NCBI GenBank assembly: GCA_005656395.1
Contig: SRSI01000078.1
Location: forward strand, 620,001-684,000
Origin: Strongyloides papillosus
Lineage: Eukaryota; Nematoda; Chromadorea; Rhabditida; Strongyloididae
DNA length: 64,000 bases
Direction: 5' to 3'
This document shows, piece after piece, positions 1-64,000 of the stretch (within the stretch, counting starts at the first letter, position 1; every line of letters starts with the position of its first letter). The notes beneath the pieces were generated by a model. The model was not told the origin of the DNA. It saw only the letters and a list, made by a program, of their open reading frames with translations, and ran no database searches. Both the position numbers and the translations under genes were made by a program.

Positions 1-108
1 ATATATTAATGTATATATATTTTTTTTGATTACATATTCAGAAACAAATAAATAATTAGAAATTTTAGGTTTATAAAAAATAAGATACGAGGATTGTTAA
101 ACAAAATA

Positions 109-2471
109 ATGGCCATATTTAACAGTAAGTTTTAGTCCTTTTTCTTGAATTATTAAAAATAATAACATAATTATTTTAGATCATACAATATTTTCATCAT
201 GGAGATGCGCAGACTGTGATGCTGAGAAACCAACATGGGCATCAATCAATTTAGCAGTACTTTTATGTAGTGATTGTGCATCAATTCATAGAGATCTCGG
301 TATGGTAACATATTTTACATTATTTTTATTATAAATTTTTTCTTTTATTTTTTCAGGAAGACATATCAGTCAATTAGCATCTCTTCAAAAAAGTTATTGG
401 AGCCCATATCGTTTAGACCTACTTTTATATCTCTACGCAAACGGTTCAAATAATGTTTGGGAATATTTTTTAACAGATACATCACGAAATGACCACAATA
501 ATCAGAAACATTTTATAAAACCAAAACCCGAAAGCGCCATAACACCAACAAAAGAACGATTTATTAAAGAGAAGTATGTTGACAAGAAGTATGCTTCGAG
601 AGGAGTAGATGAAAACCAAAACGATTTAGATATGCAGCTATTTGCTTGTGTAAGAACATGTCATGTTGAAACAGCATTCCGACTACTAATCCATGGTGCT
701 AATCCTAATTATGTTAACTATGAAACAGGGGAAACACCTTTACATATTGCCGTTAAGGAAGGTCAATTGAAACAAGTTGAATTATTATGTATATATGGAG
801 CAAATTTGCATTTTATTAATAATAAAGAGGAATCCGCTAAAAGCATTTGCCAAGCCAGTGGTAGTACTGATTTACTAACACGTTTACTTGAGATTGAATT
901 TGAGATTTCTGATAGAATTTCATGGTTTTTGTGTGGTAAGATGCCTAGTCATGATAAGAATAGCCATTTTCTTATACCTGATATTGTTGGGTCACAATTG
1001 ACTGATAAACAAAGAATGGTTATAAAGAAGTATGTGAATCAGAATAATGATTTATTTTGTAGCATTTCTCAGGATATATTTGATGAAGTAATTTAATTTA
1101 TTAAAATCTTATTGATTATAATTTTTTTGTTTAGATTGAAAGACGTACCAACGAGAAAATTTGGTATGGTGAGACAAAAGAACGCCATGAAAAATTAGGA
1201 TCTGTTGTAAATGTTATATCATCCTTTCTGCCATTAAATCCCTTAATCCCATCTTTCAGAAATCAAAGAAGACAAAAGCTGGCAAAATTTGATACTAATG
1301 CATTTGTTTATCTACTAGTGTGCCATTTAAAAGAAACAAAAAGGCGATTTTATTGTGAAGATATTGAAACTTCTATAGGAAGAAGTATAAAACAACAACT
1401 TAGAAGATCACAAAAATCAAGTGAAAAAAACTACAGTAATAATGACTACGAGGATTATGCAAGTGTTCCATCACCAGAATCCTTAAGTAGATTAAGTGAA
1501 AGAAAATTTGTAAAAAGGCAATCACCATTACAAAATAGATTCGGTTGTGATACAACCTCAAACAGGGATGTTGAAATTCTACAGAATGTCGTTAAAAAAC
1601 AAACAGAGACAATAAATAATTTGTCTGATGTAATTATTTCTTTCTCAAGGTAAGCAATATTTCTAAATCCACTATCATTGATTATCTTTTTTTCCTATAA
1701 TTTTATAGAGAAATGAAAGTAATGCAGGAGAAGATTGATCGTGTAGCTGAGGAAAACGCCACTCTTCAAAATGATTTATCTAGGTTACGTGCTCATGTTT
1801 ATATGAAAGATACTCAATTTGCCAGTCAAACCAATGCATTCAACACTAAAAATACACCATCATTCTCACCAACTAATGGACCATCCTCAAATACATCAAA
1901 TATTTCTAATACCCCTCCAATTTTTAACACAACTTACTCAGTACAAAGAACTATTATAGCACCACAAAATAGTAGTAATACCTTTAAAGGACATATTTCT
2001 CCTGATAATGATTATATGCATAATTTAGAGGTAAATGAAAAATATGTCTCATCACAGAACGTCCAATCACAAATGGATAATTCATATGTAAATGTGTTGT
2101 CAGAGAAAAGAATATCGACGAGAAATGAAAAAAACCGTCCTTTGAAAGATGGGTTATCAAAAACAAAAATTGTACGCTTTGTTGATGATTTAACAAGTGC
2201 TATAAGAAGTTTACAAACTGAATTATTAAAACCATCACCATTTGTTTATCCCCATTGTGAAGCAGTTAATGTTGTTGTTTTTAATATTCTTAACAGTGTA
2301 CCAAAAAGTTTACAAAGGAAGACAGTTATTGTTTTGATGCAAAAGCTAGAAAATTCCATGTATAAATTGGAATCAATATGTTCGAATCCAAATATTAATG
2401 TTCATGAAGCATCATTAGCTGCATTTGCATTAGCTTTAGCAGCAAAAAATCTTTTCCTTACCTGTGAATAA
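109..2471 (+). CDS. git-1: GIT-family ArfGAP scaffold protein
   Basis: Five exons (109-124, 180-299, 357-1087, 1135-1649, 1709-2471) join in frame to 714 aa, close to the usual GIT length. The N-terminus is an ArfGAP zinc finger: C15-x2-C18-x16-C35-x2-C38 followed by the arginine finger R43. Ankyrin repeats follow (for example GETPLHIAVKEGQ), then a Spa2-homology (SHD) region around LTDKQRMVIKKY, a coiled coil starting near VEILQNVVKKQTETINNLSD, a low-complexity Ser/Thr/Asn linker and a helical C-terminus of the GIT1_C/focal-adhesion-targeting type. The family, known as the GIT partner of PIX, stimulates GTP hydrolysis on Arf6 and scaffolds Rac/PAK signalling at adhesions and synapses. Its 3' end converges on the UNC-93-like gene with about 208 bp between stops. 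The first exon has only 16 coding nt but supplies the native ArfGAP start. Confidence 0.9.
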
Positions 2472-2679
2472 CGGTACTCCTAACATTTTGAAGGATTAAT
2501 TTATTTGGCACTGAAATTAAATTTATAAAATTTAAACAAAATAATCCTGTCTCAAATATTATTTTAGCATTTTACTCTTTCAAATTATATATATAATATT
2601 TAATAATTAATTTTTTTGCATGTTTTACAAATACCATAAAACAATCGTCAATTATTTTTAAAATAAATCTAACAAGATT

Positions 2680-4114
2680 TTATAATGCAATGTTTTTAAA
2701 TGTATTCTCAGATTCAATATGATAAATATCTTCTTTTTTTCTTTCAGAATCATTTTTAATTTTATCATTTTCCTCCATTAAAGTATGTACTAGATAATTG
2801 TGATTTAAAAAAAAGAGTGATATGAGTGTTACGACTAATACTATTGTAAGACCAGTCATCTCAATGTATAAATTTAATGACGGTCCAAATATAAATGATA
2901 AACTGCATCCGATGGATTGAAAAAGTCTTGATAATGATACAGCTTGACTTGTTTCATCTTTAAATTGTGATGTACAAGCACCTGTCCTAATTGAATTCCA
3001 TGCTCCATCACCAGCGCCAAGGAGAAATGAAATAAGGAGGACAGTAAATGCATTTGCTGGTAAAAAACTTTCTTTACTTGTATGCATATATTTTGATTCT
3101 GGTGGTATACAGCAAAATATCAAAACAAATGTCATGAAATGTAATATTCCAGCTAATGTTATTGAATATTTATAACCATTTACAGTATACTTTTTTGATA
3201 TCCATGATATAATTAAACTCATAATTATTTGCCCAATACCACATGCTATTGTGTAGAAGGCAGTTAATCTTAAAGTACTTCCTAAATTTAATGTTTTTAA
3301 GAATGTTAAACATGTTGGGTATATTGCAACCCAATATCCACTTTCATAACCAATAAAAAAAAAACATGGTATAAGTAGTTGTAATCTCCTATCCTTTATC
3401 ATTGTTAAATTTTTTTTCAATGAATTAACCAATTTTTCTTTGCTAAAAGCATTTATTGACCCACTAAAATTTGGTAGAGTACTAAACAATATAAAACTAA
3501 TAAATGACGTTGCTAAAAAGAGGGACATTACTATTCTTATTGTTGAAATTGGCATGTAATCCATTAGTTCACCTTCTAAAAATTCTTCCAATACTAATAA
3601 TGCTATTCCTCCAAGTGGGAGTGATATTAAATTGACAGCCCAACATATTGCACTATTTCTTAGATAATTGTTTTTTGTTGTTATTTCACGAAGGTAAACA
3701 CCATGTCCAGTCCAGGATACTTAAAAAATTATTAAATTTACTTATGGGTTTTTTTATAATCCTTTACTTACATGAATTTCCAAGGCCCATTAATGCTGAA
3801 ACAATGTAATAAACATGACTATTAAGAAACATAAAAAACGCCATATGAATTGTAAAGATAAATCCTGATAGTACCATACTCCATTTAGCACCAATTGTGT
3901 CAACGATATAAGATGTTATTAATGCTGTTATAGCACTGGCGGCATAATTTAATGCTAATCCATAATATCCAGCATATGGATTCATTCTATTAGGATCAAG
4001 ATGTGATACACTATGAAGCATATTTTCTTCAATCATAGATTTAATATCAAATCCCAGGTATAGAAAAAGAAATCCAACACCAAGAAGATGAACTAATAAC
4101 AATTCTCTTGCCAT
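2680..4114 (-). CDS. UNC-93/MFSD11-like major facilitator transporter
   Basis: Two exons (4114-3772 and 3719-2680), separated by a 52-nt intron, encode 460 aa. The protein is almost entirely hydrophobic with about 11-12 membrane segments. It carries UNC-93/MFSD11 signatures: GYYGLALNY in the second segment, GAKWSMVLSG between TM2 and TM3, and SWTGHGVYL followed by LRNSAICWA, corresponding to the GQGxYLT/RNSGIFWA block of the family. UNC-93 in C. elegans modulates a two-pore K+ channel; the function of MFSD11-type members is poorly known, so the substrate is left open. A TTTTTAG acceptor ends 8 nt upstream of the ATG, suggesting trans-splicing. The C-terminus is charged (KIKNDSERKKEDI) and probably cytosolic. 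Confidence 0.85.
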
Positions 4115-4122
4115 GGTAAATT

Positions 4123-4134
4123 CTAAAAATGAAA
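4123..4134 (-). promoter_or_regulatory. putative SL trans-splice acceptor of the UNC-93-like gene
   Basis: On the minus strand the sequence reads TTTCATTTTTAG directly before AATTTACC-ATG. No coding exon is visible upstream, so this is best read as a spliced-leader acceptor or a 5'-UTR intron end. Confidence 0.5.
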
Positions 4135-4846
4135 GTATAACTTAGGTATTTCATAATAAATATAACAAAAAAGAAGGACTAACTTATATTAAACCGCTTA
4201 TTTTTTAATATGCTTTCAAAATTTTAGTAAAAACTGTGTTTTTATTTATAAAAATCAGAGAAAAGTGATGAAATTATATATTAAGGTTTTTAAAAATTAA
4301 TATGATAAAATGAGATAGAATAATTTAAACTTTATTTACTATTTTTTTATCATATAATTATTATGAAAATTTTTTTTGTATTATTATCAAATTATGGTAG
4401 AATAGAAGTTTAATGTATATAAATGTTTGAAATATGAAGTTATATTTATTGTAATTTATCCATTCTTTAAAATTGATATTCCTGTTAAATTGTATAAAAT
4501 TAGTTTTATCATTACCAATTAAAAAGGGGTAATATTTTAACAACCTTGACAGAAAAGTAGTGTCTCATTATATAATAATCCTTTAACTTTAAAGATATTG
4601 TGTTCAAGAAAGAAATATTGATACTTTTAGAAATTTATAGTAGAACATTGATTATCTATTAATTTTATAGCAAATTATAAACTTCTTAAAACCGTAGTCA
4701 TTACAACAACTTTGAATAGATCAGCTTTTTCATGAAATTATTAAAATATTACAACTTGTGTAGTTAATTATTTTGTTTTAAAATACTTAATAGATTTATT
4801 TTTACAAAGTATATATCATTTTTATTTTTTTTATTAATTACGTGAT
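4125..4846. other. noncoding spacer, 0.7 kb
   Basis: AT-rich spacer between the 5' end of the UNC-93-like gene and the 3' end of the neighbouring GPCR, both on the minus strand. A 60-codon minus-strand frame at 4361-4543 looks like chance. No RNA gene or repeat was seen. Confidence 0.6.
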
Positions 4847-6788
4847 TTATTTATCGGAGTAGTTTGATGTGATGGTATTGGTCATGGCAACTGATAAAAC
4901 AATTTTGTCTAATCCAGTACCTATACATTTTTCACCACCTTGTTGTAAATTCAAACTTGAATTTTCCTGATTTTGAGACATCATCTTACTTTTATTTCTC
5001 CTTATTACATATCCATTACCACTATTTAAATATCTCATTGTTGGAGTATACTCAAATTGAAATCTATCAAAGTAATTTTTACAAAAACACATATTTGATA
5101 ATCTTAAATTAACTTCTTGTCTAATTCTTTGATTACATGCGTAGTATATTGGTAAACGTAATGCACAAGCTAGAACAGTTAATAATGATATAAGATCTGA
5201 CGAAATTGTGTAGTATGGCCGAATATGTTCACTTGTCAAAAATTCCTGAAAAATAAATGTATTTTTTCCTCTGTAAATTGATAGTACTAAAGTTAAACTA
5301 ACAGAATCAAAAGCTTCCCATGTTGCGACAACAACATTCAAGAGATTTGATGCCAGATAAGTGCAAGTAACCAAAACTAACATCCTAGTGGCTGATCGAA
5401 TATTATGCTATAAAAAAATATTTGTTATATATTGTATATTTACATAAGAGTGATTTGAAAAACTTCTTTGTTAGGCATGAAAATTAAAATTATTGTAGTT
5501 TAAGCATTTTGTTATAAAAACTTCTGATAAACTGAACCAGGACATGATAATGTATTTAAATATTTGAGAAGCATTAAAATACGATTTAACATAAAATATT
5601 TCATAAATATGTATGTTAAAAAAATAGCGATTAATAAATTAAAATTTAACTACACAAATAATACTATAAACATTAATAAATTGTTATCTGCATTTACTAT
5701 ATATAAAAAATATAAAACTACTTGTTTTTTAATAAAAAAAAAGTTTATGAAGGTACAACACACTTACGCGATGTTCAGAAATTCCAAAGCGAAAAAGCCG
5801 AGCTCCTACCTGTTGCCTTCGTAGTTGGAGAACAATTTGTATATTAAAATAAAAACTTAAAAAAAATGGTAAAAATGTAGAGACAAGACAACGAAACCAA
5901 AAAGTATACATTGTTTTATAAGGTTCTTCCTTGGCAAATTCATTAAAACCAACGATATATGCTGTGACTCCAGTACAATTATAGTTATTCTCAACCATCA
6001 ATTCCCAAAATAATGGTCCTTTAGCTAGTAAGGCAAAGAAAAACACAATAACTGTTAGTATAATTCTATGTGCCATTGTAAAGTTATTCTTAATTTTTTT
6101 AACTGTTAAAAACCGTTCAAAAGTTGCTAACGTAATTAATAGTGCAGACCCTGTCATTGTTATATGACATGTTGAAAAAACGTACTTAACATAACTAAAC
6201 CATGCAGTTGACATAAACTCATTTTTAAAATAGTCCATAAAGATATTTACAGGAAACATAAGTATATATGACGCTAGAAAAAATAAAAAAAATTAATGTA
6301 TCAATAATCATGTTAATTTTAATAAAAAAAGTTGTTTTTTTTTGGTTAACTATCTTTCATTTTGTTTAGAATAGTGGTTATTAAGGGATTGAAAAGAAGG
6401 AAGATGAACTCAAAATTTAATTGAGGTTAATAAAATGATAAAAAAGTAATGGATTTAGGAGAAAGGGGATAGTATATATGAAGTTTATAAACTTTGACAA
6501 ACCTGATAAAAAGATATCGCTGAAGGCAAGAAAAATAAGATATAATAATTGAGAGTAACGGTTATTACGACTGGAGATAAGAATTGTGAATAAAAATGTA
6601 TTGAAGATAACTGAAATAATTGCAACCAAACTTCCGACAATCCCGACCATAATAAATCTACTCTCTTCAGGAGTGATGACAGAACAATGTTCTTCCCAGA
6701 ATTCATCATGAATAGGATTTATCGTTATTGTGTTATCAAATTCGTTTCCATCATCCATCGTGTTAAAAGTTCCGTTTTCAGTATCCAT
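4847..6788 (-). CDS. class A peptide GPCR, nematode FMRFamide-receptor-like
   Basis: Three exons (6788-6503, 6273-5768, 5407-4847) give 450 aa with seven hydrophobic segments. The N-terminus is extracellular with N-x-S/T sites (NGT, NTT-like). TM3 ends in ATFERFLTV, an ERF in place of DRY. TM6 follows HNIRSATRMLVLVTCTYL, and TM7 ends in LRLPIYYACNQRIRQE, which replaces NPxxY. The ATRM..TYLxSN and LRLPIYY blocks are the pattern I associate with the nematode frpr/FMRFamide-receptor-like expansion. The protein should couple a neuropeptide ligand to a G protein in neurons or muscle; the ligand cannot be read from sequence. The C-tail carries a cysteine group (NMCFCKNYF) that may be palmitoylated. 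Exon 2 to exon 3 is spliced over a 360-nt intron, long for this genome. Confidence 0.82.
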
Positions 6789-8656
6789 CCTTGTTAAGGT
6801 TGATTATAAGAAAGAAGGAAAGTGACGAAAAAAATTTAAATATTTCTCTAAAATAGGAATGATAGCAATATTATAAGGATTGTAAAACAATATTTTATCA
6901 CTTTTTATTATATCTTTTCAACAAACACATTTGTTTAAAAAGTTAACAAGTAAAAATTACATAATTTTAGTAACAAAAAGCAAATAAAGAGAAGATTATA
7001 AAATGAGTTGAAAAAGAAAATTGTCACATTTGGAAAGTCTTTGCTATAAAAATGAAGATAGGAGGGATGAAGGATGAAAAAAATTTTTTTTATTCTAAAA
7101 AAAGAACAAAAAAATTTCCAAAAAATGTTGTCCTTTGTATCAATGCCGCTTGTTTAATGATGAGGAATATCAAAAGGTTTCTAGGAATATAAAGTGCAAA
7201 TTTAGGAGATGAAATTTGAAGAACTTATTTTCTCTATTTTTCACGTAAACAAAACATATTTTTTGATATATCAGTAAATTATTGAATTTATTTATTATTT
7301 AATGATTAAGAAGCATTTATTGTAGGAGAATTTTTTAAAGATGTAATTTTTTTCATTTTCCAATACCACTGTATGATATGATATATCTTTTTAAGAATGT
7401 GGGAATATTAATGATTTATTTATTTCATATTATTACCTACATAAATCTTAAACTTAAAAAATGAGAATAATCATCCTTTTGATGGGAAATGTTATGATAA
7501 ACAACATAGAAAGAAATAAAAATTTTAAATAAAAAATGGAAAAAATAATTTTATTAAAATATTTTATAGTCATTATCATTTAATATTAGAAAAAATTAAT
7601 ACACTACCTATATAAATAAGAAAAAATACTTTTTTACATTTATTTCATTATCATACACATCTATGGGATATATTAAAAAATGTCTATAGAGGATATTGAG
7701 GTATTAATTTATGGATGATTTTGAATTTCTAAAGACTACATTTATATCGTATTTATAACTATATGGAAAGGAAAATTAATTTTTAAGATATATGAATATG
7801 TATATAATAAAAATATTGAAAGAAAAGGGAAAAACAAAAGCTTAAATGCTTTTTAAAAAGTTGATAGATAATAATCAAATTTTAAAATTGTAGTTAGATA
7901 TAAAAAATATGTTTACATGGTATTTAATTTCTTTAATCGTTTAAAAAAAAACTAGTGATAAGTTAAAAATTTTTAGTTTTTGAACTAATTATACATAATA
8001 GTGTATATTAATAAAAGAATTGTATTGTGGACCATTTTAAGTTATTATATTTCCTTTTTGAAAATGGAAATTATATACATATTTGGGGTATTATTTGTGC
8101 TCGGTACTCGTTAACTTAAAATGTAGTAATTGGTTTTTAATATTTAAATCAGTTAACTAAATATAAATTATATAACAAGTGATAATATCTGACAATGATA
8201 AAAAACCCCATTTATTTTACCATACATAAACCAATATATTTTTCTCACTGTAATGAGAAAATATTGTATTCATTTAGGATTTCTTGGTAATATAAAAATT
8301 TGGACAATGTATTTTAAGGATAAAAATAATTAAAAATGGAGTATTATAAAATGCATAGAAAAAAGTTTCAAATGATTGAGATATAATATATTGTAGGGTG
8401 AGATAAAGAAAATTATTTTCTTTTCTTGTTATAAAACTTATATTTTATAATTCTATATTTGTTTATTAATCTTTTTTATTATAATATTTGTATGGAGTGG
8501 AAAAGATTAGAATGTTAAAAAAGTGTATTTGTTTTTAATTGAATAAAGAAAAGAAATCTTTTATTGTAAACATTTTGAATATTGAAAATACAATTCTAAT
8601 AGAAAAAATTATTTAGATTTTTATTTCCTTAAGATTGATATTACATAAAAGATAGT
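6789..8656. other. noncoding upstream region of the FMRFamide-receptor-like GPCR, 1.9 kb
   Basis: No credible reading frame. The plus strand is visibly purine-rich just upstream of the GPCR, for example around 7000-7230. It therefore reads as pyrimidine-rich on the GPCR sense strand. It probably holds the GPCR promoter/5' region and the 3' UTR of the thiolase. Confidence 0.6.
8620..8625 (-). terminator. candidate polyadenylation signal of the thiolase
   Basis: TTTATT on the plus strand is AATAAA on the minus strand, beginning about 32 nt after the thiolase stop codon. The motif is frequent in such AT-rich DNA, so position is the main support. Confidence 0.35.
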
Positions 8657-9829
8657 CTACATTTTTTGGATTATCATTCCTGAGGCACCACCTCCACCAT
8701 TGCAAATAGCACATAAACCATACTCTCCTTGTTTTAATGTATGGGCAAGATGTGTTACAAGTCTTGCTCCAGACATTCCAATTGGATGGCCAAGTGATAC
8801 AGCACCTCCATGAACGTTTATTTTTTCAATATCAATTCCAAGGCGTTTAACAGCAAAAAGTACAACAGTACTGAATGCTTCATTCAACTCATAACGTGAG
8901 ATGTCATTTTCTGTTAATCCAGCTTTCTTTAAAAGTTGCCCAATAAGGAAAGTTGGTGCTTGATCAAATCTAATTGGGTCAATAGAAGCATCATCATAGG
9001 CAATAATTTTGGCTAATGGGGTAAGATTAAATTCTTTAATTTTATTTTCATTGGCAAGAATGACAGCACATCCACCATCACTGAGAGGTGAGGCGTTGGC
9101 AGCAGTAACAGTACCATCTTTTTTGAAAACAGTCTTTAATGTCTTCATTTTTGATGGATTAAATTTCTGGTATTCTTCATCTTTATCAATTGTTTTTTCT
9201 CCATTGCGATCTTTCACAACAACCGGAATAATTTCGTTATTGAATGCGCCACTATTCCATGCATTGGTTGATCTTTTATAACTAAGAGATGCAAACTCAT
9301 CCTGCTCCTCTCTCGTAATACTATTGGTACTTGCTGTATTTTCGACACATTCACCCATATGTAATTTAAGTAACCCATCAGTGAGGCCATCATGGAGAAT
9401 TCCATCAATTATATTAAAACCACCATAAGGAAGTTCACCTCTCTTGATATAAAACGGGACATTTGACATGGACTCCATTCCACCACAAACAACTAATTCA
9501 CGATCTTTTAATTTAATTGCTTGTGCCCCAAAGATAATTGCTTTCATTCCAGAAGAACAAACCTTATTGATTGTGGTAGCAGGGGCAGTAATAGGGATGC
9601 CAGCTTTTAAGGCGGCATTTCGAGCTGGAGCTTGTCCATTTTGAGCTTGACAAACATTACCCATAAATACTTCTTCTACAGCCTCTGGATTTAAGGAAAT
9701 TTTCTCCATAGCTCCCTTGATAGCAATTGTTCCCAACTCCACGGCACTGAATGAGGAAAGTGTTGATTTAAATCCTCCAATTGGGGTACGTACACAAGAG
9801 ACAATATAAGCATCAGATAAGGGAACCAT
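8657..9829 (-). CDS. acetyl-CoA C-acetyltransferase (thiolase), probably cytosolic
   Basis: A single uninterrupted 390-aa frame matches type II thiolases along the whole length. The acyl-accepting cysteine is C91 in NKVCSSGMKA, the catalytic histidine is H348 in SLGHPIGMSG, and the second cysteine is C376 in CAICNGGGGASG. It interconverts two acetyl-CoA and acetoacetyl-CoA, feeding ketone-body, isoleucine or mevalonate-type metabolism. The N-terminus MVPLSDAYIVSCVRTPIG starts directly at the fold with no amphipathic transit peptide. The C-terminus QKM is not a good PTS1. A cytosolic ACAT2-like location is therefore inferred rather than the mitochondrial location of the KAT-1 type. It is the only sizeable intronless metabolic gene here; codon use looks like that of its neighbours, so I see no sign of transfer. 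Confidence 0.93.
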   Translation of the reverse strand: MVPLSDAYIVSCVRTPIGGFKSTLSSFSAVELGTIAIKGAMEKISLNPEAVEEVFMGNVCQAQNGQAPARNAALKAGIPITAPATTINKVCSSGMKAIIFGAQAIKLKDRELVVCGGMESMSNVPFYIKRGELPYGGFNIIDGILHDGLTDGLLKLHMGECVENTASTNSITREEQDEFASLSYKRSTNAWNSGAFNNEIIPVVVKDRNGEKTIDKDEEYQKFNPSKMKTLKTVFKKDGTVTAANASPLSDGGCAVILANENKIKEFNLTPLAKIIAYDDASIDPIRFDQAPTFLIGQLLKKAGLTENDISRYELNEAFSTVVLFAVKRLGIDIEKINVHGGAVSLGHPIGMSGARLVTHLAHTLKQGEYGLCAICNGGGGASGMIIQKM

Positions 9830-10818
9830 GATAATGTAAAATAAGAAGAAATAGACAAATAAATTTATTTAAAAGACAGTTTGAAACTGATTTACAATGT
9901 TAAATGACGACGCGGACTTAATATGTGACGATTTGACATGACACGGAATCACTTTTTTTTCATTTAATTCTCTTTTTTATTGCATTGCCTTTGATTTTCA
10001 AGGTAACCTTCTCATCAATCAGAAGTTGAAAGACTATTTCAATCAATTTTACAATGATTTTAATAACATTGGAATTCAATTGGAAAAAATTTCAAATGAT
10101 AAATGTAATTTTTGTTTTTAAAGTTTTATTTAAAATAATATTTATTACAAAAGTTTCTTTAAGATATAATTTCTTAAATTTCTTAGTGATAAGATAACGA
10201 TAGTTTAAAAGAAGATGGATTACTCAACAGATTGTCTAAGTAATAATGTAATGTATTATTGTATGAATATACAATTTAATGTAAATATAAATATCCATGG
10301 AAAACAATTTTTCAATTGTACATTAAATAAATAAAACTCAATTTTAAATAATTCTTAAAGATTAAAAACGTTATTTCTTATGAATATAAAATAAACAACA
10401 GTCCCTGATGATGAATCGTATTTGTTTTGTAAAATATTAATTAATATATATTTTATGCTTTTAAGTTATATGATTAAAAACAACCTTTGTTTGGGAATTT
10501 TACTTAAAAATTTTTTTTTCTATTATGATTATTAATTGCAAGAAAACATGTAATGAAGAGGGGGTGATTTTATCAATAAAGCCGTAAATTTTTTTTGCTT
10601 TTTTGTAAAAAAAAGATTGTCATTGAAGAACAAATAGTTATAGCAAATTAGTTTTGATCTTTTAACCTTAAATAATCTAATCTATTTTGCATTAATGTTA
10701 ATAAAACAAACTTAAGTATAAATTTCTTGATTTGAAACAGTCATTATAAAACATTACCTGTGTTATAATTTTTTGGTTCATTAATGTACCTAAATAAATA
10801 TTTATAAAATATATATAT
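9830..10818. other. divergent intergenic region, 1.0 kb
   Basis: Lies between the 5' ends of the thiolase (-) and the ZP-C gene (+), so it should hold both promoters. The thiolase-proximal 100 bp contains GC-richer stretches, including GACGACGCGGACTT near 9905. No gene was recognised. Confidence 0.5.
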
Positions 10819-11464
10819 ATGATGAATATATTAAGTGTTAATAGACCTTTAGTTATAACAATATTCTTTATTTTATATAACTTTATAATTACGTTACCAA
10901 CAGGAGAAAGTTATGATAATGATAATAAAAATGATAGAAAGGTAATTGAATTACCCCCAAGTAAATTCCCAGAACCTGAATGTGTTTATAATATTTTAGA
11001 AGGTACAAAACATGGAAATAAGGTTAGCAGGTGAGGTCATTTTTATTATATAATACATTTTATCATTTATCAATTTAATATGTATATTTATAATTTTTAG
11101 AGAAGTTAGTATTGGGGAACCTTTATATCATCAGTGGTCATGTAATTATGGTATTCGTAGTGTCCGAATGTATTGCATAATGGTTCATAATTGTACAGTG
11201 TCTCATTCAAAAGATAATTCAAATAACCAAATTATTCCGATTATAGATGAATTTGGATGCTCTTACTATCCATCTATTATACCTCATATAGAGTATACTA
11301 GTGATCTTCAAGGAGGACTACCAGTGAATGCCTTTAGTCTTGATATTGACAAACCAGCTTTATTTTTTCAATGTAACATTAAATTATTAATAAAAATAAA
11401 TAATGTTTGTAGGAGACCTCATTGTACTCCATTGTCACAATATCAATCAAATAATGAAAATTAA
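10819..11464 (+). CDS. secreted cuticlin-like protein consisting of a lone ZP-C subdomain
   Basis: Two exons (10819-11030, 11101-11464) give 191 aa. A signal peptide (hydrophobic stretch PLVITIFFILYNFIITLP) is followed by a short charged linker. The remainder matches the C-terminal half of nematode cuticlin ZP domains: PECVYNILEG, GEPLYHQWSC, VRMYCIMVHNCTV, IIDEFGCSYY, KPALFFQCNIKLLIK and VCRRPHC. Eight cysteines in this region are consistent with a complete ZP-C. There is no ZP-N half, furin site or C-terminal membrane anchor. Cuticlins polymerise in the nematode cuticle; without ZP-N this protein might cap, modify or antagonise polymers, which is inference. The upstream kilobase shows no ZP-N exon. 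Confidence 0.75.
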
Positions 11465-12954
11465 AGGATGATGCAAGTTTTTATACTAATATATATCAAT
11501 TTACAAAGAAACATATTAATGGAGACTTATTAAGTATATTAGACTGTACATTATCACGGATTACAAATAAAAACTAGAAAGTTCGGTATATATATGTATT
11601 TCTGCAAAGAATTGTTAAACAAAAACTTTTTAATTATCAATATTGCATATGAATATTAAAAATCCTGATAGCATATATTTACCAGATTGTAATAAATATT
11701 TTTTTATAATTTTAATAAGTTATTTTCAAATTTTGTATTTATTATATTGTTATAATAGATTACTAATACAAAAAATAATTTTTTAGTTATATACTCACAT
11801 GCCACTTTAAATCAAAGATAAATTGTAAATATTTTCATTATAATCTTTTTATATTATTTTGATTTTCTTATAATATACCTATCTAAATAAGAATAATAAA
11901 TACTGAAATTATCTAAGCAAACGAGTTTAGATTTTTTTTACAATAAACAAAATAATTTTGTACAACTAACACTTTTAAAAAAAGTCTATTGGTCAGTTTA
12001 TTTGAAAAAAATAATTATTCGATGTGTTAATAAATATACAAATACTTACGTTTTGGAACATTATTAAAAAAAATATTTGCGTGATAAAAATTTACCATAA
12101 TAAATGGCTAACTTTATGATTTATAGTCATATTTTTGATGTCAATCACTCTTAAATAATATATACCTATTATTAAAGTATATTATTTCTAAAATCCATAA
12201 ATACAAATTTTATCAGTTCTTTTATTAATATTATGATTACAACCTTTTATATTATTATATCTATCTATAATATATTGTTAGTCATAGGTTATTCCAACCT
12301 TTGAGGGGATTTTTATAGTTAATACTACTACTGACCCTCATTTTTGTGTTTCTATTTAATTTTATAAATATAAATGATTTTAAAGACCAACCTACCTATA
12401 TATTTTTGGGATATATCTATATATTAATAAGAAATATCATATTTTTTTTAGATTTTGGAAAATTATCATTTTAAATTTTTAATTATTTCTAACATGTAGT
12501 TTGCCAATAAAGAAATGTATTGTGTTAATTTTATGCAACTAGCTTCATTACCTCTATTTAAAATTTTGCCTCACTCTTATTCTACTGTAAATTCTTAATC
12601 TATTATAAAATAAACTTGTTTTCTAAATATATATATCCCCTCTCAATAATCACTAAATTCCAGGACCAGTAAACTGTTAAAAGAATTAATGTTCAATCCT
12701 TTTTAATAATAATTATTAAAACATTAAATAAAATTTATTTTATCATTATTATAACTTTTTATATACATAATATAACCATGATTTAGCTTCAAGTGGTAAA
12801 GAAGTGGTTAAGCCATTAAATACTTAAAATGTTAGAGAAATTTATTATAATTATAAATTATTGCTAATTTTCATTAAATTTTATCTTATATAATAATTTT
12901 TGCTTTCAAAATATAATTATTATAGTATGTATGTTTATAATTTTATTTCAGAAA
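11465..12954. other. noncoding spacer, 1.5 kb
   Basis: Between the ZP-C gene and the triple-Ly6 gene, same strand. No open frame of note, tRNA or repeat recognised. Confidence 0.5.
12940..12951 (+). promoter_or_regulatory. putative SL trans-splice acceptor of the triple-Ly6 gene
   Basis: A pyrimidine-rich acceptor ending ATTTTATTTCAG lies three bases before ATG 12955, with no coding exon visible upstream. Confidence 0.5.
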
Positions 12955-15667
12955 ATGCCATTGGGTAAGATTACACTTTGTATTTTACTAATAAATTTAT
13001 TATCTTCTGCAAATATTGGTAAGTTAATTGGAAAAAAATTATTTCATGCTTTTTTATTTGATAAAACTAATTTATCATAAAAAAGGTCATTATAAAATAA
13101 ATCCATTAACTGGTAGGAATTTTAAAATAATCTTACGCTCACCTAATTTCTTTATGTAAAAATATTTTATGATTATTGAGTCCTTTTTGTTAAATATATT
13201 GATATTACCATAAGTTAACATCTTCTATTATCTATTTATAATAGCCAAAAAGTTGTATGGTAAAATTAAAGTTTTACGATCCGATTACATACATAAATTA
13301 TTTTTAACATTAAAGACGGTGTTTAAGAAAATCATTTCACAACACCACCAATTGTTCTATTTCACTCCTTTGTCAAAATGCATTAAAAAGTAGGAAGATG
13401 ATTTAAAAAGTATGTATTTTATAGTCTACCTTCATAATATTAAAAATAAATCTTTTAATTATGCTTTTATTATTGTGACCCTAATTGTAAACTTTACTAC
13501 ATTCTTTGACATACATCTAAGGTGATTGATGAGGAATAATATTTAAGATTTAAATTTTTAAAAATTAATCTTCTGTGCGTTTTAAAAATTTTTGTGTTAA
13601 TTCAAAATACAATAATTTTATTAGAAGGTCAAGTATTAATTTAAATTGATTAAAATTAATAATAATAAATTACTCATCTTTGTACTAAATTTTAAAAAAA
13701 AAAATAATTACGTTTTTTTTACTATAGTCTCAACATTAAATTGTTTCATTTGTGGTGACTCAAATTTGGATGAGTTTGGAGAATGTAGTACACAATTTCA
13801 ATATGACTGTACAAATTATGGTAAAAGATTTAGTGGTAGCGAACAAATTTTTTGTAGGACAACAAGACAAAAAGCTACAAATAGTAAGAATCTTTTTAAT
13901 TATTATATATAATAATAATTTTGTTTTAGATACATATACAATTATGAAGGAATGCATTTCTGAGAGTGATCATTATAAGACATTTCCTAAGAAAGCGTCA
14001 AAATTTGCTGAAGAATGTGATTTAGTTGATGTCAATGGTTTAGAGATAGCTTATTGTTTATGTAAATCTAATGATTTTTGTAATCAAAAACCAATTTCTG
14101 AACAATTTATAAAATTTGAAGAAGAACATCCTGAACTTTTTGATAATGATGATGGTACACAAAAAAGTGTCTCTCCTGATATAAATATGGCAACAATAAA
14201 TGAAAATAATGATTTAAAACGCCATCCATCGAATAGTAGATTGGAGAAAAATAATGAAGCTGATAAAGATGCTTTACCATCTAATATTATGATTCCATCC
14301 TTCCCAATAACGGATATTTCACCTAATAAACCAATTGTGCCTGAAAATGTCAATGGAAAACAATTTGGAAGTGGTTTAAGTAATATTAAAAAAATAAATT
14401 CACTAAATGGTAATAATGATTTACATTGTATTCAATGTGCCCAAGGGAAATTGGAGGACGAAGATTCAGATTGTACTCAAACAAAGATTGTTGATTGTAA
14501 TTCTTTACCAACATCAAGTTCAAGTGGTAAAAATTATTGTTTTACTCGTCAAATTATTCTAGGAAAACAAAAAAATGCTATTGAGAAGATGTGTGTTTCA
14601 CATGAAGCATTAATACAGGAGTATGGAAGTGATGTTAAAATTGATAATTGTGAAATAAGTGAGAATGGTAGAATACGTTATTGTGTTTGTAAGGATAGTG
14701 AATGTAATAGAAATTCTATATCATCTCAGGTAACAGTAAAGTAACCTTTTTTATTATGTTTATTTTTTAGATAACAAAACACATGATGATTGTAAGTAAC
14801 AAAGAAATGACTTCTAAAGTAAACCCTGTTAAAATTGAATCATCTAACATTCAACCTATAAAACCAATAATTAAACAACATTTAACTTGTAATATTTGTT
14901 CACAAAGTGATTTAACTCATGCTACCGCTGATTGTTCTAAACAAATGTCATCCGAATGTCCTTCAAATAATGATAAGAAAAATTTTTGTCTAACAAGGCA
15001 AACTCAATTGTCTTCTGGATTATTTAATGTAGAAAAAAGATGTATATCTGAAAAGGAGTTTAGAGAAAACTTTCCAGAAGAGCAGGCATATAATAAGGAG
15101 TTACAAGTTGGTTGTGCATCAGTCTTTGATGGATTTGTTAATTATTGTATTTGTGATACAAATAATTGTAATAAAGAAACGTTAATTGGTCAAGTGCAGA
15201 AAATAAACAATTTAGGTGGATTATTTACTGATACAAATAAAAATCCATCATCTATTGATAGTGATAAAGAAGCTAAGTACGAGACGACAACAAAATCTAC
15301 AACTTTAAAATCTCACGTTGATAATGCAAATTCAGAGCCAATTCTTGTTCCAGTTAAAGGAAATGCATTTGATAAACCAATATTAACTTCCAAAGCTACA
15401 TCTTCAAATGGTTTTAATGACTTTGTTAATAATGAAGTAAAATTATCAAAATCATTTAATAACAATAATGTGAAAATCGAGGAGGATGGGGATGAAAACA
15501 CAACAAAATCAATATTTGATATGAATCGTGATCGTTTGGAGAAATGGAAAGAAAATGAAATACTTTCAACAGTTATGTCCGGTGAAAAAAAATCCAATCT
15601 TTCACTTATGAATTTCTTACTTATTATATTATTTACTTATTCATTAACCATCATATTAAATAATTAA
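12955..15667 (+). CDS. GPI-anchored surface protein with three Ly6/uPAR-like domains
   Basis: Four exons (12955-13018, 13728-13883, 13930-14729, 14771-15667) join in frame to 638 aa. The start gives a signal peptide, MPLGKITLCILLINLLSS. Three similar cysteine-rich modules follow, opening NCFICGDSN, HCIQCAQGK and TCNICSQSD. Each continues with a (F)C.TRQ block (IFCRTTRQK, YCFTRQIIL, FCLTRQTQL) and closes YC.C(K/D)...CN (YCLCKSNDFCN, YCVCKDSECN, YCICDTNNCN). Low-complexity acidic/Asn/Ser linkers separate the modules. The C-terminus LSLMNFLLIILFTYSLTII is a typical GPI-attachment hydrophobic tail. Three-finger folds of this kind act as extracellular binding or receptor-modulating modules; the partner here is unknown. 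Intron 1 is 709 nt, unusually long for a signal-peptide intron in this genome. The repeats imply internal duplication. Confidence 0.8.
13019..13727 (+). other. long first intron of the triple-Ly6 gene
   Basis: 709 nt between a GTAAGT donor and an ACTATAG acceptor. No gene or repeat recognised inside; it could hold regulatory elements. Confidence 0.55.
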
Positions 15668-15762
15668 ATTGTAATATATTATTTTCCTGTTTATAATTTT
15701 AATTAATATAAATATTAAATACAATCTTCCTTCTATTTTTTAGGAAACAAATTTTTTAAATT

Positions 15763-16499
15763 CCGTTTTTGAGTCAGTCAAACATTTTTTAAAAATTTGA
15801 TACAACTAAAAATTTTACCCCCCCCCCATTTTTATTTTATTAATAAAAAGAGGGACTAAAATAATATATGTTAGCAAATTTATTCGGCTTGAGACTTTGA
15901 GATACAGCAGCTGCAGTGATACAAATTCGGAAAAATTGATTTTTATAAGTTCCCGGTAAATAGATTTTTTTAGAAATAAATATTGTTTCTGGGGGTAACT
16001 TTCTATGAAAAAACGAATGAGCAGAGTGGGAACATGCGATTTCCTGATTTTTGTACTGAAATTCAAGAGCACAATGATTTACACTTTTTAATTTCCTTTT
16101 TTTCATAAATTTAGATGAAAAGTTATATAAGAAATCAAATGAGCATGCTGAAAATATGCGCTTTTTTGATTTTTTGCACTCAAAAATTGAAAAAACTAAA
16201 AAAAAATTCCAAAAAACAATAAAGACGTAAATTTATGAAGCCGAAGGTGTGCTCATTCGATTTTTCATAAAACATTACCCCCAGAAACAACATTTGTTTC
16301 TAAAAAAATCTATTAACTGCAAACTTCTAGAAATCAATTTTTCCGACTTTGACTCCCTGCAGCTCTTGTATCTTAAAGTTTCAGGCCGAATAAATTTGCC
16401 AACATACATTTTTTTAGTTGCACTTTTTACTAATGAAATAAAAATGGAGCGTCAAATTTTTAGTTGTACCTCCAATGTCTGATTGAATCACAAAACGGG
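15763..16499. repeat. long imperfect foldback (inverted-repeat) element, about 0.74 kb
   Basis: The left arm (about 15763-16040) is an imperfect reverse complement of the right arm (about 16225-16499). Matching blocks include ACAACTAAAAATTT, GCAAATTTATTCGGC, CGGAAAAATTGATTT, TAGATTTTTTTAGAAA and TTGTTTCTGGGGGTAA, in the same order from the outer ends inward. The outer ends pair as CCGTTTT and AAAACGG. The spacer contains a diverged direct copy: ATGAGCAGAGTGGGAACATGCG near 16017 resembles ATGAGCATGCTGAAAATATGCG near 16139. The left arm also has a run of about ten C at 15818-15827. No transposase is present, so this is a foldback or MITE-like element. No clear target-site duplication could be fixed. 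Confidence 0.8.
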
Positions 16500-17359
16500 T
16501 TTTAATTAATAAATCATTAATCTCAAGTATATATAAAATCGCATATTTAATCTTAAAACAAGTAAAACATATATCTCTAAATAGTTGTAAAATTTATTGA
16601 ATTGTAAAATTCTGCATTTATAGAACGTTCTATATTTGCATTCCTTAAACTCATTTTATGCGAAAGACTCTGTCTTGTTTGCATTCATGACTAATACTTC
16701 CTTAAAATTCTTTGTGGATACCAAAAATCTAGTCTACTGATGGTCTTTAAATGACTTTTTAATAACCAGGAACCATTGGCAGTTATTAAAAAGTACTAAT
16801 TCTTAATTATAACCAATTTCTTAGATACAATTTATTTTTAAGTGATAAAGAATTTCAAATTAAAGGTAATAAAAGACTAGCCAACTGTAGATTTAAAGTT
16901 TATTTTACTCTTAAAGTTCCAATACACAATATATTAATTGATAAAAATACAAATATAACTATAATCCTTAAGATCCCTTCTTATGAGAGGAAATCTCCAG
17001 AATCAGTCTGCGTATATGACAAAGTGATTTAGTGTTATAATTTTTTATTATATGGATAGTAAATGATATATGATAAGGTGTGTATGTAATGATATATGTA
17101 ACTATAAGAAATGTTCATGTATATAAGAGAACAACCCTTATATACATGCTGATTGAGGTGTATCCGACACTGCTGTTGAATAAAATAACCATTTATAAAA
17201 ATAAATCTTAAAACCAAAATTTATTTTCAAACAAATTACTATGCAATATCATAATTAAAAAATATTTTATTGCGTTCTAGTTTACTTTTACATTATACAT
17301 ATTATTGTTTTATCATTTTTTAAGCATAGCATAAAATAATTTTAAATATTGAATTTACT
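16500..17359. other. noncoding spacer 3' of the K+ channel gene
   Basis: Follows the foldback element and precedes the stop codon of the Kir gene. Nothing recognisable; a short minus-strand frame at 17035-17217 looks like chance. Confidence 0.5.
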
Positions 17360-19039
17360 TTAAAATATATCGTGGCCAAGGTGGACGCTTCCCGATCGTT
17401 TGTAAGGTGGAAAATGTTGGGGATTGTATGTTGAGAAACGGTGACTTCGTACGGAGAGCTTAATTAGAAAAATTTTTTAATTAAAAGAAAAGCCAACAAT
17501 AAAATATATAACTTACTTTATGAGATGATGGGAAACAAACTGTAGACCGTGCTGATAATGAATATTTTCTAGTATTAAGTTTACTTGATGAAAATTTGTC
17601 ATCATCATCAATGAGTTCTTGAAATTGTCCTGCTGATGTTAATTTACTATCAGTTCCACTTGGAGGATAACTTGAAATATCATCATCGGGGGCATCTTCA
17701 ATTGTTATGTATGGTGAAAAATTATCATGAACATTACATTGAATATCATCGGTATTATCAATTTCACTCTAAAACAATAGGAAATGAATTTGTTTACTTA
17801 AAACAAGTTACCTCATCCATGTCTTTTGCAGAACAAGATGGTGTATCAACATTTATAGTATTATGGAATTTTCCAAAATCAATTTGATATGCACCATTAT
17901 CTTTTTGATATGTAACTAACTTATCAAATCTTCTTCCCCATAAAACTTCATTAGGAAGATAACTAGTTCTTGCTTGTGTTGTTGAACCGACAGATTCCAC
18001 AACACCCTCTAAAATAGCAATGATTTCAAATTGCGATGTCTCCAAATCCTCCTTTGACATCTCATATAAAGGACTATCTTCATTGATAACATGACATATT
18101 GTTATTGGCCACATTACAACAACTCTATCCAATCCTAAATCATAACCAACATTCATATCATATTGATGAAATGGTAGTACTTCTCCCTCATTTGTTGTAT
18201 GTTTTTTTATCATCTAAGATAACAAATTATAATTAATTGATAATATCTAACCTGTAATCTAACATGTGCCTCTGCTAATGAACTTTTGCGCATATCACCA
18301 ACACGAAATAGGAGACATAATTTACCATTCCTCATACAAATAACAGCATTCTTACTAAATATTATTGTTGCAGCTCTTTTAATCGGACGTGCTAACTTAG
18401 CAAAAATAACTCCAGTCATTAGTGCTTGACAAATAACACCAAGTTTAAATTGTATCATCATAATTAAAATAATTATAGGACATGCATCAGTTGGATATCT
18501 AGAAATTTAGTCAAATTTTTACTTGAAATATCTTTTACCTGTATCCATATCCTAAAAAAGTGAAAATAAAAAATTTTTAATTAAATTATACCTATTGTTG
18601 TTTGCGATGTAAATGAAAACAAAAAAATATTCAAAAAGGAATTTCCATTTTGTACACATGGCTTCCATTCCTCCTCAGTATGTTCAAAATCACCATGATA
18701 AACAGAAATGATACAATAAATTAAAGCAAAAAATAACCAACTAATTGCAAAAGACATACAAAAAAAAAAGATACACCAACGCCACTTTATTTCAAGAATG
18801 GTATTAAAGATATCTCTAAAATATCCTCGATGTTGCATTGGAACATTAACTAATGAAATATTACATATTCCTTGTTTCTGGACAAGTCTATTTCTTTGCC
18901 TTTTAAGTTTTGATCTATGTGTTAGGTGCCTTCCATTATCTGAGTAACTTTTTTTACTACTATATAAAAGTGGATTATTATCAGATATAAAATTATCCTC
19001 CATCAATTGATTGCCCTTCTCCAAAAGACTTTGTGGCAT
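17360..19039 (-). CDS. irk: inward-rectifier potassium channel (Kir/IRK)
   Basis: Six exons (19039-18592, 18551-18539, 18498-18252, 18213-17812, 17768-17517, 17458-17360) give 486 aa. TM1 is in the stretch WCIFFFCMSFAISWLFFALIY. The pore reads TTIGYGYRYPTDACP and TM2 is IIILIMMIQFKLGVICQALM. The cytosolic domain has the Kir signatures FAKLARPIKR, SKNAVICMRNGKLCLLFRVGD, RKSSLAEAHVRLQ, DMNVGYDLGLDR, PITICHVINEDSPLYEMS and SYLPNEVLWGRRF. Exon 2 is only 13 nt and encodes most of the filter (G150-R154). The TM2 position equivalent to Kir2.1 D172 is Q178, and the pore-helix glutamate equivalent to Kir2.1 E138 is T144. C. elegans has three irk genes; orthology to one of them was not resolved. The channel sets resting K+ conductance in excitable or transporting cells. 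Confidence 0.93.
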
Positions 19040-19041
19040 TT

Positions 19042-19052
19042 CTTGAAATATT
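19042..19052 (-). promoter_or_regulatory. putative SL trans-splice acceptor of the Kir gene
   Basis: On the minus strand AATATTTCAAG lies two bases before the ATG at 19039, and no upstream coding exon is seen. Confidence 0.4.
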
Positions 19053-20608
19053 TAAATATTATAAATGAGATATTAAGAATAATAAACAAAATCAACTTAA
19101 CAGGTGAGTATAATAATACTTTTTAGTAGAACAAAAAGAATATATAAAATAATTGATAAAAGGAAAATAAAGATACACATGCTACTTGACAACACAATAA
19201 AAATAAAGTTAATTCACATTCAATTATCAAAACAAAGCATACAAAAGAAAAAAATGTATCTCTCAATTACCGGTATGACTAAATATATAGATATTTGTCA
19301 CTTTCTTACAATATATTTATTAAAAAAATAGTAACCACAAAAAAAGTTATTTTATTGTCAATTATATTTATACTCCATTAATAAAATTCACACCCATGAC
19401 AGGTTAAAGAAAATAGGATAAAAAAGTATTTTTTTAAATTGTAAAATAAATTAAAATTTCTGTATACATACATCTACAAAATAAAACAAAATTTCTTACG
19501 CTGTGTACCTTTTTTCAATTAAAAATGGATCCAAAAAAATATATTTTTTATATGATTATTAAAAAATAATATAGAAGCAATAATATCATCTCTTTTGTAG
19601 AGGTAAAAAAAGCAAAAAAATGTAAAAACACGATAAGGTAAAAAAAGGATTGATAAAATTAATTAGAAAAAATGCTTTTTCTAAAAAAAACTTTCACATA
19701 TTGTATAATATTATATGGAGAGAATAAGAACTGATAAAACTTCTAAAAGTAAGTGCGGTTAATTATATAATGTATATAAAATTTTTATATATATAATGAT
19801 CAACAATAAAATGACACAAGGAGAACTATTTGTGATTAAACATTTTTCTTTACTGTGTTAATTGGAAAGTTCTTTTAAGAAGTAATCTTTTAACAAAATA
19901 TTGTAGTAGTATTTTTGAAGAAGATTTTGTACAAATGATTTTTCTTTCAAGAGTTATCATATATAAATATAATAACGTAATTTTATTTTATTTATTTTTA
20001 CTATTTTCTTTTTACATTAACTTCTTTTTTCTTGTATTAAAAGATTTATTAATAATATTGGTCAATATATATCTTATCATTTAGACATTACTATTACAAA
20101 AAAATTGCTGTTTTCCATTATTATTAGACACTTTTTATTATTCATTTAACAATTTTCTATTTGTTTTTCCTTTACATTACAATTTATACTTCCTAACTTT
20201 AATGTACCTTTATTTGATTTTCCATTAGTCTGTTAAAAACTTTTTTATCATTAAAAAAATCACTCAAAATGAGTGGGACAGTAAAAAATGTAATGATTCA
20301 AGTAATATAATTCTTTGGTCCCATTATTCTTAGAGATGCTTATTGTGGAGAGACGCTTATATAAAACTATGTATTGTTAAATTTTAATATTTGCCATCAT
20401 TTAAATTTTTAAAAATAATTGTAATAACTATTTTTTTGCTAACATTTAGATAAATTTTTGCTTGATAAACTAACATGTATATGTCCACACCATTTACAAC
20501 CATTTTTGATTAAATTTTATCCGTTAAGTATGTATATGTAATTTTATTATGTACATACTTTTTTTTATTTCTTAGACATTTTAATTAAGTTTATATTATT
20601 TTTAGAAA
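19053..20608. other. divergent intergenic region, 1.55 kb
   Basis: Between the 5' ends of the Kir gene (-) and the mitochondrial carrier (+). The first part is purine-rich on the plus strand, i.e. pyrimidine-rich in the Kir sense direction. The half nearer the carrier is T-rich on the plus strand. A 75-codon plus frame at 19104-19331 is not convincing. Confidence 0.5.
20593..20605 (+). promoter_or_regulatory. putative SL trans-splice acceptor of the carrier gene
   Basis: A T-rich tract ending ATTTTTAG lies three bases before ATG 20609, with no coding exon upstream. Confidence 0.5.
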
Positions 20609-21631
20609 ATGGTTGGCATACATCCAGATCATCCAGATATGAAATCAATGACGCTTATTGAGAACGTCAAATCTGGTTTTCTTACTGGTATAACAACAAG
20701 ATTAATCGTCCAACCATTAGATGTATTGAAGATTCGTTTTCAAGTAAGTTCTTAATATCTCATTTTTTTAATTGCTTTTATTTATAGCTTCAAGAAGAGC
20801 CAACCATTGGTAAGGAACGGGGAAAATATAGAAATATAAATCAGGCTATAAAAACAATATACAAAGAAGAAGGAATAACAGCTTTCTGGAAAGGTATAGA
20901 AAAAAATTAATAGTTAAAAATAATAAATATTCATATTTTAAGGCCATATACCTGCCCAATTATTGTCACAAATTTATGCAGTTGTTCAATTCACAACATA
21001 TCTTCAATTTGCAAAATGCTTTACAGAAGTATTCAAAGAGTATAACCAAAATAAAGAGATAGGTGATTTTCTGGCTGGTTCACTATCAGGATCATTAAGT
21101 ATTACAGCATCTATGCCATTTGATGTAATTAGAACACGAATGGTAGCACAGGGTAAACCAAAAGTATATAAAAATATTTTTGACGCATCAAAAAAAATAT
21201 TTCTAAAAGAAGGATATCGTGGTTTTTACAAAGGCCTTTCAGCTTCCATAACTCAAACAGCACCATTTACAGGTTTACAATTTTTATCATATAATTGTTT
21301 AGCTAATATATGGAATAAAATGATATCAAATAATAATTCACCAATGGGATCAGTAATATGTGGTGGACTATCGGGTTGTTTTTCAAAATTTTTAATGTAT
21401 CCTTTTGATGTTGTTAGACATCGGATGCAAGTACTAGCTAGTGATAGACAAGGATTTGGTAAAGCTACAAATCACATTGGTATGATTAATACATTTAAAA
21501 AGATATTATATGAAGAGTCTATACTAGGATTATACAAAGGTCTTGTTGCTTCAATTTTAAAAGCTGGTGTAATGGCGGGATTATCTTTTTGTTCATTTGA
21601 GTTATTTGCTGAGTATTTTCAAAAAAAATAA
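20609..21631 (+). CDS. mitochondrial carrier, thiamine pyrophosphate (SLC25A19) type
   Basis: Three exons (20609-20743, 20788-20893, 20943-21631) give 309 aa, the usual size of a mitochondrial carrier. Three carrier repeats each start with the P-x-D/E-x-x-K/R motif: QPLDVLKIRFQ, MPFDVIRTRM and YPFDVVRHRMQV. Each ends in the aromatic-glycine block: GITAFWKGHIPAQLLS, GYRGFYKGLSASI and SILGLYKGLVASI. FQLQEEP after repeat 1 and MVAQGKPKVYKNI after repeat 2 resemble SLC25A19, which imports thiamine pyrophosphate into the matrix; the subfamily call is less certain than the family. The first two introns are 44 and 49 nt. Confidence 0.85.
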
Positions 21632-24600
21632 TAATCTTCAATATTTTATATATATGGACATGCCGTTTAGATTTTTTCTCTAGTTTTTTTTTAATACTTC
21701 AAACAAAATAATGAGTTTTCAAATGATGTTTTTCTTCTTAGTTATATTATCAAAAAAAAGCATAAAAAAGGGCATTATATTAGATTATGCAAATTTATAG
21801 GGATATTAAGTAAAATAAGTATTTCAGCATTTAAAATGAAATTTATCATATATTAAAAGTAATTTTTTTTGTTTGTTAAAATAAATAAAATTTAAAGTAC
21901 ATCTGTTGGTTATAATTTTTTTAAATGTTAAACACCGGAACAGTCAAATAAAATATTTCTATATGTGTGTTTTTTTATTGTTATCTTTTACAAAAATCTT
22001 TCTTAAAAAAACATACACCTGTGAAGGTTATATATTATCTATTTAGATAGATTTACATATTGTATATATATTTTTTATTGTTGTATAAAACGATTTGTAA
22101 AACTGATTTCTTGTAAAATTTGGTATTTTATTACTAATCAAATAAGTCATTAGCATATTTAATTGCTTCTATAATATATATATTTTATAAAATATATTTT
22201 TCTTCATCTTACCATCTGCCGTTTCTTCCTAAAAAGCTTATGTCATTTTAAATAAAAGTAAAAGCATCAACATCAATTTTCAAAGATAGTTAATCTATTA
22301 AATTCAAAACAGATTCATAAATATATTCGCTTATATATATATTATAATACTATTTTTTAATACTAAAATTATTATGAAAAAATATTTTCTTTATACTTTA
22401 GTTATTCACATAAATACTATTTTCTTATTTAAATAGTAATAGTGTTTCAAAAAACACTTTTTTGAGTTAATTTTTTTCTTTTATGGTATGTTATAAAGAT
22501 AATAATATCTTTTTGTTTGTTTTTTGAGGCCAAAAATATAATTAAGGACGGTATTTCAAAATAGGATTCCCATCTTTTCAAGAGCTATATTTTCTACTGA
22601 TTGATTTTTATTACACCAATTCAAACGATAACCTTTCAATATTTCAATAAAATATATACTAATTAATAAATGTTAGGGAATTTCTTTGTTATTTTTGTGA
22701 AGGAATAGAGATTATTAAAAATGAGAGAATAAATGTTATCCAACATAAGTGAAAAAAGTTTGCTTATTTTTTATTTAATTTTTGATTTATTATCCTTATA
22801 CATCTAATAATTTTCCCATTAATTTTAAAATTATAATAGATAAATAAATACACCATATGTTTTAAATCAATTACAATACTTAAGTATATATTAGAATTAA
22901 CAAGAAGAGCTATATAAGAACTTAATAAATTGTTCACCCACACAAAATCATCCAACAACATATCCTTTTTACTCCTTCTACTATTATCAAAAATTTTTCA
23001 CTAATTTATAAAATACATTCTTCTCCCATCCAAAAGGTCATTTACACAGCTTTCATCTTCAACCATTAAAAGTTTGAATTGTACTTGTTGTTTATAAATT
23101 TAATAAAACAATGAATATATCTCTTAATATCATAAAACATTTATTTTTTTCCTTTTTGTCTTGGTAAAAATTAAAAAACAAATTATTTCAACATATTTAT
23201 ATTATTATTTTTTTATTATACATTTATTATTACGAAGGGACGATTTATGTTATATATTTTGAAAAAATTTATGTATAAAAAATTTATTTATTTATTTTAT
23301 GTTTGCTCATGCTAAATTACAAATATATATATCAATTTCTCAGGTGCTTTTTTTTTACATTTATTTTTTGATAAAAAAATCTTATTCATTTAAGAGATTG
23401 TATTTTCAATTTTTTTTATAACTTTATTCATTGAAAAAAATGTAAGCTATAAACTCTATAGAATAGAAGACTCTCCTATATGATCATTCATTTAAGTGTC
23501 ATTTTATTTCAAAAAAAATGGGAGAAAAACTTTTTTCAGTATTTATAATTTAAAGTTAATGGAATAGACTCATTTACTTAATCTTTGACACTTGTCAAAA
23601 AAAGATGTGAATTATATCTATTAAAATTCAATAAAACAATTTTTGTTTAAATGTAAAGAAATTTTTTACAAAATTTGTAAGGTTTACTTTTTTAAAATTA
23701 GAAAATTCTATTTAATAATTTATTCCATCCAAATTATTCATGTTAATATTTAATGTCATATTTAATTACCTTCTCATCTTAATTCTTTTATTTTAAAACT
23801 TAAATTTTTACCAAAAAAAATTTTTTTAAATAAAATTAAGTACAATCTTAGTTTATTTAATATTTTTACGTGACATCTAATTTGTTTTTCTACATATCAT
23901 GTATGGTATTTTAATTAGATGTTGCCTGAAGGAATGTGTGAGTATGTATAAAACTTTTTTTATCACAAGTTACACTACATGTTTTATTAAAATAATTAGT
24001 TATATATGCACTTTATTATTTTTTGCATTAAAAAATGTTTTTTATCACAAATTTTAAAAATATATGCTTCGAGGAAATATTAGTTTATTCTTAGAACAAT
24101 TTTATTGGAAAAATTTTTTTAATTTTTAATATTAATGAAACAAATAATAATTTTCTTAACGAATAATTTGTGATGGATGCAAAAGAAAATAATACCACAG
24201 ATTAGAGTACTTGAATTTATAATAATTTGTTCCAAATAGCTAAAGGCATTTGAAATGAGTTTCTTTTTTATACTTATTCTACCATCAAAATTATTTCTTT
24301 AGTTGTCCTGTAATTGACACCAGCATGTGTTAGATATATGAAATTTTAAGGTAACATTTATAACAAACAGAAAATTGGATTTCATTAGTTTGATTTCATT
24401 AATTTTTTACAAAATATTTCAAAATGGTGGTGAATAATAAAGTTGAAAAAACAATTAATTTAATGTAATAAATGTTTATTTTATTGGGAAAATTTCATTT
24501 TATTACATAAAAGTTTCAATATTTTAAAACCTTAGATGTTAACACCTCACTCTCCCACACAGAGAGGCGTTTTCTCAAAATAAAACTTACAAAATAACAT

Positions 24601-27600
24601 AATTTTGTATAAGGAAAAAATATTATCATAAAAAATAATGATATTGTAATTTGATATAGATAACAAAAAAGTACATTTCTCTCATTCATCTATATTGTAA
24701 ACCACCTTTTTAAAAAATTTTTCCATTATTTTCTTTTATCAAGATTTTAAATTGACCTTTTTTTATTTTTATTATTTATAATAATACTTTGCTTGAAGAT
24801 TACTTTACCTTTTTCGATATCTTATCATCTTATTAAAATCCTTTCTTACTTAAACATAATTATTAGAATGTTATATGGCATATTTTAAAAAAATTAATAG
24901 ACACATATCTTCTTTTTCTTTGGGCATTTTATGATTTATCTCACCATTTTTATTAATATTAGACTGTTAATTTCTAGAAGAAAATTATAAAAGTAATTCT
25001 TACTCTCAAGGTTAACATAATCACCACCAAACTACAACTTCAATCGAAGAAAAAATCGTTCCTAATGATAGTATAAAAAAAATATTTTCCTTTTAATGTG
25101 ACATTTATATATCCTTACATAAAGCCAATGCCGACAAAATTTAATGAATCATAAAAAAACTTTTTTCCTTTACACTTATGTATATACACATCTGAAGCTA
25201 TAAATAATCCTTCAAAATCACAATTCTCTCCTTTCTTAGGCACACAAAATATTTGTGATGATAATAGTTAATAAGTACTACTTCAACTAAAATTCACTCC
25301 AACAACCTACTTCAACTTCTATTTTTCTTCTATTCCTATTACCAAAAAGAAAATATACTTTTATCACTACTAAATTAAAACTACATAAATATTTCTTTCT
25401 TAATCTTTTTTTACCATACATTCACACATTTTAAATTCTTTATCACTTATCAAAGCTAGAAATTATTTTTGATGGTCCATATAATTTTTATTAAAATATA
25501 ATTATGAAAATTTTGTTGGGAACTTTAAAAAGTTACGATTTGTCAAAAATAATAAAATTATTTTTTTATAAATAATAAATATCTTTTTCTATATACCTTT
25601 TTTTTATCACCAATTTGTTTTTGTAGCAGATATAGACGATGTATCTAAAATATTCCTATAATATGATAAAAATAATGAAAATATATATAAACTTATAAAA
25701 TGTTAAAGTACCGTACTTTATATTAAATTACAATTAACTTCACTTTCCATCTCTCTTTTGAAGAAATGTTCCATATCATCCTACCATCAGTAACAGTTCA
25801 TAAATTTTTTAAGATATATTCTTCTATATTGCAATGTTAAGAAGGTTCCAAGTGTTGGTGTCTCTTTTTAAGTTATATCTCTTATCTAGTAACAAAATTT
25901 TTCACACTCTTGATAATGAAAGTTTCTCTTTTATATATCTTTTTTATTTAATCAAATGGCATTTTTAATTAAAAAATCTATAACATATGTTTTTTAAATT
26001 GCTTATTTTTGTAATGTGATATAATTGTTTTTTTATTTTATTCTAAGGAATTGATTGCGATGGTAAATAAATTTATAGATTACCTTCATCAATTTATATG
26101 TCTATTTTTATCAAAATGCACAATTTATCTTCAAGAACAAATGATTTCTAATTTTAATTCACTTCCATATTATACAAATTTCTATTCTATTTTTAACATA
26201 ATTGTGTATCAAAGAAAATACAATGTTTTTTCTCTCCACAACTTTTATATCTTCAATTTCTCATATAATTCTTTATATATCATAATATTTTATGTGTTGT
26301 TATATATATGGTACAAAGGAAATTACATATGTAATAAAAAAACATGAATTAATCATATCAAACTTGAGAACGTGTCTATAAAAATTTGAATTAATAATAT
26401 TTTATTAAAATAATAGAAGGAGGGAGATAGAGTAAAATATATATAAAAAAGAGTGTTAAAAATAACTTATTATACAATATTCTATAAATAAAATTTCTTA
26501 TTCATCCAAATTATGTTCTAATATTTTTTTAAACAATATATAATTGATAGAATAAAAATAAATTTATTTTATAAATTGTTTTGACACATAAATAGATGTT
26601 TTCAATAAATAAAAGACTATTGATAAAAGTTAGCTTGATAGGAAATGAGTAGTTTAGTACATTTTGCTAAGAAATATATATATTTGTAGTAAATGATTTA
26701 AGTAAATATTTTATTTAAAAAAATATATATTTAATCCATCTTCCTCTCCTTCTTTAGACATTTTGTAGTTCTTCTCCTAACAATTGGTCATTTTTAGTAC
26801 TTTTTTATTATACTCTTACCATTAAAAATTTGATTTTTTTATTTTATAATCTCGTTTAAAGCGTGAAAACATTTGACAAAATTATTAGTTTTTGACATTC
26901 TCTACTTCACATATAAAAAAAGGCATACTTCATTATCATGATCTAGTTAATTATTTATAATAAACATTATTTTAATGAGAGGTAGTTAAGAATAGATCAA
27001 GATAAACCAAAATATATCATATTACATTGTTAGATAAAATGTTTTTAATAAAATGAAAAATACATCACATATCTTATAAAAACGATATTATTTGTACAAA
27101 TATACCAATTCTTCTTATATCTTCCCAAAATTCAAGATTTTGACGAGATTTTAGAGAGTATACAAAGCTAACAGTGAAATAGCTTATTTCCCATTTATTT
27201 GTATATCTTTTCTATCACTTACACCTTTATATAATATATGTATATCCTTTTGTATGTCATATTTATACTTACCCTAAAATCTACAGTTTCTTTTGAGTAT
27301 ACATATTATATCTCACTCCACTTCTCAATCCTGATCTTTTCATTAAAAGCACTCATTTTTACTTAAAGTATAAAGATCTTAAAGTAAGTTTTAAGCATAT
27401 CTTGTGATTGATTTAATTACTTTATTTTATAAAATGTCAAAGTTTTTTTTTTATATTCTTAAGTAACAAAAAATTTCCTTGTCGTTATTCATTCTTATTT
27501 TAATGGAAGGATAAGTAAGTAAGTAATAAAATCCTTTAATATATTTTTCTTTTCTCATAACAATTTTTTATTATATACTTCCTAAGTATTAAATTTAACT

Positions 27601-30600
27601 TGAAACATGATACAATAATTTCACTGTTCTTCGAAAAAAATATGTATTTTTTTATCTATTGTCTCAACCGTATATCTATTTATTTTTTTAATAATGGATA
27701 AAAACAATTAATATAATGATTTTTTTGTCATATTTCATTTACATTCAAAACTTTTATCGTAAAACCTTATAGTTTATTATTTACCATATTAATATACAAC
27801 TCATTTTTAATCTTACTTCATTCTCTGCTCATCTACATAATTATAAATATACATCCACTTTCTTGTAGCAAATTGAAATTTTGTTTTCTTAATTAAACCA
27901 ATATATAAGAAGATGTTTCTTATTTTAGTAGTTTACTAACCATAATCGGAGAACTATTTTTTTATCTATATTATTTATCTGACCGGGACATTCCATAAAT
28001 GATAATAAAATCCTTTTGTTATTACTCCTTTTTTGACTGGTACAAAATATTATTTATTTAAACATTTTATAATTTATATTTTTTAATAATTATATTATCA
28101 ATTTTTGTCATAATTTAATTAACTTTTTTTACGACAAAAATGTAAAATAAATATAAAGGGTGAGATAAAAAATAATATTCCTTTTTATATATGTACATTT
28201 ATATCATGTAGTCTAAAAATCAAAATATAAACTTATTTGAAAATATATGTAATAAAAGACAAACATTTATTCCTTTTATTATTGAACTTATTTATAAAGT
28301 ATTTCCTATATCTTTTGATAAAGTCATGCTATCGGTGATATTGAGAAAAAGGTTTTATCTATTTAACCGGAATTAATGATACGATATAATTTTAAGCTTT
28401 CTGCCAATCTATATTTACGCTTTTAAACTTTATTAAGTAGATAAAGTTAAATGTATATTTAAAATTATAATTATTACATGGACCAATTCTTTTTTTTATT
28501 CATACAATAACTAAAAGGTATATGAATCAAAAAGATAGTTTAATATGATTACTCATGAGAAGAAAATTATTTATTTATTAATCATTTTGATATTAATTTA
28601 AAGATTTTATACATTATGGCATCTCAATTTATATTTATTTTTATAAAATGTTAGATAAACAAATATTGCCTTAATTTTAGGTCTTAATTAAAGAACCATT
28701 TATCATTAGTAGTAAGATAAAAGTATTTTCTTTAATCTTTAATATTTTATATAATTTTCTTTCCCTTCTTTTTTTCCCTTAGAACTTCTTTTACATAATT
28801 TTTATTACATAATAATTATTCATTTTCCTTTCCCATAAAACTCACTATAATCATTATGACTATAAAATTTGTATTTTGATGGCGTATCAGCTACTTAAAG
28901 ATACAAAAACTTATATTCACTCTCTTTAATTTTAAATTGCATCTTAATCTTCTTTCTTGCAGCTACTATGCATTAAATTTATAAATGATTCTTCCACACG
29001 CATATACCAACTTCAAATAAAATATTCCACATTATTAATACAATTTTCATTATTATTCCCTATAATCTTCCGTAAAATTAATTTATCAAAAAAGTATCCT
29101 TTCAAATGATATTTAAGCGTTTTTATTCTAAATAAATATCCTTACCATGTAACTTATTTTTCTGTCATTTTAAAAAAATTAATTTTTTATTTTTCACATG
29201 TCATTGCTTCTTTTGATCACATTTTTTAAAATTAGGAAAACTTATAATAAGAAAAATATATATATTGTAATTATCATCTATTTATTTATATTGAAAAACA
29301 AACAAAGACAATAGATTTAATTTTAAATATAAAAAAATATGATTATAATTAGGTTTCAGGGAGTGAAAATTTTATCTTGTATAATACAATTATGTACTAA
29401 GGAAAACATAAATAAAATTTGTTAGATAAAAGAAAAAAATTGACATTACCACTTTTTTGTCTCTTTTTTTTGGACAAACTATAATATTTAGAGAAACTAT
29501 CTGTTCTTTTAAAATATTATTTCAATCATCCACTATCCTTAAATGTTAAAAGATAATTGATATATGTATATAATTGATATTATATAACAAACAAATTATG
29601 ATTATAATATTATAGCAAATCATAATTAAAAAAACTTATTCATTTATGATAAAAAAAGCAAATGTTTATTGAATGTTTATAAGGAATAGCTAATATATAT
29701 TTATTTATATTATATCTAATAAGATTCAATCTAACAGTTTCCAAAAAGATAGCTAATGTACTTAATTGTATCATTTTTAATCTATTTATTAGAATTTAAA
29801 GTTAACATTATATGTTACTTAATCATTTTAAACAGATTGCTTTAGATTTACACATAACATAAATGTATCGTTCAGTCTGAAAAAACGTTATAAATATCAT
29901 TTTAGTATTTATATGTTATTTCACATTTCTAAGGATTAAAAAACATTTATTAATGGTTTTTAATATAATATAAAATGATAAGGGAAGTCATCCCTCTCCA
30001 AATATTCACAAAACTCTTTTTTCCTCCTCTTTCTTGGTGTTTATCCTTTAATATATCAATTTTATCAAAATATTTTTATATACTTAATGGTCATTTACAT
30101 TTTCTTCCTCTTCCCTTCTATTTTTTTCTCACATCATCTTTTTATACCTGGTAAAATCATATAAATTGTAAGTGCTTACGGAACAAATATATTTATTATA
30201 TAATCATTGCTCATAAAGACAAAAATAGAAAAAAATTTTTATTATTCTTATATTTATATCATACACAATTTACAGTTATTTTCTCCTAATTTAGACCACA
30301 CATTAAATTAAAAAGACAATTCCTTTTAATGAGGTACATAACAAATAAATATATATTTTATGAATCCTTTTATCTCTCATACCATATAAATTACTTTTTT
30401 TCCTTTTATTATCGGTTATTTGTAAAATATTTTTAATATTATAAAGGTTCATTAAAATTTGATGTGAATAAATCTATATAAATAATAGGCATCTAAAAAT
30501 GATTAGCATTTGATTATATGTATAATTTAACTTAACTATCGGCCAACCGCCATTCGACCTGTCCTGTAAATTAGTTAGACAATAAATGTTACACACACTG

Positions 30601-31980
30601 ATGACTTTATTACTCCATAAAAGTATCTTGCTATTATTATATATCATAAAATTGTGATGAAGAGATAGGTTTTAAGTATTAATAAATAGAAAAAAAACAC
30701 GGTTCAAAGTTTACCTTTCCTAACAATAAAACATCCCTTTATAATTCCTTCTCTTCTTTTTTTGCTTTTACACTTTCATCTTAAAAAATTATTAATTTAT
30801 TTAATCTTTTTAACATTAATATTGTCATATTTTTGATTTATTAAAGTGCAGAATGTTTTAATATTGCACAAAAATTATTTATCATAACCCTTTTGATATA
30901 TTATAAAATCGTCTTAAATTTATTTGAAAATATATCTATTATTATTATAAATTCAAAATAAATATTTTTTTTACATTAATTTAAATATGTATAACAATTT
31001 ATGGTGTTGAAGGCGCCCAATTTTTAGAAAAATTATAATTTTATTATTGGCGGTTAAATTATATGTACATATAACTACTAAAAAATTAAAATCACATAGT
31101 AAATGTATATATTTTATCCATTAATATCACATATATAAGATTGCATGTCTCTAAAATACTGAAATAATAATATTTTTTGTATTGAAAAAAAAATATATTT
31201 TCTCACATCATATTCTTGTTAAATTATAAAATATTATTGTTTCATAAAATATTAAATCACTTTTAAAATTTCTAGATATTATTTATTAATCTTTCTCCTC
31301 TCCTTCTAACTACTATTATCTTCCTTTTTTTGTTTCTTGAATAAATATGTGAATAAAAAGATTGTTTCTTTATATTCTTTAATAAGATACAAATTTTATT
31401 TTAACAAAGTCTAATATAAAGATATATATTTATAATAAATATTTCTTCTTAACTATATAGATATATGAGTGAAGACAAAAGAAACTTAAAATGTACATTG
31501 AAAATTTACTTTTAAAAGGTTTTTTATTATGTATATTATTTTTACTAAAAACTTTTATTTCTTCATAGAATATTTGGATGTAAATTTTTGTTCATGTAAA
31601 TAATAAAATACATATTCTTTTATCTTTATTTTATATGTGATTAGCTTTTTAGAATTATTTTTGTTATTACATTACTTGAGAAAATGTAACTATTAAAGTA
31701 ATACACAACTATTTGATTTGATTAAGTTTCTCATCTGTTTGACTACTTAATTCATCTTCCTTACCCTTCAAAATGTTCCCATGAATAAGAGTTAACGTAA
31801 AATTTGCCAAATTTGTTATATTCCTAACTATTTAAATGATATAGTTTAGAACAATTGTATTTAATGATATTTGATAATTATTTACCATGAAATTGATAAA
31901 CATTTTTCTTTTCTAAATGTTATTTAGTTTATAACTGGAAGTATTATAAACAATTTGTTACTATCATATTTTCTTTCCAG
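21632..31980. other. 10.3-kb gene-free region upstream of RBFOX
   Basis: No convincing protein-coding frame on either strand; the 65- and 98-codon frames at 22764-22961 and 26051-26347 are low-complexity. The plus strand is markedly pyrimidine-rich over much of 22.2-31.9 kb. A GC-rich islet at 30537-30574 and smaller ones near 31011 and 31046 stand out. I infer the 5' regulatory region, and possibly long first introns or noncoding first exons, of the RBFOX gene, which has a splice acceptor at 31980. Confidence 0.5.
31967..31980 (+). promoter_or_regulatory. splice acceptor before the first coding exon of RBFOX
   Basis: TTTTCTTTCCAG ends at 31980, six bases before ATG 31987. It accepts either a spliced leader or an upstream noncoding or alternative first exon within the preceding 10 kb. 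Confidence 0.55.
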
Positions 31981-31986
31981 ATAATC

Positions 31987-34900
31987 ATGAATGCTACATC
32001 AGCATATCACCATTCACGCACTATTGCTCATTATCCAATATTACGTGTCGTTGATCCAGTAACAACATATCCATCCATGAATGTTGGACCACTCCTTGAA
32101 AATTATTCTATAATTGGAGGACAAACTAATGGTCATTGGAGTCAAGTAAATGAAAGAGTACCATTACAACAAATAAATCAAGGTAAGTAAATATTATTAT
32201 TTTTTGAAATATTACTTCATCACAATTTAATTGATATCTCTCCCCCTCTTTTCAATACATCATAATTCATCTTAATAATATGTTATTTACATAATTTAAT
32301 AAAATGCCAGAGTTATAAAAAGCTAAAAGAATGAATAAGGATGTGAATTATGTTTCTGTTTAGTTATTTGTTTCTGTTTCAACAGTTACTATAATTTCGA
32401 ATAACAAACATTATTGTAAAAATATATAAAGTCTGGCAGGGGGAAAGAAGTTAAGAGATAATAAAAAGTAATTTAAAAGAACATCTGGATAAGTAAAATT
32501 GTAACTTATACATTTTTAAATATTCTTCATTCTGTTGATTGCACTTTCAAAAGTATATTGTTATTTTAATCATACATATGTAATAATGATGTTATTTATA
32601 TATATAATATCACAAGTTTTTAGTGATTTTTATTTTTGAGAGCATAAGGTATCATCAATGGCAAATGTGATATTATTTAGTATATAGTAAGCATAATGAA
32701 GATTATAATATTGTTCTTAGATTTATATATATAAGATGTATCACATATTAAAATCTTCCTTTTCCATCTTTTTTCTTCCTCATCAAGTTTTAAATCTCTC
32801 CTTTTGACTTATTGGTAAGTAAATGATGAGACATTAATGTTCCTCTGGTTACAAGATACATTCCAGGGTAGTAAAAATAAAATATATATGATGATTAGTA
32901 GACCTAGGACATCTTGTCCCATTCACAAAAATTTTCAATGTATAAATATCAATCAGTTAAAAAGAAAGTTTAAGTAGGAGGGCAATTATTTAATACATCT
33001 CACTTAACTCTTTTTAATGCTTCCCATCTCACTTGCTAATACCTAGAAATATTATCTTTACTTTGTTTCTTCTTTGTGCCTAGATTTGTCTGATTAATTT
33101 TTATCCTACACCATAATATAAATATAATATATATTATTGCCATCGTCATTTAACTTGTCTTTTCCTCAATAATATATGTATTTGTAATATTTAATATAAT
33201 ATTATTTATTAATGTATTTTTTATATTATTAGTTAAAAAACTATTTTTAGCACCTATAATGGCTAACACAACATATGATGGTATCTACCAAACTTCTGAA
33301 ATTAATCAACCACTATTAGAAAATAACAATAGTGAAGTAACAATACTACAATTACAACCTAATCATCAATCTTCTAATACATCTAAAGATGTTATCATTG
33401 ATACAACATCATCATCAACACCTACAACAACAACATCAACAAAAGATCAAGTAAAATTAAATATGGATGGGAGAACACCGACACCAAATAGTTCTTCATC
33501 CTCTCAGGCATCAACAGATAAACTTTCTAATGCCTCGACAACAATATCATGTGGAACGAGCGCAAAATCTGCCACATCCGTTGGAACCTCACCACAATTA
33601 AATTCATTTGTTGGTCCAAAAACACCACCATTAAATGGTGGGAATAGTAATAATAATCAAAATGAATCTGTGCCAAAAAGATTACATGTGTCAAATATAC
33701 CATTTCGTTTTCGTGATAATGATTTGAAGAGTATGTTTGAGAAGTATGGTACAGTTACTGATGTTGAGATTATTTTCAATGATCGTGGAAGTAAAGTAAG
33801 GGATATTTTTTTGTTTATTATTATTATTAATATTTTTTTCTAGGGTTTTGGTTTTGTTACGATGGATAATGCTTCAGATGCTGAGAAAGCTAAAGCATCA
33901 CTCAATGGAACAACGGTTGAAGGAAGAAAAATAGAGGTAAGTTATTATATCACAAGCACAAAACGACATCATTTGTGCAAAATCATTTTTTACCGGCAAC
34001 TATATATCATAAAAGAGGATGTGCATGGAAAAGTATTATTATATTATTATTATTTTTTATAAAACTACATTAAGTTATACATTATATATAACATATATAA
34101 ACTATCAACAACAGCACGTTAGATAGAGACATTAATATATATGATAGCTTGAAATCAACATAAAATCAAAAAAAATTGAAAGTGTATTGTTTTTAGTAGA
34201 GTGTTTCTACAACCATCCATATCAATTGACAATAATATATAATCTTTTTGAAGGTTTAAACTTTACGATTTTAAAATTTGTAGTCTCTTTCACTTCTTCA
34301 AGTTTGTGAATAATAATTTTTTTAAGCACGTCATATGGTTATGCTTTTAAATTTATACTCTCTATCAAAATATATTGGTTAGGAAGGAAAAATATTATAC
34401 CTAATAATATTTATAGTTGATATTATATCAACTTATGATATGTAACATATCATATTATTTAAATCCAGATGATTCATTATTTTTCTTTTTCTGAAATTTA
34501 TGTGGTTTTAAATATGAGAGGAGAAGTCAATAATAATGACAAGTTAGCTTTTTTTATAAAAGAAAAATAAATTTAGATAATTTTTTAAAAAAATTATTCA
34601 TAATATTGTTTGATTTTTAAATTTATTTTAATAATTTGTTTGCTTTTGAGGTGAATCATGCAACTGCCCGAGTCCACTCTAAAAAACCGAAAAACGTTTA
34701 TGGTGAGTATTATTATTTTATTACTTTTTTTTTGAATGAATTTTTTTTATCTTTTTTGTATCTTAGCATGTTTCAAAGCATGAGAATTTAATTGGAGCTT
34801 TGTACATCTTTTACTTTTTTTAATTTTAAAAGGGTTATATTTATTTTATTGTTTATTTACTTTTAGCAAATATTGATCAAAATGCAACGATTGCTGTTTT

Positions 34901-35501
34901 GCAGAATGCTGCATTGAAACAAGCTATTAATAATATTGCTGCTAGAAATCCATATGGAAATTTAGGACTAAGAAATCCTCTTGCTGCCACAGCAACGTCA
35001 TTAGTTTTACCATTGGCATTACAGCAATCAGCTGCTGTCCAAGCACAAAATCAAGCATTGCAACAATTGTATGCTGCTCAGTTATATCAACAAGCACAAC
35101 CATTACTGTTTGCTTCTGGCGGTGTACCACAACAAGCAGCAGCTGCAGCAGTACAATTACAACTTCAAACTCAATTATCTAATAATTCAATCTCAACAAG
35201 TAATGTAACAAGTGCAGGCATTTTAGATCCAAATACAGCAGCGTTATATGGTGTAGATCATGCTAGATTACAACAAATATTATTATCACAACAACAAAAT
35301 GCTTTAGCAAATAGTGTAGCAGTTAATGCCCGTGTACCCCAACCAACAGTTACTGGAGCATCATCAACACCCACAACAGTTGTTACAGCTCAAAATGGTG
35401 CAAATATATTAGGCGAACCATATTTAGGAAATGCTTTACAAACTCATATGTCAACATATAACTCGCAATATAGGCAGGCAAATCGTTACCAACCATACTA
35501 A
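31987..35501 (+). CDS. fox-1: RBFOX (Fox-1/ASD-1) RNA-binding splicing regulator
   Basis: Five coding exons (31987-32182, 33251-33795, 33844-33936, 34651-34702, 34867-35501) join in frame to 506 aa. The single RRM starts [17 protein letters not shown] (RNP2) and continues [16 protein letters not shown] (RNP1), ending [19 protein letters not shown]. These blocks are nearly diagnostic of RBFOX, which binds (U)GCAUG to switch exons in muscle and neurons. The N-terminal half is a Thr/Ser/Gln/Asn-rich low-complexity region. The C-terminus is Ala/Gln-rich (for example [15 protein letters not shown]) and ends NRYQPY. Exon 3 is exactly 93 nt (31 codons), the same size as the conserved RRM exon that vertebrate RBFOX genes skip to make a dominant-negative form. 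Alternative first exons upstream are possible, so the N-terminus may have other versions. Confidence 0.93.
32183..33250 (+). other. RBFOX intron 1, 1.07 kb
   Basis: GTAAGT donor, TTTTTAG acceptor, phase 1. No gene recognised inside. ATG 33259, shortly after the acceptor, could serve as an alternative start. Confidence 0.6.
33937..34650 (+). other. RBFOX intron 3, 0.7 kb, with a TGCATG site
   Basis: Lies after the conserved 93-nt RRM exon. It is long compared with the other introns of this region and contains one RBFOX consensus site near its start. Confidence 0.6.
34022..34027 (+). promoter_or_regulatory. TGCATG: candidate RBFOX autoregulatory site
   Basis: The exact RBFOX hexamer UGCAUG lies 85 nt downstream of the 5' splice site of the 93-nt RRM exon. 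In the family, sites downstream of an exon usually promote its inclusion. Two weaker GCATG pentamers (34766-34770, 34778-34782) lie in the following intron. Confidence 0.5.
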
Positions 35502-36489
35502 AGATAGGAGGGAAAAAATAGTGTTAATTGTGTGTAAATCAAAAATTATTGTCTATAAGTTATTTGAATGTATAATAATATCATGATTAGATAATAATTT
35601 ATTATTTTCCTATCTCAAAAATCGATGTCCTGTCAAATATGTTGGTTCAATATCTCTTTTTTGTGGAATATTTTGAAGGAAGTGTTTAGAAGTTAATGAA
35701 AACATTCAAAAAAATTTCTAATTCCATTGTGCTTTACAAAAAAATTTTACGGTGTTTTTATGTCTAATAATATTTGGAAGGTACCCAAGTCTGTAACATT
35801 TAAACAATCAGTAGTTTTTTTTAATATTATGAATAAAAGAAAAAAAAGTGAAAAAATATTTTAATTTAATTAACGAGAAAAAAAAATAGTGCAATCATAT
35901 GTTTTAATTGTCTTTAACATTATTATATGTAACATTTTAATGGAAAAATCAAAATTGTTTATTTATAGAGAAAGATAGTATTTTTTTAAATTACTCTGTC
36001 ATAAAGTTGTTTATATATTTTTTAACTTTTTATTTTTTACTTCATTATTTATATTTTTATATAGGTATATGAAGATAAAAATAGGAGGGTGAAAAAGTAT
36101 ATTACATATTAAAATGTTGTAAGATCTCTCTATATCTCTCATTTTATATATATAAATATTTTTTTCTTTTTGATAAATTTTTTAAATATATATTTAGAAC
36201 AATAAAGGATATATAAATGAAGTGTAATGATCATTAAAAATTCTTTCTATAGAATGATGTTTGGTTATAAATGAAAATGAAGTGAATTTCAACTGATGGT
36301 AAACGATAAATTATTTTATGTATCAATTTAAAGAGTTTTTCTTATATATTTTATTAATATTTGATGAGTTTTGTGACGTATCATTTGTGAATTTCTGGAG
36401 TATATATATGTTTGTTTTGTTTATTATTACTATTTCTAAATAATATCATTCTTATAAGGTATTACTTTGTATTATTTTCAATTTCTTTA
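35502..36489. other. RBFOX 3' UTR and spacer
   Basis: About 1 kb. An AATAAA at 35832-35837 could end the RBFOX transcript. No other feature recognised. Confidence 0.4.
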
Positions 36490-36930
36490 ATGTTTTACTT
36501 TAAAAAATTAAATTTTACTTTTATAACCAAATATATTTATATTATTAATGTATTAACATCATTATCGCATGGTATTATATGTAAAAGTTATCATAAATAT
36601 TATGAAGAGTTCAAGAAAAGAGAGATTGTAGAATCAACATGTTACTCAAGTACACCATATTGTGTTAAAGCTATCTATAATGATCCAAATCCCAGTAAAA
36701 TGAATGGTATTAGTTATGGATGTGATAAGAATGATTGTATTGGTATTGAAAAAGCAGCATATGGCTGGGATAAAAATGGTTGCAAAAAAAGTTCAGATTA
36801 TGGAAAGAATGGATTAATATGTTGTTGTAGTGGAAAAGACTATTGTAATACATCATCGACGGATATCACAATATCACTTATGACTACTTTTATATTTTTA
36901 ATATTTTTCATAACTTTTCATAATTTTTAA
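36490..36930 (+). CDS. small GPI-anchored Ly6-like (three-finger) protein
   Basis: Single exon, 146 aa from ATG 36490. The frame is open upstream to 36412 but has no ATG there. A signal-peptide-like N-terminus ends near SLSHGIIC. The mature domain has ten cysteines (IIC, STC, PYC, YGC, NDC, NGC, ICCC, DYC) and closes with ICCCSGKDYCN, a nematode Ly6/activin-receptor-like signature. The C-terminal ISLMTTFIFLIFFITFHNF is a GPI-attachment tail. Such proteins modulate receptors or channels at the cell surface; no partner can be named. The N-terminal leader is Tyr/Phe/Lys-rich, so an unseen first exon could supply a better signal peptide. Confidence 0.65.
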   Translation: MFYFKKLNFTFITKYIYIINVLTSLSHGIICKSYHKYYEEFKKREIVESTCYSSTPYCVKAIYNDPNPSKMNGISYGCDKNDCIGIEKAAYGWDKNGCKKSSDYGKNGLICCCSGKDYCNTSSTDITISLMTTFIFLIFFITFHNF

Positions 36931-37739
36931 TATCTTTTTTTTCTGTGGATTTATAGCGAAAAAAATAATTTTTGTTTAAACATCATATAAATAACTTTAA
37001 AAAACTAAAGATTACTTTTTTTTTATAAAAAAAAGAAGTAGTATTAAAATTTTATCATTCTTAGTTTTGTTACAAATTCCTTTAATTTTTTAAATCTTTC
37101 AAATATTTCATCTTTCTTATTAAGTGGTAAAATTAAAAAAAAAACAATAAAATGAAATTTCCTTTTTAAATATGTGGTTAATTGTTTAAAGTTAAAATAT
37201 TTAATGCAACATCATGTTGATAAAAGGTTATTTAAAAAAATAGATACAGAAAGATTTTTCTAAGCGTATGTAAAAGCAAAAAAATGTAGTGATAAAGTTT
37301 GTAAACTGTTTAAATAAATAATTTGAAGGAAATAAGCATAATTAAATGTCACAATAGCTATAAATTTTACCACTATTTTTTTAATATTTACCCATAAATA
37401 ATAGAATTTTATTATAACAAATAGAAGCTCTAAAAATACAGAAATTAGGAGTAAAATTACAGATAACAACTAAAAAATAATTCGTTTTTCATATGAAGTT
37501 TAAAATTGTATATGTTAACTTTCTTCCAACACCTTTCATGTATTGACTCTTTAATAGAATGTTTATAAGACTTATCCTTAGTTTATTTTAATGCAAAAGT
37601 ATTCAATGATCAAATAATCAAACTTTTTTATATTCATTTACATTGTTTCGACATTTTTATTATTTTAATTAGTATTCTATATTATTTTTGCATCTTGAAA
37701 ACTATATTTCATTTTTAGATTTATAACTATACAAAAATT
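36931..37739. other. noncoding spacer, 0.8 kb
   Basis: AT-rich. A minus-strand frame at 37260-37469 is hydrophobic and low-complexity and is not credited. A CATTTTTAG acceptor near 37719 lies about 20 nt before the next start codon. Confidence 0.45.
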
Positions 37740-38486
37740 ATGAGTAATTTATATGTTGTTGAAAAACTAATAATTGATCTGAGGAATAATGATGATATTG
37801 ATTCTCCTGAATATAAAGATCTCGAATTTACTCTAAGAAATATGCTACCAAAAGGAGTTATTGTAAATAATTTAAAAACATTACCATATGATAAATTAAA
37901 TGGGCTCCTGACAAAAGAAATTAGAAGTAATTATAATCAATTGGAACTTGCTGTATTTCTTTTAAATGAATATGTTGATTATAATATTGTGGAAAGATCA
38001 AAGATTTTAGTTAAGCTTTTGAAAATGATATCACTTTCAGAGATAGATTCAATTGATTTTTTACAATATATATTACATAATAAACATGTTATTAAAAATA
38101 CTCCTGCTACAAGAAGTTGTTATGTTTTTATCAGTAATATCTTTGCTAATAATACAAAAAAAAGTGAAAAAGAAGAAATTAAGAAAATTGTATTGGATTT
38201 CAAAGCATTTAAAAATGTACTTGAAGCATCAAAGAAGAGGTATTTGGATGTTGGAAATAAATATACAATAAAGAAAATTCAAGGAACGGTTCTTGATACT
38301 GTTATGATAGAATCACTTTATAATAAATATATTATCAAAGGAAATGCTTTAAAGAGAAGTAAAAAAATTGCAGTACCTTGTATTGAGGTAAATAAAGAAA
38401 TTGATGAAAAGTTTAATATATCAAAAGGTGAAGTACCTATTGAAGTTGTTTTAAGGAAAAAAATAAAGTTAAAAAATGTCGTTTGA
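37740..38486 (+). CDS. unrecognised 248-aa intracellular protein
   Basis: A single uninterrupted frame with ordinary, non-repetitive amino-acid use, unlike the spurious AT-rich frames around it. A splice-acceptor-like TTTTTAG lies about 20 nt before the ATG. The protein is Lys/Ile/Leu-rich and predicted mostly helical, with alternating amphipathic segments such as LELAVFLLNEYVD and RSKILVKLLKMISLSEID that could form ARM/HEAT-like pairs. There is no signal peptide, membrane segment or cysteine pattern. The C-terminus is basic and ends KKIKLKNVV. I do not recognise a family; it may be lineage-specific. Confidence 0.6.
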   Translation: MSNLYVVEKLIIDLRNNDDIDSPEYKDLEFTLRNMLPKGVIVNNLKTLPYDKLNGLLTKEIRSNYNQLELAVFLLNEYVDYNIVERSKILVKLLKMISLSEIDSIDFLQYILHNKHVIKNTPATRSCYVFISNIFANNTKKSEKEEIKKIVLDFKAFKNVLEASKKRYLDVGNKYTIKKIQGTVLDTVMIESLYNKYIIKGNALKRSKKIAVPCIEVNKEIDEKFNISKGEVPIEVVLRKKIKLKNVV

Positions 38487-39025
38487 ACACTTAGCTATTT
38501 ACTATCCAAATTTGAAGTTTATTTTGCTATGAAAATAATTCACTTGCCTAGTATTAACAATAATTTTCATGATTTTATTGTAGTTTGGATATTTTTGTTC
38601 ACTTTGTACTGCAGCATTATTTTTTTTATAAACATTTTACGAATCAATGGGATATTTTTTTAAGTTTAATTTCTTAGTAAACACAAAATTATAGTTGTCA
38701 GATCTTTATAATTGTTTATTGTTTTGATAAATTGTTTCTTTTAAATGATTCTTTAGTGAAACCAAAATTTACTAAATTTATTATTTCTTTAATATAGTTG
38801 AGATTTCTACAAACTTTTATTTAAAAATATTAGCAATATAAATTACTTATGCATATTTGAATTATCATTATGATTATTTTTTATTAAAGTTAGGTGGTAT
38901 CCGACATAAGGATCCATACATTTTGACATTAATAGCATTATTCATTCTTAAGCTACATGTGTAATATTAAATTTATGTCGTTATTTTAAAAAGCAGTTAT
39001 TTTTTATAGATCCCATATAGAAATC
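38487..39025. other. noncoding spacer, 0.5 kb
   Basis: Between the unrecognised gene and the nested transposon. Nothing recognisable. Confidence 0.45.
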
Positions 39026-39027
39026 TA

Positions 39028-40986
39028 CAGGGTGGGCTAAAAGTTACATCACAGTTGCAATAAAACACTTTATAACTTTTTTTAGACGATATATTTCCAT
39101 GGTATTACACACATTTTGTACACACAGAGAAATTTACACAAAAAAATATCCTCGGGTCATAATTTTTCGTCCCCAAATTAAAATTACATAAAATTTTATT
39201 CAATTTTAATTATGCGAATTACCATCTTATGATTTTGTCGCAGATCGTAAAACATTTCTGCTTTTTTTACAATATTTTTTCTTAGACAGATTATAAATTA
39301 TTATTTTTTATCAAATAGAATTAAAAATATTTAGTAATTTTTTTTAATAACACATAAAATATCTAAAGTATTTATATAAACATTATCAAGAATTTAGTCC
39401 CATACATTTTAAGTTAACATATGCTAGATAATTCCTATATTTAAAATAATAGGAAGAGAGATCACGAAATTATTTTTAATATTAAAACTTTTATCAATTT
39501 TAATATACGTAGCTTTATATGCCAATTCTTAAACATTACTAATGTTTAGAAAAAATAACGAAAGTGAAAACTAATCTATACTTTGAATTTCGATCATATC
39601 TAATAATATAAATCTAGCCTTCTATACTAATTAGAAGTTTAATTTAAGTACTCTTTTTATTTTACTATTTTATTATTAAAAATTTAAGAAAAATTATTCA
39701 AATATCAAACTGTTTTAAAATCATTAAAATATATAATAAAACAATTTTTAAAGAATATTTATACTTTTTTAACATTCAAAAACTTATGTAATATTTTAAT
39801 ACTAATCATTAATATTATAAAACATGATAAAAATAAAATGTTAATAGATAATTTACAACAACATTATTATGAAACAAAAGATTTTTAAGTTTTTTTGATA
39901 CATTTTTTTTGTAATTAAAAAGAAGGCAAATAGCTTGTCCAAGTGGAACGAGTGAAGCGAGTTGCTGTTTGTTAAATATCTATCTTTTATCAAATTTCAT
40001 ATATGAATTGTTTTAATATATTTAAAAAAAAAACCATAATTCCAAATAAATATTAAAAAATATATCGTAAGCGACAATAATAAATATAACGGTCAAATTT
40101 TGCGTTTAGCATAGAAAATTATATGCTCGGAACGAAAAATTAAGTCTGAGGACGAAAATTTAAAGCTGAGGATGATTTTTTGTGTAAATTTCTCTGTGTG
40201 TAGAAGATGTGCTAGATAATAATATTTAACAAGATCGTTCTCAAGAATGAACTTAAAAAAAGTTACATAACTTTTTAATATTTGACATTTAAAAAAATAT
40301 TTTTAATTTTATCTGATTTAAACTTATTTGAAAGTTCAAAATGCATGAATACATTTCGTAAAAGAACAATATTTCATACAATTATGTGTGAAAAATATCT
40401 TTTTGTTGACCACCACCTGATTCTTTGCACAAAAGTTACTATTTCTAAAGCATTATTTACTAATCTTTTTAAAATGGTTTAATCGGATTTTTTGAAATCG
40501 TTTACCATATATAGTATTGCGCGTTTTGATACAGCTTGGGTCACATTGAAGGGGATCCGATTAATTTTAGGTTTAGCAATTGAACATTTGTTGGTATAAT
40601 AATAACGATCTATTCTTAACTTTTTCTCAATAGAATATTTTCTTACCGAGGTAGCAACAGTAGAAAATATATGAAAAAAAGTAATATTATAAAAATAGGA
40701 CATTTTATGAAGAAATATGCTCTGAACTAATTTTTTTAACATCATGTATCTATTTTTTAATTAATTAAATAAATATAAGATATATCTTTAAAACAAAAGT
40801 TTATACATTTTGACTTAATATAATTTTTCGATAAGATCATTCTTGAAAACGATCCTGTGGTAATTGTTCTATAAATTATTGTCTACAAAATGCATATAAT
40901 ATCATAACAATATGTCAACTGCAAAAAAAGTTATTATAGTTATAAAGTGTTTCATGCAACTGTGATGTGACTTTTGACCCACCCTG
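39028..40986. mobile_element. non-autonomous TA-target (Tc1/mariner-type) element, interrupted
   Basis: Flanked by TA on both sides (39026-39027, 40987-40988). Terminal inverted repeats start CAGGGTGGGCTAAAAGTTAC on the left and CAGGGTGGGTCAAAAGTCAC on the right. They continue through CATCACAGTTGCA and AAACACTTTATAACT. When the inner element (39121-40200) is ignored, the left arm continues ATTTTG-TA-GA and then GATCGTTCTCAAGAATGA. The right arm, read inward, has ATTTTG-TA-GA and then GATCGTTTTCAAGAATGA. So the repeats are about 180 bp long and the original element about 0.88 kb. No transposase is present; the minus-strand frame at 40479-40745 has no recognisable domain. Confidence 0.82.
39121..40200. 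mobile_element. second TA-target element nested in the first
   Basis: Flanked by TA (39119-39120, 40201-40202). Inverted ends read CACACAGAGAAATTTACACA followed by AAAAAA on both sides. Similarity continues about 50-60 bp, as CATCCTC and TTTTCGTCC blocks. It is 1,080 bp, carries no transposase frame and splits the left inverted repeat of the outer element, so it arrived later. A GC-richer stretch near 39940-39972 contains CGAGTGAAGCGAGT. Confidence 0.8.
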
Positions 40987-40988
40987 TA

Positions 40989-42731
40989 TATTTGTTATGA
41001 AATTATGAATCCTCAAATGTTTGGTACTTTATTTTGAAATTTAAATTAATGTAATTTTTTTACATAAAGTTGTTATTGAAAGCTTAACTTATTTTCTACA
41101 TATTCTTTAATAACATGAACATTGAAATCTAAAAATTATGAAATGTTATTTCATATCAGGATTCTTCAATAATTAGAGTGATCTAATGCAAATTTTTGGG
41201 ACAAACATAAATATTAAAGTACATTTTAATTATTATTTTTTAAAATCCAAAAGGAATATTAGAATCCTTCATGATTAGTTGTAGTCGGTAGATCATGAAG
41301 TGTTTAATTAGAATTCTTTGCTAGTTTCACAAGTGTAACATTGAAATCTTGAGAAATACTTTAAAAATTTAGAACAATTTTCTTTATCCCTAATATTTTT
41401 AATGAACGTACTTATATTTCATGAATTGATTAACAAAATCTCATGAATCTGTAGACGGATTATTATTTGCTTAGTTTCATTCAATAGAGCATAAAAACTT
41501 AACCCAGAATCATTTATCTAATTGGGTATGTTCTATATAAGATATGTTACAAATAATAAAAATATTAAAATACTTAATTTTGTATTATATAAATGAGAAA
41601 TAAAAATTAAAAATAAATAAAATGACTTCGATCTACCTTTCAGTAATAATACGAGTAGCTGTTTTTTAAAACATAATTTTAATAAACCTAACTACTTTTT
41701 AACAATTGAACAACTTGTAAATATAGTTTTGAAGTTAACAGTTGATATCTGTCCTAACATCAGATATCGGAATTTACCTGATGTTTCTGAAATCTGCTAC
41801 AGAGCATGTTTCCATGGTGAAACCTGTCTAGGTGATGCAGATACCACCATTGGGCATGATTGACATCATTAAGGTAAATCTTTATCACGGATAAGAAACT
41901 AGTAGACGGGATTTGTCAATAAACAGGTTTTTACGGATAATATTTATTTTTACGGTCCATAAGCGCCTTTGGAGGTAAGTAAGCTTGCAGATTGAGTAGT
42001 AAGGTTCCATAGAAGTTTAGTAAAAAATGTCAGTAGGACAATTTTCTACCATATCCATTATTCCAAAAGGTTAAAAAAGTTTATTTGCAACTAAGTCTGT
42101 AGATCAACTTGTAATGTAAGGTTTCGTAAATGTTTGATGAGTGAGAAATACCAAAAGTTTTTACAAAGTAATACCTATGCAAAAAAAGTATGGAATATTA
42201 ATAAATAACATTAAAATACTAAAAAAGAGTAATTTTTTTTAAAAAGTTTAAACAATACGAAATGCTTGAATTTCATGAGTCAGGTATGAACAACTAATTT
42301 GTGTTTTGGTAATAAACGCGCTTAAGTAAAGTTAATAATGTTATTTTGTATCAGAAATGTTAATAAGAAATTATTCCAATTTACATTTTATCAAAAAATG
42401 AACTTAATAATCTTGACCAATCATAATATTTTTCAATATTAATAAAGTTTTATACACATTGTTATGTTTAACGAACAGTTCGTTTATCAAGCAGGACTTT
42501 TTAAAACTCTCAATATAAGTTTTAAAATAGAATACATTAGAAATATATTGTTGCTAAAATTTACCCTGCATTTACAGTAAATTTTATAAGTTTTGATTAT
42601 AAATTTCTTACAAACTTTTATTGGAATCTTAAGAAAATGGTATATGATAATTCAAGCAATATAAATTTAACATAAACGCTGTGATCACCTATTATTAATT
42701 CATAAAAGTATAATTAAAATGTACACTCATA
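40989..42731. other. noncoding region between transposons, 1.7 kb
   Basis: No gene recognised. It holds the structured segment at 41744-41879. Base composition around 41.7-42.1 kb is less AT-rich than the surroundings. A short perfect palindrome, AACGAACAGTTCGTT, lies at 42470-42484. Confidence 0.45.
41744..41879. ncRNA. candidate structured RNA or hairpin repeat
   Basis: GATATCTG pairs with CAGATATC across a 9-nt loop (41744-41768). Next to it are nested complementary segments: ATTTACCTGATG (41772-41783) with CATCATTAAGGTAAAT (41864-41879), ATCTGC (41792-41797) with GCAGAT (41837-41842), and GTTTCC/GAAAC within 41808-41823. The segment is clearly more GC-rich than its surroundings. It does not match a tRNA, spliceosomal RNA or SL RNA that I recognise. 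The strand is undetermined, and it could instead be part of a small inverted-repeat transposon. Confidence 0.35.
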
Positions 42732-43652
42732 CACATATAAAAAAAGGACAAATTTTGACAATTCTATCTATAATGCAAAAAAATGTCCCACCATTTTAAA
42801 AAATTGAATATTATTAAAACTTAAAAATTATCAAGTGATAGCAAAAATTTTTAAACAACGCAAAATATTAGGTTGTCGCTTACTTTTTGCCGTTTTTTAC
42901 AAAGATATATATATTTGACTTTTTAAATTAATGTGACTTTTTTAATTTTGATATTTTTTATGACATTATGCTCATTTAGATATTAGCTTGTTTTTTTATT
43001 TTATAAAATATGCTATTAAAAGTCAATTTCGTGTAAAATTATTGATGTTTTAATGAAGGTCATTATTCTAAACAATCTACTAACAACAAAAAGTTTAAAA
43101 ATTTCCTAAAAATAACAATGAAAAGCAATAATTATTTACTCACACAAAGTATTATTAATAAAGATATTATTTTAGTATTCGTTCTTATTTTAAATTAAAA
43201 TATGTAAAAGTTATTTTTTTAATAGAAGTAAAAATCCAAATTATTTTATAACTTTTCATAAGTTTGATTTTTAAAGATGATCTTTAAAAGACGTTATGAA
43301 AACAATTTAGTGTATCAAATGTGAAAATTTCATAAAATACAATTTATAATAATTCAAACTATTGAAAAATATTAAAAAATGTACTGTAACATGTTAAAAG
43401 TGTTTGTAATTTTATACAGAATTAAATTTTAACTTTGTATTTTAAAATGGATTGTAGAAAACAACTTGTGTTCTAAAAAAAATAGTATACTAGAAAAATA
43501 GAAACTTATTTTAATAATTCTTTAATTATTGTTTTAATTTTTCATATACAAAATAATTGCGATAAAATTAGACGCAAATCAAGAAAATTCAAATTTTTTT
43601 AGGTGGGACAAATTTGTTGCATTTTATGCAAACCTGTGTCCTTTTTTGTGTG
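42732..43652. mobile_element. third TIR element, TA-flanked, about 0.92 kb
   Basis: TA flanks at 42730-42731 and 43653-43654. The left end, CACATATAAAAAAAGGACA, matches the reverse complement of the right end, CACACAAAAAAGGACA. About 35-45 bp further in, both arms carry ATGCA followed by TGTCCCACC. No coding capacity. The ends differ from both neighbouring elements, so this is a separate, diverged family. Confidence 0.6.
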
Positions 43653-43654
43653 TA

Positions 43655-44511
43655 GTTTATATTTATGATAATTATTACTAAGCAGTTCGGTAGCTGGGTT
43701 ATATGAATGATAAAAATGTTAAATTATTTACCTTTTTGTCATGAATTTAATTAATCTTTTTCCTTTAACTGTTGGCCTTCTTACTTTACTTTAAATAGAA
43801 CTAACCATAAATTAGATCGAAGTATTGTATTGAATAAAAAGTGAACCCTATATAACAATAAAAATGAAACATAAAAGTTTCTACAGAAATAAATTATTAA
43901 AAATATATTATTTGAGACTTTTTTAAATATAAAAAAAATCGTAGACTATTTTCAAATGCATTTAATAACAACTTAATGCATTGTATATAATATATTTAAT
44001 CTAATAGTTCATATTTTAAATAGAATATATTAATTCTGACGAATGTTTACTATTTTAAATTTATTTAATTAAAAAAATGACATTTATTTTTGAACAATGT
44101 AATATATTAACATTTATAAAATTTAATTTTCCATACATTCTTTTAAAAAAGTTCATTTTATTCACTTTTTTACTATTTTTAATACTGAATAATTCTTTTA
44201 TATTTCTAAAACCAAAGCAAATATTTCAATTTTTCTGGAATAAACAAATTATTAGATTTAATACCACCAAAAAGCACTTTTTTAATATATTATAATTTGA
44301 AAGATATCCTTTTCTTATTTAGTATTCTTATAAATTATAAACGTATCCTTAAAAAGTAAGCTATTTCCAAAAATACACTTGCTTTGGTATGCTTATTTTT
44401 TATACTCAATTACCATCATAATTTCTTTCTTATAAAATTTTTGCGTATCATATATTTGAGACCCTATTCCTACTTGATAATTTACATTATTTTTGAAATA
44501 AAAAAATATAA
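43655..44511. other. noncoding spacer, 0.86 kb
   Basis: Between the third TIR element and the 3' end of the chemoreceptor gene. The 72-codon plus frame at 44077-44295 is Phe/Ile/Leu-rich AT-driven sequence and is not credited. Confidence 0.45.
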
Positions 44512-45657
44512 CTATAATTCTATTGACTCTTTGGTAGAATCTCTCTGATCAGAAATTTCTTGAAAATCTTCTTTAATTTTTTGATCATCGTGTTGTTTAA
44601 CACTATCATATCGCTTTTGATCAATTGTCTTTCCTTTGAAAAGTTTTTTTAATGCTTTTCTATATGGTTTAAGGAGAAAAAGTGTTGTAGAAGCATTTGT
44701 TAATGGATGTAATCCAATTATAGCATCACCAAATATGAAATAACTGTTATCTAACTGGTATCCAAATAAACCACAGACATCTAAAATTAAAGAACAAGTA
44801 TTTTTAATGTAATAATACAGTTTTCTCTCAATTATTTACTTACAAACAGCATAATACGGTGCAGCAAGTATCAACGGCATAAATGCTTGAAGCATATAAA
44901 TAAAGACGATGGTTTTTTGTTGTTGTAATTGTCTGGGATTTAAAGATCTTCCAATTTGTTTTCTTGTTGATTTTGATTGCCTATGAATAATGGAGGAAAG
45001 AACAAAAAGATTACAAACAAATGAGAAGATAAAAAAGGATGGAGCAAGGATACAAAAGAAGAAGAAATTTGAGTATGGTGAGATACGAATATATTCAAAC
45101 ATGTAGTCATATAAAAGTGTCTCCTGAAGCAGTAAATCATAACAACCAACAAGAAGTGGTACAATAAAACATATTGAGATTATTTTACTTAATCCTCCTG
45201 GTGTTAAAGTATAATTGTGACAAACCATCAACCATTGATCAATTGCCAATACTGGGAAAAGAAAGTAGCAAACATATGTCGTGTTATATAATATTGTCCT
45301 AAGAAATGATGCAAATGTTAACGATAATTGAATCTATAAAAGATTAAATGTAAAATACAATATAAATTAATACATATATCAACTTACATCTTGATATAAT
45401 GCAAATAGATAAACTATATTGACAATTAAAAAAAATATAAGACCAAATAAATTTGCTAATGTCATTCCTAATGTGGGATATTTAATTCTCGCACTTATTA
45501 ATCCTGGTTTTATTGATAGATAAGCTAACAAACCATTTGGTGGTAATGCCAAAATGTACAAAAAAATATAAAACAATGAACTAATTAGGTAGTCTTTACC
45601 AGCACCCACATATCCAGTAACACTAGTCATATTCGTAACCTCTTGAAAGATACCCAT
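44512..45657 (-). CDS. nematode seven-transmembrane chemoreceptor (Str/Srd-type)
   Basis: Three exons (45657-45388, 45333-44844, 44780-44512) give 342 aa, the usual length for this superfamily. There is a short N-terminus with an N-x-T site (NMT) and seven hydrophobic segments. Before TM6 is LNPRQLQQQKTIVFIYMLQ and then AFMPLILAAPYYA. TM7 ends GLHPLTNASTTLFLLKPYRK, the PYRK/PLxN pattern of the Str-superfamily chemoreceptors. The hydrophilic C-tail is rich in Asp/Lys/Gln. Members act mostly in ciliated sensory neurons; the subfamily assignment (str, srd, srh) is uncertain and no ligand can be inferred. Exon 3 is too short to stand out as an open frame but is required for TM7. Confidence 0.8.
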
Positions 45658-48600
45658 ATTTTTTTGATCTTAAGAGATAAAATAATTTAAATGTAATCTA
45701 AAAGTAATAAAGGATTAGTAAGTTTTATTTTTTATATCAGTGATAAAGAGATGGTGAAATAAAATAGAAAATATTTATTGGAATATCAAACAACTTGTAA
45801 TAATAAGTAATAGGAATAATATTTGTAAAAATAATAAAATGTTTAATGAAACATATTTGATTTATTAATATATTCATAAGATAACAAAGATATTTTAAAC
45901 AAGTAATAAAGGTTCCAATTTTTTTATTAACCTCATCTATCAATATAGATATTGTGTATAATGGTGATTTTAAACTTGTCATAGGGTATATTCATTTATC
46001 TATCACAATAATGAAAAAAATCATACAATGTTATTTAAAAAATTTACTTTATAATTCTTTCTAGCAATATTCTAAAATGTACCTCAAAATTATATTAAAA
46101 TATAACTTTATTAAGATAATGAAAAAAAGAAACAAAACATTTTGACATGAGATATACATAAATGTAAAGAATATTTTAAAAATATCATTTTAAATTTGTT
46201 AAAACAAATGAGGAAGATATATAAAATTTTTTAAAACAATTTGTACATGAAATTTTTCATCTTTCCTGATTAAAAAACGTTTCCCCCTCAAAATATAGTG
46301 GGATCTGAATGCACTAGGAATGTACTATAAAAAATAAAACTACTTATATTATATAATGTAAAATTCTATATATCATTAAAAATATTGTAAAATAGTAAAA
46401 AAAGATAAAAATGATTAATGGAAAAAATTTTCTACAAGTTCTTTGGAAGAAAGGTAGTGGTTTATTATGCCCTATATTTTATATGGACCGCCTAATAATT
46501 TTTTTCGACAACAATAAATTGACAAAAAAAATGTATCGTAAAACAATAGTAGTATACAAATTTTAAAAATTTTTTTTATAAAAATTTATACTGAAAAGTT
46601 TAGTAAATTTATATACGATAAAAGTTTAATTCCTTTTAAAGTTCTCCCTATTTTTTTGTTCTTTTTAAGTAAGAGTAATAGAATAAAAATTTAACTATTA
46701 TACGCATAAACTCTAAATTCTTTTTTAGGAACATATTTTAGGATTATTATATAAAAAGAGAGAGTATTTAAGAAAAATGATATAATCTTACAAACTTAGT
46801 AACTATTTGAAATAAAAAAAACTGGAATAAATATATTGTTATATACTTTACAGTGAAACAGATTAAGAATAAATAGAATATTGTTATATGAAAATAATTT
46901 ACTTTCAATTGAATTGTGAGGGTGGATATAAGATGACTGTTTAAGGAAAGTGATAACTAAATTCTTTATATAAAGTCTTTAAACATATTTGATTATCCTT
47001 AATAAAAATAAAAAAATTTTGATATAGTAATTGAATAATTGAATTTTTACCTAACTATTTAAATTTTTATTGAAAAAATTTCAAGAAGAAGTCTTAAATT
47101 TTTGCTAAACTCGAAACTTTCTTATACATATTTTATTTTTGCTAAAAATAAGAAAATTTATATATGTATATATTAATATTTTTTGGTTAAAGTAATGTTT
47201 TCATTATTTTTGAAGGAGAATATGATAAAGATAACAAAATATAAGGATAAATAAAATTTTTATATTTGTAATTTTTAATAAAAATATAAAATAGTTTATT
47301 TAATGAAAATAGGTTTTGAAATGAAATAAAAAACTAAATTTGGGATAGATAATAAGGAGTATGAAAAATTTCTATTTAAAAGACTTATAAATAATGTTTC
47401 AAATGCATAAAAAAAAGACAAATAAGAGGACAATAGATTAAAATATGAAAAGATAAAATAACTTTTAATAAGAGCATGCAAATTTTGATAAATTGCTAGA
47501 ATGACAGATAAAAAGAAGAGAGGAAAGGGGGCAATTGGAGAAAGAGAGAGAGTTAAAATTTAAAAATAGAAATGCTAAAAAAATAAGAAAAAATTTAAAA
47601 AAAAGGAAGAAAATTAACCTTTCATGGTAGAAATTTTTTACTATTTTAAAAAATTAATAGGTAAAGTATATTTTAAGTGACATAATTTACTCAATTTCAC
47701 TTTTTTATACACTAATTTTATCACTTTTTGTCTTTAACCTTAAATGATTAAAAAAACTATAATAAAAACGTTTTTTCTCAAATGTTGTTAAAAATTTTAA
47801 ATAGTTAAGATGATGAATGATAATGAGGATATAACGATATATTTAATAAAAAAATAATATTATCATATTATTAGAATTTCTACTTGCTTTTTTAAAGATT
47901 TTCTTAGTTTTTATGTATTATTTTTCTTTCTTTTTGTTGTCTCTTCATCCTTTTCAATGGATGATTCATTAATTTTTCTTATCTCTCTCTATCATTTACT
48001 TCTCCTCTTTCTAGCTAAATAGTATATATGATATCATGGAATAATAGGCTAGAAAAATAAAGAAAATATGGATAAGGTGGTAATTAATATAAATAAAAGA
48101 ATTTATATGCAAATAATATCAAAAATATTTAATAAAAATAAAGAAGATAACAACAACAAAAAAAAGTAAATATAAATAATGATATGTTTGAAGGGAAGTT
48201 TGTAAATATGGAAGTAGATCAAAAATTAAATGTGAAGTCAAAAAATCTTTCTTTATTCATTCTCGAATGGCATCTTTCCGTATTACTGCTTGTTTAATGG
48301 TTTAAATTATAAAATCTTGCTTTTCTAATTGTCCACAATAATTATCCATAATTAACATCTACCATAAAGTATAATTTAAAAATTTTTTACCATAAATATT
48401 TTAAATACTTTTATTCATTATATCCTAATGTAATTATATTGTGATTTTAATTTTTTATCCTATCATTCAATATTATTATTTTATTTAAAGTGTAATTTTA
48501 TTTAATCTTTTTTCTGGTACTCTTATACCATATTTATATACACTTTATCTTGATTATCAAAACGTTTACTTTCTTTATGTTGACAAAAAAAAAGCAAAAA

Positions 48601-51600
48601 ACATATATTTAAATATAAAAAATTATAATAATAGCTGTAGGAATTGTTATATTTTTTTCTGTATAGTAAAGTGGCAAAAAATTAAGATGTACTTTTGATA
48701 AAAATCTACATCAAAAGAATAAATATTTAAAGCGTAGAAAAAAGAATGAAATAAGTTAAAAGTACTGTTGAAGTTTTATTGTTATCATTACCACCTGCTG
48801 TGTTATAATTATATGTAAGGAAGGTAAAAAAAAGAAATATTATTTTGATAAATGACAAAAATGTTTATGTATATTTGAAATAAATTATATATTTAACTAT
48901 TATTCATTTTAACAAAATGATAATATACAAGTTATAATATTTAAATAAATTCATACAACTCAATCTTATTCTTCATTAATTATTTAAACTTAATTGACAT
49001 ATTTGTTGAATAGAAAAGTCAAACCTTTTTACAAAATTTACGTCAAAAATCATTGGTAAATAATATGTTGCTAAATTTTATAGAGTTCATGAGAAGTATT
49101 TCTATTTTTAAAGGGAAAATTTATTATATTATTTTAAATTAAAGTTAGAAAAATTAAGGTATTGTAATTGTAAAAAATATTAGTAAAAAACATATATTTA
49201 AATGTTTTAGAAATTTTAGTCTATCTCTAGATGAATCTCATTTTTAAAAAAAAATTAGATCGATCAAAAAAAAGCATAATAATAATAATTGCTATAACTT
49301 TATCTCTCTAATTATATATTATCATGACATCATCACAAGAAACATAAAAGCATAAAAAATTGTCAAAAAAAGAATTGGTAATGATTGTTTTTAGAAATCG
49401 TATATATTTTAAAGACAAAAAACAAATAATGATTAAGTTTAAAAAGTTATATTTCGTTTGTAATTTTAATAGATAAAAAAAACGGAATAGACAAAAAAAA
49501 TTTAATTTAATTTTCCATTTTTTTCCATTTTAAGTAATGAGACATATATCAATTATATAAATTTTTTAACAAAAAAATCAGCTCTGCTAAAAGATACTTT
49601 TTTAAGTAAAATTACTTGCTTGTTTTTTTTATTGTAAATTACTTAAATACAATTTTTTGAGAAAATAAAAAACGATTAAGGTAGAGTGTATGATTTTGTT
49701 TAACAATTAACAAAATTAAACTTTTTTTATATGTAATAATTTTTCTCATAAATTTAAAAATAATTTAAATTATTAATCATGAAAACGAATAAAAATATGA
49801 CAAAATGAAACTTAATTTACATATCGTTAAATATATAGTAAGATATATTTTATGTCAATATATAAAAATATCTCTACAAAACCGTTAAAATAAATGAAGA
49901 ACATATCACTTTTAGCTTCAAATTATGTGTATATATAAATATTTTAAAATATAATTTGTGAAAGGATTATAGGAATAGCCTAATATATAGTATTTCTAGA
50001 TCCGGTTGGTAATTAGTGACATATGATTATCCTAAACGGCAAGAATCATTTTTGGGTAAAGCTTACTTTCCATAGATGTGTTAATAGTTAAAATTAAAAT
50101 AAATGGATAATTAAAAATTAGTAAAAATAGAATTATAAAGTATATCTCATTGATATAAATATATACTTATATATGTATCGTATCTTTTTTCTTTTTTTAT
50201 CTTCCTTTTTAATAAATGACATAGAAACATTTTAATAAATACACAATTTTGTTACTGATTTAAAAAAAATATTTGTTGAAGCATAAATATAAGACTACGC
50301 AAATATATTATAAACCATAAAACAAAAATGTTTAACGTTTATGGGACTTTTATTAGAAGTTTCTTAAAGACTAACAAAAAATTACTTTAGGACTTCACTT
50401 TATAAATATTTAGACTTGAAAGATGAATTAAAAAATATTAACAGAAACATTCATTTTTGTTTTTGATATCAATTATATATATGTATATTTTTTGCTTAAA
50501 ATTATATTTGTAATGAAAATAAGGTGATGAAGAGATAAAAAAATTAATTTTTGTTAATTTTATTAGCATTTTTGGTACCAAAATTTTTAGTAAATAAATT
50601 ATGGTCTAAAATAAAATTTTTGTAAATGAATAAATATATAGGCAACATATGAGAAAAAAATTTTTAAATAAATATGAAATATAACGTGTTTTTTTTAAAT
50701 TTTTTATAGACCAATTTTACAAATATGTTTATATTATTATTTATATAACGTTACATGAAAAAATTAATGTTATTATACAATGTTTGACGATTAATTGAAG
50801 TGTTAAAGTAAAAAAAAGATAATATAAAAAGAGAAAGATAAGAGTTAATATAATAATATGGAGAAAAAACATCATCATTGATATAATGATAAATAATGAG
50901 ATTTTATCAAAAGCTACTCCTACTATTAAAATGTAAAACTTTGTTTGTTATTTTTTTACTCAAAAAACCTCTTCATTAAGATAGTTATGATAGTAGGACA
51001 ATAAAATTATTTCTAAAATATATTACACTTTAAAATAACAAAAAAGCAATTGATCATTTTTTATACTCTTAATCCTTTTAAAGTGTATTATTTTAAACAG
51101 TTCATATTAAAATAATGTTTGCTAAAGTTATAAATAATTGAGAAATTTATTCAATGTTTTTTGTTGTCCTTAAAATTTAAATAGAATTATAAAACAAAAA
51201 AACCTATTATAATCTATAGTTTTTTTAAATAAAGTTTTTCATTGATAAACTTTGAATAAATCATGATTATTCATTATTATAAGAATCATCCTACTTGTTT
51301 ATTTTTATGTATCTATTTAAGGATGAAGAAGAAGTTTTTGAGATGAGTGAGTTAAGATATAGTAAAAATTTTTTGATGATGGTAAGCTTTAAAGTTTAAG
51401 AAAAGGTTAATGAATTTTATTTATAATTGGATATTGTTTTAAAGAATACTGTCATTTCATAATGTGGAAGTATATTTGGGTAATGGTAGATTTTAAAAAT
51501 TATTATAATGAAATATTTATTTCAAAAAGGTTGAAGACCACTAAAAATAGTTGTTAATGTAATAGGATAACATTTTATTTTCTCTATTTTTATGAGGAAA

Positions 51601-54600
51601 AGTTCAACAAACTAAAGTGCCAATAATAAAAATATTTAAAAATATCATACCAATGAGATACTAAACCCACTTTTAAGTGGGAGAGGAGAGAGAGAAGGAT
51701 TAGCTGATATATTCATTAAAATAGAATATTAACATAAAGTATAATAAAAAATTTCAATATCTTTATATTTATCTATATATGTATCCTGAAAAGGGCTCAA
51801 TTTTTGTTAGTTAAAAGTTTTATAACATTTAAATGTAAATGACTTAAAATATTAAAATTTGACAATTACAAATACCTCAAATAATATAAACATTTAGTCT
51901 TAAAATGTTTGTTTGATGTTCTTTCCATGAAAATTCTAAATATATGTATATTTTTTTACTCTTTATAACTGGTTAAATATTTTTACCTTATTAACATGCC
52001 AAAATCATGTCTATAAGGAAGAGGAAACTTTACGGGAATTTTAAAATATATACCTAGTATCTATTGTGTATAAAAAATTTCAAGAAAAGCTCTATTTTTC
52101 TAAATTTAAAAAAATAATAACTTTTTCTTTTTTTTAAAAAAAAAAGATTAGATTAAATTTTGTAAGATAAAAAATTTATCACAATAAAGAAGATAATTAG
52201 GAGGAAAAAATTTCTTTCCTTCCCATTCATGATAATATATTGAAAATTGAATATCATCATTGTTATTGGAGAACTTCTTCAAGAACTAAATATCCCTCTT
52301 TTTTTTCTCTTACAAAATAAAAAATAATTTATCACACAAAGGAGGAAGATAATGTAGTAAGATACATGTGTTGTTATTGTCATGAATAGATAAATAAGAG
52401 CTAACAAAAATTCAAAAGTGATTCTCAAAGTTTTTAAAAATACATACTAATAATAAATTTGACACAATTTGAATTTAATTATTCTTTAAAAACAAAAAAA
52501 ACCAAAGAAAGTTTTATTAGAAAACCAAAATTAATTATTAAAAGATATTTTTTTAATATTCTATCTTATTTTTATTCTCTATAAAAACAAGGAGTAGAAA
52601 TAATGGTTGAAATTTATATAGTAGAAAAATTACATAATTTAAATCATTTATTAATAAATTATTATAACATTCTTAAAAGAGAAGAAATGATGTATAAATA
52701 TTTCTGTAAATAAATCTTCCTATATGTTGAGTGGCAAATTTTTTTAATGTCAAAAATGATAATTTATAAATAATAAATATTTGAAGATGTGTTTTAAAGA
52801 AATTTTTTTACCACAAACCGGAAGTTTTAGTTATTATAAAAATTTTTTTTAATTACATGGTACCGCAACATATGTCACGATATATATATTAAATAAGTAA
52901 AAATTTAGGAAGATACATATTTTGTAGAATGAGGAAAAGTTTTAAGGAATATTAAAGTATGTAATTACACATTTCGATACTTTAAAATTTCAGGAAAAAA
53001 AGCTTTTTTTATATTTCTACTAAATTAAGGATATTTAAAAAATTCTTAATTGTTTATGTACATATATAATTCGTTAAAAATTTTTAACATATCTTGATTG
53101 TCATAATTATTATTATCTTACAGATGGTTTTTTAAAAAAATATGTATATATCATTATATATGTTATTTTTTAAATTAATAGTAAATGTTAGAAAATTTGT
53201 GATAATAATATATTCTAAAAAAATAATTTTAAAAACATATATTATTATAAAAATTAGAAAATGAATAAATAGGGGAAAAATAACAATATACTCATTAATA
53301 TATCTTACGTTTTTAAGGTGATAAAATTATATTATTGAGTACCCTTCTTTATGCAATGATGCACTAGATCTACACATTTTTTATAATATAATTACTTTCA
53401 TAAGACAAGGTAATTTTAAAACAGTATAAAAAATCAAAGACAAAAAAATATTTTGAGGAGGGGAGACTTTTGTGTTTATATGAGTATATTAATACATTGT
53501 GCAAAAATAGTAAGAAAATTATAAATTTTAAACAAAATTTGTTTGATAAAAGATTATTTCTAAAAGGCATGTCTCTGTACAAGATAGTGTCAGGTGGATT
53601 TTTAAATTAATACAAAATAATTGCAGCAAACTATTTGTAATTTAGCATATGCTTTGGTAAATGTAAACGAAATATTTAAATAACATATAAAAAAAAAGAT
53701 TTTTATATTTTTTAGATTCAAGTAAAGAAAATATTTATAGTAACGTTTTAAAATTAACTTAATGTAGTTAAAGATGAAAGAAAAATGATATAGGAAATAA
53801 AAAAATTGAAAGTGTTGTCGAAACAGAGTATTGTTTAAACAAAAGAAATTCATGTTTTTAATTTAAAATTTATTTAAATTTAATTGTTTTAATAATTTGC
53901 AAACAGTACAACGTATTTATTGAAAAAAATGTTTTAGAAGAAAAATATATTATTGTGCTTCTTCTTCTGGATACTAATTTTCTTCTATTAAACTATAATT
54001 CATTACCACATAGTTATTTAATAATACATCCTCGTGAAATTGAAAATCTTAAATTTTTTTCTTTATATGTTGTCAAAGATATTTATGTTAAAAATTTATT
54101 TATTTAAAGAATAACAATATAATAATAAGGAAATTATGTTTTTAATTAAAAATTATACAAATCAAAATTATTTGTTTTATGAGACAAAGTAAAGTGAGCA
54201 TAGCAGAAGTCATTAAAATTCTATTGATATAAACAATAAACAATAGTTTATACTTAACGTTAATAAATTTTTGTTTCTTTATAATCGTTAATCCATAATT
54301 ACTATTTTAAAATAACTAATTTACAAAATTTACTAGATTATTTTCTTCAAGATACGAAGTGTGGAATGATATACAATATGGCAATTAATCTACATAACAA
54401 TACTTTCCCTCTTCTTTTTTTTCACCATCGTAAAAAACAAGTTACAAATGGTTAGAATTTATTCTTAACAATAAAGAGAATTATGATCACTGTGAAGTTA
54501 ATTTTTGAAGGAAATTATTAAAGATTTTTGGAGATTATATATAATAAATGAAGAACAGCCTTTTTAAAAGTTCATAGTCATTTGTTTATTAATATTTTTG

Positions 54601-57165
54601 TCAAAATGAATTATATATTGGTGATTCTTTTCGATAATTATGACACTGACTGGTAGCGGTATAATTTCTCTTATATATCCTGAAATGTCTACTAAGATAC
54701 ATCTAAACTTTTAAAATCTTTAAACATATCATTTAATAAACATCTTTTTCAATATATCATATTACAAAAAGTGTTAATAAAAAGTTTGTTTCCTTTAACT
54801 TTATATATCAATCACAGTTTTGTATTTCATTATCTTTATCACAATTATGTACCAATTTAATATGAATGTTTATAGATAGACATATTATATTCTTTTCATC
54901 ATATTATAAATTACTATTTGTTACAAGGTTGTAAAATTTAAAATAATGATAGATTTTTATTAAAAGTTCATAAGATACAGTTTAACTAAATTAACATATA
55001 TTATTTACTTGAACATCTGTAAAGTGTATTTTAAAATAATTTATAGGAAGGTTATTTTTTTACTGGAAAGTTCAAGTAAAATTAATGATTGTAAAAGTTT
55101 TAGATCGCCACCTTCTTTTTTTAAATATGTTTCATCTTTTCTATTAAATCGTCTAATTTATTTACTCAAAAAAATTAACGGAAATCCTTTTTATTAATAA
55201 AAAAATGATACTGTTGCTCCATTAAAACTAATAATTGATGCACTTTATTTTAATTTATCTTTTGTAAAAAATTACAATATAATATAGTATTTAAACATTT
55301 TATAAATCATTAAAGGTTTTTTTCTTAATTCAATAAATTTTATAATATATTAAAGGAATTTTTTATTTAATTTTTTCCATACATTAATATATTGTACAAT
55401 ATTAATTGGTAAAATTTGTCAAGTATCTTAATTTAATAGAAGATGACTAATTATTTTGTAATCGACAATGAACAGACAAGTAGTTAAGGGATATCTCTAT
55501 TAACATCTATTTGACATTTCTTATCATTATACAAATTTTTATTCTATCATTTCTCTAAATTTCTATAATCTTTTATCAAGTTTTTTTAGTAAAAACAATT
55601 TTCTAATGAATTTTTACAATTTAATATTCAGTATTTATTTTTTTAATTATATTTTGCTTTAATATATTCATTGGAATAGACAAATTGTGATTAATGATAC
55701 GGATATTACTATTGAATGTATAATGTCATCTATTACTTTTAATAAATATAATTACGTGATAATAGAGTCTATGAAAATGATAATTAATTAAACGTTACGA
55801 ATAAACTTGTTTCAAATATAAAAGATTTATTATTAAGTTATCAAAAAATTATAGTCATCTTGATTATATACTTGGAAAAAAAGTAAACCTAATGATAGTA
55901 AATGTTCCAACTTCATAATATAATATTTGTCATTTTTATCGTTTTTTTTACCACCTTTAATAAACATTTATGGTATTTCTTTTTAAAAAAAAAGTATGTT
56001 AATACAATTATGCATTGCACATACACTTTCAGATCTATCACTACTTGATCAATTGATAAAACTTCATTTAACACTGAAAAACCACCACATGATAAAGTTT
56101 AATAATATACACGTCTTTTATATTTAAATATCTTCATTTCCAAAAACTAACATCAAAATTTTTTAATGTGTCTTGGAGGCGCATCTATTGAAATTTTAGT
56201 GGAAAAGATGGAGTATTATGAATAAACGTCCATACAAAACTTACATTCTCTTTCCCATTTTTACTTATTTACATATCATTTCTTCCTCCATCACAATAAC
56301 ATCTTTATCATTTTTCTATCTCTCTTTCCATCATCTACCTACTTATTCTCCCCTTTTACAATATTTGATATTTTAAAAATAAATTTTAACCTTTTTATTT
56401 TATGTTATTTATCAAAATACCAACAAAAAAATCAAAATTTTATGAGAATTGTATATAATATATTAAAAAATACTATACATAAAAAGAATTTTAACACTTC
56501 ACATTTTACTACTACATCATCTTTAAATAACAGTAATATTTTTATAATATCAAAAGATCATTTAAAAAGTCTATAAAATATTTTTATATTGATATACCAA
56601 AAAAATTTTAAGCCATCATTTTTAATTATCATAAAAAAATTAGTAGTATAGAGAAAGAAGGAGGTTAACGGTGAAAATATGAAGGCGATGATGGGTGAAG
56701 AAATTATCATAAAATATTATATGAATATATTTACTTAAATTAGATAGAGAGTGTATGTGTATATTAAAAACATAAAAGTTAATTAAAATGTTGATTTTGT
56801 GTATTTTTATTAATTAAAAGTGTAAATTAATCATACACAGAGAGACAATTTCAAAATTTAATATAGCAATCTTTTTCTTTTAGTAATATAATAATAATAA
56901 AATAGAATATTTTTATTAATATTTACCTATAAAATTTTATTTTTAATTACTGACCGTTAATTAAAGGATTAAAAAAATTGAAAAGACTGAAGGAAACTTT
57001 TTGATAAGTTACCTCAAGAGATGATCTTTTTTTTGACTGTATTATCAATAAAAAAGATAGGTCCATTTTAACTACATTATATTTATTTTGTAATTAAACA
57101 TCTCTTAACATTGAACATATTTAATTTCAATAAGATAACAACTTTTTTCTCCAAAATAAAGAGAA
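45658..57165. other. 11.5-kb gene-free region upstream of the FGF receptor
   Basis: No credible coding frame on either strand; short frames at 45737, 47296, 53370, 53602 and 55009 are low-complexity. The plus strand is purine-rich over much of 46-53 kb. It becomes pyrimidine-rich around 56.2-56.36 kb (CTCCCCTTTT, TCTCTCTTTCCATC), shortly before the receptor. A GC-richer islet lies at about 49995-50080. Probable regulatory territory for the divergent chemoreceptor and receptor genes. Confidence 0.5.
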
Positions 57166-60100
57166 ATGTTTCATACCATATTACTTGGTGGATTCATTCT
57201 CATTTTGAATTATTTTCCAAGTTTATTTGGATTAAGATTTGAAAGTAAGTTGATACCTTTTTTTTCTACAAAATAAATTTCTATCAATTCTAGATTCATT
57301 ATTTGCTGAAGGACCGCCGAGATTTGAGAAGATTGCAAAATTAACTCATGATGTTTTATTGGGTGAATCAGTAAAATTAGATTGTAGTGCTCTAGCTAGA
57401 CCAGCACCCTCAATTCATTGGTATAGAAATGATATTTTTTTAACATATAACATGTTAAAAAGTGATGAAAGATTACAAGAAAAAAAAATGACACTTGAGA
57501 TTAATGGTATTGAGGTGAAAGATCAAGGGAAATGGGCATGCAAGGCTTGGAATAGTCAAGGATATATATTTAGAAATTTTACAATCGAAGTTATTGGTAA
57601 GTTCATATTTGTTTGTTTAACTTTTTAAAATTAATTTAACTCTTTCTTTTTGTGTGTTGTTTGCATGTACCAATATATATTATTTTTAATCTTTTAGATT
57701 ATTGTGATTACTATAAAAAAGAAGGTATAAATCCTTCAATTGTCCCATTAGAGTGTATTTGTTTATGGTTGACGTTGCATGAAAGAATAACAGAAGAGGA
57801 TGTGTGGGTTGATATAAATAAAACTGATTGCCTACCACATAGAGATTTTATTAAAAGAAATATTCAAAATCTTAATACCGGTATGGAAGTTAAAGAGGAG
57901 GAGGAAGAGGAGACAAGATCAACATTAGGATATGTAACTAAAACATATGAAAGTTATGCTAATAAACTCCTTCCAGCCATCTATACAACAACCCCACATC
58001 CTAAAAAAGAACAAAAGCATGATAATATTGATGATGATCCAATTGAGCATGAAACTGTACCCCCAACAACTGGTGAGTAAATAATTACTTATATTTTTTT
58101 TCCAGATCCAATAAAATTATTTGATATCATTAGTGTGGGAGGAGATAATTTAGAGTATGATAAATTATTTCCTGGCATCATTGATTTAAATAGATTATTT
58201 TATTATCGTAAAAACTTAGTTGGTTGGAATTACCTAACTTTAAATGATAAAATTAAAAGAGCTAAAGAAATTTTAGGAAAACAACCAGACATTCAGGAGA
58301 CTGGTGGAGATGATGATAGTGATGAAAGTCTTTTTGATCCAAGTTTATTGGATAAAAACTATTTAACACAACCCTCTAAAAATCAACCAAAATACAAAGG
58401 ATATAATGAGGGTGAAAGGACAAAACCATATTTTAAAGGTAAAAATGATTCAGAAAATATGAAAGAACATATTGTTGTACCAGCTGGTAAGACAATAAAT
58501 TTACCATGTAAAGCATTTGGTGTCCCAGAACCTGATACTGTATGGTTTAGAAATTATAAATTAATCATGGGTGGGACAACAAGACCAACTGGTTCAATAT
58601 ATAAAAAAAGAAAGTGGTCTTTACAGATTGAAGATATCTCGGATGCTGATTCTGGTACCTTTATATGTGAAGCATTCAATTCTCAGGGTAGTGCTAAAAA
58701 AACATATATTGTTGAGGTAGTTGATAGATTACGTACCAAACCAATAATGGTACCAGGGATTTTACAAAGTCAATCAATTGATACCAATAAAACAGCAAAT
58801 TTTACTTGTCGATACATTAGTGACTTGACTCCACATATTATGTGGGTTAAATTGAAGAAAAATACTGATCATGATTTTGTTGTTTTTAATCACACCTCTC
58901 CGAAGTATAAATTTAATTACACTGATGTTATGGAAAATCCAAGAGCAACAATTATTGATGGTATTGATACAACAACGTTACTTATTAATAATGTAACGAT
59001 TGAAGATAAAGGTGTTTATGCGTGTTTAATTGGAAATTCTTTAGGATTTGTAAGTTTATTTGTAAAATCGAATAATAATCTAATTAATTTCATAGACAAT
59101 GGATATGGCTAATTTAACGGTAAACGAATTTCATACATATATTATCAAAACCCTCGATCCATCAAATGTTAATATATCACCATACATAATTTACGCTTCA
59201 ATCGTTGGTTTAATTCTCTTTGCTTTAGTAATCGGTAGTGGAATATATTGTTGGTTGACGAGGAAAAAGAATGCTGATCAATTTAAAGTCTTCAATCCTG
59301 ATGATGTCAATGTTGGTGTTAAGAAAATTGTATCAATTGTCCCTAAAAAAGTCAATAATTGTGATCCGAATTGGTCAGATTTCACCTCATCATATGAAAT
59401 ATCTATAAGACAGGTGTTGTCGAAGCACCATTGTGTTAATAATGATGTCCCAGGACTAGCTAATTATGAAGCTGAAACAGATCCAAAGTGGGAGATTGAT
59501 AGAAATAGATTACAGATGTTAAGCATACTTGGTGAAGGGGCTTTTGGCCAAGTATGGAAAGGTTTGCTAACACAAAAGACTTCTAAAGGTGGTAAAGGAG
59601 AAACAATACCAGTTGCAGTAAAAAAATTGAAGAGAGATGCTCAAGAGAAGGAGTTTGTTGATTTGATCGGTGAGATGCAAACATTTAAATCCATTGGACA
59701 TCATGAAAATATCTTATCATTATTGGGGTGTTGTACTGGACGTGGTCCATTACTAATGGTTTTACAATTATGCAAATATGGCAATTTACGTGATTTCCTA
59801 CGATCACATCGTCCTAACGAAGTTAGAGAGGCTAATGAAAGAAGAATTCAAGGTATACAGAATGAATTGGATGTCTTCGATACCTCGACAGTTAATTATT
59901 TGAAACCTCTTGATGGTAGTGATAATGAACCAGTACAAAGTTTAACACAAAGGCATCTTGTACAATTTGCTCTTCAAATAGCATCGGGAATGGAGCATCT
60001 AGCAAAAAGAAAAATAATCCATAGAGATTTAGCTGCAAGGAATGTTCTTGTCGCTGATAATTATGTTTTAAAGATATCAGATTTTGGTTTGTCTCGTGAT

Positions 60101-61195
60101 ATTAATTTAAATAACTATTATCGTAAGAAAGAGAATGGGAGGTTACCAATAAAATGGATGGCACTAGAAGCTTTAGACTCATTAGTCTACACCTTGGCGT
60201 CTGATGTTTGGTCATTTGGTATATTATTATGGGAAATAATGACATTAGGCGGTACACCATATCCAACCATTGATATGGCAAAATTATTTACTATTCTTAA
60301 AAAAGGTTATAGAATGGAGGCACCACATAATTGTCCTCAAGAGATATATAATGTTATGCAAGCTTGTTGGCAAGAGAAACCTGATGACAGACCAAATTTC
60401 ACAGCAATAATTGATTATTTTCAATGGATGATAAAGAATGATGATGCACTACAAAGAGGTGAAATTATTGAGTATGAATCTAGTGATGATGAGAGTAAAG
60501 ATGAGACAAATGCTTTACTTCCAAAAGTTGATAATAAAAATTTGTTGAAGAAGACAAAGTTAATTAGAGGTCTTGATGAGGTTGTTGTTATTGAACCTGA
60601 AGTAAGTTTTTATCACATAATATCGATAATTATATTTTTTTAAATTTTCCAGGATGTCCGAAGAAATAGGATGACTGAAGCAATGACAGCAAGAGCTAGT
60701 GAAATATTTAGATCACCAGGTATTATAGAGAAAGCATTTGACATTGATTCAAGTGAAGGAAACTCGCCATGGTACAATGGGGACGATCATGAAATGTCAC
60801 CAGGAAGTAGGAAAAGAATTAGAAGAGATTCATCACCAATACATTACATTCAAACACAATCAAGTCCCCCTCCATTACCACCAAGATTGGGAAGACCAGA
60901 GAGAGAGAAACATAAATTATCCAATGAAATATATAATAATCATCCAATTATTCCAACAATATTACCAAAAATTAATGAGGAACTAGAGAGTTCTAGAGCT
61001 AGTAAAAAATCATCTTCAGAGAATAGTAGTGGATCCAATGAAACAGAAAAATCTAACGGTATATCACAATATTATAATACAAATATGGGAGGAAAAGATA
61101 TTAAGCGATATCAACCAAGTGAATTATCATCCCTCCATCAAAGTAGTAGTCGTAAAATTTTAAATAAAAAATCAAATTCATCAAACGGTTCGTGA
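57166..61195 (+). CDS. egl-15: fibroblast growth factor receptor, EGL-15 type
   Basis: Six exons (57166-57244, 57294-57596, 57698-58072, 58106-59049, 59096-60601, 60653-61195) join in frame to 1,249 aa. Order: signal peptide; Ig1 (LDCSALARP...WACKAWN, about aa 40-127); an EGL-15-type insert (aa 128 to about 370) with an EEEEEE acidic stretch; Ig2 (LPCKAFGVPEPD...FICEAFNSQG); Ig3 (FTCRYISD...YACLIGNSLG); a transmembrane segment near aa 598-622. The split tyrosine kinase follows: GEGAFGQVWKG, VAVKKLK, HRDLAARN, DFGLSRD, YYRKKENGRLPIKWMALEAL. The tail has PPPLPPRLGRP, a class II SH3 ligand, and a YYNT motif. It should bind FGF (EGL-17/LET-756 type) and signal through SEM-5/Ras. The apparent frame change near 59050 is a 46-nt intron. 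Intron 3 is only 33 nt. Confidence 0.93.
57652..57667 (+). promoter_or_regulatory. paired GTGTG and TGCATG splicing elements before FGFR exon 3
   Basis: In the 101-nt intron 57597-57697, GTGTG (57652-57656) is followed after TTGTT by TGCATG (57662-57667), about 30 nt before the acceptor. In C. elegans egl-15, SUP-12 (GUGUG-type site) and ASD-1/FOX-1 (UGCAUG) bind adjacent elements upstream of the alternative exon between Ig1 and Ig2. Position and motif identity match; the order is reversed relative to the C. elegans arrangement as I remember it. Confidence 0.6.
58073..58105 (+). other. 33-nt intron of the FGF receptor
   Basis: GTGAGT donor and TTTTTTTCCAG acceptor. Reading through would meet an in-frame TAA, and removal restores a phase-1 junction (G|AT), so the intron is needed despite its extreme shortness. 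Confidence 0.75.
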
Positions 61196-61213
61196 AAGTT
61201 TTATTCCCCCTAA

Positions 61214-61294
61214 AGCATGACTAGAAAAAGATTTTTATTTTTATATTATTTGCATGTAAGCATCAAGTAAATTTTTAAAAAAACACAATGCATG
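61214..61294 (+). promoter_or_regulatory. cluster of TGCATG/GCATG elements 3' of FGFR exon 6
   Basis: AGCATG at 61214-61219, TGCATG at 61251-61256 and TGCATG at 61289-61294 lie between the exon 6 stop and the candidate exon at 61353. If that stretch is an intron in some transcripts, RBFOX is a plausible regulator of its use. Confidence 0.45.
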
Positions 61295-61352
61295 AGTATT
61301 ATAATCAGTTTAATTGTTATTTTATGTGAAATAAAAGTAGTATTATTTACAG

Positions 61353-61615
61353 AATTGATATTGACGTCAAAGAATTTAGTTGACTTAAAGAGATGGAAAT
61401 TTGAGGAGACAAAATATGTTCATTCTTGTGAAAGTTCCAGTGGTCGAGGAAGTTCAAATGGGATGTCAGGTTACTATGAAGATATTGAAGAAAATAATTA
61501 TGGGAATGGTATTTACCATCCTAAAAAAGTTTATAATACTGATTATTATACTAGTATTAATTATAATGCTAAATTAATGAAAAAACACGAATATTTAAAC
61601 ATTAATACTAATTAA
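61353..61615 (+). CDS. egl-15: candidate alternative last exon of the FGF receptor
   Basis: A frame open from ATG 61292 to the TAA at 61613-61615 contains a good acceptor (TATTATTTACAG, ending 61352). A GTAAAA donor at 61152 inside exon 6 leaves phase 1, which matches the phase this exon needs. The result would swap the last 14 residues of the 1,249-aa form for about 87 new ones. The new tail is Tyr-rich: YYEDIEENNYGNG, VYNTDYYTSINYN and HEYLNI. YGNG and YLNI fit the YxN consensus for GRB2/SEM-5 SH2 binding, which is where C. elegans EGL-15 recruits SEM-5. Read alone from ATG 61292, it would be a 107-aa protein with a hydrophobic N-terminus; I prefer the exon model. Confidence 0.5.
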
Positions 61616-61950
61616 TTTGTGTTATTATTAATAATATTCTTATAGTAATAAAATTTAATTGATTATGATATACTTTATATATATTCTATGCATATAAGGA
61701 AAAAAGTTTCTTTTTTCATTAGTTTTCTTGTAACGAATTATTGTGGAGTTAGATTGCCTTCATTCATCTATAGAATGCATAAAGAGTATCTCCGTTGTGT
61801 ATATGTCAATTGTGTGGTAGTTAGTATATATAAAGACAAAACGTCCAATAACTTCGTGTACTGTTCTTGCACTGTTCACAATATATTTATTGTTAGATTT
61901 ATTTGACTCCTTTTCGTATTGCTATTTTTTACTTTTATAAATGTAAAAGT
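61616..61950. other. spacer before the katanin-like gene
   Basis: 335 nt. A 72-codon frame at 61688-61906 is not credited. A minimal ATG-TAA start-stop element (61941-61946) sits four bases before the next start codon. Confidence 0.5.
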
Positions 61951-63531
61951 ATGTCTATATCATTAGATAATATTTATGAAATTTATGAGAAAGGTTGTAA
62001 ACACAATGACCATGGAAATTTAAAAATGGCAAGTGTTTTTATAAAAGAGGCTATAAAAGCATGTGAATCTCTTATTGACAATTCTAAAACTAGTAAAGAT
62101 AGAAGTAATGCTATTCAGGTAACTATTAATTTGTTAAAGTATCTTATGAGTGGTTAATTTTTTTAGGTTCTTAAGATTATGAAAGATCATGAGAAGAGTA
62201 TTGATGAACTAGAAAAGAAGGTTGACGATATTGGTAAACTGATAAGATGCCAATCTAGTTTGGAGCCAACACCATCAGATCCATTACCACAACAAAAGTC
62301 AACAAAAATAACACCCATCCAAGGGAAGACAATAAAATCACGAGTTACCGGACGTGGTGGAAGTACCAATTCACCATCATCAATAAACTCTACCCCCCCA
62401 ATCTCAGCTAAGAAGGGTACACCGACAGGAGGAAAAAATAAAGGATATGTTTCAAGGGAAACAAAAGCAAAAGCTGCTAGTAATGTAGCAACATCATATG
62501 ATTCTATTAATAAAAATGAGGAAGAAAATAGTAAGGGCGAAAACAATGAACAAAATGAACAAAGTGAATTTGTATCACTTCAATCACCAGAACTTGTTGA
62601 ATCAGTTAAAACAAGTATTAAAGATGAGAATCCAAATGTTCAATGGGATGATATAGTTGGTCTAGATCAACTAAAAACATCTTTGAGACATTCAATTGTT
62701 GTTTCAAAGATCTTACCTCAATTATTTGTTGGTATTAGAAGACCAACAAGGACATTCCTATTATATGGACCGCCAGGAACTGGAAAAACATTAATCGCAA
62801 AAGCAGTTGCTACTGAATGTCAATATAAATTTTTTTGTGTTACACCATCAGTAATCTCATCCAAATGGAGGGGTGATTCCGAGAAATTGATAAGAGTTTT
62901 GTTTGATACAGCAAAATCGTATGCACCATCTATTTTGTTTTTTGATGAGATTGATTCAATAACTTTGAAGAGAGGTAAAAATGCTGAACACGAAGCAACT
63001 AGGAGAACTATATGTGAATTTTTAGTTCAATTTGAAGGTAAGTAACAGTTTTTTAATGATAATAATAAAATAAAATTTTTTTTAGAGATTTCGAAAAGTG
63101 ATGAGACAAAAGTATACGTACTAGCAGCAACAAATCGTCCATGGGATATTGATGAGGCAGTTTTAAGGAGATTTGAGGCTAAATTTTATGTCCCTTTACC
63201 AGATGAGGTATCAAGAGCAACAATAGTAAGGAATGCAATGAGAGAAATTCACCTATCGGATGAGTTTTCATTTGAGAATGTTGCAAAAAAACTAGAAGGT
63301 TATTCAGCATCAGATATTGTAAATATATGTAAGACAGCAGCAATGATACCAGTAAGCGAATTTTTAAAATCAATCTCATTATCAGACATGGCATCACTTC
63401 AAGATAAAGGTGGCTGCCCACAACTTCCAGTATCAGAGGAACATTTTGATAGGGCAATAGATCAAACAGTAAAGTCCGTATCAAAAGATTCTTTAGAAGA
63501 TTATACAAAATGGGGCAATAATTGTATGTAA
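61951..63531 (+). CDS. katanin p60/MEI-1-like microtubule-severing AAA ATPase
   Basis: Three exons (61951-62118, 62167-63037, 63086-63531) give 494 aa. An N-terminal helical MIT-like domain (about aa 1-80) is followed by a Gly/Ser/Thr/Pro-rich linker. The AAA core is of the meiotic clade (katanin, spastin, Vps4): WDDIVGLDQLK, Walker A GPPGTGKT (about aa 257), pore loop SKWRGDSEK, Walker B ILFFDEID, a HEATRR arginine region, and sensor 1 VLAATNRPWD with DEAVLRRFEAKFYVPLP. The C-terminus VSKDSLEDYTKWGNNCM is the katanin/spastin-type terminal helix and resembles MEI-1, not Vps4, as there is no beta domain. It should sever microtubules in spindles or neurons. Spastin- or fidgetin-like assignment is the alternative. 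A start-stop ATGTAA just upstream may damp translation. Confidence 0.8.
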
Positions 63532-64000
63532 TATTTTAACTATACTTCTTTATCCTTCACTTTTAACTTCATATATATTATACCCAATATTTAAATTTCA
63601 GTTTTTTTTATTATTATAAATACAATATTTCTTGTTTTTAATAGAATAAAAAATATAATTTATTTCTTTATAATAATTTATTATAAAAAAAAGAAGAAGA
63701 AAGGAAAGTAAGTTTACAACAATTACTATTTATAAAAAATGTTATAATATTCATAAACAACCACCAATTATTTATCAATGCATCTTTTATAATTACCTTT
63801 AACAAAAATAAATTTTTTTTTGTAAAATTTATTTATAAAAAAAGATGGGATAATGACATGTATTTAATGATATCTTTAAATTAAGAATCATTTGTAATAT
63901 GAATTTTCAATCACAAAGAATTGTAAAAAAAGATAAAATAACGTTGAAGAAATGTAGAAGAGAGAGAAAGGTGAATTGATAAAGAGATATATCATTGTAG
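63532..64000. other. 3' UTR of the katanin-like gene and flank
   Basis: AATAAA at 63645-63650 is a candidate polyadenylation signal 114 nt after the stop. The rest of the window end shows nothing recognisable. Confidence 0.4.

Follow-up and report, generated by a model that had tools for sequence, protein, structure and literature searches.

Does the FGF receptor gene of Strongyloides papillosus still choose between two alternative extracellular inserts and, if so, by what means? The tissue-specific splicing of C. elegans egl-15 is well studied: as described in PMC11519726, exons 5A and 5B are alternative sources of the insert that separates Ig1 from the acid box. According to the main text of PMC3585155 and to PMC3469465, 5A is made in C. 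elegans muscle because ASD-1/FOX-1 and SUP-12 repress the acceptor of the upstream exon, 5B, and in the account of PMC7787662 this repression works via a single GCAUG. The author summary of PMC3585155 states that these factors direct the selection of 5B, which conflicts with the paper's own text and with the 5B repression described in PMC3469465. The window, that is, the whole 64-kb stretch of S. papillosus DNA in whose coordinates all positions below are given, holds a receptor gene for which the initial annotation had proposed control by the same regulators in a simpler form, the inclusion or skipping of a lone cassette exon.

An egl-15-type receptor gene

The gene spans 57166-61615 on the plus strand in seven exons, delimited by reading frames and homology. 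Exon 1 (57166-57244) encodes what by eye is a signal peptide, and exon 2 (57294-57596) encodes Ig1 and ends in phase 1 at ...EVI. A 101-nt intron with a weak acceptor (57597-57697) precedes exon 3 (57698-58072, 375 nt), which is separated by only 33 nt (58073-58105) from exon 4, a single open exon (58106-59049) whose portion from 58277 onward carries the acid box, Ig2 and part of Ig3. Exon 5 (59096-60601) contains the end of Ig3, the transmembrane segment and the kinase, exon 6 (60653-61187) begins the tail and, after the 165-nt intron 6 (61188-61352), exon 7 (61353-61615) adds a C-terminal tail with SSSGRGSSNGMSG that resembles the tails of relatives; this last intron and exon 7 were placed by comparing the gene with P0001, a protein of S. 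papillosus. The lengths and coordinates that the initial annotation gave to exon 3 and its two flanking introns hold, and so does the phase 1 that it assigned to both introns: exon 2 joins exon 4 in frame and, by these phases, skipping of exon 3 is indeed frame-neutral.

The assignment to the EGL-15 type also stands, as the predicted protein has Ig domains, an FGFR kinase and, between Ig1 and the acid box, the insert specific to EGL-15. Within the 58.2-Mb genome, the tyrosine-kinase profile PF07714 has its top match in the kinase exon of this gene, and identity over aligned columns reaches 99% with P0001, 78% with P0002 from Parastrongyloides and 86% with P0003, whose source is, judged by similarity, a Strongyloides. 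By domain content and homology, the gene is a nematode FGFR, the Strongyloides-type orthologue of C. elegans egl-15. A genome search for a second copy matched only the locus itself. The downstream neighbour (61952-63531, plus strand) encodes an AAA ATPase that by eye is VPS4/katanin-like, its N-terminal region having a helical look.

Homologues of 5A and 5B, one fused to the downstream exon

Exon 3 and the start of exon 4 were compared with the C. elegans reference proteins for 5A (P0040) and 5B (P0035). Exon 3 matches 5B with a local score of 78, which none of 2000 shuffles attained. The segment 58106-58276 matches C. elegans 5A, which PMC11519726 delimits as D128-L192, with a score of 64 (shuffles: mean 21.6, sd 4.0; 0/2000 as good), and the 5A of Onchocerca with a score of 66 (likewise 0/2000), while the cross comparisons of 5A with 5B are at the level of chance, 407 and 733 of 2000 shuffles being equally good. 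Following ...EVI, each insert opens on the same split codon, for Asp, and exons 3 and 4 thereby begin at D128, where 5A and 5B both begin in C. elegans. The 5B homologue thus lies directly after Ig1 in phase 1 and the 5A homologue, also in phase 1, lies downstream of it; there is no separate 5A exon with its own donor, the insert (DPIKLFD...GW...KIKRAKEIL) reading in frame into the downstream exon. Homology thus identifies exon 3 as the 5B insert and places the 5A insert in the first 57 codons of exon 4, where it is fused to the common part. The initial annotation had reasoned that the introns around exon 3 leave no room for a second exon copy, but that copy is the beginning of exon 4. Skipping of exon 3 would accordingly not delete 125 residues, as had been supposed, but exchange 5B for 5A, creating the ...EVI-DPIKLFD... 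junction that is also the 5A junction of C. elegans, and the notion of a simple skip-or-include cassette is contradicted by the presence of the partner insert.

The 5A insert has diverged. Six of its residues are reported in PMC11519726 to be conserved in six nematodes including Pristionchus; in our alignment S. papillosus keeps W167 and R178 and replaces S145 by D, L148 by F, K150 by G and L151 by I. Since S145 and L148 are reported in the same paper to be specifically needed for sex-myoblast migration in C. elegans, Strongyloides may have kept the 5A insert, but perhaps not its C. elegans role, and the function of 5A may differ in the parasites.

Among 27 relatives scanned, a 5B motif occurs in 25 and a 5A motif in seven, a count to be read with the caveat that the 5A motif requires the Trp and would miss a 5A like that of the window itself. 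Both inserts are complete in five; in P0039 the 5B that accompanies 5A is incomplete, and P0002 and P0014 combine 5B with part of 5A. That Strongyloides and filarial worms alike have the two inserts suggests that the pair is older than the split of these nematode clades. Models that unite 5B and 5A come from filarial worms, Thelazia and Caenorhabditis (P0007, P0008, P0013, P0016, P0037 and P0039, the last with its incomplete 5B). They may be prediction artefacts of a mutually exclusive pair, because the inserts are alternatives in C. elegans, but they could be real.

A proposed compact switch

We propose that the locus probably encodes a compact egl-15-type switch with mutually exclusive use of 5A and 5B, in which RBFOX is the likely repressor and SUP-12 or a CELF protein its partner. 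The donor of exon 2 would have a choice of two acceptors, that of 5B (57697) and that of 5A (58105). Once 5B is used, its own donor is presumably too close to the 5A acceptor, at 33 nt, to be joined to it and would use the weak acceptor at 58276, removing 5A within a 204-nt intron and yielding a 5B receptor of 1277 aa. If RBFOX and its partner block the 5B acceptor, exon 2 would join 58106 instead, exon 3 would be lost within a 509-nt intron and a 5A receptor of 1209 aa would result.

Motifs and candidate regulators

The intron before 5B contains the RBFOX-type motif TGCATG (57662-57667), which ends 30 nt before the 5B exon, and GTGTG (57652-57656), which is SUP-12-like or CELF-like and lies within TGTGTGTTGTTTG. 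Both motifs had been recorded in the initial annotation and are where it put them, but the gap between them is 5 nt rather than six bases. Dinucleotide shuffling of the 101-nt intron (20,000 trials) recreates TGCATG in 1.4% of cases, GTGTG in 9.7% and both within 15 nt of each other in 0.17%; GTGTG on its own is weak evidence. At the scale of the whole window the pair is unexceptional, as it arises at least once in 7 of 100 shuffles, and TGCATG shows no enrichment across these 64 kb (15 seen, 15.8 expected). What makes the RBFOX motif meaningful is that C. elegans egl-15 had specified this intron beforehand. Across the genome, GTGTG-N0-15-TGCATG has 88 matches (reversed-pattern control, 50) and TGCATG-N0-15-GTGTG has 76 (control, 38), a raw density of the pair, uncorrected for composition, of about 1.4e-4 per 101 nt. 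A control in U-rich windows, with the pair in 3 of 1650, was set aside as it probably counts intron 2 itself repeatedly.

Further RBFOX-type pentamers lie in the 5B exon. Exon 3 holds three GCATG (57777, 58017 and 58047), a number that synonymous recoding shows to be unusual only to a modest degree (P 0.01-0.02); in the coding sequence as a whole there are four, against 2.4-2.7 expected. The pentamer is biased towards the coding strand, with four occurrences on it and none on the other in 57597-58105, and eight and one, respectively, over the whole gene.

The order of the two motifs is not that of C. elegans, in which GUGUG reportedly follows UGCAUG in direct juxtaposition; in Strongyloides GUGUG stands on the 5' side, across the 5-nt gap. 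The zero-gap form TGCATGGTGTG makes up 7 of the 76 genome sites listed, none of them on this contig; two other kinase-domain matches contain it (G000:C9:261224-261234 and G000:C1:297333-297343). The string UGCAUGGUGUGC, which has the C. elegans order, does not occur in the literature among the matches listed.

Both RBFOX and SUP-12 proteins are encoded in the genome. The best RBFOX match, an orthologue of fox-1/asd-1 and a candidate trans-factor, lies at 33256-35502 on the plus strand and, although the model is partial at its 5' end, its RRM is complete. The SUP-12 RRM is 89% identical to a human RBM38 query sequence. The link to an RBFOX switch drawn in the initial annotation thus remains plausible, with UGCAUG upstream of 5B and an RBFOX orthologue in the genome, and its joint assignment to RBFOX and SUP-12 fares unevenly: the RBFOX half agrees with the UGCAUG, the strand bias of GCAUG and the orthologue, whereas the SUP-12 half fits weakly, the motif order being reversed and the GU-rich stretch also suiting CELF proteins. 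RBFOX control of the switch is accordingly plausible from the sequence, and SUP-12 is the less certain partner.

CELF proteins are candidate partners because the C. elegans geometry is not kept and because the GU-rich stretch of intron 2 includes, by eye, UGUGUUGU, part of the CELF/UNC-75 element. It is possible, though less likely than not, that the either-or choice is run by RBFOX together with a CELF protein of the UNC-75/ETR-1 type, and that it is neuronal or otherwise not muscle-specific. Intron 2 reads TTTTTGTGTGTTGTTTGCATG and in it we recognize by eye TGTGTTGT, which corresponds to the final 8 bases of UUGUUGUGUUGU, the UNC-75 element that is active with RBFOX in unc-32 as presented in PMC3585155. 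However, egl-15 is a known RBFOX/SUP-12 target, and the genome does have the SUP-12 RRM. We therefore leave the partner of RBFOX in the proposed switch as either protein.

The RBFOX gene shares the window with the receptor gene and ends about 22 kb upstream of it, a linkage that may be coincidence. Vertebrate Rbfox genes contain an autoregulated RRM exon of 93 nt, and the Strongyloides gene has an RRM exon that resembles it (GFGFV...KIE, 33844-33936), also 93 nt long and frame-neutral, with GCATG or GCACG in the two introns downstream (34023, 34114, 34326, 34766 and 34778).

Splice sites, the 33-nt gap and the proteins of relatives

If the 33-nt segment were itself spliced, exon 3 would be a plain cassette, giving both inserts when included and 5A only when skipped, with the reading frame kept in both products. 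The segment is bounded by a good donor and a very strong acceptor: in a small model built from 30 introns, of which this gene contributes four, the acceptor of 5A at 58105 (TTTTTTTTCCAG) reaches 10.3 bits and exceeds every one of the 30 reference acceptors, and the 5B acceptor at 57697 scores 4.4 bits, at their 20th percentile. The length of the segment argues against its removal. A heuristic finder run on about 307 kb of the genome gave 29 putative short introns, of which 21 are 39-58 nt long and the shortest is the 33-nt segment; at two other settings (26 and 27 introns) a single candidate was shorter, at 30 or 28 nt, and controls with wrong dinucleotides returned between 1 and 12 'introns' at each setting. 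Under stricter criteria, a run on 264 kb gave 22 introns, the shortest of 39 nt, and at this locus picked the 204-nt 5B intron; its three wrong-dinucleotide controls gave 4, 15 and 5 introns. Thus, 33 nt lies near the bottom of the intron lengths of this genome, with a minimum that rests on heuristic introns. No published minimum intron length for Strongyloides was found, the nearest being a 30-nt read-mapping setting in PMC3493385. Steric hindrance between closely spaced exons is, according to PMC3585155, one accepted basis of mutually exclusive splicing.

The proteins of relatives speak to the same point. The five models with both inserts and the three with one insert and part of the other (P0039, P0002 and P0014) would suit a cassette that can be included. 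However, the junction from 5B to DPIKLFD is absent from all three Strongyloididae-like proteins, P0001-P0003, whose genes may have gaps of other lengths, and the inserts are alternatives in C. elegans (PMC11519726). We thus consider a plain cassette improbable.

The proposed switch requires instead that 5B be spliced to an acceptor within exon 4. P0001 and P0003, both Strongyloides-type proteins, have 5B but no 5A, and their junctions fit acceptors inside exon 4, with exon starts at 58268 and 58277. In-phase acceptors were considered up to 58400, and eight of them were scored in exon 4 (58141-58288), one before 58310 being left out of the scoring. The best of the eight, at 5.1 bits, is 58276, the acceptor that fits P0003. 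P0001 fits 58267, a junction that we judged poor at 1.3 bits and that counts against the main reading.

That the gene makes a 5B receptor only, with 5A a relic in an intron and the motifs there by chance, is very unlikely: P0001 and P0003 are 5B only and just two of the six conserved 5A residues remain, but 5A is still open and in frame behind the strongest acceptor of all those scored, and P0002 keeps 28 of 39 residues of the second 5A part as counted on the alignment, so that this part is coding in Parastrongyloides.

Relation to known splicing switches

The proposed switch shares with egl-15 the receptor, the place of the insert after Ig1, a 5B upstream of a homologous 5A with the same starting Asp, and an RBFOX-type motif in the intron preceding 5B. 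Unlike in egl-15, 5A is fused to the downstream exon, the distance from 5B to 5A is just 33 nt, and the use of 5B depends on an acceptor within exon 4. GUGUG precedes UGCAUG, which in C. elegans it reportedly follows directly, the 5B exon has three more GCAUG, and 5A is without S145 and L148. The mutually exclusive exons 7a and 7b of C. elegans unc-32, controlled by RBFOX and the CELF protein UNC-75, likewise combine an RBFOX motif with a stretch containing UGUGUUGU, but in a different gene and with the two elements in different introns.

The insert pair and the idea of its control were already known; the fused, sterically tight layout is apparently new, at least to us. Descriptions of this switch in Strongyloides are absent from the titles and opening abstract lines of the literature matches listed, which lie mostly outside subscription journals, and only one database paper names both egl-15 and Strongyloides, each of them once. 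With 5A fused downstream, the locus is a natural setting in which to tell steric exclusion from trans-repression. It is tempting to go further and speculate, though we rate this as doubtful, that control has shifted from a single RBFOX site paired with an adjoining SUP-12 site to several scattered RBFOX sites (four GCAUG in intron 2 plus the 5B exon, another three in the last intron with its weak donor), the switch itself having been made steric by the 33-nt gap and the fusion of 5A to the downstream exon.

The last intron as a second possible control point

Intron 6 is a second possible control point, which we regard as a lead rather than a result. It holds three GCATG in 165 nt (61215, 61252 and 61290; P 5e-5 in 20,000 shuffles), two of which are TGCATG (P 3.5e-4 in shuffles), and its donor, ACG|GTTCGT, is the weakest of six scored, at 1.8 bits, a low rank that is partly built in, the donor reference set having been pre-filtered for consensus. 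These three GCAUG and the weak donor recall intron VI of C. elegans xol-1, in which FOX-1 acts through multiple GCAUG and GCACG clustered in one region to cause intron retention; unlike xol-1, the gene and the outcome are others here, and retention in Strongyloides is predicted only. If intron 6 were retained, the protein would end at ...SSNGS-stop and lose the tail with SSSGRGSSNGMSG that is common to relatives. The C. elegans EGL-15 isoforms P0035 and P0040 also have different C-termini.
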